From the NCBI GenBank assembly GCA_951813855.1, contig OX638380.1, positions 760,876 through 824,875 of the forward strand: a stretch of 64,000 nt of DNA, in the 5' to 3' direction. The DNA comes from an uncultured Verrucomicrobiae bacterium (GTDB lineage: Bacteria > Verrucomicrobiota > Verrucomicrobiia > Limisphaerales > AAA164-E04). Under the pieces are notes generated by a model. That model was not told the origin of the DNA. It saw only the letters and a list, made by a program, of their open reading frames with translations, and ran no database searches. The translations under genes and the position numbers were made by a program. Below are positions 1 to 64,000 of the stretch, one piece after another (the first letter of the stretch is position 1; every line of letters starts with the position of its first letter).

Positions 1-823
1 ACAGGTCGCCAGCCAACTGTTCCACGGTGAATTGATCGAACGGCAGATTATCGTTCAACGCCCGGATGACGTAATCCCGATAGGCCCAGATGGTCCGAGG
101 AGGGTCGTCGGCATAACCGGCCGAATCGGCGTAGCGAGCCAAATCCAGCCAAACCCTCGCCCAATGCTCCCCGAACTCAGACCGATTAAGCAAGGAGTCG
201 ACGTACCGCTCGTAGGCCCACGGCTCCGAGTCGGAAACGAATGCCTCCGCCTCCGTCAACGACGGCGGGAGTCCGGTCAAGTCCAACGCCACTCGCCGGG
301 CCAAAGCCGAGCGATCGGCCGGCGGCGACGGTTCCCAACCCTGTCGTTCCAGGGCCGCCAATACGAAGGCGTCGATCGGGTTCCGGACCCATTCCGGCCG
401 GGAAACCTCCGGTATCGCCGGACGACTCGGTTTCGCATAAGCCCAGTGGCGGGCATAACGCCCTCCCTGCTCGATCCAGCGGCGAAGCAGCGTCAATTGC
501 CGGTCGTCCAGCCTCGATCCAGACTTGGCCGGGGGCATGCGCTCTTCCTCGTCTGGAGCGGTCACTCGCCGCCATAACCGGCTCGCTTCGAGGTTTCCGG
601 GCGACACGGCCGCGTAGCCGCCCAAATCTTTCCGTGCTCCCGCTTCGGTGTCCAACTGCAGCCCGGCTTTTCTCGCCGCCGCGTCCGGACCGTGGCACAC
701 CAGGCAATTCTCGGAGAGAATCGGCCGAATATCCCGATTGAAATCCACTTCATCGCCCGCGCTTGGCATGACGCTCAGCGACAGGTAAACCAAGAGAACG
801 ATGGTTCTTAGGCCCCAAGGCAT
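1..823 (-). CDS. Cytochrome c / DUF1549-type protein (partial, C-terminus off the window)
   Basis: The minus strand stays open from an ATG at 823 to the window edge (274 codons). A short hydrophobic leader (residues about 5-19) is followed by [20 protein letters not shown], a planctomycete-type cytochrome c motif with the haem-binding CxxCH at residues 40-44. Further on come the region [15 protein letters not shown], the motif [12 protein letters not shown] that opens the DUF1549 domain, and the stretch [19 protein letters not shown]. In this family DUF1549 is usually followed by DUF1553, which would lie outside the window. These proteins are exported, abundant in Planctomycetota and Verrucomicrobiota, often paired with DUF1501 proteins or sulfatases, and of unproven biochemical role. 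The shorter open frames overlapping it are shadows. Confidence 0.85.
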
Positions 824-977
824 TTCCAGACGATAGATTACCGTTCGATTACCGTCACGAAAAAATCCACGAAATTCCCGACATTTTTCTTGAATTCCCG
901 CTCCTTTCCCGTTAGTAGTGCCTTCAGGGTGCGGGGCTTCTCGATCGCCTTGCCGAACCCCGAATCGTTTATCTGAC

Positions 978-1616
978 ATGAAACTGTCTGTACGCTGGAT
1001 TCTGTTGGCTCTGGCCGCTGTCGCGATCGCCGTTACCGGTTGTGGGGTAAGGCAGCCGATCGCGCCAGTCAACGCCGATCAGCCCCCAACCACGCCAGCG
1101 AGTCCGAAATCCGAGCAATCGTCCCAGCCGCCCCAACCCGAGCCCTTGAAAAAAGTCGTCAAGACCGAAGCCGAGTGGAAAAAAGCGCTCACTCCCGAAC
1201 AATACCGCATTCTTCGGCGAAAAGGTACGGAGCGCGCCTTCTCCGGCTCGTTGTGGAACAACAAGGAAAAAGGCGTTTATCAATGCGCCGGTTGTTCGCT
1301 TCCGCTCTTCAATTCGAACGCCAAATTCGATTCGGGAACCGGATGGCCCAGTTATTGGCAACCGATCGAGACGAACCACGTCGGCACCAAATCGGATCGG
1401 TCCTTTTTCACGGTCCGCACCGAAGTGATTTGCAATCGCTGCGACGGTCATCTGGGACATGTATTCAAAGACGGCCCGCCGCCGACGGGCTTGCGCTACT
1501 GCATCAACTCGGTCGCGCTGACCTTCCGCAAAGACTCCGAAGAATCCTCGGCTCCCAAGACCCCGAGCGACTCGTCGGCGGAACCGGAAACGGCCGATCC
1601 GGAGACTACGGAATAA
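978..1616 (+). CDS. msrB: Peptide methionine (R)-S-oxide reductase, lipoprotein
   Basis: MsrB reduces the R epimer of methionine sulfoxide in oxidised proteins. The 212-residue product begins with a signal peptide ending in a lipobox (VTGC, Cys22), then a proline-rich linker to about residue 60, then the MsrB domain (about 65-185). Zinc ligands are Cys103/Cys106 (CAGC) and Cys152/Cys155 (CNRC); the catalytic cysteine is Cys175 in RYCINSVAL. The start was placed at the ATG beginning MKLSVRW because it begins the signal peptide; an in-frame start 60 bases upstream would spoil it. The lipobox predicts membrane anchoring outside the cytoplasm. A separately encoded lipoprotein MsrA lies at 60465-61091. 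Confidence 0.93.
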
Positions 1617-1623
1617 TCGGCTT

Positions 1624-2046
1624 TCAGCCCCCGGCAAACACCGGACGAAATCCGGCCTCCTTCAAGACTTCGGCGACCCTTTTGCGCTGATCGCCCTGGA
1701 TTTCGATGTTGCCGTTTTTGACGGTGCCGCCTACGCCGCAGGCCTTTTGGATCTGTTTGGCCAACGCCTGTTTCTCGTCCAACGCTATTCCCTTGAAACT
1801 CGTGATCACCGTGACGGTCTTGCCGCCGCGATGCGCCCGTTGCCGGATGATATCGACCCGTCCGCGAGTTCGAACATCGGCGGCGGCCGGTTTCGATTCA
1901 GGCGGGGGCGCGGCGTTCGGCGACTTGGGCGCGGCAGTGCCTTCCCGAGGCAAGCTGTCGAAGGGGGAAAAGGTCAACGGCTCGTCGCCGACATCCAAAA
2001 TAAGGTTTTTCTTCTTCACCACAACCAAAGGTTTCGCCCTGATCAT
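1624..2046 (-). CDS. yciH: SUI1/eIF1-family translation factor (YciH-like)
   Basis: The 140-residue protein has a variable N-terminal half (proline/alanine-rich, residues about 40-60) and a C-terminal SUI1 domain from about residue 65: a basic GGKTVTVITSFKGI segment followed by LAKQIQKACGVGGTVKNGNI and IQGDQRKRVAEVLKEAGF, the canonical SUI1 pattern. Bacterial YciH resembles eukaryotic eIF1 and has been implicated in initiation fidelity. It is convergent with msrB, with 7 bases between the two stop codons. An N-terminal extension of this length is common in the bacterial members. Confidence 0.9.
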   Translation of the reverse strand: MIRAKPLVVVKKKNLILDVGDEPLTFSPFDSLPREGTAAPKSPNAAPPPESKPAAADVRTRGRVDIIRQRAHRGGKTVTVITSFKGIALDEKQALAKQIQKACGVGGTVKNGNIEIQGDQRKRVAEVLKEAGFRPVFAGG

Positions 2047-2262
2047 TGGCTGGCTAATCGACCTGGGTTCGGCTTTCGAGGCTCGAATCCCGGTCTCCTA
2101 CGCTGTAGAAAATACAATGGAGGAGGGTACAAGTCAAATCAATACCTTCGACCGCAGCCGATTCGGCTACTTCCGACCCGCCTCCCCCGCGCTTCGCCGC
2201 CCCGGTTCGCCGTGAATTTTTCGTTGTCAGCGGCGCGAGTCATCAAGCAACAATAGCCGACC

Positions 2263-3420
2263 GTGCCGACCGCTTATCTCGTCAACGCTCGGGTGGTCAG
2301 CCCCGAACTGGAAATCGGCGACGCTGCCATCGCCCTGAACGAAGGCCTCATCGAAACCGTCATTACCGACGGCAAGCGACCCGAAGGCCCCGTGGTCTTC
2401 GACGCCGAAGGCGCTACGGTCGTCCCCGGCTTCTTCGATATTCACACCCATGGAGCCGCCGGCCATGACGTATGCGACGGGTGCAGCCATGCGGTGCACG
2501 GACTCGCGAAAGCCAAACTGAACGAAGGGGTCACCAGTTTTCTGCCGACGACCTTGACGCTTCCCGAGAAGCAATTGCTCGCGGCGTTACAAAACGCCGC
2601 GGATTATTACCGCAATCAGACTCACGCCAAGACTCCCGGCATTCATCTCGAAGGCCCGTTCATCAATCCGCAATACGCCGGGGCGCAAAATCCCCGATAC
2701 ATGCGCCGGCCGGACCTCGAAGAGATCGAGCGATACCACGATATCTTTCCGCTCGCCATCGTTTCTCTGGCGCCGGAAATGCCCGGCGGATCCGATCTGA
2801 TCTCCGCCCTCGACCGAATGGGCATCGTTCCTTCCCTAGCTCACTCTGCCGCCACCTATGAGCAATACCGGCAAGCCCGCCGGGCCGGAGCGAAACATCT
2901 GACCCATTTCTGCAACCAGATGAGCCCCCTGCACCATCGCGAAATCGGACTGGTCGGAGCGGGCATGCTCGACCGCGAAGTCATGGTGGAAATCATTTGC
3001 GATCGGATCCATTTGAACCCGGAAATGATTCAACTCGCCTATCAGACGATCGGCCCGGAACGATTAATGATCATTACCGATTCGATGGCCGCTTCCGGTC
3101 TCGAAAAAGATCAGACCACCTACTTGGGCGGACTCGAGGTCATCGTCCGGGACGGGGCCGCTCGCCTACCCTCCGGCGCCTTGGCGGGCAGCACGCTGAA
3201 AATGAACGAAGCGCTGGCGAACGTGGCGCAGATCACCGCCCGGCCCCTGAAAGAACTCGTTCGAATGACTTCCCTCAATCAAGCGACCACCCTCCGGCTG
3301 CCCCGGCTCGGCCGAATCGCTCCCGGATACTACGCGGATCTCGCCGTGCTGAACGACGATTTTTCGGTTCGTACCGTATTTGTAGACGGGGTCGAACACC
3401 CACCGGCGTCGCGTCCCTGA
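2263..3420 (+). CDS. nagA: N-acetylglucosamine-6-phosphate deacetylase
   Basis: NagA removes the acetyl group from N-acetylglucosamine 6-phosphate, feeding amino-sugar breakdown and cell-wall recycling. At 385 residues it is of usual size. Amidohydrolase landmarks are present: GFFDIHTHGAAGHD (metal site around His61/His63), HLEGPFINP, SLAHSAA, LTHFCNQMSP and the late catalytic aspartate in IITDSMAASG. It begins with GTG at 2263; I saw no better ATG. It stands alone, with no nagB or transporter beside it. Confidence 0.93.
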   Translation: MPTAYLVNARVVSPELEIGDAAIALNEGLIETVITDGKRPEGPVVFDAEGATVVPGFFDIHTHGAAGHDVCDGCSHAVHGLAKAKLNEGVTSFLPTTLTLPEKQLLAALQNAADYYRNQTHAKTPGIHLEGPFINPQYAGAQNPRYMRRPDLEEIERYHDIFPLAIVSLAPEMPGGSDLISALDRMGIVPSLAHSAATYEQYRQARRAGAKHLTHFCNQMSPLHHREIGLVGAGMLDREVMVEIICDRIHLNPEMIQLAYQTIGPERLMIITDSMAASGLEKDQTTYLGGLEVIVRDGAARLPSGALAGSTLKMNEALANVAQITARPLKELVRMTSLNQATTLRLPRLGRIAPGYYADLAVLNDDFSVRTVFVDGVEHPPASRP

Positions 3421-3720
3421 TTCTAACGTGCCGTCCGATCCGGATTTTTTTCAGTCTCGGGAATTCGGCTCGCGGTAACAACATCCCCGGCACAGCGCTC
3501 TCAAAGGCGAGAAGCATTCCAAGCGATTGCCGAGGCATCAACCGCGGGAATGGCGCGATGGTCTCGCCAGTAGAAATCCGTCCTTCGACTACGAATGCAC
3601 TTTACCCCCGACTCAACCGTGCGGTATTTCAAATTCTTTTGAGCCAGATGCCGGTTTATTTTTGGCTACAACAGGAAAAGGACTTGGTTAGTAAGGTGGT
3701 GGTGACGATAGGTCAGTGTT
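3421..3720. other. Intergenic gap after nagA
   Basis: About 300 bases between the nagA stop and the Toprim remnant. I see no convincing gene, RNA or terminator. The open frames here are shadows running out of nagA. Confidence 0.5.
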
Positions 3721-4206
3721 TTAAGGTCGGGGACGCCGGGTTATTCGAAAAGTGATGTTTAAATAATTCGTTCCAATCGTTTCCCCTTGAAGTTTCAATC
3801 GGATGATCCGGGGGTGGTTCGCCATAAGTTTGGCGGCGCAGTGATCTCCGGGTTCAACAGCATCAAACGCCCAGCTGACGTGTTGGAGTTTCCAGGCTCG
3901 CAGCCATTCCGGGTGTCGCGTGGTGATTCCGACATTCGAGAGGAAACCGGGGTTGGGGCGTCGCAACCAAGGTAAGGACCATGCCGAGAGGGCATCGTTG
4001 GCGCTTTCGGTCAAAATCACGGTACGAGGTGGAAAAGTGGAAACGGGCAGCCAGAAAGTACCGGGCGTTTTCCGGGAAAGGGCTGCCATCATTCGGAATC
4101 GGCTACTGCCGGGGCGCACCATGGCGCCAGTAAAGTCGGCACCGACAACCTAGCCCTGAGCGTCAGCGCAACGAAAGACGGCGTCGACACGCCGACTTGA
4201 AAGCAT
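3721..4206 (-). pseudogene. Toprim-domain protein remnant (DUF3991/Toprim type), amber-interrupted
   Basis: Read on the minus strand from an ATG at 4206, the frame gives RRVDAVFRCADAQG, then TAG (plus positions 4150-4152), then VVGADFTGAMVRPGSSRFR, FWLPVSTFPPRTVILTESAN, DALSAWSLPWL and WAFDAVEPGDH. The ILTES..DALSAW and AFDAxxxGD motifs are the Toprim glutamate and Asp-x-Asp-like sites of primase/mobilisation-type Toprim proteins (here DAV, not DAD). The N-terminal part is missing. A second remnant of the same family lies at about 41520-41828, with alignable SRFR, SRK and FWL positions. It is probably the residue of a mobile or plasmid-type gene. Confidence 0.6.
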
Positions 4207-4250
4207 CAGTTACCGCTACGGCTCTCGACAGCCAAAATCAGGCCGATTGA

Positions 4251-5300
4251 CTATTTGTATATTAATGGATCGCCTTCCTTCAATTTCCGATTCCTATGTT
4301 CAAGATTAACTGAAAGACGAAAATCCTTGTCGGAAATATTTTCTCTTGGTATTGCACTCTTTATCCTGAAACTCATTTCCTCCGCTTCCGCTTTACTAGG
4401 TCTCCGTTCTCCATGCAGAAAAGAGTTTTCCCTTCTGTAAAGAGCGGCCAATATAAACTTTTCCGTGTTCTTTGTCCATTCCCCCCATGTCATTCCGTGA
4501 AAATATATCTCATCAGGATTATGTGACAGGGCATGGTAATGATGCATTAAACCATCGAATACTGCAACCACCATCATGGTATTGTCAGCGTAGCCATACT
4601 CATTGATTATTTGGTACACCAGCTGGAATTCATCGGTATACCTCAGTTCGCTATGATAAAAAAACTTCAATAAAAAATGATTTTCTACCATGCTATGCGC
4701 CTTCATGGCAGGAAACCTAGCCGCCTCGTATTCTCTTTTGGTTTTTAGCAGGGCAGCTTTGAATTCTTCAGCTGCATCGCCAGATTCAGCCAATAATTCA
4801 GCACTGTTATTTCTAGCGTCTGCAAATAAATCAGCCAACTGGGGCTCAAACATTTCTAGGTCAGGCCACTCAAGCGCTTTTTCTGAATAAAATATCGTCG
4901 GATGAAATTCCATTTTGTAAGGAAAATTGTCAATCCATTCTTTTCTAGGGAGCAATTTTAGTTCTCTTTCTGTTTTACGATCGTGCAATCTAGTGCTTGG
5001 CTTGTGTGGTTTAGCGCTTGATTCCCCGTTTTCGAGAATATTAGCTCGAAAGGCTTGAAACCACTCCTCTTCCCTTTCGATGATTCTTTGTCTCTCTTCG
5101 TCATTTAATGCTGCCGGCAATGAATTTGTTTCATTGGAGTTGTTTTCCAGGTTCTGAGCGGGCAAGTTTGCGTTTGATTTGGTGCCATCGTATGACACCC
5201 TGATCAAATTTGATTCGCCACCACCATCGATTGGCCTAATCAGGATACATGCAATCCAGACTGCAACCAACCCTGAACAAGGATACGCTAAATATTTCAT
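4251..5300 (-). CDS. Hypothetical exported or membrane-anchored protein
   Basis: Not recognised. The 349-residue product (ATG at 5300) starts with a hydrophobic segment (YPCSGLVAVWIACILI, residues about 5-20), which suggests a signal peptide or anchor. A polar stretch rich in Asn and Glu follows, then a mostly helical acidic/basic domain containing NDEERQRIIEREEEWFQAF and the motif HHYHALSHNPDEIYFHGMTW near the C-terminus. Base composition is clearly lower in GC than the neighbours, and it sits between a decayed Toprim gene and an orphan vsr, so recent acquisition is likely. It ends in TAG. Confidence 0.7.
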   Translation of the reverse strand: MKYLAYPCSGLVAVWIACILIRPIDGGGESNLIRVSYDGTKSNANLPAQNLENNSNETNSLPAALNDEERQRIIEREEEWFQAFRANILENGESSAKPHKPSTRLHDRKTERELKLLPRKEWIDNFPYKMEFHPTIFYSEKALEWPDLEMFEPQLADLFADARNNSAELLAESGDAAEEFKAALLKTKREYEAARFPAMKAHSMVENHFLLKFFYHSELRYTDEFQLVYQIINEYGYADNTMMVVAVFDGLMHHYHALSHNPDEIYFHGMTWGEWTKNTEKFILAALYRRENSFLHGERRPSKAEAEEMSFRIKSAIPRENISDKDFRLSVNLEHRNRKLKEGDPLIYK

Positions 5301-5760
5301 GACAAGCAAAGCGGTATGTTATTCCGGCGGGAAACCGGAGTGGAACTTTCGAAGCAAACCACGAAGCAACAACGTGCGACGAGCCGTTGGCTCCATTTCG
5401 ACCGAGAGCGCAGTCTTGAAGTGATGCCTTCCAAAAGCATCCATGGAGGCGAAAAACCCTCGGACAGACCACCAGGTCCGGAGAAGCGATCGATGGCGGG
5501 AACCGGTTCAATCATTCCTAATTCTCGTCAGAACGACTTGTTGCGTGATGCTCACCCAATGGCACCACAATCATGAGTTGACGACGTCCGCCTAACTTGC
5601 AAAACCATAGCGAGTCGGGTTGATTCATGCGTTCCCTTTCTCTGAATCAACGAAAGAATCCCGTTGCTCGACGGCTTCTTCTGCGTTTTCCTTGATCATA
5701 ACCACGAAATAAAGTCGAGTTCGCCCAAGGGCCATTTTTCCGCACGACGCTTTCCCGTCC
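5301..5760. other. Intergenic gap upstream of vsr
   Basis: About 460 bases. Overlapping short open frames exist on both strands, but none has recognisable motifs or a credible ribosome-binding site. I see no repeat or RNA gene. Confidence 0.45.
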
Positions 5761-6207
5761 ATGACTGACATAGTTGATCAAGAAGTCCGATCGAGAATGA
5801 TGGCAGCGATCACCGGAAAGGACACTAAACCCGAACTGACGCTGCGACGTGCCCTCCACGCTCTCGGCCTCAGATACCGGCTTCACGACCGGAAACTCCC
5901 GGGAACACCTGATTTGGTATTTCCTCGATTTAGAGCCGTCTGTTTCGTCCATGGTTGCTTTTGGCATCGTCACGCGGGATGTCCCTCCACGACCAATCCA
6001 GCCACCCGAACAAGCTTCTGGCAGGCAAAATTCAGTGCCAACGTGGCACGGGACCATCGAACCAGGGAAACTCTCTTGCATGCCAATTGGCGAGTGGCCG
6101 TCGTCTGGGAATGTGCGTTGACCGGGACCAAGACTGTCGAAACCGTGGCCGCCCTGAGCCGGTGGTTGTCCGGCCTCGAGCGCGAGTTTCAGACGCCTCT
6201 CGGGTGA
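5761..6207 (+). CDS. vsr: Very short patch repair endonuclease (Vsr), orphan copy
   Basis: Vsr nicks T:G mismatches that arise from deamination of 5-methylcytosine at methylated sites. The 148-residue protein carries the family signature in full: PELTLRRALHALGLRYRLH, GTPDLVFPRFRAVCFVHGCF and WHRHAGCP. Asp51, His64 and His69 fall where the active-site residues of known Vsr enzymes sit. No cytosine methyltransferase is adjacent; the only one in the window is near 55 kb, next to a second vsr (50848-51267). An insertion sequence begins about 250 bases downstream. Confidence 0.92.
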   Translation: MTDIVDQEVRSRMMAAITGKDTKPELTLRRALHALGLRYRLHDRKLPGTPDLVFPRFRAVCFVHGCFWHRHAGCPSTTNPATRTSFWQAKFSANVARDHRTRETLLHANWRVAVVWECALTGTKTVETVAALSRWLSGLEREFQTPLG

Positions 6208-6463
6208 CGCCTTTATCGCGACTGCACCCATCAGCACCGCCCCACTTGCACTGGGAAGAAGATTCTCAGGCATTTCAATCTCAAGGAAATTCCGATGTTT
6301 GCTTCCGCAGACCATCTGCCATCCGAAAGCCAAACGAGGGGGGTTATATGCCTAAATTTCACCCCGTCAAACATTATTCCTATTTTACCCAGGATTTTTT
6401 CACGCTAATCGCTAGAGGCCAGTGTCACCGATTTTGGGTCATGTTTCGTTTTTTCCCTTCGCC

Positions 6464-8329
6464 ATGGGGACGAAACTTTATCGCCTTCGAGATGGGAAAA
6501 TAAAGCTGGCTTTTTCACTCTCTGGTCGTTATGGGTTCCTCAGGGACGCCAAATTCAACCTCAAGCGGGTGACCGTTCGATTGGTGAAGAGCAGTGAGCG
6601 AAGACGCTGGGATTCGCTGATGGATCAGAACCATTATTTGGGTTTCAAAGGTTTTGCCGGACGCGGTCTGCGTTATGTTGCCGAGTACCGAGGCCGGTGG
6701 TTGGCTTTAGCCGGCTGGCAAAGCGGAGTGTTCCGGTGTCGCCCGCGAGATCGGTGGCTCGGGTGGAAAAAGCGAGAGCAGTTTCGTCGGCTGCATTTGA
6801 TTGCCAACAATACCCGATTCCTCCTGCTTACCGAGCTGGGCGAAGTGCGCAATCTGGGGAGTTGCGTCATGGCCAAAATGCTGCGCCGGCTGAGTGCCGA
6901 TTGGCAACGGACTTGGGGTCATCCGCTGGAATTGGCCGAAACTTTCGTCGATCCTCGATACTTCTCGGGCACGATCTATCGCGCGGGGAATTGGCGGGCG
7001 GCAGGGCGATCGCAAGGCTACGCTCGCAGCAACGGACGCTATACCGCCCGGCACAATAAACGGAAGGAAAGGTACGTTTATCCCTTGCGGCCCCAAGCCT
7101 GTTCTCGATTAAGGAACCGCCAGGACGATCCGTCTTGGGGCCCCCAGGTGCATCGGGTAGAAACGTCCCCGAAACAGTTGAAATCATTGGTGCAACTGCT
7201 AGCGGAAATGGCTGATTTTCGCCGGGCCCAAGGACGCAAACATCGACTGGAAATGGTTCTCGCTATTTGCATCTTAGCTCGATTAGCCGGCAAGGTCGGC
7301 CCTTTGGCGACTTCGCGTTACGCCCAAAAAATGACGCCAAACCAATTGCAGACTCTCGGGGCGTGGCGCCACGCCAAGGGCCGTTGCGTGGCCCCGTCTC
7401 TCGCGACGATTCACCGGGTCATGACCGAGACGGACCCCGAAGCTTTGCCAGCGGTAACTCACCGCTGGGTAACGGCTCAATTGACTTGACAACCCCTGGA
7501 AGCCTTGGCTGCTGACGGTAAGCGGATCAACGGAGCCAATCGCAACAGCAAAGAGCATTTCGAGACCGTCATCCTCGTGCGCCATCAAGATGCGGTGCCC
7601 ATCGCCGTTCGCATTTGCCGGGATCAAGGCGGCGAACAGGCGGCGATGGCGGCTCTCCTGGAGGATGTCGATATCCGGGGAGCCGTCATTACGATCGATG
7701 CGCTCCATACCAACCGAGCCATGGCCGATGCCATCGTGTTGGTTAACGGAGCCCATTTTCTCTTCACGGTCAAAGAGAACAACCCCGAACTCTCTCAATT
7801 TTTGACCAGCCTGGATTGGGATCGAGTGGCCCAGGACCGGTTCACCGAAAATCCGGAGAAAGGACACGGCCGCATCGATCAACGGAGCATTCAGACCTAT
7901 GAACCCCTTCCGGGGGCCGTCACATTACCGCATGTCCTCCAAGTCTTTCGGATCATCCGACACCGCCATCATTGGAACGGTGAGCCCGACACCGTGGAAT
8001 ATGCTTGCGGTGTCACTTCGTTGCCTCGAGAGGCTGCCGACGCTCAACGATTGTTGTCACTCAATCGGGGACATGGGACGGTAGAAAACGGCAATCACCG
8101 CCGTCGCGACGGGATCTTCGGCGAAGATGATTGTCTCATGCGAACTCGCCATGGGCCGACGAACAATGCCCTCTTCAACAACCTGGCCTTGGCGATCATT
8201 CTCCAGTCGGGATACCCTAATTTGGCCGAAGCTACTGACGATTTTCAGACGAATCGGCACCAAGGGATGCGAGCCGTCACGAAAACCACCCCTTTTAAAC
8301 GTCCGAAAAAACGTCCGGAAAAAAGCTGA
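6464..8329 (+). pseudogene. DruA-domain (DUF4338) ISAs1-type transposase, split by an in-frame TGA
   Basis: Two open frames in the same reading frame (to 7489 and from 7490) are separated by one TGA at 7487-7489; reading through restores a single protein of about 620 residues. The N-terminal third is a DUF4338/DruA domain: RRRWDSLMDQNHYLGF, LRYVAEYRGRWLALAGW, QFRRLHLIANNTRFLLL, ELAETFVDPRYFSGTIYRAG. Then comes the ISAs1-associated region (LAEMADFRRAQGRKHRLEM) and, after the stop, the DDE part (AVITIDALHTNRA, KENNPELSQF, EKGHGRIDQRS, VENGNHRRRDGIFGEDD). The usual HW of the last motif is altered (HGTVEN), which fits decay. The start at 6464 is uncertain. The 3' end recurs as a remnant at 38822-39031. 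Confidence 0.82.
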
Positions 8330-9017
8330 ATCGATCTTCCTGATTACCGGCACTTCCTCCCTGCTGATTCGGTCTGCGAATTGATCGTTTGACCGATGCA
8401 CGCACCGGTCTAGTCTCCTATCTGGCTGAAACTCGTCTCCAGCGGCAATCGCCGCCAATCTCGAAGAATAATTCGGAAAAAAAGTTTTTCCGACGAATCG
8501 AAATACTCCGCTCGGTACTTAAAAAACCGATCGTCGACCAAGAATTATTAGCATGAAAAAGTCCTGCTATTTTACCCCTTGCCATTTGAGTCCTTGGTCG
8601 AAATGGTGCTACAATCCCCGATTTCTCTCCGGCCCTTCTTTTTTCAATTGGTTCTTCTCCCCTGAGCGGTTCGATTCCGGCAACCGTTCCATTGATTTCG
8701 GTGGCTGTTTCCGATTGCTTGCACGATTCGAATTGATGTCATGGCGACGGAATGAGCCGGCAAGTTCAAGAATTCGCCAACGCCAAGTAAATTCCCCTTC
8801 GCATGGCTCCACCTGGGAATCGGCGAGAATTTCGCCGTGGCAGCCGAAGCAAACGCTTACGTTTGTCGGCGGCGTTGAATGCTCGTTGAGTGTCGCCACC
8901 TTTTTCGTCGAAAAACCGAAGACTGGTTGACCTTCGTGACCATTCCCTTGCATTCTGCTCCCGCGGCATCGGAAACTCATCCCGATACCGGTGAACCAAT
9001 CTCGCTCAAGACCTTCC
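8330..9017. other. Gap between transposase remnant and mqnD
   Basis: The first ~45 bases are the 3' end of the ISAs1-type element (matching the copy near 38.8 kb, ending near CTCCCTGCT). The rest has no convincing gene. A sigma-70-like pair, TTGAGT at 8586-8591 and TACAAT at 8610-8615 with an 18-base spacer, points right but lies about 400 bases before mqnD. A minus-strand frame contains one CFGCH motif but no other support for a cytochrome. Confidence 0.4.
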
Positions 9018-9869
9018 ATGCCAGAACAGCGACTCACTCTCGGCCACTCGCCCGACCCGGACGACGCTTTCATGTTCTTCGCCTTGGCCCAAGACCGCAT
9101 TCCGACCGACGGTTACCGCTTCGAGCACGTGCACGAAGATATCCAGACGCTCAACGAACGGGCTTCCCGCGGAGAATTGGATATTACCGCCATCAGCGTC
9201 CACGCTTTCGCCTATGTCCGCGACCATTACGCCCTGCTGCCCTCCGGCGCGAGCATGGGGGACGGTTACGGCCCCAGATTGGTCGCCGAAAAACACTACG
9301 ACCGCGAAGAAATCTCCGCTCGCACGGTGGCCGTCCCCGGACAGCTGACCAGTGCCTTTTTGGCGCTGCAACTTTGGCTCGGAAAACCCGCTGCGGAATT
9401 GAAACTGAAATTCGTGCCGTTCGATCGCATCTTCCAAACCCTGAAAAACGGCGAAGCCGAAGTCGGCCTCCTGATCCACGAAGGCCAATTGACTTACTCC
9501 GACGAAGGGCTGGTGCTGTGTCAAGATCTCGGCGAATGGTGGCAACAGACGCACGCCGGTCTTCCACTGCCTTTGGGAGCCAACGCCGTCCACAAACGGC
9601 ACCCGGCCGTCGAACGGAAGAAAATCGCCGGCATCTTGGACCACAGCATCCGCTACGGCATGGAGCATCGCGCCGAGGCTATCGGGTACGCGATGCAATT
9701 CGCCCGAGGACTATCCGTCGACTTGGCGGGACGCTTCGTCGACATGTATGTCAACCGATGGACGCTCGATTACGGCAACCGGGGACGCCAAGCCGTCGAA
9801 ACCTTTCTGCGAGAGGCCGCCCGCTCCCACCTGATCCCCGGGCCGGAAGATTTCGAACTCTTCGACTGA
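9018..9869 (+). CDS. mqnD: 1,4-dihydroxy-6-naphthoate synthase (MqnD, menaquinone futalosine pathway)
   Basis: MqnD converts cyclic dehypoxanthine futalosine to 1,4-dihydroxy-6-naphthoate in the futalosine route to menaquinone. The 283-residue protein has the family pattern LGHSPDPDDAFMFFAL near the N-terminus, LDITAISVHAFAYV, the ligand-site stretch SGASMGDGYGPRLVA, FLALQLWLG, DAxxF-type EVGLLIHEGQLTY, and PLPLGANAVHK. The ATG at 9018 was chosen over one 27 bases upstream because the family begins close to the LTLGHSPDPDD motif. No other mqn gene is in the window; it is stranded between two insertion sequences. Confidence 0.92.
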   Translation: MPEQRLTLGHSPDPDDAFMFFALAQDRIPTDGYRFEHVHEDIQTLNERASRGELDITAISVHAFAYVRDHYALLPSGASMGDGYGPRLVAEKHYDREEISARTVAVPGQLTSAFLALQLWLGKPAAELKLKFVPFDRIFQTLKNGEAEVGLLIHEGQLTYSDEGLVLCQDLGEWWQQTHAGLPLPLGANAVHKRHPAVERKKIAGILDHSIRYGMEHRAEAIGYAMQFARGLSVDLAGRFVDMYVNRWTLDYGNRGRQAVETFLREAARSHLIPGPEDFELFD

Positions 9870-9960
9870 AATCTAACGGGCGGGCGACTCCGCCGCCGAA
9901 CCCCCAGGCCGTTCCCCCTGTACCATTTTGGGGCTTGAGAGAAGTAGACCTACCGCCCAG

Positions 9961-10009
9961 TTCCTCCCCGACCCACTTTAGCCCAAGTTTGTCAATTTGA
10001 CCGGTCTAG
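9961..10009 (+). repeat. Left terminal inverted repeat of IS1634-type element
   Basis: Pairs with 12111-12153. Shared blocks are TTCCTCCCCGACCC, CCCAAGTTTGTCA and GGTCTAG, separated by short unmatched segments. Confidence 0.8.
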
Positions 10010-10199
10010 AAATTATTTTAGCTCAAATTGCCCCAGACTTGCTGCCGAATCACGAAACGTTTTATTAACGAAAGTCAGTCGCTGACTGACTTTGCGAGCT
10101 TTCCATCCTCAGGTTACCTGTCCAGCAATCCAAATGTAGTACCATAATCGTCAAAAAATCTGTTGCCCCCCCTCTTGCTCTCGGATATTTTCTCGCCGT

Positions 10200-12026
10200 A
10201 TGTTCGTTTGCAAAACGAAAACGAGAACCGGTAAAGAGGGCCAAAACTATGACACCTATCGCTTGGTTCGCTCCTACCGGGATAACCATCGGGTTCGTCA
10301 GAAGACGCTGCTCAATTTGGGATCCGACTTCGAGATTGAGTCGAAGCAATGGCCTCTGTTGTGTTCTAAAGTCGTGGAATTGCTTCAAGGTTCTCAACCT
10401 TTGATACCGCTCAAATGCTCTCCGGAGGTGGAGCACAAGGCGAAATATCTTTACGCCCAACTCGTGGAACGCCAAGCCACTCGAATCGAGGAAATCGCCG
10501 GCGAAGATCCTTTAGACCAAGGAGAATTCCAAGCCGTCGATCTGGATAACGCGTCCTTGATCCTCAGCCGCTCGGTGGGAGTCGAGCAGGTCGCTCTCTG
10601 GGCGATCGAAACCCTGGGATTACGAGCGATCCTGCGCCGGCACGGCCTCCGGGAAATTCAATGCCATGCGATCCTCGGCTCGGTCATCGGTCGGATGGCT
10701 GCTCCCGGATCGGAGCGACATACTAATCGGTGGCTCAGAGAGAGCAGTGCTTTGGGCGAACTCTTGAAAAGAGACTTTGAAACCATGGGGCACAGTCAGT
10801 GGTATCGAGCTTCGGACGCCTTGATATCACGGCAGGAGAAAATCGAATCGGACTGGTATCACGGCCTGCAGACGATCTTCGATTTAAAACCGACCATTAC
10901 CCTTTATGACTTGACCAACACCTACTTCGAGGGTCAAGCGCGGAAGATTCCAGAAGCTCAGCGGGGTCGCTCGAAAGAGAAGCGAAGCGATGGTCCCTTA
11001 TTGACGCTGGCTCTGGTTCGGGACAGCCGTGGCTGGGTTCGCCGATCGAAAGTTTTCGCGGGCAACGTGAGCGAAAATCAAACCTTGGCCGCAATGCTGG
11101 AATCGCTGGCGGTTCCGGCGGAAGCGACTGTGATTATGGATTGCGGCATCGCCACGGAGGCCAATCTCCGCTGGCTCCGGGAACGCGGCACTCGCTACCT
11201 GACCGTGAGTCGTCAGCAGGAACGGATCTTCGACCCGGAGGGGGCGACGGAGGTCGAGACGGCTTCGGGACCTTCCGTTTATTTGCGGAAAGAAGTCCAG
11301 GAAAATGGCGAAGTCTTCTTGTATTGTCATTCAGAGCAGCGCGAGGAAAAGGAGCGGGCGATGCAGGAATCGTCCGACCAGAAGTTTACCGCCCAACTCG
11401 AACGGTTACAGGCTGGACTCAGTCGGCCACGCCGAATCAAGCGGCGGGACAAAGTGCACCAGAAAATCGGCCGCCTGAAGCAACAATACTCGGCCGCAGG
11501 ACAACACTACGACATCCAGGTGATCCCCGATGACCAAAATCCCCAAAACGCCAAGAGCATCACTTGGAAACATCATCCCAAGCCTGGCTCCAAAGCCACC
11601 CATCCCGGAGTGTATTGCTTGCGAACCAATCAAGATCAATGGGATGAGTCAACCCTCTGGAAAACCTATATCACGCTGACGGATCTGGAAGCGGTATTCC
11701 GATCCCTTAAATCCGAACTCGGCTTGCGCCCCAGCTACCATCAAACCTCCCGACGCGCGAAGGGACATCTGTTCCTTTCCGTATTGGCCTACCAATTGGT
11801 CCAAACGATAAGAACGCGCTTACGTGCCAAGGGTATCACCGACAGCTGGAATACCATCCGGGACACGTTGAACGACCACAAGCGGGTTACCGGCGTTTAT
11901 CGCCGAATCGATGGCACTACCGTTCACGTGCGCCGAGCCGTTTCCGCGGAACCGAAGCAGCGGGAAATCTATGAAGCTCTGGGCATTAATTCCGCCCCAG
12001 GGGGAGTGCGTAAATCCAAGGCTTAA
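10200..12026 (+). CDS. IS1634-family transposase
   Basis: Intact 608-residue DDE transposase of the IS1634 branch of the IS4 superfamily. Motifs include the N-terminal YRLVRSYRDNHRVRQKTLLN, the first catalytic aspartate in ITLYDLTNTYFEG, the second in VIMDCGIATEANLRWLRERG, and the glutamate region ITLTDLEAVFRSLKSELGLR followed by HLFLSVLAYQLVQTIRTRL. The ATG at 10200 gives a normal IS1634 N-terminus. It lies inside clear terminal inverted repeats and may still be mobile. Confidence 0.93.
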   Translation: MFVCKTKTRTGKEGQNYDTYRLVRSYRDNHRVRQKTLLNLGSDFEIESKQWPLLCSKVVELLQGSQPLIPLKCSPEVEHKAKYLYAQLVERQATRIEEIAGEDPLDQGEFQAVDLDNASLILSRSVGVEQVALWAIETLGLRAILRRHGLREIQCHAILGSVIGRMAAPGSERHTNRWLRESSALGELLKRDFETMGHSQWYRASDALISRQEKIESDWYHGLQTIFDLKPTITLYDLTNTYFEGQARKIPEAQRGRSKEKRSDGPLLTLALVRDSRGWVRRSKVFAGNVSENQTLAAMLESLAVPAEATVIMDCGIATEANLRWLRERGTRYLTVSRQQERIFDPEGATEVETASGPSVYLRKEVQENGEVFLYCHSEQREEKERAMQESSDQKFTAQLERLQAGLSRPRRIKRRDKVHQKIGRLKQQYSAAGQHYDIQVIPDDQNPQNAKSITWKHHPKPGSKATHPGVYCLRTNQDQWDESTLWKTYITLTDLEAVFRSLKSELGLRPSYHQTSRRAKGHLFLSVLAYQLVQTIRTRLRAKGITDSWNTIRDTLNDHKRVTGVYRRIDGTTVHVRRAVSAEPKQREIYEALGINSAPGGVRKSKA

Positions 12027-12110
12027 CCTTAGGCTTAAATCACAAAATGATGGAAATGTAATGCCCTACGATTTTTAAAATGATCGAATTCCTTGGAAAA
12101 AACGCATTTT

Positions 12111-12153
12111 CTAGACCAGACTGACAAACTTGGGTTAGGGGGTCGGGGAGGAA
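12111..12153 (-). repeat. Right terminal inverted repeat of IS1634-type element
   Basis: Reverse complement of the left repeat at 9961-10009, with the same three conserved blocks. Confidence 0.8.
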
Positions 12154-12190
12154 AATCTGTCGAATCCAATTGATTCGTGATACTCATGAC

Positions 12191-12360
12191 TTTTCGTTCG
12201 AAACGAACGAAATCGGGCCGCAAATCGAGAGTTACCTTACGCCCCCTGTGCCTTGGAGCACCTGGGGGGGACTTGTGCCTCGATTTGTTGGCCACGATCA
12301 ATGCCCAGTAGAAAGTTTGCGTCTTGGAACGCCAGTACCGGGATTGGCAATCGTCGTGGC
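12191..12360 (+). ncRNA. Candidate bridge RNA of the IS110 element
   Basis: Three nested or consecutive stem-loops precede the IS110 transposase start (12387). (1) Perfect 9-bp stem 12192-12200/12204-12212. (2) Stem CAAATCGAG 12221-12229 with CTCGATTTG 12279-12287, enclosing an internal loop and an inner hairpin (CCCCC 242-246/GGGGG 264-268; GTGC/GCAC around hexaloop CTTGGA, 12252-12257). (3) Stem GCCACGA 12291-12297 with TCGTGGC 12354-12360, extended by CAATgCCC/GGGATTG (12299-12306/12340-12346), an internal loop, and GCGT/ACGC around the same hexaloop CTTGGA (12323-12328). A 5' stem-loop followed by two internal-loop stems in about 170 nt just upstream of the recombinase is the layout described for IS621-type bridge RNAs. 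The pairing is seen in the sequence; the function is inferred. Confidence 0.6.
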
Positions 12361-12633
12361 GGCTCAGCACTGACAGCACCCAAATTATGGATCACTATCA
12401 CTACACCGTAGGAATCGACTGGGGGTCGACGAACCATCAGATTTCTCTCATTGATGCCCAAGGCAAATTATGTGGCGAACGATCCTTTCCGCATGGCGGC
12501 CAGGGCCTGCGTGATTCAACCCAATGGATCAAAACCGTCACGAACGCCGAGCCGCACCAGATCGGGATCGCCATCGAGGTGCCTCACGGCCCGGTCGTGG
12601 AAACCATGATGGAATCCGAATTCAAGGTCCACG

Positions 12634-12643
12634 CCATCAACCC
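12634..12643 (+). repeat. 10-bp target-site duplication, left copy
   Basis: CCATCAACCC immediately left of the ISAs1 element. The identical right copy is at 14822-14831. The adjacent G makes an 11-bp reading possible. Confidence 0.92.
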
Positions 12644-14821
12644 CAGGAATATTCAAAAGTCCAAATAAACCGAAAAATGCCCTTGAAAACTCCAGATAAA
12701 CACCTTAGCAACGAGAATCTCGACATTGAATTGCTCCGTCCCGAAACCACGACTGCGTCATTGGGGATCAATTCCAAGTTGATCAATCCTCGCAGAGGTG
12801 ACTTATCGAATTATGGGATGTCGTTTCGGCGGCGAGAGGGTCGATACCTCAATGCCTTCGTGAAGAGCCGACGCACCCCTTTTCTCAGGAGCTGTTGCGG
12901 TCCCGATTCCGATCGAGAACGGTACCGGTCGTTCAGTTAGTCAAAGGTTTGAGGATAGCATTGAGAGCTTCCTCGGGGTGAGCCGCATAATGGCGAGTGG
13001 ACGGCGGCAAATGCTCAAAGCGATTTTCGGTCCTGACGATCGAGATGGCGGCGTTGGACAGGCAGGCCAAGTTGCGAGGTAAATGGCCAACCCGCACGCG
13101 ACATCGATCTTCGTCATAGGTGAAATCACGCACGTAATGGAGACGATTTTCGAGGTGCCAATGGTTACGGACGAGAGCGAGCAGTTGTTCCGGGCTGGCT
13201 TTTTCAGCACTTAGGGAGGTGAGGCAGTAAACGACTTCATGGCTGGTTTTATCCGTCTTCAGAACGTAACGTTCGCGTTCGATGCGAATGGCCTGTTGGC
13301 GACCGTAAAGCTGGCAATAATTATCCCACTTGGAGCCGGAAATATCGAGGGCCAGACAACGGCGGTTTTCGATGCGACCGTGTCCCTTTTCGGCGGGTTG
13401 ATCGAAGCACGCCGCGGTACTCCAATCAATGGCTTTCAAATCATCATGGATGGTCGGTTGATTATTTTTGACGGAACTGGTCACGTAGTCGGCGGCACAG
13501 TCCTCCAGCAGGCTACGGGCGGTTTCCTGTTGGACATGCATGGCATCGAGAGTCACGACGCGCCCTGCCAGATCAAGTTTCCGAGACAATTCGCGCACCG
13601 CTGGAATTTCGTTGGTTTTATCGGGCACTTGAGTCTGACCGAGAACCAATCCGGTGCTATGCTCGACTGCCGCCACCATCATCCGGTTTTCGTTTTCTAA
13701 TTGAGCTGAAGCCCCACGAATATCCTTGCCGTCAATGGCCACTGGAGTTTCCTTGTCGCTTTGTTGTCGGACCCATTTACCAATCGTTCGATCCAGCGTG
13801 TCGGGCTCCAATTTAGCAAGGATATAATGAAAAGTAGAGGCCGCCGGAGCCGTGTAGCATTGCCGACGGGGACTCCAAAAGGCTCCGACCGCCTTCAATT
13901 GCTCTTGAGTCATTCTGGCGGCGAATTCACCGAAAGCGGTGACGCCGCGATACCCGGCTAAGCGAGCCGCAATCGCGATCGCCAGGAAGCAGGCTAGACG
14001 GTAACGCTTCCCGCGAGCTTGGCGGAAGTCGTCGATGCTTTCCAGAAACGTATAGAAACTGTGCAGTTCCGGGGTCGAAGGGATCTGGGCCATAATCCCG
14101 GCTTGCCAGTCTTCCGCCGCCGATTCGCGGCTGAGGATGGTGGCGGCATCGGGTCGTAACGGATAGGCGAGAACTTGCTTCGGTTGTCCGTTCTGGAGCC
14201 AACTCACCGACTTCCCCGGCACTCGGGAAAAGCCTCGAGTCAAACCCAAGAACTGCCAATTCGCGGCCTGATAACAGGTGCCGGCAAACTTCGAAGGATC
14301 GACGAATGTTTCGGCCAAATAAACCGGATAACCGTGCACTTGGCGCATATCGGCTTCCAGACGGCGCAGGCTCAAACCGAGCGCCCGCGAGGCCAAGTTG
14401 GGGAGCCGACCCTCCTTCAGCACCAAAAAGCGGGCGTTGTTCGCAATCAAATGCAGCCGGGAAAATTGCTGCTCGGCCGACCAGCCGATCCACTCGTCGC
14501 GAACTCCCACCTTGAAGGCCCCGGCCTGCCAACCCAACAAGGCGAGCCAGGTTTCGTCGTAAATTGCGACATGGCGCAAGGCCTTCCCGAACAGGCTGTG
14601 GAACGGAAGATAATGATATTGCGACATTAACGAATCCCAGCGCAGTCTTTCCTCTTCGCCACGGACAAGTCGAACCGTTACGTCCCGTAACGAAAAGGCC
14701 GCGGCATCCGGAATAATTGATTCCATGGCGAAATCAATAACGGAGAAACTTTTGAATGTCCAGAAAAAAATCGACCCTATTTCGGCTTCTTTGTTGAGCC
14801 AACGACTTTTGAATGGCCCTG
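12644..14821. mobile_element. ISAs1-type insertion sequence with DruA-fused transposase
   Basis: A 2178-bp element inserted in the IS110 transposase gene. The ends are inverted repeats: the left starts CAGGAATATTCAAAAGTC, and the right, as reverse complement, starts CAGGGCCATTCAAAAGTC (15 of 18 identical). A second copy of the sub-terminal motif ACTTTTGAATG lies inside the right end at about 14748 (terminal one at 14805), possibly a transposase-binding repeat. The element is flanked by the 10-bp duplication CCATCAACCC, a length typical of the ISAs1 family. Confidence 0.92.
12933..14726 (-). CDS. ISAs1-family transposase with N-terminal DruA (DUF4338) domain
   Basis: Intact 597-residue protein. 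Residues about 14-200 form a DUF4338/DruA domain: RLRWDSLMSQYHYLPF, LRHVAIYDETWLALLGWQAG, FSRLHLIANNARFLVL, YLAETFVDPSKFAGTCYQAA, NWQFLGLTRGFSR. Then follow the ISAs1-associated segment (IDDFRQARGKRYRLACFL), the first DDE aspartate in VAIDGKDIRGA, VVTLDAMHVQQET, KGHGRIENRRC and NHWHLENRLHYVRDFTYDED. The ATG at 14726 is preferred: a longer frame from 14879 would run out of the element into the IS110 half. DruA is otherwise known from the Druantia anti-phage system; its role in a transposase is not known to me. Confidence 0.9.
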   Translation of the reverse strand: MESIIPDAAAFSLRDVTVRLVRGEEERLRWDSLMSQYHYLPFHSLFGKALRHVAIYDETWLALLGWQAGAFKVGVRDEWIGWSAEQQFSRLHLIANNARFLVLKEGRLPNLASRALGLSLRRLEADMRQVHGYPVYLAETFVDPSKFAGTCYQAANWQFLGLTRGFSRVPGKSVSWLQNGQPKQVLAYPLRPDAATILSRESAAEDWQAGIMAQIPSTPELHSFYTFLESIDDFRQARGKRYRLACFLAIAIAARLAGYRGVTAFGEFAARMTQEQLKAVGAFWSPRRQCYTAPAASTFHYILAKLEPDTLDRTIGKWVRQQSDKETPVAIDGKDIRGASAQLENENRMMVAAVEHSTGLVLGQTQVPDKTNEIPAVRELSRKLDLAGRVVTLDAMHVQQETARSLLEDCAADYVTSSVKNNQPTIHDDLKAIDWSTAACFDQPAEKGHGRIENRRCLALDISGSKWDNYCQLYGRQQAIRIERERYVLKTDKTSHEVVYCLTSLSAEKASPEQLLALVRNHWHLENRLHYVRDFTYDEDRCRVRVGHLPRNLACLSNAAISIVRTENRFEHLPPSTRHYAAHPEEALNAILKPLTN

Positions 14822-14831
14822 CCATCAACCC
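14822..14831 (+). repeat. 10-bp target-site duplication, right copy
   Basis: CCATCAACCC, identical to 12634-12643. The IS110 frame continues directly from here. Confidence 0.92.
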
Positions 14832-16047
14832 CAAGCAACTGGATCGCTTCCGGGATCGGTTTTCTCCCGTCGGCGCCAAGGACGACCGCCGGGACGCTCG
14901 AGTGCTGGGAGATGCCCTCAGGACGGACCCTCAGGCCTTGCACCAACTCAATCCCACCAGCCCTCAGATCATCGTGCTCCGTGACTTATCGCGAACGGCC
15001 GAAGATCTCACCTCCTCGAAAACGCAGTTCACCAATAAGATCAAACAACATCTCTGGCGCTATTTCCCCCAGTTTCTGGAATTGGAGCCGGATTTGTCCA
15101 AGTCCTGGATCCGCGAACTCTGGAACCGCATTCCCACTCCCGAAAAAGCCCAACGAATCCGCGTCGGCACCGTAGCCAAACTGCTCGCCCGGCATAAAGT
15201 CAGGAAAATCTCCGCCGAGCAAATCCTCAAGATACTGCGTCAACCGGCGGTGACCGTCGCCGAGGGTACCGTTGAGGGGGCCATGGGGGCGCTCAATACC
15301 GCCTTCAAACAACTGGCCGTGACCATGGAAGAACTCAATGCCACGCTGTTGCAGTTAGACGAGACGACCGAGAAACTGGCGGCTTCCCTGCAAGCCAGCT
15401 CTCCCGAAGAGGGATCGTCGGCAACAGACCAAACTCCGGCTCTCCATCAGGATATCGCCATTCTCAGATCAATTCCCGGGGTGGGTCGAATCGTGCTTGG
15501 CATCCTGTTGGCCGAAGCTTTTCATCGGTTCGAAAAACGTGATCGAGCGGCCCTGCGCTGCCTCACCGGAATCGCTCCCGTAACCCGGCGCTCCGGAAAA
15601 CAACATTTCGTGGTTCGACGAATGGCGGCTCACCCCCGACTGCGGGATGCCAGGTATCATTGGGCCAGAGTGGCCGCCCAAAGAGATCCTATCAGCAAAC
15701 GCAAGTATACCGCGCTTCGCCAACGGGGACATCAACATGCTCGAGCCTTGAGAAGCGTCGCGGATCGGCTCATCTCCGTCGCTTGTGCCATGCTGCAAAA
15801 CGGTTCCCTCTACGATCCTTCGCTGGAACAGGCAACCGCCTCTAACCGATCAAATGGCTGATGCCAACCGATTCCGGATCATCATCCCATCAATCTCGGC
15901 TCACGATGGACACCGGCAACCCAAGCCAACGGCATTCGATGAAACGGGCTGTCAGCACCTGTAGCATACCAGCCAATCCGCGATAGCAATCGCCTGATGT
16001 TAGCTCTATCCGAAAATCTGAAAAACGGGCTGAAAAACCCCTTGAAC

Positions 16048-17769
16048 TCAGTGGGTCGGCTGATGACTGCCGACGTAACCGATGACCACCTTGCGGTTTT
16101 CCTGGTCCCAAGCGAAAGCGATGCGCATGGTGTATTTCTTGTCGGAAGTCTTTCCGACGCCGATGTGCTCTTCCAAGATGAACTTCTGATCATCGATTTG
16201 TGTCTGATACCAGCCGGGATGCTTTTGGATCGTCACCTCGCGCTGTCCCGGGATGTAAAACCAGCCGAGTTCCTGCCGGATGGATTCGCCGAGATCTTTG
16301 GGCGAACAACCGGAGCCGTTCATACGGGCGGTTCGGTAACTGCCGGCCAACCAACGCAAGGCGTCGTAAACCTGCTTGGGTTTCTCGAAGCGGCTGTTTT
16401 TCCACTCGCTGTTGCGATTCAACTTGACCGTCAATTCCAGACCGAAAGCGTTGGTCGCGGTCTCGATGGCGTGCCGGACCGATTCGATCTGAACCTGTTC
16501 GGCTCCGCCGTTGGTCGCAGAGTCCGCGTTCAGGTGGACCGCTCCGGTCGACTTCAGCAAAGCGTCGTACTGCTCTTTCTGGTGCAATTCGGTCTTGAGC
16601 ACCCGCACTTCGCTTCGGGCCGCGTCAGCTTCTTCTTTCGCTTTCTCGTTTTTCCGGATCAACTCCTGATTGAGAGTTTTCGTCTGTTCGAGTTCGTTGG
16701 TCAACTCGGCCAGCTGCCGCTTATAGGACTCCGCTTTCTCCCTTAACTCTTGTTCCGACTCCCCGCTGTCCGAAAGATCGTGCCAGTCGAAATGGCTCCA
16801 ATCGAACACGAACGGATTAATCGCACCATTCAATTTCTCGTAGGCGTCGCAAACGGTCTGCCGGGCGTTTTTCAATTTCTCCACGTGTTCCTCCAACTCG
16901 ATTTGAGTCCGGTTGGAATCCCGTCTGCGATAGACCTTGGAATAGCGTTCCAGCGTCTTTTCCATGCGCGCCAACGCCTGTTTCACGACGCTCAGGTTCA
17001 GTTTCGGATTCTCCCCGGTCAGATTCGGGATGTGCAATTCCAGATATTCTAGCTCTTTCCTATATTCCTTGATCAAATTCTCGATCACCTGATTCTGGGT
17101 GTTGATCTCCTTCCCCTGCTCTTCCTTTTGCTGGTTGAGCTCCTGGATATCGGCGCAAAACTTCTGCAAGCGTTCCCCCCACAACTGATCGTCGAAAGCC
17201 AACCGCTCCAATGATTCGTACCATTCGCCCAACGGCAAGGAGTCCTGAATACCGATCCGAATGCTGAGCATCGTGTCGATCAGTTCCAAATCGTCGGGAA
17301 ACGCCTCCAATTCAGCGAATTTCTGGCACGTCAGTTTCCAATGGAAATCGTCCGGACTTCCCTTGCCGTAACGCTTCCGGATACGAACCAGTTCCGAATG
17401 CAGCGTCGGCTTCCCGACGAGGGTTTTGTGCATGCGTTCCGACAACTCCTCGTACATGGCCGACCAAAAACTCGCGAAAAGCATCGCCACCTTTTCGGAA
17501 TCGTGAATCCGGTCCATAATCTGCTTTTCCAGCATCTGAGACTGGATTTGCAGTACCTTTTTCATGTTTTTGAAGCCTTTGGGGGGATCCAGAAACTCCT
17601 CACAATACTCCAGAATCACTTCTTTCAGGCCCTCGTCGTCCAGATCTTTCCAACTTTTCAAGACCCGTCGAACGATCTTACGCAACTGCTCGTCGTCCAA
17701 CGTCGAAACAGCGAGATTATTCGGCATGAAATACTCCGCCATTTGCCATTCCTTCAATATTTCACTCAT
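16048..17769 (-). CDS. Large coiled-coil protein of unknown function
   Basis: Not recognised. About 573 residues from the ATG at 17769, which has a GGAGG 11 bases upstream; a start 102 bases earlier is possible but has no such site. The N-terminal half is helical (LDDEQLRKIVRRVLKSWKDL, KVAMLFASFWSAMYEELSER). Two coiled-coil stretches follow (around ELNQQKEEQGKEINTQNQVI and LREKAESYKRQLAELTNELE). A C-terminal globular part of about 130 residues ends MRIAFAWDQENRKVVIGYVG, a strand-turn-strand pattern that recalls small ParE/HigB-type folds. There is no signal peptide, so it is probably cytosolic. Confidence 0.75.
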   Translation of the reverse strand: MSEILKEWQMAEYFMPNNLAVSTLDDEQLRKIVRRVLKSWKDLDDEGLKEVILEYCEEFLDPPKGFKNMKKVLQIQSQMLEKQIMDRIHDSEKVAMLFASFWSAMYEELSERMHKTLVGKPTLHSELVRIRKRYGKGSPDDFHWKLTCQKFAELEAFPDDLELIDTMLSIRIGIQDSLPLGEWYESLERLAFDDQLWGERLQKFCADIQELNQQKEEQGKEINTQNQVIENLIKEYRKELEYLELHIPNLTGENPKLNLSVVKQALARMEKTLERYSKVYRRRDSNRTQIELEEHVEKLKNARQTVCDAYEKLNGAINPFVFDWSHFDWHDLSDSGESEQELREKAESYKRQLAELTNELEQTKTLNQELIRKNEKAKEEADAARSEVRVLKTELHQKEQYDALLKSTGAVHLNADSATNGGAEQVQIESVRHAIETATNAFGLELTVKLNRNSEWKNSRFEKPKQVYDALRWLAGSYRTARMNGSGCSPKDLGESIRQELGWFYIPGQREVTIQKHPGWYQTQIDDQKFILEEHIGVGKTSDKKYTMRIAFAWDQENRKVVIGYVGSHQPTH

Positions 17770-17983
17770 AATCGCTCGTTCCTCCATGTCGAATCCGCCC
17801 CGGCGAAGGACCGAATCCGGATTCGTTTGCGGTGCCGGGCGCAAACCTTTCGCCCAACCCATAGAACCCATGCTAAAGCCTTCCCGCCGGAATGACTAGC
17901 TTTTTCCCGTCGACGAACCGGGATCGGCACCCTTAATCTACCGACAAGCGTCGGCCCGGTCACCGTTCAATCTTTGCAACCCC

Positions 17984-18631
17984 ATGACATTCTCGCCCTC
18001 GACCGAAATCAGAACCTTGGGATACGTCATCCGCCTGTTGCGCTGGTCAGACACCAGTCTCATCGTCGAATGGCTCACCGAGCAGGAAGGCCGCGTCACG
18101 ACGATCGCCCGGGGCGCGATGCGCCCCAAATCGCCGCTGGCCGGGAAATTGGACCTCCTGTTTTTCGCCGCCGTTTTCTACCAACGCCGCCGGAACTCCG
18201 ATTTGCATTTCCTGCACGAAGTAGACCTCCGGAGCACCCCGAAACGCTCCCGGCGGTCCCCGAACCGCTTGAAACGCTTGGCCTATTTCGTCGAGTTGAT
18301 CCGGCGCGCCACCGAAACGGAGACCCCCATCCCCGAAATATTCCGGTTGTTCGGCCAAACCATGGACCTCACCGAAACGGGACCGGACGGCCGGGTTCCG
18401 ATCCTGTGGTTCGAATGGCGGTTGCTGGGGCTGCTGGGCTCCCAACCGGCGGAACACGAAGGCTCTCTGAAAGCAGGCCGGGAGCTGCTAGCGCAATGGA
18501 ACGCAGAACCGGACCCGCCGCTCCAACCCGTTCCCGACCGGGCCGCCCAAGCGATCGCCCCGCGGCTGGCCGCCATCTGGCACGAAATCTCGGGCGGTTG
18601 CCCGCGTTCCCGCTCTCAACTGCTTCCCTGA
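17984..18631 (+). CDS. recO: DNA repair protein RecO
   Basis: RecO, with RecR and RecF, loads RecA onto SSB-coated single-stranded DNA. The N-terminal OB-fold is recognisable: TLGYVIRLLRWSDTSLIVEW, LTEQEGRVTTIARGAMRP, SPLAGKLDLLFFAAVFYQRR. The family-typical helical section follows (LAYFVELIRRATETETPIPE, WFEWRLLGLLGSQP). At 215 residues it is slightly short, and the C-terminal zinc cysteines of many RecO proteins are absent. It is divergent from the coiled-coil gene. Confidence 0.88.
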   Translation: MTFSPSTEIRTLGYVIRLLRWSDTSLIVEWLTEQEGRVTTIARGAMRPKSPLAGKLDLLFFAAVFYQRRRNSDLHFLHEVDLRSTPKRSRRSPNRLKRLAYFVELIRRATETETPIPEIFRLFGQTMDLTETGPDGRVPILWFEWRLLGLLGSQPAEHEGSLKAGRELLAQWNAEPDPPLQPVPDRAAQAIAPRLAAIWHEISGGCPRSRSQLLP

Positions 18632-18657
18632 CGGCCAGCGCCGCTCGGGCCGGACGA

Positions 18658-18942
18658 TCACACCGTCGGCGAAACCTCCCGGCTCTTGGAACCGGCACGG
18701 GAATTGCGGACCATGGTTTTGCGGTTGCCCACCATTTTGGCCTTTTTCTGCTTCAGGTACTTCTCCACCGCCCGGCGCTGCTCGATGCGTAGCGGCACAC
18801 CCTTCTGATTCAGGTTCCGGAGATGCCGGTAGTGGCAAAGGGTCTTGCCCAATTGAACGATCTCGATATGAAACTCGCCGATTTCCCACAATTGCCCTGG
18901 GACTAGTTCGGTTTTTGAGGCAGGGTCGTTTTCCAAACTCAT
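18658..18942 (-). CDS. Small conserved-looking basic protein
   Basis: Not recognised. A 94-residue soluble protein (ATG at 18942). LVPGQLWEIGEFHIEIVQLG suggests a small beta domain, and it is followed by a basic helical tail (RIEQRRAVEKYLKQKKAKMV). The stop lies 26 bases past the convergent recO stop. The strand/helix composition and codon use look protein-like; I cannot assign a role. Confidence 0.6.
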   Translation of the reverse strand: MSLENDPASKTELVPGQLWEIGEFHIEIVQLGKTLCHYRHLRNLNQKGVPLRIEQRRAVEKYLKQKKAKMVGNRKTMVRNSRAGSKSREVSPTV

Positions 18943-19311
18943 AATCAAATTAAACGCTTCTCGACACCAACTGAATTGCTCCCCACCGGCAATCGTACGC
19001 CGGTTCTACGACATATAGGGATTGACTGCTCCCCGAAACTCCTGATCAATCCGACAATGCGAGTCTCTCAATCCGAACCGAGAAGTCTTGGGCATCGTGC
19101 CTCACGATTCCGGCCTTGTCGAGAAAAAACTTCGATTGGCCGTCGAATTTCCCCGGCGAACGGGCGAAAACCGCCGGGCGACGGAAAACAGCTAAGAAAA
19201 AGAGCGGAAGATTGTCATAATATACGCCTTGGTCCTTAATCGCAGCCAACTCGCAATAAACGGGCGTCATCCGGCGTTCCCGAATTCGGGGTCGCCCCGG
19301 CAGCCGTACTC
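18943..19311. other. Gap upstream of the sigma-factor operon
   Basis: About 370 bases that should contain the promoter of the sigma/vWA operon, but no clear -35/-10 pair stands out. A minus-strand frame from an ATG at 19270 to 19046 (74 codons, beginning MTPVYCELAAIKDQGVYYDN) reads plausibly as protein, but it has no recognised motif or neighbour support. Confidence 0.35.
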
Positions 19312-19857
19312 TTGTTTGTGGCCGAATCGCTGACAACCAAACCGACGAAGGTCGACTCGCTGTCCGAACTGTTCGAACAGTTGGAGGCCCCCCTGCTCCA
19401 TTACGCCTGTCACATGGTCAAACGTCCCGAAATCGCCCAGGACCTGGTCCAAGAAGCTTTCCTCAAGCTGCACGCCGCTCCCGGCCTCGTCCGGCAACCA
19501 AAAGCCTGGTTGTACCGCACGATTCATAACCTGGCCGTCAACTACCACCGCAAGGAAAACCGCGTCGTCCCGTTGGTCCCGGACGGAGCGGAATCGCCGG
19601 CCCCCGAACCGGTCGCTCCCGAAACCGCTCCCGACGACCAGATCACCCGCCTGGAAACGATCGAACTGGTCCGGCAACTCCTCAGGGGCTTGCCCCCGAA
19701 ACAACAAGAATTATTGAGACTCAAATTCGAGGAAGACCTGTCGTACGAGGCTATTAGCGAACGAACGGGATTGAGCGTCGGCAACGTCGGGTACCGCCTG
19801 CACAAACTCATCAAATCTCTCGCCGCCCAGATCGAAAACCACGAAGATTTCAGATGA
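19312..19857 (+). CDS. ECF-type RNA polymerase sigma factor
   Basis: A sigma-70 family protein with only regions 2 and 4, 181 residues. Region 2 is ELFEQLEAPLLHYACHMVKR with DLVQEAFLKLHAAP and PKAWLYRTIHNLAVNYHRK. Region 4 is LLRGLPPKQQELLRLKFEED with LSYEAISERTGLSVGNVGYR, a normal helix-turn-helix. The frame starts at TTG 19312, with GTG 19318 as alternative. Its stop overlaps the start of the next gene (ATGA, 19854-19857), so the two are translationally coupled. By analogy with other ECF pairs, the downstream protein probably restrains it. Confidence 0.9.
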   Translation: MFVAESLTTKPTKVDSLSELFEQLEAPLLHYACHMVKRPEIAQDLVQEAFLKLHAAPGLVRQPKAWLYRTIHNLAVNYHRKENRVVPLVPDGAESPAPEPVAPETAPDDQITRLETIELVRQLLRGLPPKQQELLRLKFEEDLSYEAISERTGLSVGNVGYRLHKLIKSLAAQIENHEDFR

Positions 19858-22800
19858 ACGCTTCCCCTGATCCCTCCAAAGAGTCCGAAGCCCGAATCAC
19901 GGCTTGGCTCTTGAACGAATTACCGCCCGAAGAGCGCGACGCGGTCGAAACGGAGATCGCCCAAGACGCTTCCCTGTCGCAATTGGCCGAACAGCTGAAA
20001 CGAACCATCGCACTGCTCCGCGACGCCGCCTCGCCCGCCTTTGAGGCCGCCCGGCTTTCGCCCGAGCGGCGAACCGAACTATTGACCCGGCTCTCCGGCC
20101 CGGCAATTGCCGGGGGCAGATCGGCTCGATCCGGCCTGTTTCCCTGGTATGTGCCGCTGAGTGCCGCCGCCTGCCTGATCCTGACCTTCCATCTTCTGAT
20201 TTTCGTTCTCCCCGGCATCCAGCAACCCCGGTCGGGCCTAGCCAAAAACATACCGTGGGGACTGGAAAAGAACGACGGCCTCAGAGAAGAACCGAGCCGG
20301 AGAACCTCCGGCCGTCAAGCGGCGCCGTCTTCCGAAGCTTCGACGGCCCCGGCATCGCCCGGGAAGGACGAAAGCCTTACCGTGACAGCCGGAATCGCAT
20401 TCGACAGCGAGTTTTCGCAAGCAGCTAACGAGGCGGACCAGGATCACGGCCTAGCCCTCGGCTTCAGCTCCGACGCCCGCTCGGCCCGAGCGAGATCCGA
20501 CACCGCACAAATCGTCGAAAGCGCTCCGGTTCACGAAGAACCGGCTCCGACCGTGCTGACCCGGGGAAAATCCCTGAACGAATTAGGGCAACTCGATGCT
20601 CTGGCCACCGTCGAATCGGAAACGATCGCGGAAGGTTTCGCCGGCCGCTCCGCACTCGCCGACCAGCCGGTCGAAACCTTGTCGGCATTCCGGCCGCAAC
20701 GGGGCCAAGAGTTAAGCGGCGCTCGTCAAGGCGAGGAAAATATCCGGAGTTACTTTTTCCGCTCGGATAATCAGGGGCTCGAACCGGAAGGCGAACCTCC
20801 GGCCGTCAGTTTCGGACGCGACCTGAAAGAAACGGAGGAACTCGCCTCGCAAGAGAGCCGGCAGCAAAATCGGGCGAACCCGACGGATTCGTTCCGGCCC
20901 GAAGCGCTGGTCGCCGACGAGAGCCGAACCTGGGACTATCAGGAATCCGTGAAGCTGGCCGACCAGTTTGCCCCGCTGGAAGCCGCCGCCGGAGCCGACT
21001 TGTACGACATCGCGAAAGCCCCGCAAACCGCCGGACGAGGAATCCTACCCCGCTTCCAGCAAAACGCCGCGAACCAAGCCGCCGAAGCCGGCGAAACCCG
21101 TTCCCTGGCCCGGCACGAATCCCGGTTCGCCGCGGACAACGTGGCATTGGACTTTCGCATCCCGTCGGAGGACGAAATACCGGACCCGCCAAAGACGATG
21201 TTTCTGATGACGGGCCCGACGGCGGACGGAAAGCCGGTGCCGGACCCGGCCTTGCCGGCGAGCCGCAGAAAAGGCATCGCCGACCAAAGCTTGGCCGTCG
21301 GAGGCCGATTAGCCGAGGAAGCTCGCGACGGAACCGCTCTGGGCGGTGGAGCCTTCGGCGGTGCCCCTTCGGCGGCGCCCGCTCCCTTCGGCGAAGTAAG
21401 ATTCGACCCCGCTGGTGCCTTCGGCGGCGCCCCTTCGGCGGCACCCGCTCCCGCCGCCCAGCCCGAACGATTCCGCCGGCGTTTGGAAATTGACGGAGCC
21501 GACCTGCTATTGGAGAGTAAGCTGGCCGCGGTCGACGACTCCCCGGCCGACCCGAATCTCCCCTTGATCCCGCCGACCGCCGACTTTGAGGAATCCGACA
21601 GCCTGGCGATCGACTCGATATCGACCGGGGCGCGAGTGCCGGACGCTTCGCAACTGTCGCTCGGACTCGAACTCCCGACCGGAGAAATCGCCCTTGGGGA
21701 ATCGCTCGAAGAAAACCTCGTCGAACTCGAAGCGGCGCTCACCCCGCCAGGTTCGATCGAAGCCCGGTCGCGAGGCCGGATCTCGAAGCTAAGTTCGTTG
21801 GAGGAGGAAAGCGACGCTCGCGGCGGCGAGGCGGCGGCGGAGCGACTCTGGTTCCAAACGCCGACCGCTCCCGAACCGGCGATCACGGAAAGCCTCGCGA
21901 AAGCGGCGGCCCCGGCGAGGCGGCCGGCCAAGCCCCAGCGGCCGAAGAACTCCGCCCATTACCACCTGCTCCAACTCGCCCGCGTTCAACCGGTCTCCAC
22001 CTTCAGCCTCAACGCCAATCGCGCCTCGTTCGACGTCGCCGCCGCCAGTCTGGATCACGGCCGCTGGCCGGAACCTGCGACCGTTCGCCCGGAAGAATTC
22101 TACAACGCCTTCAACTACCGGGAACCCCTGCCGGTCTCCGACGCTCCCCTCGCCATCCACACCGAACAAGCGAGCTCGCCTTGGAAGGCGGGACAAGACA
22201 TACTCCGCATCGCCGTGCGGACTCGAGCCAGCGGCCGGCCCCGCCATTTGCCGCTCAACGTCGTCGTGCTGCTGGATCAATCCGGCTCGATGGAACGCCA
22301 CGACCGCCGGGTCATCGTCCAACTGGCCCTCCAATCGCTGGCGAAAAACCTGCAAGCGCAAGACCGGATCAGCATCGTCGGGTTCGCCCGCGAGACGCGA
22401 ATCTGGATCGACGGTTCCCCGGGCGACCGTGCCGCCCAGGAACTAAGCCGGCTCAGCGAACTGGTGCCGGAAGGCGGCACGAATCTGGAACTGGCCCTGA
22501 AAACCGCCTACGAACTCGCCCGCAAACACTACCGGCCCCAAGGACTGAATCGGGTGATCTTGCTGACCGACGGCGCCGCCAATCTGGGCAACACCGAGAC
22601 GGCTTCCCTGCAAGCCGAAGTCCAACGTCAACGCCGCTCGGGCATCGCGCTGGATTGTTTCGGCATCGGCTGGGACGGCTACGACGACGAACGGCTGGAG
22701 GCGCTGACCCGCAACAGCGACGGGCGCTACGCCTTCCTGAACCGTCCGCCCCAGGTGGAAACCGATTTTCACCACCATCTGACCGACGCGTTGAGCGTGG

Positions 22801-23309
22801 CCGCGCGCAACGTCAAGGTGCAACTGTCGTTCTTTCCCGAACGGGTCGTGAGTTACCGGCTGATCGGGTTCGCCAAACACCGGTTGAACGAGGAAGATTT
22901 CCGTGACGACACCGTCGACGCGGCCGAGCTTTCCGAAGCCGAATCCGGCACGGCGCTCTACGCGATCACGATCGACCGCGACGGCACTGGCCCCGTCGGC
23001 GAATTGACCGTGAGATATCAGGATCCGGAATCCGGCGCCTACCGCGAACGGCATCAGCTGGTCCCCTACCGCCCGGACATTCCCGCTCTCGAATCCGCTT
23101 CGCCCGCCATGCAACTGGCGGCCGCTTCCGGTTTATTCGCGGAACGGCTGGCGCTGATCCCTTACAGCCAAGGAGTAGAACTTTCGGCGATTGCCGGCCT
23201 GGTCGACCGGGCCGCAGCCGCCTTCCCGCTCGACCCGACGGTCCGGCAACTGCAAACGATGGCGCTCCAGGCGCTCAGTCTGGAATCCACCCGCCCGAAT
23301 ACGCCTTGA
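19854..23309 (+). CDS. Membrane-anchored von Willebrand A protein with anti-sigma-like N-terminus
   Basis: 1151 residues. Residues about 1-90 are soluble and helical (ITAWLLNELPPEERDAVETE), like the cytosolic head of anti-sigma/YfbK-type proteins but without zinc-binding Cys/His. One membrane helix follows (YVPLSAAACLILTFHLLIFVL, about 97-120), then some 650 low-complexity residues. The vWA domain starts near residue 798: LNVVVLLDQSGSM carries the DxSxS metal site, with GFARETRIWIDGS and RVILLTDGAANLGNT. A C-terminal DUF3520-like part follows (ALIPYSQGVELSAIAGLVDR). The topology predicts sigma factor inside and metal-ion adhesion domain outside. It overlaps the sigma stop by 4 bases and is followed closely by the giant protein. 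Confidence 0.85.
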   Translation: MNASPDPSKESEARITAWLLNELPPEERDAVETEIAQDASLSQLAEQLKRTIALLRDAASPAFEAARLSPERRTELLTRLSGPAIAGGRSARSGLFPWYVPLSAAACLILTFHLLIFVLPGIQQPRSGLAKNIPWGLEKNDGLREEPSRRTSGRQAAPSSEASTAPASPGKDESLTVTAGIAFDSEFSQAANEADQDHGLALGFSSDARSARARSDTAQIVESAPVHEEPAPTVLTRGKSLNELGQLDALATVESETIAEGFAGRSALADQPVETLSAFRPQRGQELSGARQGEENIRSYFFRSDNQGLEPEGEPPAVSFGRDLKETEELASQESRQQNRANPTDSFRPEALVADESRTWDYQESVKLADQFAPLEAAAGADLYDIAKAPQTAGRGILPRFQQNAANQAAEAGETRSLARHESRFAADNVALDFRIPSEDEIPDPPKTMFLMTGPTADGKPVPDPALPASRRKGIADQSLAVGGRLAEEARDGTALGGGAFGGAPSAAPAPFGEVRFDPAGAFGGAPSAAPAPAAQPERFRRRLEIDGADLLLESKLAAVDDSPADPNLPLIPPTADFEESDSLAIDSISTGARVPDASQLSLGLELPTGEIALGESLEENLVELEAALTPPGSIEARSRGRISKLSSLEEESDARGGEAAAERLWFQTPTAPEPAITESLAKAAAPARRPAKPQRPKNSAHYHLLQLARVQPVSTFSLNANRASFDVAAASLDHGRWPEPATVRPEEFYNAFNYREPLPVSDAPLAIHTEQASSPWKAGQDILRIAVRTRASGRPRHLPLNVVVLLDQSGSMERHDRRVIVQLALQSLAKNLQAQDRISIVGFARETRIWIDGSPGDRAAQELSRLSELVPEGGTNLELALKTAYELARKHYRPQGLNRVILLTDGAANLGNTETASLQAEVQRQRRSGIALDCFGIGWDGYDDERLEALTRNSDGRYAFLNRPPQVETDFHHHLTDALSVAARNVKVQLSFFPERVVSYRLIGFAKHRLNEEDFRDDTVDAAELSEAESGTALYAITIDRDGTGPVGELTVRYQDPESGAYRERHQLVPYRPDIPALESASPAMQLAAASGLFAERLALIPYSQGVELSAIAGLVDRAAAAFPLDPTVRQLQTMALQALSLESTRPNTP
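21351..21452 (+). repeat. Two direct copies of a 36-base coding repeat
   Basis: Copies at 21351-21386 and 21417-21452 differ at a few third positions and encode AFGGAPSAAPAP within the extracytoplasmic linker of the vWA protein. Likely unstable in copy number between strains. Confidence 0.75.
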
Positions 23310-23335
23310 TATCGATTCGACTACCCGGTAATCCC

Positions 23336-26300
23336 ATGCAAGCTCATCTGATTCGCCACGGCTTTCTCCTGCTCCTGACGGCCTCGGCCCTCTGGGCCGC
23401 CGGCTCCCTTTGGGGGCAAGAGGCAGCGGCGCTGCCCGCCGACAACATCGAAGTGTCCGGAAAACTGAACCGACAGCGAGCGGAACTGACCATTTTCGCC
23501 GACCTGCTCGAAGGGGCGACGGCGACCAACCGGCTCCTGTACACCAGCCGGGTCACCCGGACGCTGAAGTTGGAGTCTCAATCGATCCTGGATCGCCGAA
23601 CCGTCGAATTCCGCCGGGTACAAGGTGCGTTCGAACGCATCCGCCTGGGGCTGGCCGATGGCGACCGGCCCGACCGGGTAACCGGCGACGGACTGCTCAG
23701 CTGGAGCTTGCAGCAAACAGAAACCACCAACCGGGCGCTGCTGCTGGAGTTCACGGAATCCGAAACTCCGCGCGAAACCGTCACGGTCACGATCGATACC
23801 GTTACCGAACCGGACGACTTGCCCTACCGTCACGAACTGCGCAACCTGCAATTCGAGTATCCGACCTTGGCCAGCGGCGAAATCCTGATCGCCGCCGCGC
23901 CGGAACTGACGTTCGAACTCACCGGCGAATCCGGCCTGATCGGCAGCTCGGACGGCGCGGACGAACTCGGCGACCTTCCGGCTCCTGCCGATCGCCGGTT
24001 CCGGTTTTTCGCGACCGACTACCGGGCCGAACTCGCCGTCGCGCCGTCAGACCCCGACGCCTTGCGGGTCAACCTGAGCGAATTAACCGTCAAGGGCCAG
24101 CTTCAGGACGATTTGCTGCATTTCGAAGTAACCGCCACCGCCGCCACCCAAAACCCGCGCGGGGCTCAGATGCCGCTCTTGAGCGGCGGAGCGGCGATCG
24201 TCGGGCTCCGGCTTCCCGAGCAGGTCTCGCTGCGCAAAACTCCGGGCGGTTACGCGCTCCATCTGGCCCGCCCCGGCACCTACCCCGTCACGTTCGACTT
24301 CGCCGCCCGGATCGTAGAACAAGACGGCTGGTTCCAGACTCGTTTTCGACTGCCCGCCGCGGCCTTGTTGCCCCTGCAACTCGAGGCGTTCGACGAGGCC
24401 ACGGAATTCCGGCTCGTCAACGGCGGTTCGTTCGCCGCGAACCAAACCGGCTTTCTCACCTATGTCCCCGCCGACGGCCGGGTGTTGCTGACCTGGCGCT
24501 CGCTCCAGGAAGCGGAATCGTCGAAGCTGTTCTACAACACCGAATCGCATACGGTGATCCGGATCGGGACCGGCGTCATGCGGCAGAACTCGGCCACCGT
24601 CGTCACCGTCATGCAAGGCAACTTGCGCGAACTGCGGTTCGACGTCGCGGGCGCCGGCGAAATCACGCGGGTGACGGCCACCGACATCCTGTCGTGGGAA
24701 GTGGTCCCGACCGATAATCCCGCCGTTCGCGAATTGGTCGTGCGCTTCAATCAGGCCCAGACCGAAACCTGCCAAGTCGATATCACCACGCTGTCGACCC
24801 TGGGCAGTTTCCCCCTCGAAACCCAACCCGTCAAAATCACGCCCCAGGGAGCGACCCGGCATCACGGACTCATCGAAGCTTACAACGAAGGAGCCGTCCG
24901 GCTCAACGTGGTCAATACCGCCGGGCTCTCGCGCATTTCGCCCGGCAGCCGGACCGACCCGAACCAGAATCCCCAGCGGCAGGCCTATCCGTCCCAACAT
25001 TTCGCGTTCCGGCATTCCTCGACCGATTACGCCTTGACCGCCCAGGTCGACGATATCGAACCGGAGATCTCCGCCTCCGCCCTCATCGCTTACCACCTGG
25101 GGCACGATCAGACCCGCATCGAAGCCGACCTCGACCTGGAGATTCGCGAAGCTCCCATCCGGGAACACGTCCTGACGATCCCTTCGGACTACGTCATCGC
25201 CGAAGTCAACGCCCACCGCCTGGCCGACTTCTTCGTCGGCGACGCCGAGGAGGAGGGCACGGCGACGCTACGGCTGGAATTCGAGCAACCCGTGTTCGGC
25301 CGGCAGCAAATCCGGTTGCGGCTGGAGAAAAACGAGGCGCTGGAAGGAACCCTGTGGAACCTGGGCCGGATCGTGTCCCAGGCGACCCGGCAATTCCGCG
25401 GGCACATCGGCGTGTCTTCGATTCAGGGGTTCCGGCTGATTCCCGAGACCTTCAGCGGCGTCTCCGAAATCGCCACGGTCTATTTCCCCAACCAGTTGGA
25501 AGGCTTGCAGGCGGCGTTCCGGATCACCGAATCCGAATGGAACGTCAGTTTGAACGCCAATCCGATTCCGCAAGCCATCCAGGCGGAATGCACGCACCTC
25601 TACACCATCGGCAACGGCCTGATTTACGGCAGCAGCCTCGTCCAACTGGCCATTTCGGGCGCTCCGGTCGACCTGCTGCAATTCTCGATTCCGGAGGAGT
25701 ATCAGAACGTGGAGTTCACCGGCAAGGAAGTGCGGAACTGGATTTCGACGGACTCGGGCTACGACGTCGTGTTGCAAACGCCGATCATCGGCTTCTATAC
25801 GATTCTGGTCTCCTACGAGCGTCCGTTCCAGGACGAAGCGGACGTGCTCGACGCGACCGGTTCCTTCCCGCTCAACACCGTATCCGAGCGGGGGACCATC
25901 ATCCTCTCCAGCAACCGCCAGATTCAATTGGACGACGGCGGCGAAGCGACGACGCTGATCCGCCTGGCTCCGGAGGAACTGTCGTCCGAACACCGCTTGT
26001 TGCTGACGCAACCGATCCTGACCGCCTACCAGTACCATCAACGGCCGTTCGCCCTGAATATCGGACTGTCCACCCTCAACGAAGGCAGTTCGGTGCGGCA
26101 GATCGTCGACCGCGCCGACATCCGCACGCGGATCGCTCAAGACGGCCAGACCGTGACCAGCGCCAGTTACTTCGTCAAATCCACGGGCTCGCCTCACTTC
26201 CGCTTGCTCCGTCCGAACCAGAGTCAACTCTGGTCGGCCAGCGTCAACGGCGAAAAAGTCATTCCCATCACCGCCGACGGCGCCAGCCTCATCCCCTTAC

Positions 26301-29300
26301 GCGCCGAAGCGGACGCCAACCAATACCACCAGGTCGATATCCAACTGGCTTCCAGCGCCTCGGAAGCCAATCCGATCACCATCGCCTTGCCGCAACTGGG
26401 CGTACCCGTCCTCTATTCGAACTGGCGGTTGGAAGCGGCCTACGGCCAGCGCTTGCGCCACCTCGACGGCAACGTCGTTCCCAAGCAGGAAACCCGGCGC
26501 TCGAACGGCTACCGCCAATTGCAGCAATTAATGTACGGGAGCGGCCCCTGGCCGGCCGGCGCCCTCCTGAAACTGACGGTCGCGGCCGCCATGCTGGGCC
26601 TGGCGGCCGTCGTCTTCCTCTTTAGCGGCCAAGCGCAAATCCATCGGTTCAAATGGCGGCACGTCATCGGGCTCAGCGTCGGGGCGCTGGCCGGCGTCTC
26701 GGGCGTCCTGATCCTGGGATCGGTCAGCTCGGGAGCCCTGAACCGACCCTTGCCGGCGGCGCAAAATAATCTCGAATTAGAACTGTCCCTGACGCTGCCC
26801 GAACAGCCGCCGGAGGTGACGATCGAAAACCGTTCCGTCGATTACGTCTTCAACGATTATCTGGGGTACGGCTGGCCGCTGGCGCTGGCCGCCGGATTGC
26901 TGCTGGCCCTGGCGATCTACCGGTGGACGCCCGGGCAGCGCACCCTCGCCGAATTCGGCGTTTGGCTGTTGATCTTCCTGAGCGTCCTTTCCTGGCCCCG
27001 CGGCGGCGCCGTCGCTCTGCTGCTGCTCCTGGGCTTTTTCCTGCGCTACCTGCTCTGGCCGGCCTTCGCCTCGGCTTGGCGGCACCGCCGGAAGTTCGTC
27101 CGCGAAACCGCCGTTCCGGCGCTGTTGCTCTGGGGGATCGGCACGTTCGCCGCTCCGGCGGCCGCCGCGGCCGGGTTCGCCGTTCCCAACTCAGTCCAAC
27201 AGGAAGTGACGATCGGCGAACTGCACGCGACCGGCGAAGTCTCGTTGTACTGGGACGCCCGGGAACGGGAACAGCTCGTGTTATTGCGCGCTCCGGGCAT
27301 CCTGACCGGACTCTCACTTGACGAGAGCCGGTTTCGGCTCTCCAAAACGGGTTCGAACGTACTGACCAACACCCTCACGGCGCTGCAGGACGGCCCGGCG
27401 CTCATCCGGTTCACCTATCAAATTCCGATCGACCGGAACCAGAAACCGGACGGCTTCGTCCTGCCGACTCATTTCGGCTTGATCAACAAGTTGCACTTCG
27501 AGTTGTCCGACCGGAACGCCGAATTGCTGATCCCCCAGGCCATTTCCGTCAGTCGCGACGAGCCGGAGAACCCGCAATCCCGCTCCTGGACGGTCATTCC
27601 TGAGCCGGTCAACGACTTGCTCGTTCATTGGCGGCCCCGCCAACGCGACCGGAGCGAAGAGGCCGCCGTTTATTTCGCGGAGATCACCACCCTGTTGACG
27701 CCCAGTTTTGGCTTGATCGAAGGCTTCCAGGACATCGCGATCCGGCCCGCTCAAGGCGAAATCGGCAACGTCCAATTGCAGGTGCCGGCCGGCATCACCA
27801 TCAACGATGTCCTGGTCGACGATTTATCCCAATGGCGCTTCGAACCCGAACTGGGGCGGTTGAAAATCGATCTGAACCAACCCAAAAGCCAACCCTTCCT
27901 GATTCGGATCCGCTCCCAATGGATCGCCGAGGCGCTGCCTTACACCGCGACGCTCGCTCTGCCCACCGTCGAAAACGTCTCGGGCCAGGTCGGCACGATC
28001 GGCATCGGCACCGGCAACGAAACCCAGATCCGGGCGCTGACGCCGACGAACCTGGTGCCGATCGATCCCCAGGACTTTCCCCGCAGTCTGCTGTTGCTCT
28101 GCCACCAATACTTCCCCGACGTCAGGGTGCGGCACGCCTTCCGTTACGGCGATACCGACGCCTCCCTGGAATTGTCGGTCGAAGCCGTGGCGCCGCAAGT
28201 CACGGTGAACACCCAAGAACGGCTGTCGATCGGCGAAGACCGGACGCTGCTGGCCACTTCCATTCTGGCGAACGTATCGCGGGCCGGCGTGTTTCAGTTG
28301 AGTTTCGCCCTGCCCGAAGCGATGAACATCGACAGCGTCAGCGGCGACCGCCTCAGCCACTGGACCGAGGCGGCGGCCGACGACGCCAAAGTCATCACCC
28401 TGCATCTCCGGGAAAAGCATCAGGGCGAGCTCCGGTTCGACGTGACGCTTTCCGGACCGGGAATTCCCCTCGAGGAAACCTGGACGGCGCCCAAGATCTC
28501 GATCCGGGAAGCTCACCGGCAGCGGGGCCAGTTGCTGGTCATTCCGGAACAAGGTATCCGCTTGCAACTGACCACGCGGGAAAACGTGTCACCCATCGAC
28601 CCGCGGAAACGGGGCGTCAACACGAACGGCGCGCAGGCGTTCGATCTGCTCAACGGCGACTGGAACTTGATTTTCGGCGTGGAACAGGTGGCGCCCTGGA
28701 TCGAAGTGGCTTCGCTGCAGGATTGCCTGTTTTCCGAAGGGAAAACCGACGTGACCATCTTCCTGGACTTTTTGGTCAAGAACACGGCCGTCAAATCCCT
28801 GAGCCTGACCGTCCCGGTCACGGCCAACAACGTCCGCTTCGAAGGCCAATACATCGCCGATTCGATCCGCACGCCGATGCCCGACGACAATCGCGATCAC
28901 TGGACGATCCGGTTGCAACGCCGCGTCATCGACCACTACCGCCTGGTGCTCCGCTATCAGACGGCGCTCCCGGAAGACGACGCCCTGCTCGAATTGCGGG
29001 GAGCCATCGTCGGCGACGCCAATTTGCAGCGCAGTTTCCTGGCGCTCCGCACCCGGGGCCGGCTGCAGGTCGCCATCGACCAGTTGCCCGAGTCGCTCTA
29101 CGTCACCGACTGGCACAATATCCCGCGCAACCTGCAACGCAATTTGCCGGACAATCTGACGGTCGAACACAGTTTCCGGGCCGTCTCGTCGGATTTCCGC
29201 CTGCCGTTAACCGTCTCACGCCGGCAGATCACGCCGACCTTGACCGCCCAGGTCAACCGGTTCGATCTGACCACGATCCTGTCGCAAAACGGCAGTGCGC

Positions 29301-30286
29301 TGACCCGGGCCGACATCGAACTTTCCCCCGGCAGCAAACGCAATCTGGAAATCAGCTTGCCCGCCGAACACCGGTTCTGGTTCGCCCGGGTCAACGGCCA
29401 GACGGTGTCGGCCCTCAACCTCGAAGGCAAACTGTTGATCCCCCTCTCGCCCAATCTCGACACGCCCGATCAAACCCAGGTGGAAATCAGTTTCCAGGGG
29501 CCCGCCGCCGCCGCGACTCCCCACCGCCTCCAGACCGCCCTCAGGAGCCTGAACCTCGACCTGCCGGCCGACTCGGTGACCTGGACCGTTTACCTCGACC
29601 GGGTTTGGGAATTGCACGATTGGGACGGCGATCTGCAACTGCGCCGGCAGAGTCAAATCACGGCCCATCAAACGGCGAAACTGAAAGATTACCTGTCCCA
29701 GGAACAGGCCCGCAACCGCAGCCGCGAACGCGAAGCCGAACAGTCCCTGGAACGCGGCAACCGTTACCTCATCGAAGGCCAGGAAGACAAGGCGCTCTAC
29801 AACTTCGAACAGGCGTTCATGAACACGCTGCAGAACACGGCCATCAACGAGGATTCGCGCGTCCAGCTGGAGAACGTGAAAACGAGCCAAGCCCTGCAGG
29901 CGATCAACGTGCAACAGGAAAGGCAACGCGGCAATCTGGGAGTCGCCGCACCCCAACAACAAGCGGCCACGGCCGGGGACGCGTTGCAAGACGCCGAGTT
30001 GCTGGACTTGGCCAAGCGGCTGGTGCAACAACAAGACGAATCGACGGCCGCGCCGCGAGGGTTCGACGTGACTTTTCCCGAACAGGGATTGCGGCTGGAA
30101 TTTCTCAAGAGCGTTCAGGTCGATTCGCTGGACCAGCTCGCGCTGCGCCTCCACGCCCGCTCGGCCGCTCAACCCAAAGCCTGGGCGCCGCTGGCGGGGG
30201 TCGCGCTGTTTTTGGCGGCGGTGATTTTCGGTCGATGGTTCTGGCGAACCGGCCGCCCCGGCGCCCCCCGGCCGGCGGCGAAGTAG
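23336..30286 (+). CDS. Giant multi-pass protein with two extracytoplasmic halves
   Basis: Not recognised as a known family; 2316 residues. The start at 23336 gives a signal peptide (HLIRHGFLLLLTASALWAAG); a TTG overlapping the previous stop is 30 bases upstream. Residues about 30-1070 are beta-rich with no membrane segments. About six hydrophobic helices then cluster at 1075-1281 (for example LLKLTVAAAMLGLAAVVFLF, PLALAAGLLLALAIYRW, GGAVALLLLLGFFLRYLLW). The last resembles an internal signal peptide (LLLWGIGTFAAPAAAAAGFA). A second beta-rich half runs to about 2130, then a TPR-like segment (LERGNRYLIEGQEDKALYNF) and a final helix (PLAGVALFLAAVIFGRWFW, about 2283-2302). It is the third gene of the sigma/vWA operon and probably its structural partner. 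Stop is TAG. Confidence 0.85.
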   Translation: MQAHLIRHGFLLLLTASALWAAGSLWGQEAAALPADNIEVSGKLNRQRAELTIFADLLEGATATNRLLYTSRVTRTLKLESQSILDRRTVEFRRVQGAFERIRLGLADGDRPDRVTGDGLLSWSLQQTETTNRALLLEFTESETPRETVTVTIDTVTEPDDLPYRHELRNLQFEYPTLASGEILIAAAPELTFELTGESGLIGSSDGADELGDLPAPADRRFRFFATDYRAELAVAPSDPDALRVNLSELTVKGQLQDDLLHFEVTATAATQNPRGAQMPLLSGGAAIVGLRLPEQVSLRKTPGGYALHLARPGTYPVTFDFAARIVEQDGWFQTRFRLPAAALLPLQLEAFDEATEFRLVNGGSFAANQTGFLTYVPADGRVLLTWRSLQEAESSKLFYNTESHTVIRIGTGVMRQNSATVVTVMQGNLRELRFDVAGAGEITRVTATDILSWEVVPTDNPAVRELVVRFNQAQTETCQVDITTLSTLGSFPLETQPVKITPQGATRHHGLIEAYNEGAVRLNVVNTAGLSRISPGSRTDPNQNPQRQAYPSQHFAFRHSSTDYALTAQVDDIEPEISASALIAYHLGHDQTRIEADLDLEIREAPIREHVLTIPSDYVIAEVNAHRLADFFVGDAEEEGTATLRLEFEQPVFGRQQIRLRLEKNEALEGTLWNLGRIVSQATRQFRGHIGVSSIQGFRLIPETFSGVSEIATVYFPNQLEGLQAAFRITESEWNVSLNANPIPQAIQAECTHLYTIGNGLIYGSSLVQLAISGAPVDLLQFSIPEEYQNVEFTGKEVRNWISTDSGYDVVLQTPIIGFYTILVSYERPFQDEADVLDATGSFPLNTVSERGTIILSSNRQIQLDDGGEATTLIRLAPEELSSEHRLLLTQPILTAYQYHQRPFALNIGLSTLNEGSSVRQIVDRADIRTRIAQDGQTVTSASYFVKSTGSPHFRLLRPNQSQLWSASVNGEKVIPITADGASLIPLRAEADANQYHQVDIQLASSASEANPITIALPQLGVPVLYSNWRLEAAYGQRLRHLDGNVVPKQETRRSNGYRQLQQLMYGSGPWPAGALLKLTVAAAMLGLAAVVFLFSGQAQIHRFKWRHVIGLSVGALAGVSGVLILGSVSSGALNRPLPAAQNNLELELSLTLPEQPPEVTIENRSVDYVFNDYLGYGWPLALAAGLLLALAIYRWTPGQRTLAEFGVWLLIFLSVLSWPRGGAVALLLLLGFFLRYLLWPAFASAWRHRRKFVRETAVPALLLWGIGTFAAPAAAAAGFAVPNSVQQEVTIGELHATGEVSLYWDAREREQLVLLRAPGILTGLSLDESRFRLSKTGSNVLTNTLTALQDGPALIRFTYQIPIDRNQKPDGFVLPTHFGLINKLHFELSDRNAELLIPQAISVSRDEPENPQSRSWTVIPEPVNDLLVHWRPRQRDRSEEAAVYFAEITTLLTPSFGLIEGFQDIAIRPAQGEIGNVQLQVPAGITINDVLVDDLSQWRFEPELGRLKIDLNQPKSQPFLIRIRSQWIAEALPYTATLALPTVENVSGQVGTIGIGTGNETQIRALTPTNLVPIDPQDFPRSLLLLCHQYFPDVRVRHAFRYGDTDASLELSVEAVAPQVTVNTQERLSIGEDRTLLATSILANVSRAGVFQLSFALPEAMNIDSVSGDRLSHWTEAAADDAKVITLHLREKHQGELRFDVTLSGPGIPLEETWTAPKISIREAHRQRGQLLVIPEQGIRLQLTTRENVSPIDPRKRGVNTNGAQAFDLLNGDWNLIFGVEQVAPWIEVASLQDCLFSEGKTDVTIFLDFLVKNTAVKSLSLTVPVTANNVRFEGQYIADSIRTPMPDDNRDHWTIRLQRRVIDHYRLVLRYQTALPEDDALLELRGAIVGDANLQRSFLALRTRGRLQVAIDQLPESLYVTDWHNIPRNLQRNLPDNLTVEHSFRAVSSDFRLPLTVSRRQITPTLTAQVNRFDLTTILSQNGSALTRADIELSPGSKRNLEISLPAEHRFWFARVNGQTVSALNLEGKLLIPLSPNLDTPDQTQVEISFQGPAAAATPHRLQTALRSLNLDLPADSVTWTVYLDRVWELHDWDGDLQLRRQSQITAHQTAKLKDYLSQEQARNRSREREAEQSLERGNRYLIEGQEDKALYNFEQAFMNTLQNTAINEDSRVQLENVKTSQALQAINVQQERQRGNLGVAAPQQQAATAGDALQDAELLDLAKRLVQQQDESTAAPRGFDVTFPEQGLRLEFLKSVQVDSLDQLALRLHARSAAQPKAWAPLAGVALFLAAVIFGRWFWRTGRPGAPRPAAK

Positions 30287-30304
30287 TCGCCGCATCGCTC
30301 GTTG

Positions 30305-30339
30305 CCGCCCGCCGGTTCGGCCCTCGAACCGGCGGGCGG
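30305..30339 (+). terminator. Strong hairpin after the giant gene
   Basis: A perfect 15-bp stem (30305-30319 with 30325-30339) around loop GCCCT starts 19 bases after the stop codon. There is no U tract, so it is a factor-dependent terminator or an mRNA 3' end protector, not a classical intrinsic terminator. Confidence 0.55.
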
Positions 30340-30556
30340 ACGCATCCCGGACGAGGCGTTCGCCCCCACCGTGAGTTATCATTGACCGGGCGGCGCAATC
30401 GAAATCCGATTGCCGCTCTTGGGAGGGAACTACCGGCAATTGCAGCCAAAACCGCTTGGCATCGCCCGCCGTAGCTGAATAAAACGGATCAAAAGGAGAG
30501 TCGGAACGTGAATTCATGAAGCGCGAGGACACTCCAAGCGGCTGTTGTTTCCCGGG

Positions 30557-30586
30557 TTGACATTCGACCTAGGAACGTGGTCTAAT
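30557..30586 (+). promoter_or_regulatory. Sigma-70-type promoter of tRNA-Tyr
   Basis: TTGACA at 30557-30562 and TCTAAT at 30581-30586 with an 18-base spacer; the mature tRNA starts 28 bases after the -10 box. Confidence 0.75.
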
Positions 30587-30613
30587 GGCGGTTCCCGGCC
30601 AAAGCCGAAATCG

Positions 30614-30698
30614 GGCAAGGTACTCAAGCGGTCAACGAGGGCAGACTGTAAATCTGCTGGCTAAGCCTTCACAGGTTCGAATCCTGTCCTTGCCACCA
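30614..30698 (+). tRNA. tRNA-Tyr (anticodon GTA)
   Basis: Class II tRNA with acceptor stem GGCAAGG/CCTTGCC, anticodon loop CTGTAAA (anticodon 30648-30650), a long variable arm, T-loop GGTTCGAATCC, discriminator A and an encoded CCA (30696-30698). Confidence 0.95.
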
Positions 30699-30739
30699 TC
30701 CCCTCTCCCCCTGCGCTCCGCTCAACCCGGAAAGCGTGG

Positions 30740-30811
30740 AGCCAATGATCGGATTTGAACCGATGACCGACGGTTTACGAAACCGTTGCTCTACCACTGA
30801 GCTACATTGGC
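30740..30811 (-). tRNA. tRNA-Thr (anticodon CGT)
   Basis: The reverse complement folds as a standard cloverleaf: acceptor GCCAATG/CATTGGC, D-arm GCTCAGTGGTAGAGC, anticodon stem ACGGT/ACCGT with loop TTCGTAA (anticodon at plus 30777-30779), and T-arm with GGTTCAAATCC. CCA is encoded at plus 30737-30739. Convergent with tRNA-Tyr. Confidence 0.94.
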
Positions 30812-30971
30812 CGCGGCAAAAGGGCAGCGTAACCGAGGCAGCCGGGCCGTTCAAGGAAAAACCGTCCGCCGCCGTTTCCGGTGCCGGAACTCCGGCCGGA
30901 AGGATCCGGCGCTTCGCCTCCCCCTCTCGTTGCCATTTAACCGGCCGGCCGGTCGAACGGGCGGCGAACCC

Positions 30972-32441
30972 TTAAGGAGTGCCGTCCGTCGAGATTCGGT
31001 TCGCTATCGCCGCCCGTTCGGCTTCCGGGTCGTAATGGACGTTCGGCGCGCGAGGCACGGCCGCCTTCGTTTCCTGGCGCCAGGCTTCCAGATCGTCCCT
31101 CAGCCGCCGTACAACCGCCGGCCGGGAAGCGGCCAAATCGTACTGTTCCCCGATATCGACTCCCAAATGGTATAACTCCACCTCGTCGTCCTCGAAGTAA
31201 TGGTGAAGTTTCCAAAAGCCGCGGCGCACGACGCTGCAGGGACGAGTCCGAAACAACGGATCCCGCTGTTCGTGAAACACTTCCTGGTACGATTGGAGAT
31301 ACGCGGGAAAATGCCAATACAGTGACCGGGGTTCCCAGGCCTCCTGCCGCCCGCGCAACAGCGGCGACAAATCCCTGCCGTCCAGTAGCTGCTCCGGCAA
31401 CGGCGCGTTCATCATGGCGCACAAAGTCGGATAAAGGTCCACCCCGATGACCGGAACGGCGGAATGAGAACCGGGGTCGGTGACCCCGGGCCACCGGACG
31501 AACAACGGAACCCTGATGCCTCCTTCGTAATAAGTTCCCTTGTAGCCCTTCAGGGGGGCCATGTCGGTCGCCGGGCCGTACCCGCCGTTATCGGAAAAAA
31601 AGATCACGACGGTCCGATCCAATAATTCATACGACTCCAGGGCCCGGCGGATTCGCCCGACTCCTCGATCGACGGCTTCGATCATCGTGGCCATGATCGT
31701 GTGCCGATGAAGTCTCCCGGCGGGTTTGGCTTCGTACTTCTCCAGTAATTCGCGTTTGGCGTGAAGCGGCGTATGGACGGCGAAGTGCGTCAAATACAGC
31801 AGCCAAGGCCGGCGGCGGTTTTGCCGGATAAAATCGAGCGCCTCCTGGGTCAACCGATCGGTCAAATACTCCCCTTCCGGAGCCGATTCCAATCCCGGAA
31901 CTTTCGGATGCGGCGGATAATACCCCCGCGGCGGACTGCCCGACATCCCTCCCCCGATATTGACGTCGAAACCGTAAGGCCGGGGATCGCCGCTCAAATG
32001 CCACTTGCCGATGGTAGCCGTGCGGTAGCCCGCGTCTTGCGCCACCTGGGCCCAAGTCCGAATCGCCGGGTCTAACACGTTCACTCCGGAAACGTGTTCC
32101 AGTTTACGGAACTGGCGATTGCCCCGGGGGCCGACGCCCACGTTGTAGATCCGGTGCCGCGGCGTATATTGACCGGAAAGCAGGCAGGCGCGGGCGGGGG
32201 CGCAATTGGCGGCCGCGGAGTAAGCGTCGGTAAAGATCATGCCCTCCTCCGCCAACCGGTCCAGCTGCGGCGTTTCGTAGTAGTCGGAGCCCATGTAGGA
32301 AGTGTCCTTCCACCCGAAATCGTCCAAGTAAATCAACAACACGTTAGGCCGATGCCCCGCCGCCTCGAGTAACCCTGCCCCCAACAGACAGGCCAAAGCC
32401 CAACTCCATCGATACCGCACCCGCCTCCGAGTCTGACGCAT
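30972..32441 (-). CDS. Type I sulfatase (formylglycine type), exported
   Basis: Hydrolyses sulfate esters after conversion of an active-site cysteine to formylglycine. 489 residues from the ATG at 32441 (a GTG lies one codon earlier). Signal peptide: WSWALACLLGAGLLEAAG. Metal-site start: RPNVLLIYLDDFGW. Maturation motif: NCAPARACLLSGQ, with Cys80 in C-x-P-x-R. Later: TIGKWHLSGDPRPYGF, FFSDNGGYGPATDMAPLKGY and PLFVRWPGV. The start lies only a few bases after the stop of the upstream acyl-CoA ligase, so they are probably co-transcribed. Substrate unknown; likely a sulfated polysaccharide. Confidence 0.92.
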   Translation of the reverse strand: MRQTRRRVRYRWSWALACLLGAGLLEAAGHRPNVLLIYLDDFGWKDTSYMGSDYYETPQLDRLAEEGMIFTDAYSAAANCAPARACLLSGQYTPRHRIYNVGVGPRGNRQFRKLEHVSGVNVLDPAIRTWAQVAQDAGYRTATIGKWHLSGDPRPYGFDVNIGGGMSGSPPRGYYPPHPKVPGLESAPEGEYLTDRLTQEALDFIRQNRRRPWLLYLTHFAVHTPLHAKRELLEKYEAKPAGRLHRHTIMATMIEAVDRGVGRIRRALESYELLDRTVVIFFSDNGGYGPATDMAPLKGYKGTYYEGGIRVPLFVRWPGVTDPGSHSAVPVIGVDLYPTLCAMMNAPLPEQLLDGRDLSPLLRGRQEAWEPRSLYWHFPAYLQSYQEVFHEQRDPLFRTRPCSVVRRGFWKLHHYFEDDEVELYHLGVDIGEQYDLAASRPAVVRRLRDDLEAWRQETKAAVPRAPNVHYDPEAERAAIANRISTDGTP

Positions 32442-32445
32442 CACG

Positions 32446-34059
32446 CTAACCTTCCCCCTCGTTTGATGTTCCGTTCCCGCATGACGGCGCCTCGCCGTCC
32501 CCCGCCCGATCGATTCGCTCGCGCAATTCTGGTTTGCGCACTTTGCCGGTCGCCGTCAGCGGCAACGAGTCGACGATCCGAACCTGCCGCGGATATTTAA
32601 AACCGGCCATTCGTTTTTTGGTCCATTCGACGATCGTCTCAGGGGCCGCTTCCTGAGCTTCTTGCAACACGACATAAGCCACGATTTCCTGGCCGTATTT
32701 CTCGTGCGCCACGCCGACTACCGCCGCCAGAGCGACGGCCGGATGAGTTTGAACGACCGCTTCGACTTCGGCCGGATAGACGTTATAGCCTCCCCGGATA
32801 ATCAAATCGTCGACCCGGTCCACGAGATACAAATACCCCTCTTCGTCCCACCGGCCGATATCGCCGGTCCGCAACCAGCCGTCCTGCAGTTTCCGTGCCG
32901 TCAACTCCGGACGATTCAGATAGCCTTGCATCACGGAATGACCCTGCACTTCAATTTCGCCGCGTTCGCCGGCCGGCAACCGGTCGCGGTCTTTTCCGAC
33001 CACCCGCACGTTCACGCCCCAGACCGGTTTGCCGACCGATCCGATCTTGGGTTCGAAATGCAGCTGATTAAAGGTCGTCATCGCCGAGGTTTCCGACAGC
33101 CCGTAACCTTCGAGAATCGGAATGCGACACCGCTCCCGGAATTCCCGGATGATGGCCTCGGGCATCGACGCTCCGCCGCAGCAGCCCAGCCGAAGATGAG
33201 CCGAGAGCCGATTCAAGATCGCCGCCCCCTCCGAGGGAGCTTGCAACAAGGACCAGTACATGGTCGGCACTCCGCAAAACAACGTGACTCGATGAGCCGC
33301 CATGAGCCGCAACGCCCGTTCGGGATCGAAGCGCTCCAACAACGACAGCGAACTGCCACAGAGCAAAGCGGCGTTCATTTGAGCGGTCTGGGCGTAACAG
33401 TGAAACAACGGCAAGCCCACCAAGGATACGTCGTCGCTTCGCATCGCCACCAAGTCCCGCGCCGTGAGCGCCGCGGTCAAGATATTCTGGTGCGTCAACA
33501 CGACGCCTTTGGCCTTGCCGGTAGTGCCGGAAGTGTACAGCACGACCGCGGGGTCTCCAGGCCGGGTCGGTTCGGGATCGAAATCGTCGGTGCCTCGCGC
33601 CATCAAGGCCTCGATCGTCGGCATTCCGGCCCACGACACCCGTTCGCCGTTTCGGGTCACGCTCCAGAAACGAACGTCCCGTTCCGTCTCTTCGCGAGCG
33701 GACAACGCTTCCTGGCCGAGAGCCAGCCGGTCGGTCCCTTCGAACGCGATGATACCCCGGGCCCGGGTATCTTCCAAAACGTATTTCAATTCGGCCCGGC
33801 GGTACAAGACGTTGACAGGCACGACCACGGCGCCGGCCTTGAGAATGCCGAAATAAGCGACGACAAACTCGACTCGATTGGGACAGGCCACCACCACGAA
33901 ATCGCCGGGACGAACGCCTTCGGCTCTCAAGCCGCCGGCCAAGCGGTTGGCGGCCCGATTCAATCGACGATAGTTCCAGTTTCCAGACTCGGTAACAACG
34001 GCGACGCGGTCCCCGCCAAGTTGTGCCGTTCCTTCCAGAATAATCGAGCAATTTAACAT
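32446..34059 (-). CDS. Long-chain acyl-CoA ligase (AMP-forming)
   Basis: Activates carboxylic acids to acyl-CoA through an acyl-AMP. The 537-residue product starts at the ATG at 34059 (MLNCSIILEG); a longer frame adds an arginine-rich stretch atypical of the family. ANL motifs are intact: P-loop LYTSGTTGKAKGVVLTHQNI, ILEGYGLSETSAMTTFN, GWLRTGDIGRWDEEGYLYLV, DRVDDLIIRGGYNVYPAEVE, and the C-terminal lysine in PLTATGKVRKPEL. It probably supplies substrate to the beta-oxidation genes at 42-47.7 kb, though it is not contiguous with them. Stop is TAG. Confidence 0.92.
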   Translation of the reverse strand: MLNCSIILEGTAQLGGDRVAVVTESGNWNYRRLNRAANRLAGGLRAEGVRPGDFVVVACPNRVEFVVAYFGILKAGAVVVPVNVLYRRAELKYVLEDTRARGIIAFEGTDRLALGQEALSAREETERDVRFWSVTRNGERVSWAGMPTIEALMARGTDDFDPEPTRPGDPAVVLYTSGTTGKAKGVVLTHQNILTAALTARDLVAMRSDDVSLVGLPLFHCYAQTAQMNAALLCGSSLSLLERFDPERALRLMAAHRVTLFCGVPTMYWSLLQAPSEGAAILNRLSAHLRLGCCGGASMPEAIIREFRERCRIPILEGYGLSETSAMTTFNQLHFEPKIGSVGKPVWGVNVRVVGKDRDRLPAGERGEIEVQGHSVMQGYLNRPELTARKLQDGWLRTGDIGRWDEEGYLYLVDRVDDLIIRGGYNVYPAEVEAVVQTHPAVALAAVVGVAHEKYGQEIVAYVVLQEAQEAAPETIVEWTKKRMAGFKYPRQVRIVDSLPLTATGKVRKPELRERIDRAGDGEAPSCGNGTSNEGEG

Positions 34060-34274
34060 AAACCCGGCCCTAACCCTCCAACGTTTTCGACGCCCCAATC
34101 CAGTAACGGGGCCAAGCGAAAAACCAAAGCGTAAACGCCGGACGGTCGGCGGACAACCGCCTTCGGAATCGGTCCGCATCTTCCCGGCAGCTTTCCTAAC
34201 CGCCGCCTCGGCCGCGGACCCGATTCGAGCGAGTTTCCGTTTTCCGATTAATCGCCGTTTACGGCGAAAAAAAG

Positions 34275-34304
34275 TTGACCGTCCCCCCGAACGGGAAGTA
34301 GAAT
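34275..34304 (+). promoter_or_regulatory. Sigma-70-type promoter of the LRR protein gene
   Basis: TTGACC at 34275-34280 and TAGAAT at 34299-34304, spacer 18. It implies an untranslated leader of about 145 bases before the ATG at 34458. The remainder of the 34060-34457 gap shows nothing else. Confidence 0.55.
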
Positions 34305-34457
34305 ACTTCCGAAGTACCGCGACTGATTCGGTTTACTCCGAGGTCGGAAGGCGTCTTGGGAGTTTTCGTGAATGGTACGAAAGCAAGTCGGGAACACGCC
34401 GGACCGGACCGGGGGCGATGTCAATCCGGATGGCGCACTGGGACAACAAACAACAAT

Positions 34458-37400
34458 ATGAAAGTCGAATACGCTAGCCGAATCTTGTTTCCTTTCTTTA
34501 TCACAGTCGCGCTAGGTATCTTCCTTTGCCAGTCTGCAATCGCCCAGGAAGGGACTATTCCAGACGGGGATCCGATCACGGAGCCGAAAGAACCTGGCGA
34601 ACCGAATCTCCCGCCCATGGACCCGGATGAACCGGCCTCGCCAAACGACGACGACGATTCCAACGCGAACAACGGCGGTATGAACGGAGAGGATCCCGAT
34701 AATCCGGGAGGCGGCATGGACGGATCGGAGTCTGGCGGCGATGGAATGGAAGAGCCGGGCGAACCCTTGGTCTTCTGTCCCGGAGTCTATCCGGACGGGC
34801 GCACCCAAGAAGTCGTCGACGCGTTGGTCGCGGCCGTTCCCGAAGCGAACAGTTGCGAAGACTTAACGGCGGCCGATCTAGCCTCCCTGAATTCCCTGTC
34901 GCTGTCCGGAAAAGGCATCACGGCATTGCAAGCGGGCGATTTCACAGGCTTGACCAACCTGCGAGAGTTGAACCTCGGTCTCAACTCGCTTACCGAACTG
35001 CCCGAAGGACTCTTCGCCGGATTGACGAATCTGAGTCGACTCGACCTCAACGGGAACCGGTTGACGACCTTGGATGCTTCCTCGTTTGCCGGGATCGAAA
35101 ACCTGTTAGTGCTCAACCTGTCGGACAATCGCATCCAAACTATCGAAGGCGATACTTTCCACGCCTTTAGGCAATTGGCTGCCATCGAAATGAACATGAA
35201 CGAGTTGACCGCCTTCTATCCCGAGACGTTCGAAGGCCTATCCACTCTGCAAATCCTGACGCTCTGGGACAACGACCTGTTGGGGTTGCACGCCGATACG
35301 TTCAAGGATCTCACCGATTTGCGGGTCCTTAACTTATGGGGCAACGACCTGACGGTTCTACCACCCAGCCTCTTTCACCCCACGGTCAACCTGCGCTATA
35401 TAGGGCTGGGCGCCAATCCACTGAAGGTGCTGGACGCCACCCAATTCCAAGGACTCATCCACTTGCAGTTTCTGAACCTCGAAGGCGCCGACCTCATCCG
35501 GCTCGACGCCAAATTATTCAAGGATCTCAAGAGTCTGACAAATTTGAATCTCTGGGGCAACAAACTGACCTACCTGCCGCCCAGTCTGTTCAGCGGACTC
35601 GACAAGCTGGAGTTTCTCGGGTTATGGGGCAACCAACTTATCAGCGTCCCCTTGGATTTGATCGAGGACTTGCCCTCCCTGCAGGATTTACGGCTCAACG
35701 GCAATCAATTGGTGAACCTGGAAGAGTTTCTTTCCCGGTTGACCACCCCGATTTTTATCGACGTGACCGGCAGTTCCAGTTCGCTGTTGACCTTGATCAC
35801 CAATCCGCTGGATTCGATCACGATCAGCGAAGGGCAAGACTCCTCCTATTCCATCCAGTTGCTTTCGCAGCCGGTTAATAACGCCGCCATCACTCCCGTC
35901 AGCACCAGTCCCATCTTGACCTTCTCCCCGGAAAAGCTGTTGTTCACGCCGGATAATTGGCGCACGCCGCAAACCGTGACGGTCATCGCCGGAAACGACG
36001 ACGATGTCGAAGACGAAACACTGTTCATCCGCCACGCTATCAAGGTTCAAGCGGTGGCTTCCACCACCACGGAAAGCCTGATCGCCAGCGTGCTGGACGA
36101 CGACGAACTCATGCTCGACTGCCCTGACAGTTTGTTGCACGGACGCACTCTGATCGTCGCCAACGCCATCATCGACCAAGTGGACGGCGTCGCCGATTGC
36201 GCGGACATCACGGCCGAGCACCTCGCCTCGATCGAGGAGTTGGATTTGTCCGAACAAAAACTCAACGTACTGCTATCCGGAGACTTCGCCGGCCTATCCG
36301 GCTTGAAGTCCCTCAGCTTGTACCGCAACCGGCTCGCCGAGTTGCCGTCGGACATTTTTTCCGGCCTGACCAATCTGGAACGGTTGGAAATCGACCGCAA
36401 CGACTTGGTTTCCCTGCCCGGCGAGCTCTTCGCGGATTTAACCAAACTCCGGCTGTTGTACGTCGGCGGCAATCCCTTGAAGAGCGTGCCCTTGGAACTG
36501 TTCTCCGGCCTGAACCAACTGACTTTGCTTTCGCTGTCCTATACGCCGCTGAGTGCTCTGCCGCCAGATTTGTTCGTCGACTTGACCGAGTTGCGCTCGC
36601 TCATCTTGCGAAACAACCAATTGGTTTCCCTTCCCGAAGGCACGTTCGCCGGCCTGTCCGGGCTGAAAAATCTTTGGCTCGACGGCAACCAGCTCACCGG
36701 CCTGCTACCCATCGAACTAGGCGAGCTCGCCAATCTGGAGTTTTTAAGCATGAACCACAATCCGTTCTACTTTTTGCCGTCCGACGTTTTCGCCGGCTTG
36801 GCACAGCTCAATTGGTTGGATTTGCAAAGCTGCGGGTTAACGGAAATCGACGCGGCGCTGTTTACGGTTTTAACCAAGTTGCGCACCCTGTCGCTAAGCC
36901 GCAACGATCTCAAGGATCTTCCTGCGGACCTCTTCGCCGATCAGAAGAATTTGAAGACGCTCGACCTTAACGGCAACAATTTGACCAGTCAGGCGGTGAC
37001 TGAAACCGTGCCCCTTATCCAGGGTCGCGGCATCGCCGTCACTTTCGATCCCACGCCCCACGGCGCCCTCCTCAATATCTCCGGCAATCATCAGACGGTG
37101 GTAGCTCGAAACACCTTGGAAAATCCCTTTGTCGTTCAAGTGATCGAAGGCTTGGGCACCCCCCTCCCCGGCCTCAACATCGCCTTCCAGGTGCTCGAGG
37201 GGGGCGGCACACTCGACACGAATCTGGTGCCGACCGACGCGGAAGGCAAGGCGTCGGCGGTACTGACCTCAGGGTTGGCCGCTGGCTTCAACGTCGTCGA
37301 AGCCAGCGTCGTCGGCTTGCCCCTCAGAACCTTGTTTATCGCGGAAGCGACGCCCTACACCAACCAGGCTCCGTCCCTGACCGGCGAACTCGAAAATCTC

Positions 37401-38642
37401 GAACTGATCGCGGGCGATCCCTACAAAAACGTTCCGGTCGACGGTTTGTTCAGCGACCCGGAAAACGAAGGAATCCAGCTGAGCGCCTCCTCTGATTCGC
37501 CGGGGGTAGCCGGCGCGGTGATCGTCGGCGACCGCTTGCGGCTGGATCCGCACGAAGCCGGCACCGCCGTCGTCACGGTCGTCGCCGTCGATCCCCACGA
37601 AGCGAGCGCCTCCGTCAGTTTCGACCTGACGGTCGTCGCCCGCCAACCCACCGATTACGACTTGGACGACGACGGCCTGATCGAAGTTTCCAACCTCTTC
37701 CAACTGAACGCTATCCGCTGGGATCTCGACGGCAACGGCCGGGCGGATCATCCCGACTCCGACAATTTTTACGCCTTGGCCTATCCTAGCGCCGTCAGGA
37801 ACATGGGTTGTCCGGACGGCGATTGCCTGGGTTACGAGCTGATGGCGGATCTGGATTTCGACACCGACCAAAACGGCGTGATCGATTCGGGCGATCACTG
37901 GTGGAACGCTCGCAAGGGGTGGCAGCCGATCGGCACTCCGAGCGCTCCCTACACCGGGATTTTGGCCGGCAACGGCCATACGATCGTCAATCTGCACATC
38001 AACCGGACAACCCTCAGCGGCATCGGTTTATTCGGGGCCGTGGGAACGGCGGGAAGCGTCACAGACTTGCACCTCACCCGGTCGCTGATCCGGGGCCAAC
38101 ACTGGACCGGTTCGTTAGCCGGGGTCAACCACGGGACCGTCGCCGACTGTTCCTCGGAGGATTCCAACATCGCGGGCAACAGCACGGTCGGCGGTTTGAT
38201 CGGCCATAATTTCGGTTCGATCCATACCAGTTACTCGGCAGGGGTCATCGTCGGCAATAGCCTGCCCGGCGGCTTGACGGGCTGGAACTCGGGAACCCTG
38301 GCCGCTTCCTACGCCCAAGGGATCGTCAGGGGCCACAGCGCGGGCGGACTGGCCAGCCGGAATTTCGGCTCGATCGCCATCTGTTACTCGGCCGTTTCCA
38401 TCAGCGGCAAGAACGCCGGCGGTTTGACCGGCGAAGATTTCGGCCGGATCGAAGCCAGTTATTTCGACTCCGATCTCAGCGAAATCACCGGCCTGCTCGG
38501 CAAGACGACCGCGCAATTGCAAGAGCCGGTCGAGGCGATCGGCGTCTACGAATTGTGGACTTCCTACGACCTGGATGAGGACGGCAATCCCGACTCTCCT
38601 TGGAATTTCGGCGACGCTACCCAGTACCCCTCGTTGGATTAG
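34458..38642 (+). CDS. Large exported leucine-rich-repeat protein with GLUG repeats
   Basis: 1394 residues. Signal peptide (SRILFPFFITVALGIFLCQS) then an Asp/Pro/Gly-rich acidic linker to about residue 95. Two homologous LRR modules follow, each with a cap (CPGVYPDGRTQEVVDALVAA; CPDSLLHGRTLIVANAIIDQ) and repeats of the F-x-G-L-x-x-L-x-x-L-x-L-x-x-N-x-L type. A Calx-beta/cadherin-like domain (SITISEGQDSSYSIQL) separates them. A Big1-like Ig domain follows (PLPGLNIAFQVLEGGGTLDT), then an Ig-like region and C-terminal GLUG-type repeats (GGLIGHNFGSIHTSYSAGVI, GGLTGWNSGTLAASYAQGIV). The architecture suggests a surface adhesin or binding protein. No sorting signal or membrane anchor is visible at the C-terminus. 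The ATG at 34458 begins the signal peptide. Confidence 0.87.
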   Translation: MKVEYASRILFPFFITVALGIFLCQSAIAQEGTIPDGDPITEPKEPGEPNLPPMDPDEPASPNDDDDSNANNGGMNGEDPDNPGGGMDGSESGGDGMEEPGEPLVFCPGVYPDGRTQEVVDALVAAVPEANSCEDLTAADLASLNSLSLSGKGITALQAGDFTGLTNLRELNLGLNSLTELPEGLFAGLTNLSRLDLNGNRLTTLDASSFAGIENLLVLNLSDNRIQTIEGDTFHAFRQLAAIEMNMNELTAFYPETFEGLSTLQILTLWDNDLLGLHADTFKDLTDLRVLNLWGNDLTVLPPSLFHPTVNLRYIGLGANPLKVLDATQFQGLIHLQFLNLEGADLIRLDAKLFKDLKSLTNLNLWGNKLTYLPPSLFSGLDKLEFLGLWGNQLISVPLDLIEDLPSLQDLRLNGNQLVNLEEFLSRLTTPIFIDVTGSSSSLLTLITNPLDSITISEGQDSSYSIQLLSQPVNNAAITPVSTSPILTFSPEKLLFTPDNWRTPQTVTVIAGNDDDVEDETLFIRHAIKVQAVASTTTESLIASVLDDDELMLDCPDSLLHGRTLIVANAIIDQVDGVADCADITAEHLASIEELDLSEQKLNVLLSGDFAGLSGLKSLSLYRNRLAELPSDIFSGLTNLERLEIDRNDLVSLPGELFADLTKLRLLYVGGNPLKSVPLELFSGLNQLTLLSLSYTPLSALPPDLFVDLTELRSLILRNNQLVSLPEGTFAGLSGLKNLWLDGNQLTGLLPIELGELANLEFLSMNHNPFYFLPSDVFAGLAQLNWLDLQSCGLTEIDAALFTVLTKLRTLSLSRNDLKDLPADLFADQKNLKTLDLNGNNLTSQAVTETVPLIQGRGIAVTFDPTPHGALLNISGNHQTVVARNTLENPFVVQVIEGLGTPLPGLNIAFQVLEGGGTLDTNLVPTDAEGKASAVLTSGLAAGFNVVEASVVGLPLRTLFIAEATPYTNQAPSLTGELENLELIAGDPYKNVPVDGLFSDPENEGIQLSASSDSPGVAGAVIVGDRLRLDPHEAGTAVVTVVAVDPHEASASVSFDLTVVARQPTDYDLDDDGLIEVSNLFQLNAIRWDLDGNGRADHPDSDNFYALAYPSAVRNMGCPDGDCLGYELMADLDFDTDQNGVIDSGDHWWNARKGWQPIGTPSAPYTGILAGNGHTIVNLHINRTTLSGIGLFGAVGTAGSVTDLHLTRSLIRGQHWTGSLAGVNHGTVADCSSEDSNIAGNSTVGGLIGHNFGSIHTSYSAGVIVGNSLPGGLTGWNSGTLAASYAQGIVRGHSAGGLASRNFGSIAICYSAVSISGKNAGGLTGEDFGRIEASYFDSDLSEITGLLGKTTAQLQEPVEAIGVYELWTSYDLDEDGNPDSPWNFGDATQYPSLD

Positions 38643-38693
38643 CGGAGCGACGGCTTGACGCCGGTTCGGGCGGGTGCCGAGCCGGCCGCTCGC

Positions 38694-38742
38694 CCGGGCG
38701 GGATGTTGTCACGCTGACAATCCTTGCCCGGCGATCGTTTTT
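38694..38742 (+). terminator. Imperfect hairpin with T tract after the LRR gene
   Basis: CCGGGC...GTTGTC (38694-38710) pairs with GACAATCC..GCCCGG (38716-38731) around ACGCT, followed within a few bases by TTTTT (38738-38742). Confidence 0.5.
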
Positions 38743-38821
38743 CCGATTGGTACCGATTCACGCCGAAGAGAGGTCGAAACCCCTGCGGTTTCCGGTCAGG
38801 ATTCCTTCGCAGCCCCAACTA

Positions 38822-39031
38822 TAGCAGGGAAGAAGTAACGGTAATCAGGAAGGCCGGTTCAGTTTTTCGGGCATTTAAGTGCCGTTGTTTTCGTGACGGC
38901 CGGCAACCCCTGGCTCCGATTCGCCCGAGATTCGTCAGTGCCTTCGACCAGGTTGGGGGTTGGGGCGACGAGGAACCGATAACGGCAAGAATCTTTATGC
39001 TTCGGACGAGTGCCGGAGGGTGATGCCTCAC
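38822..39031 (-). pseudogene. 3'-end remnant of an ISAs1-type transposase
   Basis: Minus-strand translation, with one frame change, gives PPALVRSIKILAVIG and then APTPNLVEGTDESRANRSQG with LPAVTKTT. These align with the C-terminus of the transposase at 6464-8329 (NALFNNLALAIIL; GYPNLAEATDDFQTNRHQG; MRAVTKTT). The DNA match continues past the stop codon to about CTTCCCTGCT, the same terminus as the copy at 8.37 kb. The rest of 38643-39196 holds nothing else I can name. Confidence 0.65.
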
Positions 39032-39196
39032 GCCGGACTACAGTTCCGGGACACCGGCCGAATCGTGCTGATGCTGGAACGGCAGTGGAAAAGGAAGCCA
39101 ATAATCAAGGAGAGCAGCAGAAAAATCACGATCTGAGGACCGGAGAAAGGGCCACTCGTCAGCAACTCCCACTAGCCCTGCCGAGCAGACATAAAA

Positions 39197-41263
39197 TCAC
39201 AAGGCAATGGCTTTTTTGCCTGCCTCAAAACCTGCCTTATACGCTGCTTCGTACACCTCGGCACACTTGGCGCCGTAGCCGTATCGATGTCCCAAACTCG
39301 CTCCCGAAAGCTTCGTATAGCCATACCACATGATTTGATTTCCGGGTTCGGCATCATGCTTGCGACCGCGATAACCTCCCAGCTCGGCTACCAACCGAAC
39401 CGCGTTGCCCAATTCATTCGGAAATTTCATTTTGAGTGCCAAAGCGTAGTGCTTTAAAAAATTCAGTTCCTCATCGCTGAACATTAATTTAGAATCGCAA
39501 TCAGGCTCTTGGCGACCCAAGAGCGTCATCACCATGATACGCCAAGCGATCACGGCATTAATCGCGATGGCTCGTTGTAATCTGTTAGCGGTACGGAACA
39601 TTAAGTATTCGGCTTTGCACCCCGATTTGAGGACTCGAAAAAAATCCTCGATCCGCCAACGTTGATGATAAAATCTCACCATTTCGGCGGCTTTTTCGGC
39701 ATCTTTGACTTCCACGTTGGTCACTAAGCACCACTGGAGGGGTTTTTCCTCTTCGGGCGGGTCGGTTTCCTCGACGTGAACGGCGGAGAGCCGGACCGGT
39801 TCGGCTTGGGGACAAGTTTTAGTCGCGGGCAGCGTCACGTGACAAAACCGCAAAGCGCAACGCGCCACTCGCTTCTTCCGCGTTGGTCGAGCTGCCTTGC
39901 GGCTGGATTTTGGGCGTTCCGTCAGACCGTCGACTTCCAGGCTCAAATGATCCGCGGGCAGTTGCCGTTTGATGGTGGCAAATAGTTTCGCTTCTTCAGG
40001 CTTTAGTTTTCGGGCGGGTCGGGCTCGCACCAGTAGTTCCATTCGAGGGCGTTGACGCTGAGCGTGAAATAATTCGAACAGGTCCGCTTCGCGATCGCAC
40101 ACCAAGATGACCTGCGTTCGGCGAGTCAGTTGACTCGCCGCGTCGGCGCAATCTTTCCAGCCAGCCAACCAACGTTGTGAGGCCAAGCGTTCTGATTGGG
40201 CGGCGACATCAGGTGCCGGATCAAATCCCAAGCGCAAAAGTCCCAAAGGCAGACCTTGAGCTGTGACCGCCAAATTAGCGTGAAGATGCAGGCCGAAGGC
40301 CTTGGCCTGGGTTTGATTCTGCCCGATAATGCTTAAGTCTTCGCACCCGGGGCGAGTGGTAAAATTGAAATCGGCGCCGTCTTGAATCACCACCACCGTC
40401 TTTTGACCGCTCATGCGTCGGAGGCTGCGTTCCCGATGTGGAGCCAAGATGCTGGTCACCGTGATCTCCGAGGTCTCCGGTTGCTCAATCAAACGATAAT
40501 AGCCGCAGATCGCCGCTTCATCGCTCTGGTCGTTGGCATTGATGGCTCGCCCCGGATACTCTGCCAGCAGCGAAGCGCTTTTGATTAGTCGGGCTGTCAA
40601 GCGCTGATCCCCCAACCTGGCTTCTCCAAACTCATTCGCGGCCCATTCTTCTGAATTCAGTCCCGCTCCGATCGGCAGAGTGGCCGCCAGCTCAACCCGG
40701 GGAACTCCCAGACGCCGGGGCCAATCGCGCCGCAAGGGTCTTACGAATATCAACTTGACCGTTTTTTGGCGAAGGTTTTCTCGATCCTGCTATCCTCGCC
40801 CGGCCATCTTCCCGACCAAAATGAAATTAGCGGCCTTGTGACGGATTCCTTCGTAACGCTCGTCCAGATAGGTTTCCATCAGCCAAGGTTCTCGGTCGTA
40901 GCGGAATTGGAATTCCTCGGGTAGCCGACGCAGCAGAGTTCCTGGCAGGTGACTCGCCAGATTCCGGCAGCAGACCATGGGGCGGATCAAGAATCGATTC
41001 AGGCGAACCATTCGATCAAGATGAGCCCTTCGCACCGACTCCGACCAAGCTACCCAGTGATCCCGCGCCCGAACTTTCAAGGCCGCGGCGGCAAAGCCGG
41101 CGGCCCCCAAATAGCCCTGCTCCGAATGAAACAGATAGCGCAGCTGCTGACTGGCGAAATTCGCTATCCCTTGGGGATGCTCTCGAGCGATCATGGTGTT
41201 CCAAATGGCTCGATCCCCCGAAGTTTCAACCAAGCTAATAGTGAGATTCCGAACTGCCTTCAA
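39197..41263 (-). pseudogene. DruA-domain (DUF4338) IS4/Tn5-type transposase, split by an in-frame TAG
   Basis: Two frames (41263-40790 and below) are in the same reading frame and separated by one TAG at plus 40790-40792; read through, they give about 688 residues. The N-terminal part is a DUF4338/DruA domain (FASQQLRYLFHSEQGYLGAA, GFAAAALKVRARDHWVAW, NLASHLPGTLLRRLPEEF, METYLDERYEGIRHKAANF, then VGKMAGRG, stop, QDRENLRQKTVK). The remainder is a Tn5-like transposase: EWAANEFGEARLGDQRLTAR, VVIQDGADFNFTTRPGCEDL, VILVCDREADLFELF, and the Y-R-E-K block YHQRWRIEDFFRVLK. The start is TTG at 41263. One base change would restore the protein. Confidence 0.88.
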
Positions 41264-41268
41264 CTCGT

Positions 41269-41290
41269 CCGGAACCCCTCCGGGTTCCGG
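41269..41290 (-). promoter_or_regulatory. Perfect 9-bp hairpin just upstream of the DruA-IS4 start
   Basis: CCGGAACCC/GGGTTCCGG (41269-41277 with 41282-41290, loop CTCC) ends six bases before the TTG start codon on the minus strand. A hairpin there could mask the ribosome-binding site in transcripts entering from outside, as in several insertion sequences. Position seen; role inferred. Confidence 0.4.
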
Positions 41291-41519
41291 TGTTATTTAC
41301 CACTTTATTTCGGGCGAAATTTGAATTGAGGTGGTCGAGATACCGATTGGATGCTGGAGATGACCATGGCTCCGAGAAAAAACTGCTTGGAAACGAAAAA
41401 TCGACTAGTCGTCTTAGTTGGGAGTGACGATCCAAGGGGAAGAGAGTTCTGCTCGGTGAAGACACCGCTCCAGTCTTTGGCTCCTTGAGATTTCTGGAAT
41501 TGGGCGTCGGGGGGTCGCT

Positions 41520-41828
41520 CAAGAAACGATCGGTGCCGTGGTCGCCGCCTTCGTCGGCATCCAAGACACGTAGGATTCCTTTCAGGTTCCAACGTTTGAG
41601 CCAATCTGGCAAGCATGGGATCGTGTCAGCGGTAGAGACGAAGACGGCACCGCTGGTCCGCAATTGAGGGAGCAAGGGTTAGTCGGAATGGGTGTCGCCG
41701 GGACTTTTCCGTGAGGCAGACGATGGGAAAAGGGGCACGATTTGAGGCTAACCAGAAACGGCCGCGACGCTTACGGGAACCACGGGGCAGGGCTCGGAAT
41801 CGAGAGCCGTCGGGACGCTGGCAGGTAT
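41520..41828 (-). pseudogene. Second Toprim-protein remnant, frameshifted
   Basis: The minus strand reads RPDGSRFRALPRGSRKRRGR, FWLASNRAPFPIVCLTE, then after a frame change and small loss SGAVFVSTADTIPCLPDWLK and ILRVLDADEGGDH. These match the Toprim layout of the remnant at 3721-4206 (SRFR, SRK, FWL, LTES, LDADxxGDH). Here the Asp-x-Asp pair is intact, but the glutamate helix is deleted or shifted. No gene follows it before the acyl-CoA dehydrogenase stop at 42011. Confidence 0.55.
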
Positions 41829-42010
41829 CGTCGGCCTCAGTTCCGGAGGGTAGGCTCTGGGTGTCGGGAGACCAGCCGCTCAGGATGGCTATCGCGGTCC
41901 ATTCTTAACCGAAACACCCTGAAAATAAAAACGCACGGTTTCACGAAATAATGTAGTAAATAACACATGGGCGGCAACGCCGCTTCGGCAGCCAGAAGGA
42001 CCAGGGCGAA

Positions 42011-43132
42011 TCAATCGTCCAACAACTGAGCCGCCAAGCGTTCGCGATGAAAATCGGCGTCGCCGAACTGCAGTTCCCCGGCCTTGGCCCGCCGAAGGTA
42101 AAGGTGCAGATCGCAGTCCCAGGTCACCCCGACCCCGCCGTGGAGTTGAATGCTCTTTTCGCCCACTTCCCGCCCGGCGTCCGAACACCAGATTTTGGCG
42201 ACCGAAAAGAGCTCCTCGCCGGCCGGGACCGTCGCGTCCCAGGCTTGGGCCGCCCGAAAGACGACACTGCGGGCCGTTTCGGTCCGCGACAACATGTCGG
42301 CACACAATTGCTGAACCAGCTGAAAGTCTCCGATGGGGCGGCCGAACTGCCGCCGACGGCGAGCGTAACTTAACGACTCCTCCACGAGGCGCCGCATGAC
42401 GCCTACCAGATCGGCGCACGTCACGAGCGTCCCCAAGCGCTCCAGACGCTGCCACGCCGTTTCCACGAGAGGGCCTCTTCCCAGGATTTCATGGGGTTTC
42501 ACCGCGACGTTCTCGAAGCGAACCTGACCCATCGGCCGCGTCAAATCGATCGACGGCGTCTTTTCGATCCGCACTCCCTGCCGCGACACCGGCAACGACA
42601 CGACAGCCAATTCTCCCCGCTCGCGCACGAAGCAAAGCAACCGATCCGCTCCCGGAACGCCGCTAACCAGGGTCTTCACTCCACTCAATCGCGAAGCGTG
42701 ATCATCCAAGGACAAGCGAACGGCTTCCGGCTCCCACCCCGGCACGGCTTCATGCCAAGCGATCGCCAAGCGCGATTCGCCGGCAGCCACCCGATTGAGC
42801 TCGGAACGATCACCGCCGAGTTCTTGCCACAAAGAGGCGGAGCAGACCGTCGCGCCGAACGAACCAGGCACGGCCGCTCGGCCCAACTCTTCCATCAAGA
42901 CCGTCAAATCCGTGACGCCCCCGCCCTGTCCGTCGCAGGCTTCGGGCAAGAGCAAGCCGAGCCAACCTTCTTGAGCGAACCGCCGCCAGAGTTCGGGATC
43001 GTGCGCTTCGTCGCTTGCGATCAATTCCCGGACGCGCGAACCGGGACAATGCCGTTCGAACAGTTCGCGGGCCGAATTTCGCAACAACGTTTGAAACGGG
43101 GTCAATTCCACCGGCTCAACACGATCGCGCAT
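42011..43132 (-). CDS. Acyl-CoA dehydrogenase
   Basis: FAD-dependent alpha,beta-dehydrogenation of acyl-CoA. 373 residues with the helical N-terminal domain (SARELFERHCPGSRVRELIA, GWLGLLLPEACDGQGGGVTD), a shortened middle domain and the C-terminal domain (SYARRRRQFGRPIGDFQLVQ, SIQLHGGVGVTWDCDLHLYL). The dehydrogenase base and FAD contacts are not clearly assignable; sequences of this shape are often the second member of a two-subunit acyl-CoA dehydrogenase. Its start overlaps the end of the next gene upstream by 17 bases, so the two are coupled. Confidence 0.9.
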   Translation of the reverse strand: MRDRVEPVELTPFQTLLRNSARELFERHCPGSRVRELIASDEAHDPELWRRFAQEGWLGLLLPEACDGQGGGVTDLTVLMEELGRAAVPGSFGATVCSASLWQELGGDRSELNRVAAGESRLAIAWHEAVPGWEPEAVRLSLDDHASRLSGVKTLVSGVPGADRLLCFVRERGELAVVSLPVSRQGVRIEKTPSIDLTRPMGQVRFENVAVKPHEILGRGPLVETAWQRLERLGTLVTCADLVGVMRRLVEESLSYARRRRQFGRPIGDFQLVQQLCADMLSRTETARSVVFRAAQAWDATVPAGEELFSVAKIWCSDAGREVGEKSIQLHGGVGVTWDCDLHLYLRRAKAGELQFGDADFHRERLAAQLLDD

Positions 43133-44309
43133 CGTTCCCCATGTCTGCCCCCAGCTTCAAAGCTCGGCGGGCGATCAAGCCTCTCATGATTTCGCTGGTG
43201 CCGGCTTCGATGGTATCGCCCCGGGCACGCAGATAACGATGAATCCAGATCCCGTTATCATAGGTCTCCAATTGGGCTCGATCCCCCAGCACGGCCAGCG
43301 CCGTTTGGACCAAGCGTTGATTCATTTCGCTCCAGAATAATTTCAGCAGCGCACTTTGGAAATCTGAAGCGGGAGCCTCCGCCCGCGACGACAAGACCCG
43401 CCAAACGTGCGCACGGAAAACCTGCAATTCGGCATAGGCTTGGGCGATTTTCGAGCGATAGCCGCGGGACAGCGCCCGGGTTTCGCCCGAGTCACGCGCG
43501 GCTTTCACCTTAGCGATCAGTTCGGTCAACGTGGCGTGGAATCGTTCGTACAAAGCCAATCCCAATTTGATCCGTTCGTGTTCGAGCGCCCGCATCGCGA
43601 TCCGCCAGCCCTCCCCCGGTTTCCCCAACACGCGATGCGCCGGAACGGCCACGCCAGAAAACGTCAGTTCCCCGAACCGACGATCGCCGGTAATTCGCCG
43701 AATCGGACGAACGGCGATCCCCGGGCTTTTCATATCGACCAGGAAACAACTGACGCTCCGGCGATCGGCCTCGCCGCCCGGCGTTTTCGCCAACAGCAAA
43801 CACCAGTCGGCCACGGCGGCGTAACTGGTCCAAATCTTCCGGCCTTCGACGACGTAACCATCGCCTCGCCGTTCGGCCCGAGTGGTCAACGATTGCAGAT
43901 CGCTCCCCGCTTCCGGTTCGGTGAATCCCTGGCACCAAAGATGGGAACCGTCCAGAATCCTCGGCAGAAAAAAGCGGCGTTGCTCTTCGCTTCCTTCGGC
44001 GATCAACGTCGGACCTACCAAACTTTCACCGATCACACCGATCCGTTCGGGAACGTTCTGAGCCGCCAACTCGCCGAAAATCATCGCCTCCGCTCTTTCG
44101 GACGCTCCTTGACCGCCGTATCTCACCGGCCAAGACAATCCGGCCCATCCGCCCTCGAACAAACGCCGTTGCCATTGCCTCAGGGCTTGCCAATAGCCGA
44201 TCCCGTCCCGTCCCTCCTCGGGCAACGGCCGAGAAGGCAAGTTAGCGGCCAGCCAGCGGAGAAACCGATTCCGCAGCTGCGTTTCTTCTTCTGTTAGCCC
44301 CCAGTCCAT
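43116..44309 (-). CDS. Acyl-CoA dehydrogenase, partner subunit
   Basis: 397 residues from the ATG at 44309 (MDWGLTEEETQLRNRFLRWL); a start 102 bases upstream would add an unlikely Arg/Pro stretch. Motifs: GWAGLSWPVRYGGQGASERA, the FAD/substrate strand CQGFTEPEAGSDLQSLTTRA, VEGRKIWTSYAAVADWCLLL, and the C-terminal YLRARGDTIEAGTSEIMRGL. It is divergent from the thiolase gene across a 135-base promoter region, and together they form a beta-oxidation module. A heteromeric enzyme with the gene at 42011-43132 is plausible. Confidence 0.9.
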   Translation of the reverse strand: MDWGLTEEETQLRNRFLRWLAANLPSRPLPEEGRDGIGYWQALRQWQRRLFEGGWAGLSWPVRYGGQGASERAEAMIFGELAAQNVPERIGVIGESLVGPTLIAEGSEEQRRFFLPRILDGSHLWCQGFTEPEAGSDLQSLTTRAERRGDGYVVEGRKIWTSYAAVADWCLLLAKTPGGEADRRSVSCFLVDMKSPGIAVRPIRRITGDRRFGELTFSGVAVPAHRVLGKPGEGWRIAMRALEHERIKLGLALYERFHATLTELIAKVKAARDSGETRALSRGYRSKIAQAYAELQVFRAHVWRVLSSRAEAPASDFQSALLKLFWSEMNQRLVQTALAVLGDRAQLETYDNGIWIHRYLRARGDTIEAGTSEIMRGLIARRALKLGADMGNDARSC

Positions 44310-44404
44310 CGCTCTCGGTCCCGCCGGCCGCTCCCGGAAAGCGCCTTGTCGAAAAACCCGGCTCGAAGCCGGCCATCGCCGATCGCCCGCCCCACCCGGC
44401 TGGT

Positions 44405-44433
44405 TTGCCAAATTAAAAAAAACCTACTAGAAT
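44405..44433 (+). promoter_or_regulatory. Sigma-70-type promoter of the thiolase operon
   Basis: TTGCCA at 44405-44410, 17-base A-rich spacer, TAGAAT at 44428-44433; the thiolase ATG follows 11 bases later, implying a very short leader. Confidence 0.6.
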
Positions 44434-44444
44434 TCCAAGACCTT

Positions 44445-45629
44445 ATGAGAGAAGCCGTCTTGGTGGGCACCGCACGCACCCCGCTAGCCAAATCGTTTCG
44501 AGGTTCGCTCAATCGCACCCGTCCCGACGACATGATGGCTCACTGCATGCGTACCGTGATCGAACGGGCACCGGGCGTCACCGGCGACCAAATCGAAGAC
44601 ATCGTTATCGGCTGCAGCTTTCCGGAAAAAGCCCAAGGCATGAATATCGCTCGCATCGCGGCTCTCCGGGCCGGGCTGCCGGTGTCAGGAGCGGCCATGA
44701 CCATCAATCGGTTTTGCGCCTCCGGGCTGGAAGCCGTAGTCATCGCCGCTAATCGCATCGTCAACGAATACGTGGATATCGCCTTGGCCGGCGGCGTGGA
44801 AAGCCTCACTTCGCTCGGCGACCTCCGGCCCAACGTCAATCCCTGGATCGCTGAACGTTATCCAGGCATCTACCTCAGCATGGGGCAAACGGCGGAAATT
44901 CTGGCTCGGCGCTACCGGATAACCCGTCAGGAGCAAGACGAATATGCCTGGTCAAGCCAGCAACGAACCGCCCAAGCCCAACAAGCCGGTTTTTTCGAAA
45001 AGGAATTGGCCCCCTTGACCGTCGTACGCGCTCAGGTCGACAAACGAACGGGAATCCCTAAAGGCGAGGAGAAAATCCGATTCGAACGCGACGAGTGCCA
45101 GCGTCCGGACACGACGCTGCAAGGTTTGACCGCTCTCAAGCCTCACTTCGAAAGCAAAAACGGTACCGTCACGGCCGGCAACGCTTCGCAATTGGCCGAC
45201 GGCGCTTCGATCAACCTGCTCATGTCAAAAGAAAAGGCCCAAGGTCTAGGACTTCAACCGGCAATCGTTTTTCGAGGTCACGCGGTCGCCGGATGTTCGC
45301 CGGAAGAAATGGGCATCGGCCCCGTTCACGCCGTCCCCCGGCTGCTGAAACGAACCGGCCTGACCGTTCCGGACGTCGACCTGTGGGAAATCAACGAAGC
45401 GTTCGCGGTACAAGTCATTTACTGCCGAAACCGGTTAGGTATCGACCGGGATAAACTCAACATGCACGGCGGTTCGATCTCTCTGGGCCATCCTTACGGA
45501 ATGACCGGAGCGCGGCTGGTCGGCACCTTGGCTAACGGCATGCAACGCCGAGGCGATCGCTTCGGCGTCGTCGCCATGTGCGTCGGCGGCGGTCAGGGCG
45601 TGGCCTCTCTCTTCGAATTATGCTCCTGA
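44445..45629 (+). CDS. fadA: Acetyl-CoA acyltransferase (thiolase)
   Basis: Cleaves 3-ketoacyl-CoA with CoA to give acetyl-CoA. 394 residues; the start MREAVLVGTARTPLAKSFRG matches the family. The nucleophilic cysteine is in MTINRFCASGLEAVVIAANR, the histidine in GGSISLGHPYGMTGARLVG, and the second cysteine in VVAMCVGGGQGVASLFE. Also present are WEINEAFAVQVIYC and the substrate loop. It is followed 13 bases later by the bifunctional hydratase/dehydrogenase in the usual fadA-fadB partnership. The symbol is by function, not proven orthology. Confidence 0.93.
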   Translation: MREAVLVGTARTPLAKSFRGSLNRTRPDDMMAHCMRTVIERAPGVTGDQIEDIVIGCSFPEKAQGMNIARIAALRAGLPVSGAAMTINRFCASGLEAVVIAANRIVNEYVDIALAGGVESLTSLGDLRPNVNPWIAERYPGIYLSMGQTAEILARRYRITRQEQDEYAWSSQQRTAQAQQAGFFEKELAPLTVVRAQVDKRTGIPKGEEKIRFERDECQRPDTTLQGLTALKPHFESKNGTVTAGNASQLADGASINLLMSKEKAQGLGLQPAIVFRGHAVAGCSPEEMGIGPVHAVPRLLKRTGLTVPDVDLWEINEAFAVQVIYCRNRLGIDRDKLNMHGGSISLGHPYGMTGARLVGTLANGMQRRGDRFGVVAMCVGGGQGVASLFELCS

Positions 45630-45642
45630 AACCCGATCGATA

Positions 45643-47727
45643 ATGGCGACCGTATCCGAAGAAAGGATGCGGGAGATCATCATCATCCGATTCGATAATC
45701 CCCCGCTCAACGTACTGACGGCCGATTTACTCGAAAACATCAGCCGCTCCCTGAAAAGCTATCGCGACGATTCCCGAACTTCGGCTTTGGTACTGACGGG
45801 AAGGAAGAACGCCTTCGCCGCCGGCGCCGACATCAAACGGCTGGCCCAAGGAACCGATCGGGATATCGATTTCGGATTGCGTCCGTTGACTTCGCTCATC
45901 GAACAGTTTCCGAAACCGATCGTTTGCGCCCTGGCCGGACTGGCCTTGGGCGGAGGCTTGGAAATCGCCATGAGCTGTCATTACCGGATAGCGCAGAGCG
46001 ACGCGACCTTCGGACAACCGGAAGTCAAAATAGGGTTGATACCCGGCGGCGGCGGCACTCAACGCCTGCCCAGGCTGGTCGGCACCCTCCCGGCCGCCGA
46101 ACTTTGCGCTACCGGAAAAACGCTCACCGCGGCCGAAGCTTGGCGCTGGGGATTGCTCGACCGGACGGTCGAGGAACATTTAGTCATGGAAGCCGTCCAA
46201 CTGGCTCGAGCCTTGGGACTGAGTAAGCGGCCTTCTCGCCTGACGGGCCTGCAACCTGTTCTTCCCGATCGAAGCACCGCTCGGCGACTCGAAGATCTAC
46301 GAAAAAACGTTCGTAAGAAATATCCCCGGCAACCGGCAAGGCTGCTAACCATCGACGCTGTCGAACTGGCCGCTAATGTTCCCCTGGAAGAGGGACTAAA
46401 ACGAGAATCCGATCTCTTCGATATGTGCCTGCAATCGCGCGAAGCTCAAAACCTGATCCATCTGTTTCTCAGCGAACGAACCGCGGCGACCGGGACGAAA
46501 ACGCTTCCCCCCTCCAAACCGATCGCACGGGCCGCGATCCTCGGCGCCGGAACCATGGGGACGGGAATCGCCATCGCCTGCCTCAACGCCGGAATCGCCG
46601 TACGCCTTAACGACGACGACTCAGAAGCATTGAAACGGAGCCGAGCCAAAATCGAAGAATATTTCCTGGCTCGAAAAACCAGCGGCAAACTCTCCTCGCT
46701 CGAAACCGAAACACGCCTCGGCTCGATCTCCTCCGCTCCCGACGAGTCGGTTTTCGAAGACGCCGATATCGTGATCGAAACCATCACCGAAAATCTTGCC
46801 TGCAAACGCCGAGTCCTGAAAGCGGCCGAATCGCACCTCCCCCCGAATCTGGTTCTGGCCACAAACACTTCCACGCTGGATATCGACCGACTGGCGGCCA
46901 ACCTCCGTCACCCGGAACGACTCGTAGGATTGCATTTTTTCAACCCGGCTCCGGTCATGAAACTTGTCGAACTGTCCCAAAGCGAACGCAACTCTCCCGA
47001 GGCTCTCGCCGTGTGCGCGACTCTCGCCAAGCAACTCGGCAAATTGAGCGTGATCGTAGCCCAGAGTCCCGGTTATATCGGCAACCGCATGTTCGCTCCC
47101 TATTTGCGCGAAGCTCAATTCCTGGTGGAAGAAGGCGCCAGTGTCAGCCAGGTGGACCAAATCATGGTGGAATTCGGTTGGAGACTAGGCCCTCTGGCTA
47201 CGCTCGATTTAATCGGGAACGATACGGCTGGAAACATTCGGCAGATCGACCGGCCCGCCGCTGCCGCTCGAAAACCGTTCGTACCCCAACTATTGTCCGA
47301 AGAAAAACGCTGGGGTCAAAAATCCGGATTGGGATGGTATCGCTACCCGACCGGGACCTCCCGCCCGGAACCGGATACCGACTTCGAGAATCGCATCCGG
47401 GAAACGGCCCTTGAATTGAAGATCCCGCAACAAACGTTTGCGACCGGCGAGATTATTAATCGTCTTCTCTTGCCTATGATCAACGAAGCCGCACGAATCC
47501 TGAAGGCCGGAATCGCGCGCCAGCCCTCCGATATCAATATCGTCATGGTTCACGGCTTCGGATTTCCTGCCTATTGGGGCGGCCCACTGCGATATGCGGA
47601 CCAGCGCGGAGCGAAAAATCTGCTCGAAAGTTTACTAAATCTGGAGAAGCGATTCGGCGCTCGATTCCGCCCGGCCCCGTTGCTCCGAAAACTCACTCGA
47701 GGCAATCGATCCTTCGCTTCACTTTGA
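45643..47727 (+). CDS. fadB: Bifunctional enoyl-CoA hydratase / 3-hydroxyacyl-CoA dehydrogenase
   Basis: 694 residues. The N-terminal crotonase domain (about 1-190) has FAAGADIKRLAQG and the oxyanion/acid region LALGGGLEIAMSCHYRIAQ with QPEVKIGLIPGGGGTQRLPR. The NAD domain starts near residue 297 with AAILGAGTMGTGIAIACLNA and has the dehydrogenase histidine region GLHFFNPAPVMKLVELSQSE. The C-terminal domain has VHGFGFPAYWGGPLRYADQR. Order and length match FadB/FadJ multifunctional proteins, and the thiolase gene is immediately upstream. An hsdS remnant begins right after its stop. Confidence 0.94.
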   Translation: MATVSEERMREIIIIRFDNPPLNVLTADLLENISRSLKSYRDDSRTSALVLTGRKNAFAAGADIKRLAQGTDRDIDFGLRPLTSLIEQFPKPIVCALAGLALGGGLEIAMSCHYRIAQSDATFGQPEVKIGLIPGGGGTQRLPRLVGTLPAAELCATGKTLTAAEAWRWGLLDRTVEEHLVMEAVQLARALGLSKRPSRLTGLQPVLPDRSTARRLEDLRKNVRKKYPRQPARLLTIDAVELAANVPLEEGLKRESDLFDMCLQSREAQNLIHLFLSERTAATGTKTLPPSKPIARAAILGAGTMGTGIAIACLNAGIAVRLNDDDSEALKRSRAKIEEYFLARKTSGKLSSLETETRLGSISSAPDESVFEDADIVIETITENLACKRRVLKAAESHLPPNLVLATNTSTLDIDRLAANLRHPERLVGLHFFNPAPVMKLVELSQSERNSPEALAVCATLAKQLGKLSVIVAQSPGYIGNRMFAPYLREAQFLVEEGASVSQVDQIMVEFGWRLGPLATLDLIGNDTAGNIRQIDRPAAAARKPFVPQLLSEEKRWGQKSGLGWYRYPTGTSRPEPDTDFENRIRETALELKIPQQTFATGEIINRLLLPMINEAARILKAGIARQPSDINIVMVHGFGFPAYWGGPLRYADQRGAKNLLESLLNLEKRFGARFRPAPLLRKLTRGNRSFASL

Positions 47728-48847
47728 ACGGGTAACCGAAGGCTTTCTGACGTCAGGGAATTTCGTGGAAGTGGATCACGATTCCGGCACAGTGATACCC
47801 TAATGGCGTGCATAACTCCATGCTTGGAGAACGGCAAAATCGCGCGTTATTGCACAGCTGGCTCCTCGGAATCAGCACCCGGTTCGACAGAATTCATCGT
47901 AATCCGAGGACGTCCCGAAGTCACTGACACCAATTTCACTTTCGATCTGACCAAATCCGGCATGGTTCGACAATACGCTATCGGACAAATGACGGGAACT
48001 TCCGGTCATCAAATTTTTCCTGCAAATGCACTCGAATACTTAACAGTGGCCATACCATCGCTCCCGGAACCATGCACCATAGCTCGCTTTCTCGGCGAGT
48101 TGGACAACAAGCTCAAATCAAATCTTAGCAGGATTGATACCCTGGAAGCTATGGCACAGTCGATCTTCAAGGACTGGTTCGTGGATTTCGGCCCCACCCG
48201 GGCCAAAACCCCTGGTCGCACACCATACTTGACTCCCAAACTCTGGGATCTTTTCCCCGATACACCGGATACTACTGAAATAGGAGAAATACCGGAAGGA
48301 TGGAACTATCAATCAGTTTCTGAATTGGCAAAGATCAAAAGGGGTAAACATCTGCCCCAAAAAGAATATATCGAACGGGGAGCCCTGCCGGTATTGGGGG
48401 ATGCTGGAATAATGGGGCATCCCAACCATCATAATTCCGAAAGTTTTATAATCACAGTCGGACACCTAGGAGCTTACAATGGACCATTCTTTTCTTACCG
48501 TGGCAAGGCAGGGATAAACAATAATGCATCTTTGATTATGCCTGGTGAGTTAGTATCTGGCGAATGGTTTTTGCTCGCACTTCAAACACTTGATGTCAAT
48601 TTAGTCAAAAAAGGTGCCGCACACCCATTGGTTTCAAACTCCGAGATAGCTTCAATGAAGGTAGTCTACCCTGAAACCATCATCCTTAATCAATTTCACC
48701 GATACATTACTCCGATTAAATTAAAAAGGGTCAGGTCAACTCGAAAACGATGTCCTTCGCCAAACTCGCGATCTCCTACTCCCGAAACTCAGATCCGGTG
48801 AAATTCGTCTTCGGGATGCCGAACAGCTAGTGGAAACTGTGACATGA
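47728..48847 (+). pseudogene. Type I restriction specificity subunit remnant (hsdS)
   Basis: Starting directly after the fadB stop, the frame reads REFRGSGSRFRHSDTLMACI and TPCLENGKIARY, the end of a first target-recognition domain; the N-terminus is missing. Then LDNKLKSNLSRIDTLEAMAQ with SIFKDWFVDFGPTRAK is the central conserved helix, followed by a second recognition domain (GEIPEGWNYQSVSELAKIKR). A frame change in an A/G run near 48725 leads into QLENDVLRQTRDLLLPKLRS, GEIRLRDAEQLVETVT and a TGA at 48845-48847. No hsdM or hsdR is present. The segment is AT-richer than its neighbours. Confidence 0.8.
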
Positions 48848-49258
48848 ACCGCCTTTCCGTCAAACTCAACCTGCTTCCTTGGGATCGCGCAGCAAGATCT
48901 GGCGTTAACATACCAGAAACCACCTTAAAGGGAGTGCAAGGAGGCACGACCTATCCTAATGCAGTTGGAGCATTTTTCTCGCACCATCCGAGTGCCCTTC
49001 GGATTCCTGTTCCTCACGAATCTCCAGAAAAAGTTCTTCCGATCCCAGCCTTCGAACCTTTGCCGGCACCCGGTAAGACCTCCCCCGCTCGAATCCACGG
49101 CACCCGACCTATGCTTACCAAAAACGATAGAACTGATATCGAGTCACGCCCGCATCGCCAACGAACCGAATCTCGACTTTGCAAGCAGCATTTCAGTCTC
49201 CAGGTTAAATTTCCGATTGTTACTTGCTGACGCCTTCGGCCCAGATTAAACTTCGCCT
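48848..49258. other. Gap between hsdS remnant and membrane protein gene
   Basis: About 410 bases with overlapping unremarkable open frames. No further restriction-system motifs, RNA or promoter is clear. Confidence 0.4.
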
Positions 49259-49924
49259 ATGCCCGATCGCACTTTTGCCGGCCACAAAAAAGTTGGCGAA
49301 TCCCTGCTGGGACGATGGGAAAGACGATTCGTCGCCTCCTGCGTACCCCGGATCCCATCCTTTCTCGAAACTTGGCACCTGACCCTGTTTACCCTCCTGT
49401 GGAGCGTGCTGGCTCTGGTTTGCTTTTATCTAGCCAAGGACAATCTACACTGGCTTTGGGGAGTATCGGGGCTAATCCTCATGCAATACCTGACCGACCT
49501 CTTCGACGGAGCCGTAGGCCGCCATCGCGACACCGGACTGATCAAATGGGGATTCTATATGGACCATTTTCTGGATTACGTTTTCCAGAGCGCGATCGTC
49601 ATCGGGTATTATTTGATTTCGCCGGCCGGTCTGACCCCTTATTTCTTCGGCCTGCTTCTGCTCACCGGCGGATTCATGGTCAATTCCTTTCTCTGGTTCG
49701 CCGCCACCAACCATTTCGAGATCAGTTATTTCGGCGTCGGCCCGACAGAAATTCGATTTTTGGTGATCGGGCTCAACGCTTCGATCGTCGTGTTCGGAAC
49801 TTCCTGGTGGCCGCTTACGGTACCCCTTTTCTTCTGGACGTTCCTCGTCGGCTTGACGCTCGTCGTTTACCGAACGCAATGTCGGCTGTGGCGTATCGAC
49901 CTGGAGCTCAAACGCAAACAATAA
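49259..49924 (+). CDS. CDP-alcohol phosphatidyltransferase-family membrane protein
   Basis: A 221-residue integral membrane protein with about five or six helices (TLFTLLWSVLALVCFYLA, GVSGLILMQYLTDLFDG, FGLLLLTGGFMVNSFLWFA, PLFFWTFLVGLTLVVY). DGAVGRHRDTGLIKWGFYMD followed by HFLD matches the DGxxxxR...GxxxDxxxD metal-binding signature of the family, which joins a CDP-activated group to an alcohol in phospholipid synthesis. The spacing is slightly longer than canonical. The acceptor alcohol cannot be told from sequence. Confidence 0.72.
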   Translation: MPDRTFAGHKKVGESLLGRWERRFVASCVPRIPSFLETWHLTLFTLLWSVLALVCFYLAKDNLHWLWGVSGLILMQYLTDLFDGAVGRHRDTGLIKWGFYMDHFLDYVFQSAIVIGYYLISPAGLTPYFFGLLLLTGGFMVNSFLWFAATNHFEISYFGVGPTEIRFLVIGLNASIVVFGTSWWPLTVPLFFWTFLVGLTLVVYRTQCRLWRIDLELKRKQ

Positions 49925-49956
49925 GGCGATCCCGCCTGAAAAAAAAACCGAGCCGA

Positions 49957-50616
49957 TTACAATTTCCCCTTGGTGCTCGGGATAATCTCCGCAATCCGGG
50001 GGTCACGAGAACAGGCACCGTCCACGGCCTTGGCGAAAGCCTTGAACAACGCCTCGACAATATGATGAGGTTCTTCGCCGTATAGCAACTCCAAGTGAAG
50101 ATTGCAACGCGCCTCGTTGGCGAACGCCTGGAAGAATTCCCGAGCCAGGCCGAAACGAAAGCGGCAAGACATGTCCTGCTGCTTTTCGGCGTCGACGATC
50201 TTGAAGCCCAAGGCTTGCATTCCTTTCCAAATCAAATGAGGCCGGCCGCTGAAATCGATCACGCAACGCGCCAAACACTCGTCCATGGGCACGTAGGCTT
50301 CGCCGGTAAACGGATTGCGAGGATCGAATCCCGTCCCGTAGCGACGTATTCCCTTCTTGTCTTCCAAAACCTCGCTGAACGCCTGCCCCAAGGCGAGTCC
50401 GCAGTCCTCCACGGTGTGATGGCCGTCGATTTCAAGATCGCCGCGACATTGCAATTCCAAATTCAACACGGCATGCCGAGCCAGCAAGGTCAGCATGTGA
50501 TCGAAAAAGGGAATCCCTGTCGCGATGCGATACTGCCCCGAGCCGTTAAGGTCCAAGACAAGCCGAATATCGGTTTCTCCAGTGGTCCTGCTCACTGTCG
50601 CTCGCCTCGGATTCAT
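49957..50616 (-). CDS. hisB: Imidazoleglycerol-phosphate dehydratase
   Basis: Catalyses the dehydration step of histidine biosynthesis. 219 residues with ATGIPFFDHMLTLLARHA, the metal-binding GDLEIDGHHTVEDCGLALGQ, YVPMDECLARCVIDFSGRPH and the second metal motif EEPHHIVEALFKAFAKA. It is about 20 residues longer than common HisB, mainly through an insertion between KKGIRRYG and YVPMDE (TGFDPRNPFTGEA). It stands alone, with no other his genes in the window, and is convergent with the membrane protein gene. Confidence 0.93.
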   Translation of the reverse strand: MNPRRATVSRTTGETDIRLVLDLNGSGQYRIATGIPFFDHMLTLLARHAVLNLELQCRGDLEIDGHHTVEDCGLALGQAFSEVLEDKKGIRRYGTGFDPRNPFTGEAYVPMDECLARCVIDFSGRPHLIWKGMQALGFKIVDAEKQQDMSCRFRFGLAREFFQAFANEARCNLHLELLYGEEPHHIVEALFKAFAKAVDGACSRDPRIAEIIPSTKGKL

Positions 50617-50847
50617 CGGCGTCCAATGAAAGACATCTCCGAAAAGATTCCAAGCGAATTCGTCGATGGGGTCATTAAGGAATCGAACCGATTCGGAACC
50701 CGAGACGGCTTGAAAAAACGGAACGGATCATCAGGGGAACCCGATTCAATTCCGTGAGTTCGACACATAACGGCAGAGTTGCCCGGACGCGGAACGGCGA
50801 GTCCAGGACCGCAAGCCTGATGCACCTGAACCAAACGCGCCGGACAA

Positions 50848-51267
50848 TCACCGGCGTTGCAGAAATGCTCGAATCTTGTCGACAATTCCGACGTTCGTTT
50901 TAATGTCGCATTCCCAAAGCACCAGCACGCCCCAACCGGATGCCAGGAGATTGGTTTGATGCTCCAGATCGCGTTCGGCATTGCGTTTCAATTTCGGGAG
51001 CCAGTAGTCCCGATTGGACCGAGGGCACCGGGCGATCTTGCACTTGGGATCGGCATGCTGGTGCCAAAAACAGCCGTGGACGAATATGACTTTGCGCCGG
51101 CTCGGAAACACCAAGTCGGGTTTGCCGGGAAGGTCTTTGCGATGTAGCCGATAGCGGTATCCCATCGCATGGACAATCCGGCGCACCGCCATCTCCGGCT
51201 TCATCCCTTTGGCCCGGATGTTGGACATGATTTCGCTGCGTCGCTCGCGGGAAACAGTGTCGGCCAT
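50848..51267 (-). CDS. vsr: Very short patch repair endonuclease (Vsr), island copy
   Basis: 139 residues with the complete signature: SNIRAKGMKPEMAVRRIVHA, GYRYRLHRKDLPGKPDLVFP, FVHGCFWHQHADPKC. Asp51, His64 and His69 are conserved, as in the copy at 5761-6207. Same strand as the Eco29kI-type endonuclease and the cytosine methyltransferase upstream, the usual company of vsr. A small frame ends 7 bases before its start. The two vsr copies differ substantially, so they were acquired separately. Confidence 0.93.
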   Translation of the reverse strand: MADTVSRERRSEIMSNIRAKGMKPEMAVRRIVHAMGYRYRLHRKDLPGKPDLVFPSRRKVIFVHGCFWHQHADPKCKIARCPRSNRDYWLPKLKRNAERDLEHQTNLLASGWGVLVLWECDIKTNVGIVDKIRAFLQRR

Positions 51268-51273
51268 TGGTTC

Positions 51274-51564
51274 TCACCAAGAAAAAGTTTCGCTGACCAA
51301 TCCATTAAAACTTCGGCGGTGGTCCTTGCAATCGTTTTCCTCAAGACGGGCAATCATGAACAACGGTGGATAATCCACGGTAAAGGTCAACTTCTCTCGA
51401 TACTGTGCCAGGAAGCGATCGCTCAATTCATAATGATGCAGCCGGAATTTGGTTCGCCGGTCACGACGACGATCTGAGGAAACCGCCCCGTGCGGTTCGA
51501 GACCAGATTGCACGCTTCCGTTCGGTAGCCATGCACGCGGTCGCTTCGCACAGCCCACTCGCAC
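51274..51564 (-). CDS. Small hypothetical protein upstream of vsr
   Basis: Not recognised. 96 codons ending 7 bases before the vsr start. The C-terminal half (HHYELSDRFLAQYREKLTF, YPPLFMIARLEENDCKDHRR) reads like real protein, whereas the N-terminal 35 residues do not. It may be the truncated end of a larger gene. The remaining 51565-51898 stretch shows nothing. Confidence 0.35.
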   Translation of the reverse strand: MRVGCAKRPRAWLPNGSVQSGLEPHGAVSSDRRRDRRTKFRLHHYELSDRFLAQYREKLTFTVDYPPLFMIARLEENDCKDHRRSFNGLVSETFSW

Positions 51565-51898
51565 AATACCAAGGCAAAAGAATGATACTATTGCTTTTGA
51601 GGTGTCTCAGGGGTGAGTGACGCGCCTGTTTTTCGATCAACAACCTGTCGCCGGTATTGAGGATCTCATTTTCTCGAAGTAACAAATCACGAATTCAGAA
51701 TTGATGTAACGATCGTTTCCAAAGGCATAGGCCAGCTCTGGGTCATCCTTGGGGGATTATGTATTAGGGTTGATAGCCCGGGTTCATCCTGGTAGATCGC
51801 AGCTTGTCTTTTTTCGCGGGCCTGTAGCGCAGCACGGCGGCGGCTACCCGACGGAGCGTTACGCCCTTGTAGTCTGCCGGAAGCGGAGGGGGCTCTGC

Positions 51899-52495
51899 CT
51901 AGCTTTCTTCTTGGTCAGGCTCCTTCCTGTGCCGAATGACGTCAACCGGTATATCGGCGGTGCTGTCTGCGCCGTCCTGACAGAGATTGGCCCACGGCCT
52001 GCCGGGATGCAGCGGGTCCCAACGTGAACGGCGCTGATTGCGCCGCGTGCGCCCCTGATTGTGCTGCCCGAATCCGTCAACAACCACGTTCCAGATAGGG
52101 CGGTGTTCGGAGATTAAGACCTGTTCGGTAAGTCCTATCCAGATCGGATCGAGCACTAACCACTGGCAGCGGAAGTCGGCAAGGTCTAGGTTCTTGGCAT
52201 ATCTCACCGATCCGGCATGTTCAGCAAGCCGCCGATACAGCGCCTGATCAGCGCGCTTCGGGGCTGCCCGGCCTTGCCGCTTGCCCGGTAGGTCCGCCTT
52301 GCCCACATAGATCGGATCATCGGGGGCCATGCCCTCGTAAGTTTCGAACCCACCCCGGTAGTAGATCGTGTAACCGCCGCCGCCGGTAAACTGTTCATCA
52401 GGCGGTAGAGCAATGGCCGGATACTCCATGAGCTTGCGGGCCGCGTTCCGTCCCAGCTCATTCACCTCCAGCGGGTTGTAGGCCCTATCGCTCAC
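51899..52495 (-). CDS. Eco29kI-type GIY-YIG restriction endonuclease
   Basis: 198 residues. The GIY-YIG core is visible: GYTIYYRGGF (residues 41-50) and PIYVGKADLPGK (61-72), then LYRRLAEHAGSVRYAKNLDL with ADFRCQWLVLDPIWIGLTEQ (the family glutamate) and WNVVVDGFGQHNQG with RWDPLHPGRPWA. These blocks are characteristic of the Eco29kI family, whose prototype cuts CCGC/GG. Its start overlaps the 3' end of the broken methylase by 11 bases. The cytosine methyltransferase at 54683-55666 is a plausible protecting partner. Stop is TAG. Confidence 0.88.
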   Translation of the reverse strand: MSDRAYNPLEVNELGRNAARKLMEYPAIALPPDEQFTGGGGYTIYYRGGFETYEGMAPDDPIYVGKADLPGKRQGRAAPKRADQALYRRLAEHAGSVRYAKNLDLADFRCQWLVLDPIWIGLTEQVLISEHRPIWNVVVDGFGQHNQGRTRRNQRRSRWDPLHPGRPWANLCQDGADSTADIPVDVIRHRKEPDQEES

Positions 52496-53195
52496 AACGG
52501 GTGCCGTTGCGGCAGATGATCCAGAAGCAATGCCGCTTGCGAGCGTGGTAGGCGTTGCGCCACTTGTCGGAAAGCATCGGCCCCTTCCGCACCTTCACAA
52601 TCAAGTCGCAGACCGTAAATCCCGCTTCCTTGGCCATCCGCATGAAATCGCAATGCGCCCACTGCGAGCGGTGATTGTTCACCATGTCCGTGATCTTCGC
52701 CAGCAAAAGGCCGTCCGGCTTGAGAACGCGCTTGGCCTATTCCAGGAATGGCGGATAGAGGTAACTCAACGTCCAGTCATACTCAGCGCCGCAGGGCATG
52801 GTCGCTCCGAAGTCAATATCAAACCGCTTGCTGCTCTTGTCCCGTCCCTGCGGGCCGACGTGCGGCGGGTCATAGACCACCACGCCGTAGTGGGCATCCG
52901 GCACGCCGTCCATTACCCGGTTATCGCCCACGATCATCGGCTTGTAGCGCGGATCAATGTCCATCGACACCACTTCCCGCTGCGATCCGCGCCAGAAGCG
53001 CCCGACATTGTAAGTCGGATCTAATATCGGCTCGACTTCGATTGAGGCGTAGAATGCAAACATGCGTTCCAGCAGGTCGGCATCGTTGCCTTCCCACACG
53101 CTGCTCAGGGGATCGTATTGTGGCGAACTGGCCGCTATTTCGTCGAGTTCATTCCAGAGTTGTGCTGCCTGTGGCATACGGTCGGAATACAACAT
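52485..53195 (-). pseudogene. DNA methyltransferase split by an in-frame TAG
   Basis: Frames 53195-52740 and 52736-52485 are the same reading frame, broken by TAG at plus 52737-52739. Read through, the protein is about 236 residues, with EVEPILDPTYNVGRFWRG (AdoMet site), REVVSMDIDPRYKPMI, the catalytic-type motif VVVYDPPHVGPQGRD (DPPH in place of DPPY), YLYPPFLE, stop, AKRVLKPDGLLLAKITDMVN, and VRKGPMLSDKWRNAYHARKR. This fits amino-methylating (N6A/N4C) DNA methylases of phage and island type. Its 3' end overlaps the Eco29kI-type gene, suggesting they were one transcription unit. Confidence 0.75.
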
Positions 53196-53312
53196 CGAGT
53201 AAGCCAGTCAATAGAATTATCGCTGTAAGTCGTTGAATCACAAAGGATAAACACGGTGTCTACAGAGCGGACCGGAGTTATCCACAAACAACTTACCGCG
53301 GCATCCACAGGT

Positions 53313-54219
53313 TCAGGCGAACAGGGTTGCGTAAGGGGCAGCCGTCGGCCGGTCAATCGCTTGGCAATGAACGCCATCTGTTCCAGCGTTCCCAGTTCGC
53401 GGATGTTGTGGCGGCTGGCGAACTCGTTGACGTAGCGTTGTAGGTACTTGGTGCTCATCTGGTGGAAAGTACCCTTGTGGGCGCGCTTGAGCATCGACCA
53501 AAAGGATCCCACGCCGTTGCTATAATCTGCCCGTCCACGTATTGCCCGCTAGAGTGCTTTACGCTGGCTTGATTCGACAGGGCGCGGTAAGCGCAGGCAT
53601 CGTCTGTGTAAATCTGCGCGTTCCATTCAGCATTGTCCACCACGAACCGCAGCAAGGTCGCGCCGTCCGCGGAATCCATGGCCTGGGCGACTACCCGGTT
53701 GCTCGCGCGGTCTTTCGCGCCGACTACGGCGGTCTTGCCGACTGATCCGTGCCCGATAAGTTCGTTGCGCTTGCGATTCAGCATATTCCGGCGCTTCCCG
53801 CACATGTAGGTTTCATCGACTTCAACCGGGCCTAGCATGAGCACTGGCGGCCCCTGATCGGCAACGGCTCCGCGAATGCGTTGCTGCATGAACCAAGCCG
53901 TCTATTGCGTGATGCCCAATTCCCGGGACAACTTCATGCTCGCCACGCCTTTCAAGCTGGTCGTGTCCAGGTAGATGGCATACACCCACTTGAGCAACGG
54001 CAGCGGCGATCCAGCCATTACCGTTTCTTTCTTGATGCTGAAATACTTGCGACAATCACGGCAGCGATACGGCATCTTAGCGTAAGAACATTCGTGCGTG
54101 TTTTTGCTTCTGCACTGTAGGAAGGGCCACTTGCCGTCCGGCCTAATGATTGATTCAAACCACTTGCGGGCTGCCGCTTCGTTGGGGAATTCCCGCTGCA
54201 ATTGGAAGAGTGTGAGACC
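53313..54219 (-). pseudogene. IS1595-family transposase, amber stop plus frameshift
   Basis: The frame runs LTLFQLQREFPNEAAARKWF, CRDCRKYFSIKKETVMAGSP, LKWVYAIYLDTTSLKGVASM, KLSRELGITQ, then TAG (plus 53902-53904), TAWFMQQRIRGAVADQG and VEVDETYMCGKRRNML (first DDE aspartate/glutamate). Near 53524 one missing base shifts the frame: QYVDGQI then, in the new frame, YSNGVGSFWSMLKRAHKG with HQMSTKYLQRYVNEFASRHN. The first zinc-ribbon cysteine pair is also altered. The ends of the element were not located. Confidence 0.85.
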
Positions 54220-54347
54220 TTTGCGATGCGCTTTGCCGGATGCTTTCTGTGCCGTATCTGATACCTCAATTCCAACCTGCGATTCTACAGATATGAGCCC
54301 GCTTCGTCATCCCTGGTATATAATCCCCCCATCCTTTTGGGCGGCAG

Positions 54348-54632
54348 TCAGGGCAGCCAACTACACCTGCTGGTTGAATTGGGAACCGACGGAAATCTTG
54401 CCGATCCCCCGCTACCGGGCCGAAGACGCTTTTGACGGGGAATCGTGAACTCCAAAATGTTCTTGCAGCTTTCCTTGAACTGGCTTCCGGCCTTTTGGCC
54501 AATCAAGCTCTCGCCAATAACCCCCAAACCAAGATGATTCGAATTACCGATCGATTTGTTGACGCCCGCCTTGCAGTTCTTGTCCCCATTGCTCGGATCG
54601 CCGTTATTGTCTTTGCAAAGCCAAGAAGCCAG
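54348..54632 (-). pseudogene. Unidentified gene fragment between methyltransferase and IS1595
   Basis: An open minus-strand frame of 94 codons without a good start, ending TGA at plus 54348-54350. It reads DNNGDPSNGDKNCKAGVNKS, IGNSNHLGLGVIGESLIGQK and AGSQFKESCKNILEF, which looks like genuine protein. Its place directly downstream of the cytosine methyltransferase is where a cognate endonuclease would be expected, and it is cut off by the IS1595 copy. I could not assign a family. Confidence 0.35.
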
Positions 54633-54682
54633 CGATTATAAACGGTTAGTGCGGCAGGTTTCGGAAAAGATTGCCTTGATAT

Positions 54683-55666
54683 TCATTCCGCAAATTCCTC
54701 GCCCCGAAAGGAACGGCGCACGGAGAGGCAATGATGGATCTGCTCCGCGACGGCTCGTGCGACCTGAGGTGGGAAGGCATTGCCGACTTGCCGGTAGGCA
54801 ACGGTCTTACGGCCTGAGAATTTCCAATCGTCGGGAAAGCCTTGCAAACGGGCAACCATGGGAACGGTAAGGCGAGGCATGCCAACGAAGTCACGGGCGG
54901 GGGGATTATCCGCGATGCTCTTTCCATTTACCCCGAGGCTTGCCCAAGCTAGTTTAGCTCGGGTGGGCCCGAGATCCGGCCCACCGTGTTTCAGGGAGCC
55001 GCCGACGATAGTTGGCGCGATTTTATTGGCACCCGCCCTCCAAGCGCGTGCTCTCCTCCAGCCGCGTTGCTTGATAAAGTCATAGAGGGATTCACCGACG
55101 GTCGGCGGATTGCGCCCGGTGCCGACCGGCCAAGTGAAATGATACGATATGTCCTGGCGCAAGGCAGCGATGATGACCCGAGGCCGAAGCTGAGGCACAC
55201 CGAAGTCGGAAGCGTTCAATAGATGCCACTTGACACGGTATCCCAATTTCTCGAACCGATTCTTGAGTTGTTGACGGTAATCCTCGAACACGGCGCCGAG
55301 AATGCCCCGGACATTTTCTATCATGACCGCTTGCGGGCGCGTGATATCGACCAGGTCGAGGGCGGCCGGAAACAGATTGCGCTCGTCGCGGTGGCCAAAT
55401 TGCTTGCCCGCTATCGAGAAAGGCGGACATGGGAGTCCTCCCGTCAGCAGTTCGATCCCCTTAAAAGCCGCCGCATCGTGTTCGATGAACTCACGCAGAT
55501 CCTTCGCGAAGACTTTCCATCCGGGCCGGTTAAGGCTGAGAGTATCACAGTATTTTTGCTCGATCTCGGCCAATCCCTCGTGACCGAATCCGGCCTGCTC
55601 CAGGCCGAGAGCCTGCCCGCCGCCACCGGCACAAAGTTCCAATGAACTGATAGTATTCGCGGTCAT
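54683..55666 (-). CDS. DNA (cytosine-5) methyltransferase
   Basis: 327 residues. Motif I SLELCAGGGGQALGLEQAGF (AdoMet), motif IV GGLPCPPFSIAGKQFGHRDE with the nucleophile Cys80, motif VI MIENVRG, motif VIII QLRPRVIIAAL, target-recognition region around LGPTRAKLAWASLGVNGKS, motif IX RLTVPMVARLQGFPDDW and motif X YRQVGNAFPPQVARAVAE. All catalytic motifs are intact. With the Eco29kI-type nuclease and vsr on the same strand it forms a restriction-modification island; the recognition sequence cannot be read from the protein. Confidence 0.94.
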   Translation of the reverse strand: MTANTISSLELCAGGGGQALGLEQAGFGHEGLAEIEQKYCDTLSLNRPGWKVFAKDLREFIEHDAAAFKGIELLTGGLPCPPFSIAGKQFGHRDERNLFPAALDLVDITRPQAVMIENVRGILGAVFEDYRQQLKNRFEKLGYRVKWHLLNASDFGVPQLRPRVIIAALRQDISYHFTWPVGTGRNPPTVGESLYDFIKQRGWRRARAWRAGANKIAPTIVGGSLKHGGPDLGPTRAKLAWASLGVNGKSIADNPPARDFVGMPRLTVPMVARLQGFPDDWKFSGRKTVAYRQVGNAFPPQVARAVAEQIHHCLSVRRSFRGEEFAE

Positions 55667-56820
55667 ATTTTATCTTCTTCGAATCAAGCACTGGTGAATT
55701 TATCGATTCCGGCGATAGCCGGATGCTCCTGCCGGTAAACATGGAGCGTCTTCTTTTTTTTAGGGGATACGGCACCTTGGCCAGTTCTCATTGTGCCGGG
55801 GCGGTCGAGGCGACAATAAAGTCCGCAAGCATAGACCACCCCCGTTCCCCGCAGGGAATGAGGAAACCGTCAGCAAAAAGCCGGGACGAGGAACGAAGGA
55901 AGGTGTAGGCCGGCTGGAACTATGAGTTCCCGGCATGCGTTCCGGGCAGTCGAAGCTATTTTGGTCCCATTATCGTTCATCTCCTCTTTTCGCCATCGAG
56001 ATTATTCAGCGGCGTTCTTTTCGCGCCGGCATTCTCCTCTTTAACTTCGACCGACGGGCATGATCAATTAAACGGCCCGACACGGCGTCAGCGGTCGTCA
56101 GCTCCGCAATGATCCCCTGCCATCAGTGATCGGGAACTACCAAATGATCAAGGATTACCCCCAGCTGAAGCGTTATCCGCCGAAATCGAGAATATCCCCT
56201 CTATATGCCCTATCTTCAGGCGCTCCCGATCATCGGAGATCAGGAGAGTGATTTGCAACGCTAATTCGAACCCAAAACGTCATATTCGTCCGGGCCTGAA
56301 TTGAATTGGGACCTCAGAAGTAACGACCGAGACCAAGCTACTTGATAGCTTCGTCAGTGACCGCTGAAATCAGAAAAACGTCTTGACGCTGGAGACGAAG
56401 GCCATTCTTCCGATCCGTCCTGTCCCGGCAGGCAATGATCAACGGGAAGCTCGTGCGGTCAATCGATGCAGTCGCCGTTCTACTCGGACCCGGGAACTTG
56501 ATGGACTCCTTCAAATTCCAAACAAAACTTCTCCGCGCCGTTCGACCGCCGGGCGAATAGGAGTTTTTTCCGTGACAAGGCGAAATAAAATCGGACATTT
56601 TTTCCCAATAAGATAGCGAGCAACGTTCGCGATACCACAAACGCAACAACCGGGGCCAGTAATTGTCGCCCCTCACCGGACCCGGCGTTCGCTTCCCTCC
56701 CTGGCGAAGACAGGAGGCGGGCCTCACAGAAAATCAAGCAGAAATAACTTGCGAGCCGCCAAAAAACGGTTCCATCATTTTTCGAGTGCTTGCTTTACGT
56801 CGTTCTTCCGTCGCTGTGAT
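55667..56820. other. Long gap between methyltransferase and sulfatase
   Basis: About 1150 bases. The first ~200 should hold the methyltransferase promoter. Several short open frames exist on both strands (for example 56338-56727 minus), but none has recognisable motifs. I see no repeat array or RNA gene. It may be decayed island sequence. Confidence 0.4.
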
Positions 56821-58245
56821 ATGAGAAAGCTGTTATTCGGGATTTTCCTGTCGGTAGCCTGCTGGCAGCCCCTGGCCGAATCCGACCCGGTTCGACCCAA
56901 TTTCCTGATCGTCATGGCCGACGATTGCACTTGGAACGATCTGCCGGTCTACGGCGGACTCAACGCCAAAACACCCCGTCTGGACCGGCTGGCTCGACAG
57001 GGCATGGTGTTCGATCAAGCCTTCTTGGCCGAAGCCATGTGCCAACCCTGCCGGGCCGAATTATTCACCGGCCAGTATCCGTTGCGAAACGGCTGCGCCT
57101 GGAATCATTCCGCCAGCCGGCCCCAAACCCGAAGCGTGCCCCACTACCTCGCTCCCCTCGGCTATCGAGTCGGCCTGGCCGGAAAAGTGCACGTCAAACC
57201 CCGGCAAGCGTTTCCCTTCGAAACCGTGGCCGGATTCGATCCGAATTGCGTACGCAACCCTACACGGGAACACGACCTTTCGGCGATCCAAGCGTTTATG
57301 GAACGGGACGAACGGCAACCGTTTTTTCTGACCGTCGCCCTGGTCGAACCCCACGTGCCTTGGGTCATGGGCGACGCTTCGCAATATCCCTCCGCAGAAT
57401 TAAAGCTCCCTCCGAATATTGCCGACACGCCCACCAGCCGCGACGCCTTTTCCCGTTACCTCGCCGAAATCACCTATATGGACGCTCAGGTCGGTGACAT
57501 TCTCGACACTCTGGAGCGCGCCGGAAAAGCCGAGAACACCTTGGTGATCTTCACTTCCGAACAAGGATCGCAATTCCCCGGCTGCAAATGGACCAACTGG
57601 AACACCGGAGTCCACACGGCGCTGATCGCCCGTTGGCCCGGCCGGATTCCGCCCGCAACCCGAACTCAGGCACTGGTTCAGTACGCCGACGTGCTGCCGA
57701 CGCTGCTCCACACCGCCGGCGCGGTCCCGGACGAACCGTCGTTCGACGGTTCCAGTTTCTTGCCCGTGCTCCTCGGCGAACGGACCGAGCACCGAACCTT
57801 CGCCTTCGCGATTCACAACAACCTCCCCGAAGGTCCGGCCTATCCGGTCCGAGCGGTAACCGACGGCCGATTCCGTTATATCCGCAACCTGCTTCCCGAC
57901 GAAATCTACCTCGAAAAGCACCTGATGGGCTGGTCCGGCCGGGGACAACTCAACAATCCCTATTGGCAAACCTGGGTTCGAGACGCCTGGCAAAATCCGC
58001 AAACATACCGCTTGGTCAAACGCTATCTGAAACGACCGCAGGAAGAGCTGTACCACAGCCTTGAAGATCCTTACGAACTTCGCAATTTGGCCGACTCCCC
58101 CGATCATGCGGCCACGAAACTCAAACTGGCGAAAGCTTTGGATCAATGGATGTCGGCCCAAGGGGATCCCGGCATCCCTCAGGATACTCCCGACGCTCTG
58201 AATGCCGCCCGCAACGGCAACCACTTGTTTTTCCCTCCTGACTGA
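56821..58245 (+). CDS. Type I sulfatase (formylglycine type), exported
   Basis: 474 residues from the ATG at 56821; an in-frame start 72 bases upstream would add a basic stretch before the signal peptide (KLLFGIFLSVACWQPLAE). Metal start RPNFLIVMADDCTWNDLPVY; maturation motif MCQPCRAELFTGQYPLRNG, with Cys74 in C-x-P-x-R; AGKVHVKPRQAFPFE; IFTSEQGSQFPGCKWTNWN (metal/sulfate site); TALIARWPGRIPP. A different subfamily from the sulfatase at 30972-32441. A membrane protein and a sodium:solute symporter follow on the same strand, a possible uptake module for the released product. Confidence 0.92.
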   Translation: MRKLLFGIFLSVACWQPLAESDPVRPNFLIVMADDCTWNDLPVYGGLNAKTPRLDRLARQGMVFDQAFLAEAMCQPCRAELFTGQYPLRNGCAWNHSASRPQTRSVPHYLAPLGYRVGLAGKVHVKPRQAFPFETVAGFDPNCVRNPTREHDLSAIQAFMERDERQPFFLTVALVEPHVPWVMGDASQYPSAELKLPPNIADTPTSRDAFSRYLAEITYMDAQVGDILDTLERAGKAENTLVIFTSEQGSQFPGCKWTNWNTGVHTALIARWPGRIPPATRTQALVQYADVLPTLLHTAGAVPDEPSFDGSSFLPVLLGERTEHRTFAFAIHNNLPEGPAYPVRAVTDGRFRYIRNLLPDEIYLEKHLMGWSGRGQLNNPYWQTWVRDAWQNPQTYRLVKRYLKRPQEELYHSLEDPYELRNLADSPDHAATKLKLAKALDQWMSAQGDPGIPQDTPDALNAARNGNHLFFPPD

Positions 58246-58305
58246 CGCCTCGATCCGGCATCGCTCGCCCCGCTTGTTCGGCAAAAACCGCTTCCCAACC
58301 GCCTG

Positions 58306-58752
58306 ATGAAAACCCTGCAAGATCGAACCATGGCCGCAGTAGGGATACTATTAGGCATTATCCTGATCAGCATCGTGGCCGGCGACCGCATCCCCCTGTC
58401 GATCCGGGTATTCACGTTTGGCATCGCCCTCCAATGCGTCTTTTTTTCCGTCATCCAATGGTCGTTGTGCCGTTCGGATAATTCCCGACCTTGGCTGATC
58501 GGCTGGGCGGCCATTTCGACCCTGATGACGATCATCGTAATCGGCATCATCGTTCTCCATTTCCGGTACGACAACCAAGAACAGCTGATCGCCGGGATGG
58601 AACCGGCCACCGCCTTGCTGGTCTTCGGCGTCACCTTGACGCCCTTCGGCTACGTATTCCTTTGGACCGCCGGTTTTTTCCGAACGATCTTTCCCCCCGG
58701 TTCTTCCCGCCGGCTGGCGCAGCTTAGCGAACCGGATCGGGACAAAGATTGA
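58306..58752 (+). CDS. Small four-helix membrane protein
   Basis: 148 residues with hydrophobic segments MAAVGILLGIILISIVAG, VFTFGIALQCVFFSVIQWSL, WAAISTLMTIIVIGIIVLHF and LLVFGVTLTPFGYVFLWTAGFF-like at the end (about 9-26, 35-54, 67-86, 103-126). Not assignable to a named family. Its stop overlaps the possible TTG start of the symporter gene, so the two are coupled; an accessory role in transport is a guess. Confidence 0.75.
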   Translation: MKTLQDRTMAAVGILLGIILISIVAGDRIPLSIRVFTFGIALQCVFFSVIQWSLCRSDNSRPWLIGWAAISTLMTIIVIGIIVLHFRYDNQEQLIAGMEPATALLVFGVTLTPFGYVFLWTAGFFRTIFPPGSSRRLAQLSEPDRDKD

Positions 58753-58757
58753 AACCG

Positions 58758-60266
58758 ATGGACGACTACTCTCTTATCCTCTGGACCATCGCCGCTTACC
58801 TGGTCAGTTGCCTGCTCATCGGCGCCTGGGCGGCCAGCAAAACCAAGTCTTCCAGAGATTTTTTCATCGCGGGAAAAAGCGTCGGTCCCGTATTGCTGGC
58901 CTTTGCCGCGTTCTCGACCATGATGAGCGGATTCGGCTTCATTGGCGGCCCGGGTTTGGTCTACAAGTTCGGCGTATCTTCTTTTTGGATCTGTTGTCCT
59001 GCGATCCTCGGGTTCGTGGTCACTTCGCTGCTAGTCGCCAAGCGTTTCAAAGCCTTCTCCGACCTGTTCGATATCCTTACCCTGCCCGATGCGGTCGCCG
59101 TCCGCTATCAAAGTCGACTCTGCCGATTTCTGGCGGCATTGGTGATCCTGCTGGGAGTTACGGCCTACTTGGGGACCAATATTCTCGCCTTCGGCAAAGT
59201 GGCCTCGACCTTTTTCGACATCGATTTCACTTGGGCCGCGATCGGCGGCATGACGGTCGTGATCCTCTATGCCGTGTTCGGTGGTATCATCGCCGGCATC
59301 TACACCGATTTCGTGCAGGGGCTCATCATGGCCGTGGCCTCGGTCGCGCTTTTCTGGATCGCGCTGACTACCGTCGGCAACGATTCCTTTACGGCCGGAC
59401 CGGAAAATCTGACGCGCGCCTTTCGCGAACACGGCTTGGGCGAGGCGGTCGGCCCTTGGGGGTTGTTGGGGCCCATGGCCTGTCTGGGATTTATCTTTCT
59501 GTTCGCGCTGGGGGGCAGCGGGCAACCTCAGATCGCGACCAAATACCTCATGCAAAAGGATTTTCGGACGGTTCGTTGGAACCTGTTGATTATCGCGCCG
59601 GCTTACACGCTCTGCATCCTCCTCTGGATGAGCGTCGGATTCGCCATGAAATATCTGGTGATCACCGGCAGTCACGAAGAGTTAAGCGACGCGGACCACG
59701 CCGCCCCGGTATTTTTACTCGAATACGCTCCGGCCTGGTTGGCCGGGATCGTTTTTTCCGGACTGTTCGCGGCCATCATGTCCACGGCCGATTCTTTTCT
59801 CAACATCGGCGCCGGCGTGTTCACCCGGGATTTTCCTAAAGTCTTCATGCGCCGCAAGGTGGCCAACGAACTTTCGCTGGCCAGAACGTCTACCGTCTTG
59901 TTGGCCGTAGCCGCTACCGCCTTCGCGCTCTGGGCCAAGAATCACGGCGATCTGATCGCCATTCTGGGAACCTTCGGTTGGGGGCTTTTCGCTGCGGCCT
60001 TCGTTCCGATCGTGGCCATCGGATTCAACTGGAAACGGGCTACCTGGCAAGGCGCGGCGGCGGCCGTCGTGATCGGCATCGTCACCAATGTCGGGCTGGA
60101 TTTGCTGAGCAAGTATCCCCAAGGGGAACCCGTCTATACCATACCGGGTTCGGTCAGCATCGGTGCCGTAGCCTTGTTAGCGTCCCTTATTACCCTGATC
60201 GCGGTTTCCTTCCTCACCGGCCCCCAAAAGCTGGATAAGCGGATCGAGGCGGCCATCGATGCCTGA
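58758..60266 (+). CDS. Sodium:solute symporter (SSS family)
   Basis: 502 residues with about 13 membrane helices. Family hallmarks: SSRDFFIAGKSVGPVLLAFA, MMSGFGFIGGPGLVYKFGVS, VILYAVFGGIIAGIYTDFVQ (the GG..A..xTD.xQ motif), FALGGSGQPQIATKYLMQKD, and FSGLFAAIMSTADSFLNIGA (helix 8/9 sodium site). ATG at 58758 chosen; a TTG three codons earlier overlaps the previous stop. Substrate unknown. The upstream sulfatase suggests sugar-derived compounds, but the pattern is closer to the proline/pantothenate branch. Confidence 0.9.
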   Translation: MDDYSLILWTIAAYLVSCLLIGAWAASKTKSSRDFFIAGKSVGPVLLAFAAFSTMMSGFGFIGGPGLVYKFGVSSFWICCPAILGFVVTSLLVAKRFKAFSDLFDILTLPDAVAVRYQSRLCRFLAALVILLGVTAYLGTNILAFGKVASTFFDIDFTWAAIGGMTVVILYAVFGGIIAGIYTDFVQGLIMAVASVALFWIALTTVGNDSFTAGPENLTRAFREHGLGEAVGPWGLLGPMACLGFIFLFALGGSGQPQIATKYLMQKDFRTVRWNLLIIAPAYTLCILLWMSVGFAMKYLVITGSHEELSDADHAAPVFLLEYAPAWLAGIVFSGLFAAIMSTADSFLNIGAGVFTRDFPKVFMRRKVANELSLARTSTVLLAVAATAFALWAKNHGDLIAILGTFGWGLFAAAFVPIVAIGFNWKRATWQGAAAAVVIGIVTNVGLDLLSKYPQGEPVYTIPGSVSIGAVALLASLITLIAVSFLTGPQKLDKRIEAAIDA

Positions 60267-60464
60267 CCGGGGACTACCGGTCCGCCGGACGGGGCGATCG
60301 GGCGACGACCGCCCCGCCGAACCGCCGAGTATCGCGATTCCCGAGCCGGACTGGTTACCTTTCGGGGCGAGCCGTTCGGGATTTCGTTAGCGAGCGGTAG
60401 AGCAATGATTGACAAAACAGCTGGTTCCTTCAGTATCGGAACCACTGAAAATCAGTTTACGATC

Positions 60465-61091
60465 ATGAAACGACTATGCGCCGTAGTCATCTTCGCCCTC
60501 GCCGCCCAAACCGCCGCCGGTTGTCTCAACGCCAAGGAGGAGCCGGTGAGTGAAGCTCCCGCCGCTCCGCCCGAGGCCAAGGATCTTCAGTTAGCCACCT
60601 TCGGCGGCGGTTGTTTCTGGTGCGTCGAAGCGCTGTTGGAAACCTTGGACGGCATCGAGTCGGTCGTTTCCGGTTATGCCGGAGGGCACAAGGAAAATCC
60701 GACCTATCAGGAAGTCTGCGAAGAAACCACCGGCCATGCGGAAGTCGTTCAGGTCGCTTTCGATCCCAAGATTATCAGATTCGAGCAACTGCTGACTCAG
60801 TTCTGGCAGGCGCACGACCCGACCACGCTCAACCGCCAGGGGAACGATGTCGGCACCCAATACCGCTCGATCATTCTGTACCACGACGAGGAACAGAAAG
60901 CGGCCGCCGAAAAATCCAAGACCGCCGTCGCGGCGACGCTGACGGACCCGGTCGTCACCGAGATCGTCCCGTTCAAGAAATTTTACCGGGCCGAAGCTTA
61001 CCACCAGGATTACTATCGCAAGAACCCCAACCAAGGGTATTGCTACTTCATCATCCGCCCGAAGCTTCAGGAATTCCTCAAAGATAAATGA
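60465..61091 (+). CDS. msrA: Peptide methionine (S)-S-oxide reductase, lipoprotein
   Basis: Reduces the S epimer of methionine sulfoxide. 208 residues; signal peptide with lipobox AAGC (Cys20), short linker, then the MsrA domain with GGGCFWCVEALLETLDGIES (catalytic Cys50), SGYAGGHKENPTYQEVCEET, TGHAEVVQVAFDP, FWQAHDPTTLNRQGNDVGTQ and YRSIILYHDEEQ. The ATG at 60465 begins the signal peptide; an upstream in-frame ATG (60405) would displace it. A matching lipoprotein MsrB is encoded at 978-1616. Confidence 0.93.
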   Translation: MKRLCAVVIFALAAQTAAGCLNAKEEPVSEAPAAPPEAKDLQLATFGGGCFWCVEALLETLDGIESVVSGYAGGHKENPTYQEVCEETTGHAEVVQVAFDPKIIRFEQLLTQFWQAHDPTTLNRQGNDVGTQYRSIILYHDEEQKAAAEKSKTAVAATLTDPVVTEIVPFKKFYRAEAYHQDYYRKNPNQGYCYFIIRPKLQEFLKDK

Positions 61092-61104
61092 ACGGCTTCG
61101 GGCC

Positions 61105-61878
61105 TCAGAAATGGACCCGTTGCCTCATCCGGTAGTACAGTCGCCCGCAGTGCTCGTAGAGGTACAAGTGGAGGATTTTCAACTGGTCGATATCCGGGAT
61201 CAGATACCACCGTTTGCCCGGGAGCGAAACGAAATCGCAGGCGGCCGGAACGATCTCGATCCCCCGGTCCCGAAAGATTAATTCGGCGCGTTTCATGTGC
61301 ATGGCGGAAGTGACGAGGACGACGCTGTTCCAACCGCGCTTTTTCATCAACAACCGGACCGCTATCGCTTCCCGGAAGGTATCCGGTTGCCGGCCGAGAT
61401 GTTCCACCGGAAACGGAAAATTCCACCGCTCGAACCAGGAACTCAAGGCGTCGTATTCCAATTCTCCGGTTGGGCTGCCCAACAAACCGCCTCCCCCGAT
61501 GACTAGCACTTTCCCTTTGCCGGCCTTCATGAATTCCATCCCGGCGAACACCCGGTCGGCGGCACCCCGGAGATCGAATCCGTGCGCTTCGCCGGAGCCG
61601 TCGCCCAAGTAGCCTCCCAACACGACGACCGCGTCGGCCGCGGGCACTTCCAAGGGATCGGTCAAGTAATAGGGCCGTTCCAAGGTCGACGCCAAATAAG
61701 CCGGCAGTCCCGTGCCGCCGAATACGGTCAGCAGCGCGCAAACCGACAGTGCCGCGACGCCAGAGCGCCGTTTTTTTTTGAAGAGCAGACCAAGCCCCAA
61801 AACCAGAGCAATCGACCACACAATCGCCGGCGGATGGATTAATGCCTTAACCAAACTGACCGCGATTCCCTGATTCAT
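61105..61878 (-). CDS. YdcF/SanA-type DUF218 membrane protein
   Basis: 257 residues. Two N-terminal membrane helices (PPAIVWSIALVLGLGLLF; SGVAALSVCALLTVFGGTG) precede a DUF218 domain: PAADAVVVLGGYLGDGSGEA, RGAADRVFAGMEFMKAGKGK, VLVIGGGGLLGSPTG, DTFREAIAVRLLMKKRGWNS, VVLVTSAMHMKRAELIFRDR. Relatives (ElyC, SanA) act in envelope integrity; no enzymatic activity can be claimed here. Convergent with msrA, 13 bases between stops. Confidence 0.88.
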   Translation of the reverse strand: MNQGIAVSLVKALIHPPAIVWSIALVLGLGLLFKKKRRSGVAALSVCALLTVFGGTGLPAYLASTLERPYYLTDPLEVPAADAVVVLGGYLGDGSGEAHGFDLRGAADRVFAGMEFMKAGKGKVLVIGGGGLLGSPTGELEYDALSSWFERWNFPFPVEHLGRQPDTFREAIAVRLLMKKRGWNSVVLVTSAMHMKRAELIFRDRGIEIVPAACDFVSLPGKRWYLIPDIDQLKILHLYLYEHCGRLYYRMRQRVHF

Positions 61879-61935
61879 TCAAAACGCCTAGCGATCCGAG
61901 CCGGCCCGGCCGCGAATTGATCGTCGTCGCTCGTT

Positions 61936-63156
61936 TCAGTCCACCGGGACAAGCCGTTCGAGGTGCCGGAATTCGACGTCCATCTCCTGGCCGCCATGCA
62001 ATTGCAGCGCGAAATGCCCCTCGGTCCGGCCCGGATCGTCCTTCAACTCGGCCGTTTTGCGGCCGTTCATGTGGACTACGGTTCGATTATCCCAAGCCGA
62101 AACCGTCAACTCGTTCCACTGGCCGACCCGATACCACTCAGTCTTCTTATCGGCGGGATGTTTGACGACCCAGCCCCGGCCCCCGGTTTCGTAGAGCCCT
62201 CCGGTTTCGTAACTCGTGTCCAATTCCACCTGAAACCCATGGATGCCGACGGCCGAATCGACCGGGTCCGAACGAAAATAGAAACCGCTGTCGCCTTGAT
62301 TGATCCGAAAATGCAATCGGACGGTAAACTGATCGTAACTATCGTCGCTGACCAACAGTCCGTGTTGCCGCACCGAACGCTGGCTCGTTCCCCTGATAAC
62401 GCCGTTCTCCACCTGCCATTCCCCGCCCGGTTTGGGCGACCATCCGTCCAAAGTATTCCCGTCGAACATCGGGCGCCATTCGTGCCGCCCGAGTTCCTTA
62501 ATCCGGATATTGCGCCAAACGATTTCCATCGGGTCCCGCCTCCCGGTGCCGTGCACTTGCAACCCGATAAATCCAGACAAAGTCATCGTGTCTCGAAGGT
62601 CCGCCGCCGGCACTCCGTTGATCCAAGTGCGAATCCGGTCGCCGATGGCTTCGATGCGATAGTGATTCCACTGGTTCTGCCGAAACGCCTTCCGGGCCGG
62701 TTCGTTGTCGCGCAAATTGTTGATCCATCCCCGGCGCGATTCGTCGTAGATACCGCCCGACCAAGCCCGGGGGGACGGATCGATCTCGACCTGGTAACCA
62801 TGGACGACCCCGTTGCGGAATTCCGGAAGGCTACGGCTCCGGATCTGAATACCTCCGTTCAGATTAGGGTGCACCTTGTATTCCAATTCCAGGACGAAAT
62901 CGCCGTAATGCTTCTTGGTGCAAAGGAAGGTATTGGGAGAACCCGGCACGGTGGTCCCCACAATCGCGCCGTCCCGCATCCCGTATTTCGCCCGGCCACC
63001 CAATTTCACCCAACCCTCGAGTTCGGTGCCATCAATCAACGAAACCCATTCGCCGGCAACCGAAGACGTTCCCGAAACTTGACCTAACACAGTAAATCCC
63101 CAGGCCATAACCATGGCGACGTTGGCGAAAACCCGGCGCTTCAAGGTGGTTTGCAT
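61936..63156 (-). CDS. Double DUF1080 (3-keto-disaccharide hydrolase-like) exported protein
   Basis: 406 residues from the ATG at 63156. Signal peptide (RRVFANVAMVMAWGFTVLGQ) then two concanavalin-like DUF1080 domains. The first is about 38-205 (VSLIDGTELEGWVKLGGRAK, YGDFVLELEYKVHPNLNGGI, QIRSRSLPEFRNGVVHGYQV, WNHYRIEAIGDRIRTWINGV). The second is about 220-400 (RPMFDGNTLDGWSPKPGGEW, FRINQGDSGFYFRSDPVDSA, VHMNGRKTAELKDD). Members hydrolyse or bind oxidised oligosaccharides and are greatly expanded in Verrucomicrobiota and Planctomycetota. Confidence 0.9.
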   Translation of the reverse strand: MQTTLKRRVFANVAMVMAWGFTVLGQVSGTSSVAGEWVSLIDGTELEGWVKLGGRAKYGMRDGAIVGTTVPGSPNTFLCTKKHYGDFVLELEYKVHPNLNGGIQIRSRSLPEFRNGVVHGYQVEIDPSPRAWSGGIYDESRRGWINNLRDNEPARKAFRQNQWNHYRIEAIGDRIRTWINGVPAADLRDTMTLSGFIGLQVHGTGRRDPMEIVWRNIRIKELGRHEWRPMFDGNTLDGWSPKPGGEWQVENGVIRGTSQRSVRQHGLLVSDDSYDQFTVRLHFRINQGDSGFYFRSDPVDSAVGIHGFQVELDTSYETGGLYETGGRGWVVKHPADKKTEWYRVGQWNELTVSAWDNRTVVHMNGRKTAELKDDPGRTEGHFALQLHGGQEMDVEFRHLERLVPVD

Positions 63157-63720
63157 TGGCCAAACGAAACACAAAACCGTCGATAAAGCAACTTATCCTC
63201 ATTGCCCCGGCCGGCGAGCGGAATTCGGGAGTTGCGAAGCTCCCCTGCCGGAGGCGAAAGCGATATCGCATCGCACCCTCGATTCCGAGAGGCCAACGGA
63301 GCGGAGGATTCCGTTCCGGAAATCTCCCTTTCCGGTTTTCCGGCCCCCATTCTTCGAAGAACTAAGAGCATTTCCGCACGATTCGAACCGGCTGAACTCG
63401 CCCCCGTTCGAATCCTCGCCGGCATGATTTTTATTGACCCTACGGATTGATTTGATTCGAATGTTTCCCTGCGGCGCTCCGAGAGAGTTCCAATCGGTAA
63501 AATGACGGCAGTTTCCGACATCTAGCGTGACAGTCGAAGCCTCCATTAGCCCGACAATTTGCCTTGCCGCTATACCCGACTTCGCCAAACTCGACGCCAC
63601 CAGCGTAGCTCGCCCTTTCCGAATCCGGAGATTCCTCGGCCGCCGGCACCGTGACGGCTTAGGGCCGAGTGACGGTTTTCAACTCAACCGCCGACTCCCG
63701 TCGCCGAACATCGCTCGACC
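63157..63720. other. Divergent gap before the prepilin-like gene
   Basis: About 560 bases between divergent genes; promoters for both must lie here, but I see no clear -35/-10 pair. Overlapping short open frames lack motifs. Confidence 0.4.
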
Positions 63721-64000
63721 ATGACTCCCCCAGGACGATCCGCCGGCACCGGGACCAGGCTTCGCGAACGATCCTCGCCGTTACGGACCAGGGAGGGATT
63801 CACCTTGATCGAATTGTTGGTAGTCATCGCCATCATCGCCATTCTCGCCGGCATGTTGCTCCCGGCGCTGGCCAAGGCGAAAGACCGAGTCAAGGAAACC
63901 AAATGCGGGAGCAATCTCCGGCAGATGTCCCTGGCGACCCGGCTCTACGCGGACGACAATGGCGACCACGTGCCGCCGGTCACCCATCAGGTCGGTTCTT
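63721..64000 (+). CDS. Prepilin-type N-terminal methylation protein (partial)
   Basis: The frame is open from the ATG at 63721 to the window edge (93 codons). A basic, proline/serine leader of about 26 residues precedes the type IV prepilin signature [20 protein letters not shown], followed by [20 protein letters not shown] and [20 protein letters not shown]. This is the very common Verrucomicrobiota/Planctomycetota class of pseudopilin-like proteins (DUF1559-type neighbours). The leader is longer than the usual 6-10 residues but typical of this group. Confidence 0.9.

Follow-up and report, generated by a model that had tools for sequence, protein, structure and literature searches.

We propose that positions 12191-12366 (+ strand) of the window, the 64,000-nucleotide stretch of DNA analysed here (positions 760876-824875 of a single-contig 4.89-Mb genome), are the gene of a bridge RNA of the IS110 group, a predicted RNA with a donor and a target internal loop, and we put the probability of this reading at about 95%. 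It is supported by the fold, by covariation and by a covariance model built on relatives only, and the predicted guides match donor ends and insertion sites. A guide RNA in front of a broken IS110 transposase had been suggested in the initial annotation, and the three comparisons it recommended (compensatory changes among relatives, a covariance-model search and a match of guides to DNA) all speak for the suggestion. By the proposed mechanism, one internal loop would pair with the joined element ends (the donor) and the other with the insertion site (the target), and the DEDD recombinase of the unbroken sister copies would join donor and target at a CC core; transcription from the end junction, binding by the recombinase and guided recombination are carried over from IS621 and may be expected here by analogy.

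The element in the window and its state

The RNA gene lies in the remnant of an IS110-group insertion sequence (12138..16046, + strand), delimited by BLASTN and by alignment with sister copies in the same genome (L015-L022). The remnant consists of two pieces, about 12138-12645 and 14821-16046, with 99.6% and 99.2% identity, respectively, to the sister L015. As judged from the sisters, the full element opens with a left end beginning CC-TGTACCATTTT and has about 310 nt ahead of the ATG; a transposase gene of about 1.3 kb follows, and the right end closes with TTGAAAATGGTAGAAAGT. In the window copy, about 60 nt are missing from the left end and 13 nt from the right, both donor sequences included. 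Its truncated left end adjoins an IS1634-family element (10131..12139, + strand; NCBIfam NF033559), of which a 97.7% identical 2009-bp copy lies in L022. An ISAs1-family element (12646..14820, - strand), flanked by a 13-nt direct duplication (GCCATCAACCCCA, at 12633-12645 and 14821-14833), sits inside the transposase gene and splits the ORF into a 5' part (12387..12668, + strand; 93 codons and then a stop, Pfam PF01548 profile positions 1-83) and a 3' part (listed as 14725..15861, + strand, with IS110 sequence from about 14821; Pfam PF01548 and PF02371). The transposase is thus broken, as first noted, but the damage had been understated, since both element ends are gone too; with both donor ends and the ORF broken, the window copy is immobile.

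Several further observations were made on this part of the genome. At its N-terminus, joined to DDE transposase domains, the ISAs1 transposase ORF (listed as 12933-14879, - strand, with a TTG start) also matches the Druantia defence protein DruA (PF14236, 85.6 bits against a cut-off of 27). The host genome is crowded with insertion sequences (for example at G000:C1:767286-768495, window about 6411-7620), and one other element beside L015 has about 40 matching places in it. In full copies of the IS110 element in this genome (for example L015, 1197-1312), the interval from the -10-like box of the left end to the RNA contains a long, nearly perfect palindrome, CTCCCCGACCCCCTGCAGGGGGTCGGGGAG, and the left half of this palindrome is gone from the window copy.

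Because the putative junction promoter is lost and the ends and the ORF are broken, the most likely status of the window RNA gene is that of a recent relic, able to act only in trans, and this only if a neighbouring promoter reads into it. It is even probable that the gene is wholly inert, left over from a once-working element and neither transcribed nor used, given that the ORF is broken and that the putative promoter of the family, placed at the junction of the ends, cannot form in a copy without them. Against complete inertness, the region 12190-12366 shows no difference in 177 nt from L015, whose ORF is uninterrupted, and the IS1634 transposase gene, which has the same orientation as the RNA gene and ends 165 nt 5' of it, could provide read-through. 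The question of inertness concerns the use of the RNA and not its identity, and either answer is compatible with a bridge-RNA gene.

Relatives used for comparison

A search of genome contigs with a single protein retrieved no relative; the same search with alignment A1 (55 proteins) returned 160. The best 80 of these, genome loci with 40-57% identity, were studied together with one viral contig. Six of these 81 relatives (L051-L131) were not entered, namely L054 (at a contig edge), L090-L093 (the same element as L089) and L106, and the guide table also leaves out L061, L078, L099, L109 and L128, in which the upstream part is altered or a motif is missing; its final size is 70 relatives plus the 7 copies of the element's own genome. 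At about 2260-2390 of L061, the end of the donor loop is normal and the upstream half of the RNA looks swapped for unrelated sequence. In 386 other genomes from the phylum, neither the protein (E <= 1e-40) nor the RNA model (E <= 1e-4, scored on 6 candidates per genome) matched; related genomes hold distant relatives only (about 25-38% identity), and no usable empty sites were found in three genomes of the same genus.

Fold and covariation of the RNA

The minimum free energy of 12185-12370 is -77.5 kcal/mol, compared with -59.7 +/- 4.3 kcal/mol for 200 dinucleotide shuffles (z -4.1), none of which folds as well. The fold contains the perfect 5' stem-loop and the two stems, each with an internal loop and an apical hairpin, that had been described at the outset, in the order proposed then: a 9-bp stem-loop (12192..12212, + strand; 12192-12200 with 12204-12212), a target-binding stem-loop (12220..12289, + strand; 14 basal and 3 apical pairs) and a donor-binding stem-loop (12291..12360, + strand; 8 basal, 4 apical and 3 inner pairs). 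The hexaloop CTTGGA, to which attention had been drawn, does cap both hairpins in the window (12252-12257 and 12323-12328), but its presence in both is particular to this lineage and it is not conserved: the first loop reads CTTTGA in L018 and L019, and apical loops differ among relatives, so we discarded it as a meaningful feature.

The 5' stem-loop stands outside the consensus that was counted, which comprises 32 pairs in five helices. Across 47 aligned RNAs, 92.8% of the 1501 cells are paired, and 27 of the 32 pairs show two-sided compensatory change; none of 500 shuffles attains any of the five covariation measures, and sliding the 3' partners as a control lowers pairing to 27.7-44.8%. In the target stem-loop, the basal pairs are paired in 93.4% of cells, 11 of them with two-sided change, and the apical pairs in 87.9%. 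The corresponding values for the donor stem-loop are 96.0% for the basal pairs (two-sided change in 8/8), 99.5% for the apical pairs and 77.1% for the inner pairs. A local CCT/GGA pair in the right guide, added by RNAalifold to alignment A2, was excluded from the counted structure because it sits in a variable guide.

A covariance model (R2), trained on 33 relatives and on zero sequences of this genome, with a structure from RNAalifold, has a single match within the 64-kb window, at 12186-12374 (141.1 bits, E 2.9e-29). In the whole genome it finds 7 matches, every one just 5' of an IS110 copy. Rfam (4227 families, gathering thresholds) gave no match at the RNA locus, and this library was therefore of no use for naming the RNA; its only output was two tRNA genes, which lie on opposite strands 44 nt apart, at window 30614-30695 (+) and 30740-30811 (-).

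Donor guides and element ends

The predicted left donor guide, GTAGAAAGT (12308..12316, + strand), has the same sequence as the terminus of the right end in the sister copies, and the predicted right donor guide, GTACCGG (12335..12341, + strand), is complementary to their left-end start CCTGTAC at all but one position. These segments are close to 12307-12318 and 12333-12339, where the donor guides had first been placed. The single mismatch is a C at 12339 where L017, L020 and most relatives have an A; five of the seven own copies, the window copy included, carry this C, and the left donor guide of the own copies has no mismatch.

The same agreement extends through the relatives. Taken as 8 nt, the reverse complement of the right donor guide occurs upstream of the RNA exactly in 61 of 69 relatives and with one mismatch at most in the other 8, compared with exact matches of 0.6% for letter-shuffled guides and 1.2% for the guides of other elements. 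Foreign guides match the left region within one mismatch in about half of cases (51% at one mismatch), and weight can therefore be given to exact matches only. For the left donor guide (9 nt), 50 of 67 relatives have a right end identical to it (shuffled guides, 0.3%) and 7 have one with a single mismatch; in the remaining 10, no right end within one mismatch of the guide was found in the stretch searched. Guide and end change together, as in ATACAGGG with CCCTGTAT, GAACAGGG with CCCTGTTC and GTACTGGA with TCCAGTAC, and further examples of left donor guides shared with right ends are GTGAACAGT, GTAGATTGT, ACAGGAAGT and ATAGGAGGT. In L064 (3900-3930), a right end is followed directly by CC-TGTACC, that is, a tandem right-end/left-end junction in which the donor reads AGT-CC-TGTACC.

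Target guides and insertion sites

Element ends were set by the donor guides alone, the target guides were compared with the flanks afterwards, and duplicate guide-target pairs entered the count once; the tandem element L064 and the poor matcher L113 were retained. In the window, the columns that match the flanks of relatives correspond to a left target guide TTACGCCCCC (12237..12246, + strand; core-pairing CC at 12245-12246) and a right target guide GGGGGGG (12264..12270, + strand; core-pairing GG at 12269-12270). The segments originally suggested, 12230-12241 and 12269-12278, are shifted and overlap only in part with these guides, because in the free fold the C-run is paired with the G-run, which hid the target guides from that first inspection.

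Over the five bases beyond the core, the right target guide matches its flank at a mean of 3.98/5 positions versus 1.82 when permuted, with 17 perfect pairs versus 1.0 expected (n = 44 distinct pairs). The left target guide, over nine bases and at an offset of either 0 or 1, reaches 6.29/9 versus 4.68 (n = 68), and in each test none of 20,000 permutations is as good. The signal is equally strong when C-tract guides are removed (39 pairs, 4.10 versus 1.72; 30 pairs, 7.0 versus 4.14). One Thermoanaerobaculia genome has five copies with an identical RNA, and all five sites read C[CG]GCGCA-CC on the left and CC-CGGT on the right, equal to the guides. The own copies by themselves, which are few and much alike (n = 6), make for a weak test of the target match, the observed value being reached by 566 of 20,000 permutations; the guide of L017 is CCTCCGT against a right flank of CCCCCCT, and the target guide of L019 is shortened and off-register. 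The window copy has lost its insertion flanks, and its right target guide is that of L015, whose right flank is CCCCCCC.

These matches also bear on another view of the RNA, in which it would be a structured 5' leader controlling transposase expression, such as an attenuator or an antisense RNA of the type proposed for the small RNAs of ISPpu9, and not a guide. Its high degree of structure and its position directly 5' of the start codon would suit such a role; however, the sequences of the loops covary with the ends of the same element and with its insertion sites, which a cis-acting leader would not need, and we regard the leader view as very improbable.

Core, handshake bases and junction promoter

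The core could be read from L016, which sits within an IS1634 copy. Its empty site, CCGTCGCCC-CC-TCCGGGTCG, is given by seven uninterrupted IS1634 copies in the same genome, one of which is the left neighbour in the window. The insertion is scarless, a 2-nt CC being the sole sequence common to both junctions; the core is therefore CC and not the CT of IS621. At left junctions in general, C occupies core positions 1 and 2 in 62/64 and 64/64 cases, respectively.

In IS621, a base located 3' to the right donor guide pairs with the target after strand exchange, at the position left of the core (PMC11208158). The equivalent donor-loop handshake base in the window is a G (12342, + strand), which would pair with a C left of the core; this base had first been counted into the right donor guide as its final position, a role rejected because a handshake base (Hiraizumi et al.) fits better. 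Of 73 elements, 69 have a Watson-Crick match between it and the base to the left of the core, compared with a permuted mean of 51.9 and maximum of 61 (0/20,000 permutations reach 69); near-identical copies were kept and a left end within one mismatch of 8 was required, and the count leans slightly to agreement because this end filter includes the handshake base. A second donor-loop handshake base gave no signal (16 observed versus 15.7 expected). In the target loop, the putative handshake bases AC (12271..12272, + strand) are complementary to the last two bases of the left donor, GT, a combination present in 58 of 65 elements.

On 64 joined ends, inspection by eye places a TTGACA-like box to the left of the core, at a distance of 19-14 nt, and TACCnT to the right, 5-10 nt from the core start, with a spacing of 17 nt between the -35-like and the -10-like box. 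The former, in the right end, and the latter, in the left end, would meet once the ends join. In the window copy, neither half of this putative promoter is left in a usable place.

The recombinase and comparison with known systems

The protein of the intact sister L001 has DEDD RuvC-like and Tnp domains (PF01548, 110.1 bits; PF02371, 49.1 bits) and matches NCBIfam NF033542, 'IS110 family RNA-guided transposase' (154 bits, cut-off 140). Its only solved relatives at E <= 0.001 are IS621 (PDB 8wt6, E 2.1e-7) and the transposase of ISCro4 (PDB 9t56, E 1.8e-6), an IS110-family homologue to which it is likened by sequence alone. The element is of a known kind, by protein and RNA alike a member of the IS110 group outside the IS621 subgroup; it was not filed in that subgroup because the CT core, whose second T is almost invariant there, is absent.

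The likeness to IS621 nevertheless extends to many features as described for that element (PMC11208160, PMC11208158). An RNA in the left end lies 5' of a DEDD/Tnp recombinase, its parts follow in the order of 5' stem-loop, target loop and donor loop, left guides equal the top strand and right guides are complementary to it, with a handshake base, and the putative -35 box in the right end and -10 box in the left end, assigned by eye here, would match the arrangement reported for IS621. The catalytic residues D11, D104, D107 and S340 are aligned, and E64 was placed by eye. In contrast, the core is CC rather than CT, C-tract target guides occur in 40 of the 77 elements examined here, the right donor guide is a contiguous 7 nt where that of IS621 is described as discontiguous, the right target guide has about 7 nt including the core where the IS621 structure has 4 base pairs, and the recombinase has about 428-457 aa, compared with 328 residues in the IS621 PDB chain.

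The seekRNAs of the IS1111 and IS110 families are described as following the same general mechanism, with the RNA upstream in IS110 types and, in IS1111 types, downstream with the order of target matches reversed (Siddiquee et al. 2024, PMC11187229). An IS1111-type element is a very improbable alternative: the own copies do show a perfect subterminal inverted repeat of 8 bp (ACCATTTT / AAAATGGT), within the 7-17 bp reported for IS1111 (Durrant et al., PMC11208160), but relatives mostly have only a short GGT/ACC part of it, and the RNA is in the left end, 5' of the transposase, in the window copy, the 6 sister copies that the RNA model matches and the relatives used.

C-tract targets and guide change

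In the 40 C-tract RNAs, the right guide reads CCCCC as its target, and the predicted pairing of the left guide's last five bases with the right guide has a mean probability of 0.79, compared with 0.33 in the other 37; the value for the window RNA is 0.81. The median C run at the right flank is 7, equal to the guide length, for C-tract elements (n = 30) and 2 for the others (n = 35). The element's own genome has C-runs of at least 10 at 13 places, one of which is an IS110 junction; the longest among the runs listed is one of 23 C (G000:C1:3517890-3517912, minus strand). In L058, L059 and L061-L063 (Rhodothermales), the right flanks open with C-runs of about 12-15, beyond what a 7-nt guide needs. 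In the literature searched, we found no report of C-tract-targeting IS110 elements, which is not proof of absence.

The sister copies also present a case of guide change. The L016 RNA differs from that of the window and L015 at three bases in 177, all in the right target guide; between the genes of L015 and L016, 1296 aligned positions include 53 differences, and there are gaps in addition. The L016 guide reads CGCCC-CC-TCCG, an 11-nt match to its own site in IS1634, and L017, 99.3% identical to L016, has the same guide yet sits at a C-run, with 4/7 positions matching. The simplest story for this one case is that the guide was altered while the element sat at a C-run and that a daughter copy then used the new guide. 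This 11-mer has 15 occurrences in the genome, as against 8 for a reversed-pattern control; 6 of the 15 fall within IS1634 copies, and the IS1634 element of the window holds it as an unoccupied target, CGCCCCCTCCG (11236..11246, - strand; 11-nt match), at the site that L016 occupies in another IS1634 copy.

A tentative and rather unlikely extension of the bridge-RNA reading would combine these observations into a C-tract-seeking lineage with a self-closing target loop, re-aimed by a few bases of the G-run, with the window copy as an orphan guide. In such a loop, the C5 of the left guide would pair with the G7 of the right guide and would open only on a C-run, and the orphan window RNA would steer the recombinases of sister copies in trans.

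Implications

Together, these results would add a large, well supported family to the bridge RNAs, one that keeps the rules of IS621 (two loops and a handshake base) and brings to them a CC core, shorter and often homopolymeric target guides, guides complementary to each other and a change of guide between sisters. Owing to its different core and shorter guides, the family may serve as a test bed for the recombinase's own demands on the core, and likewise for how RNAs with mutually complementary target guides stay usable, and the sister copies in one genome would offer a natural example of a guide changing together with its target.
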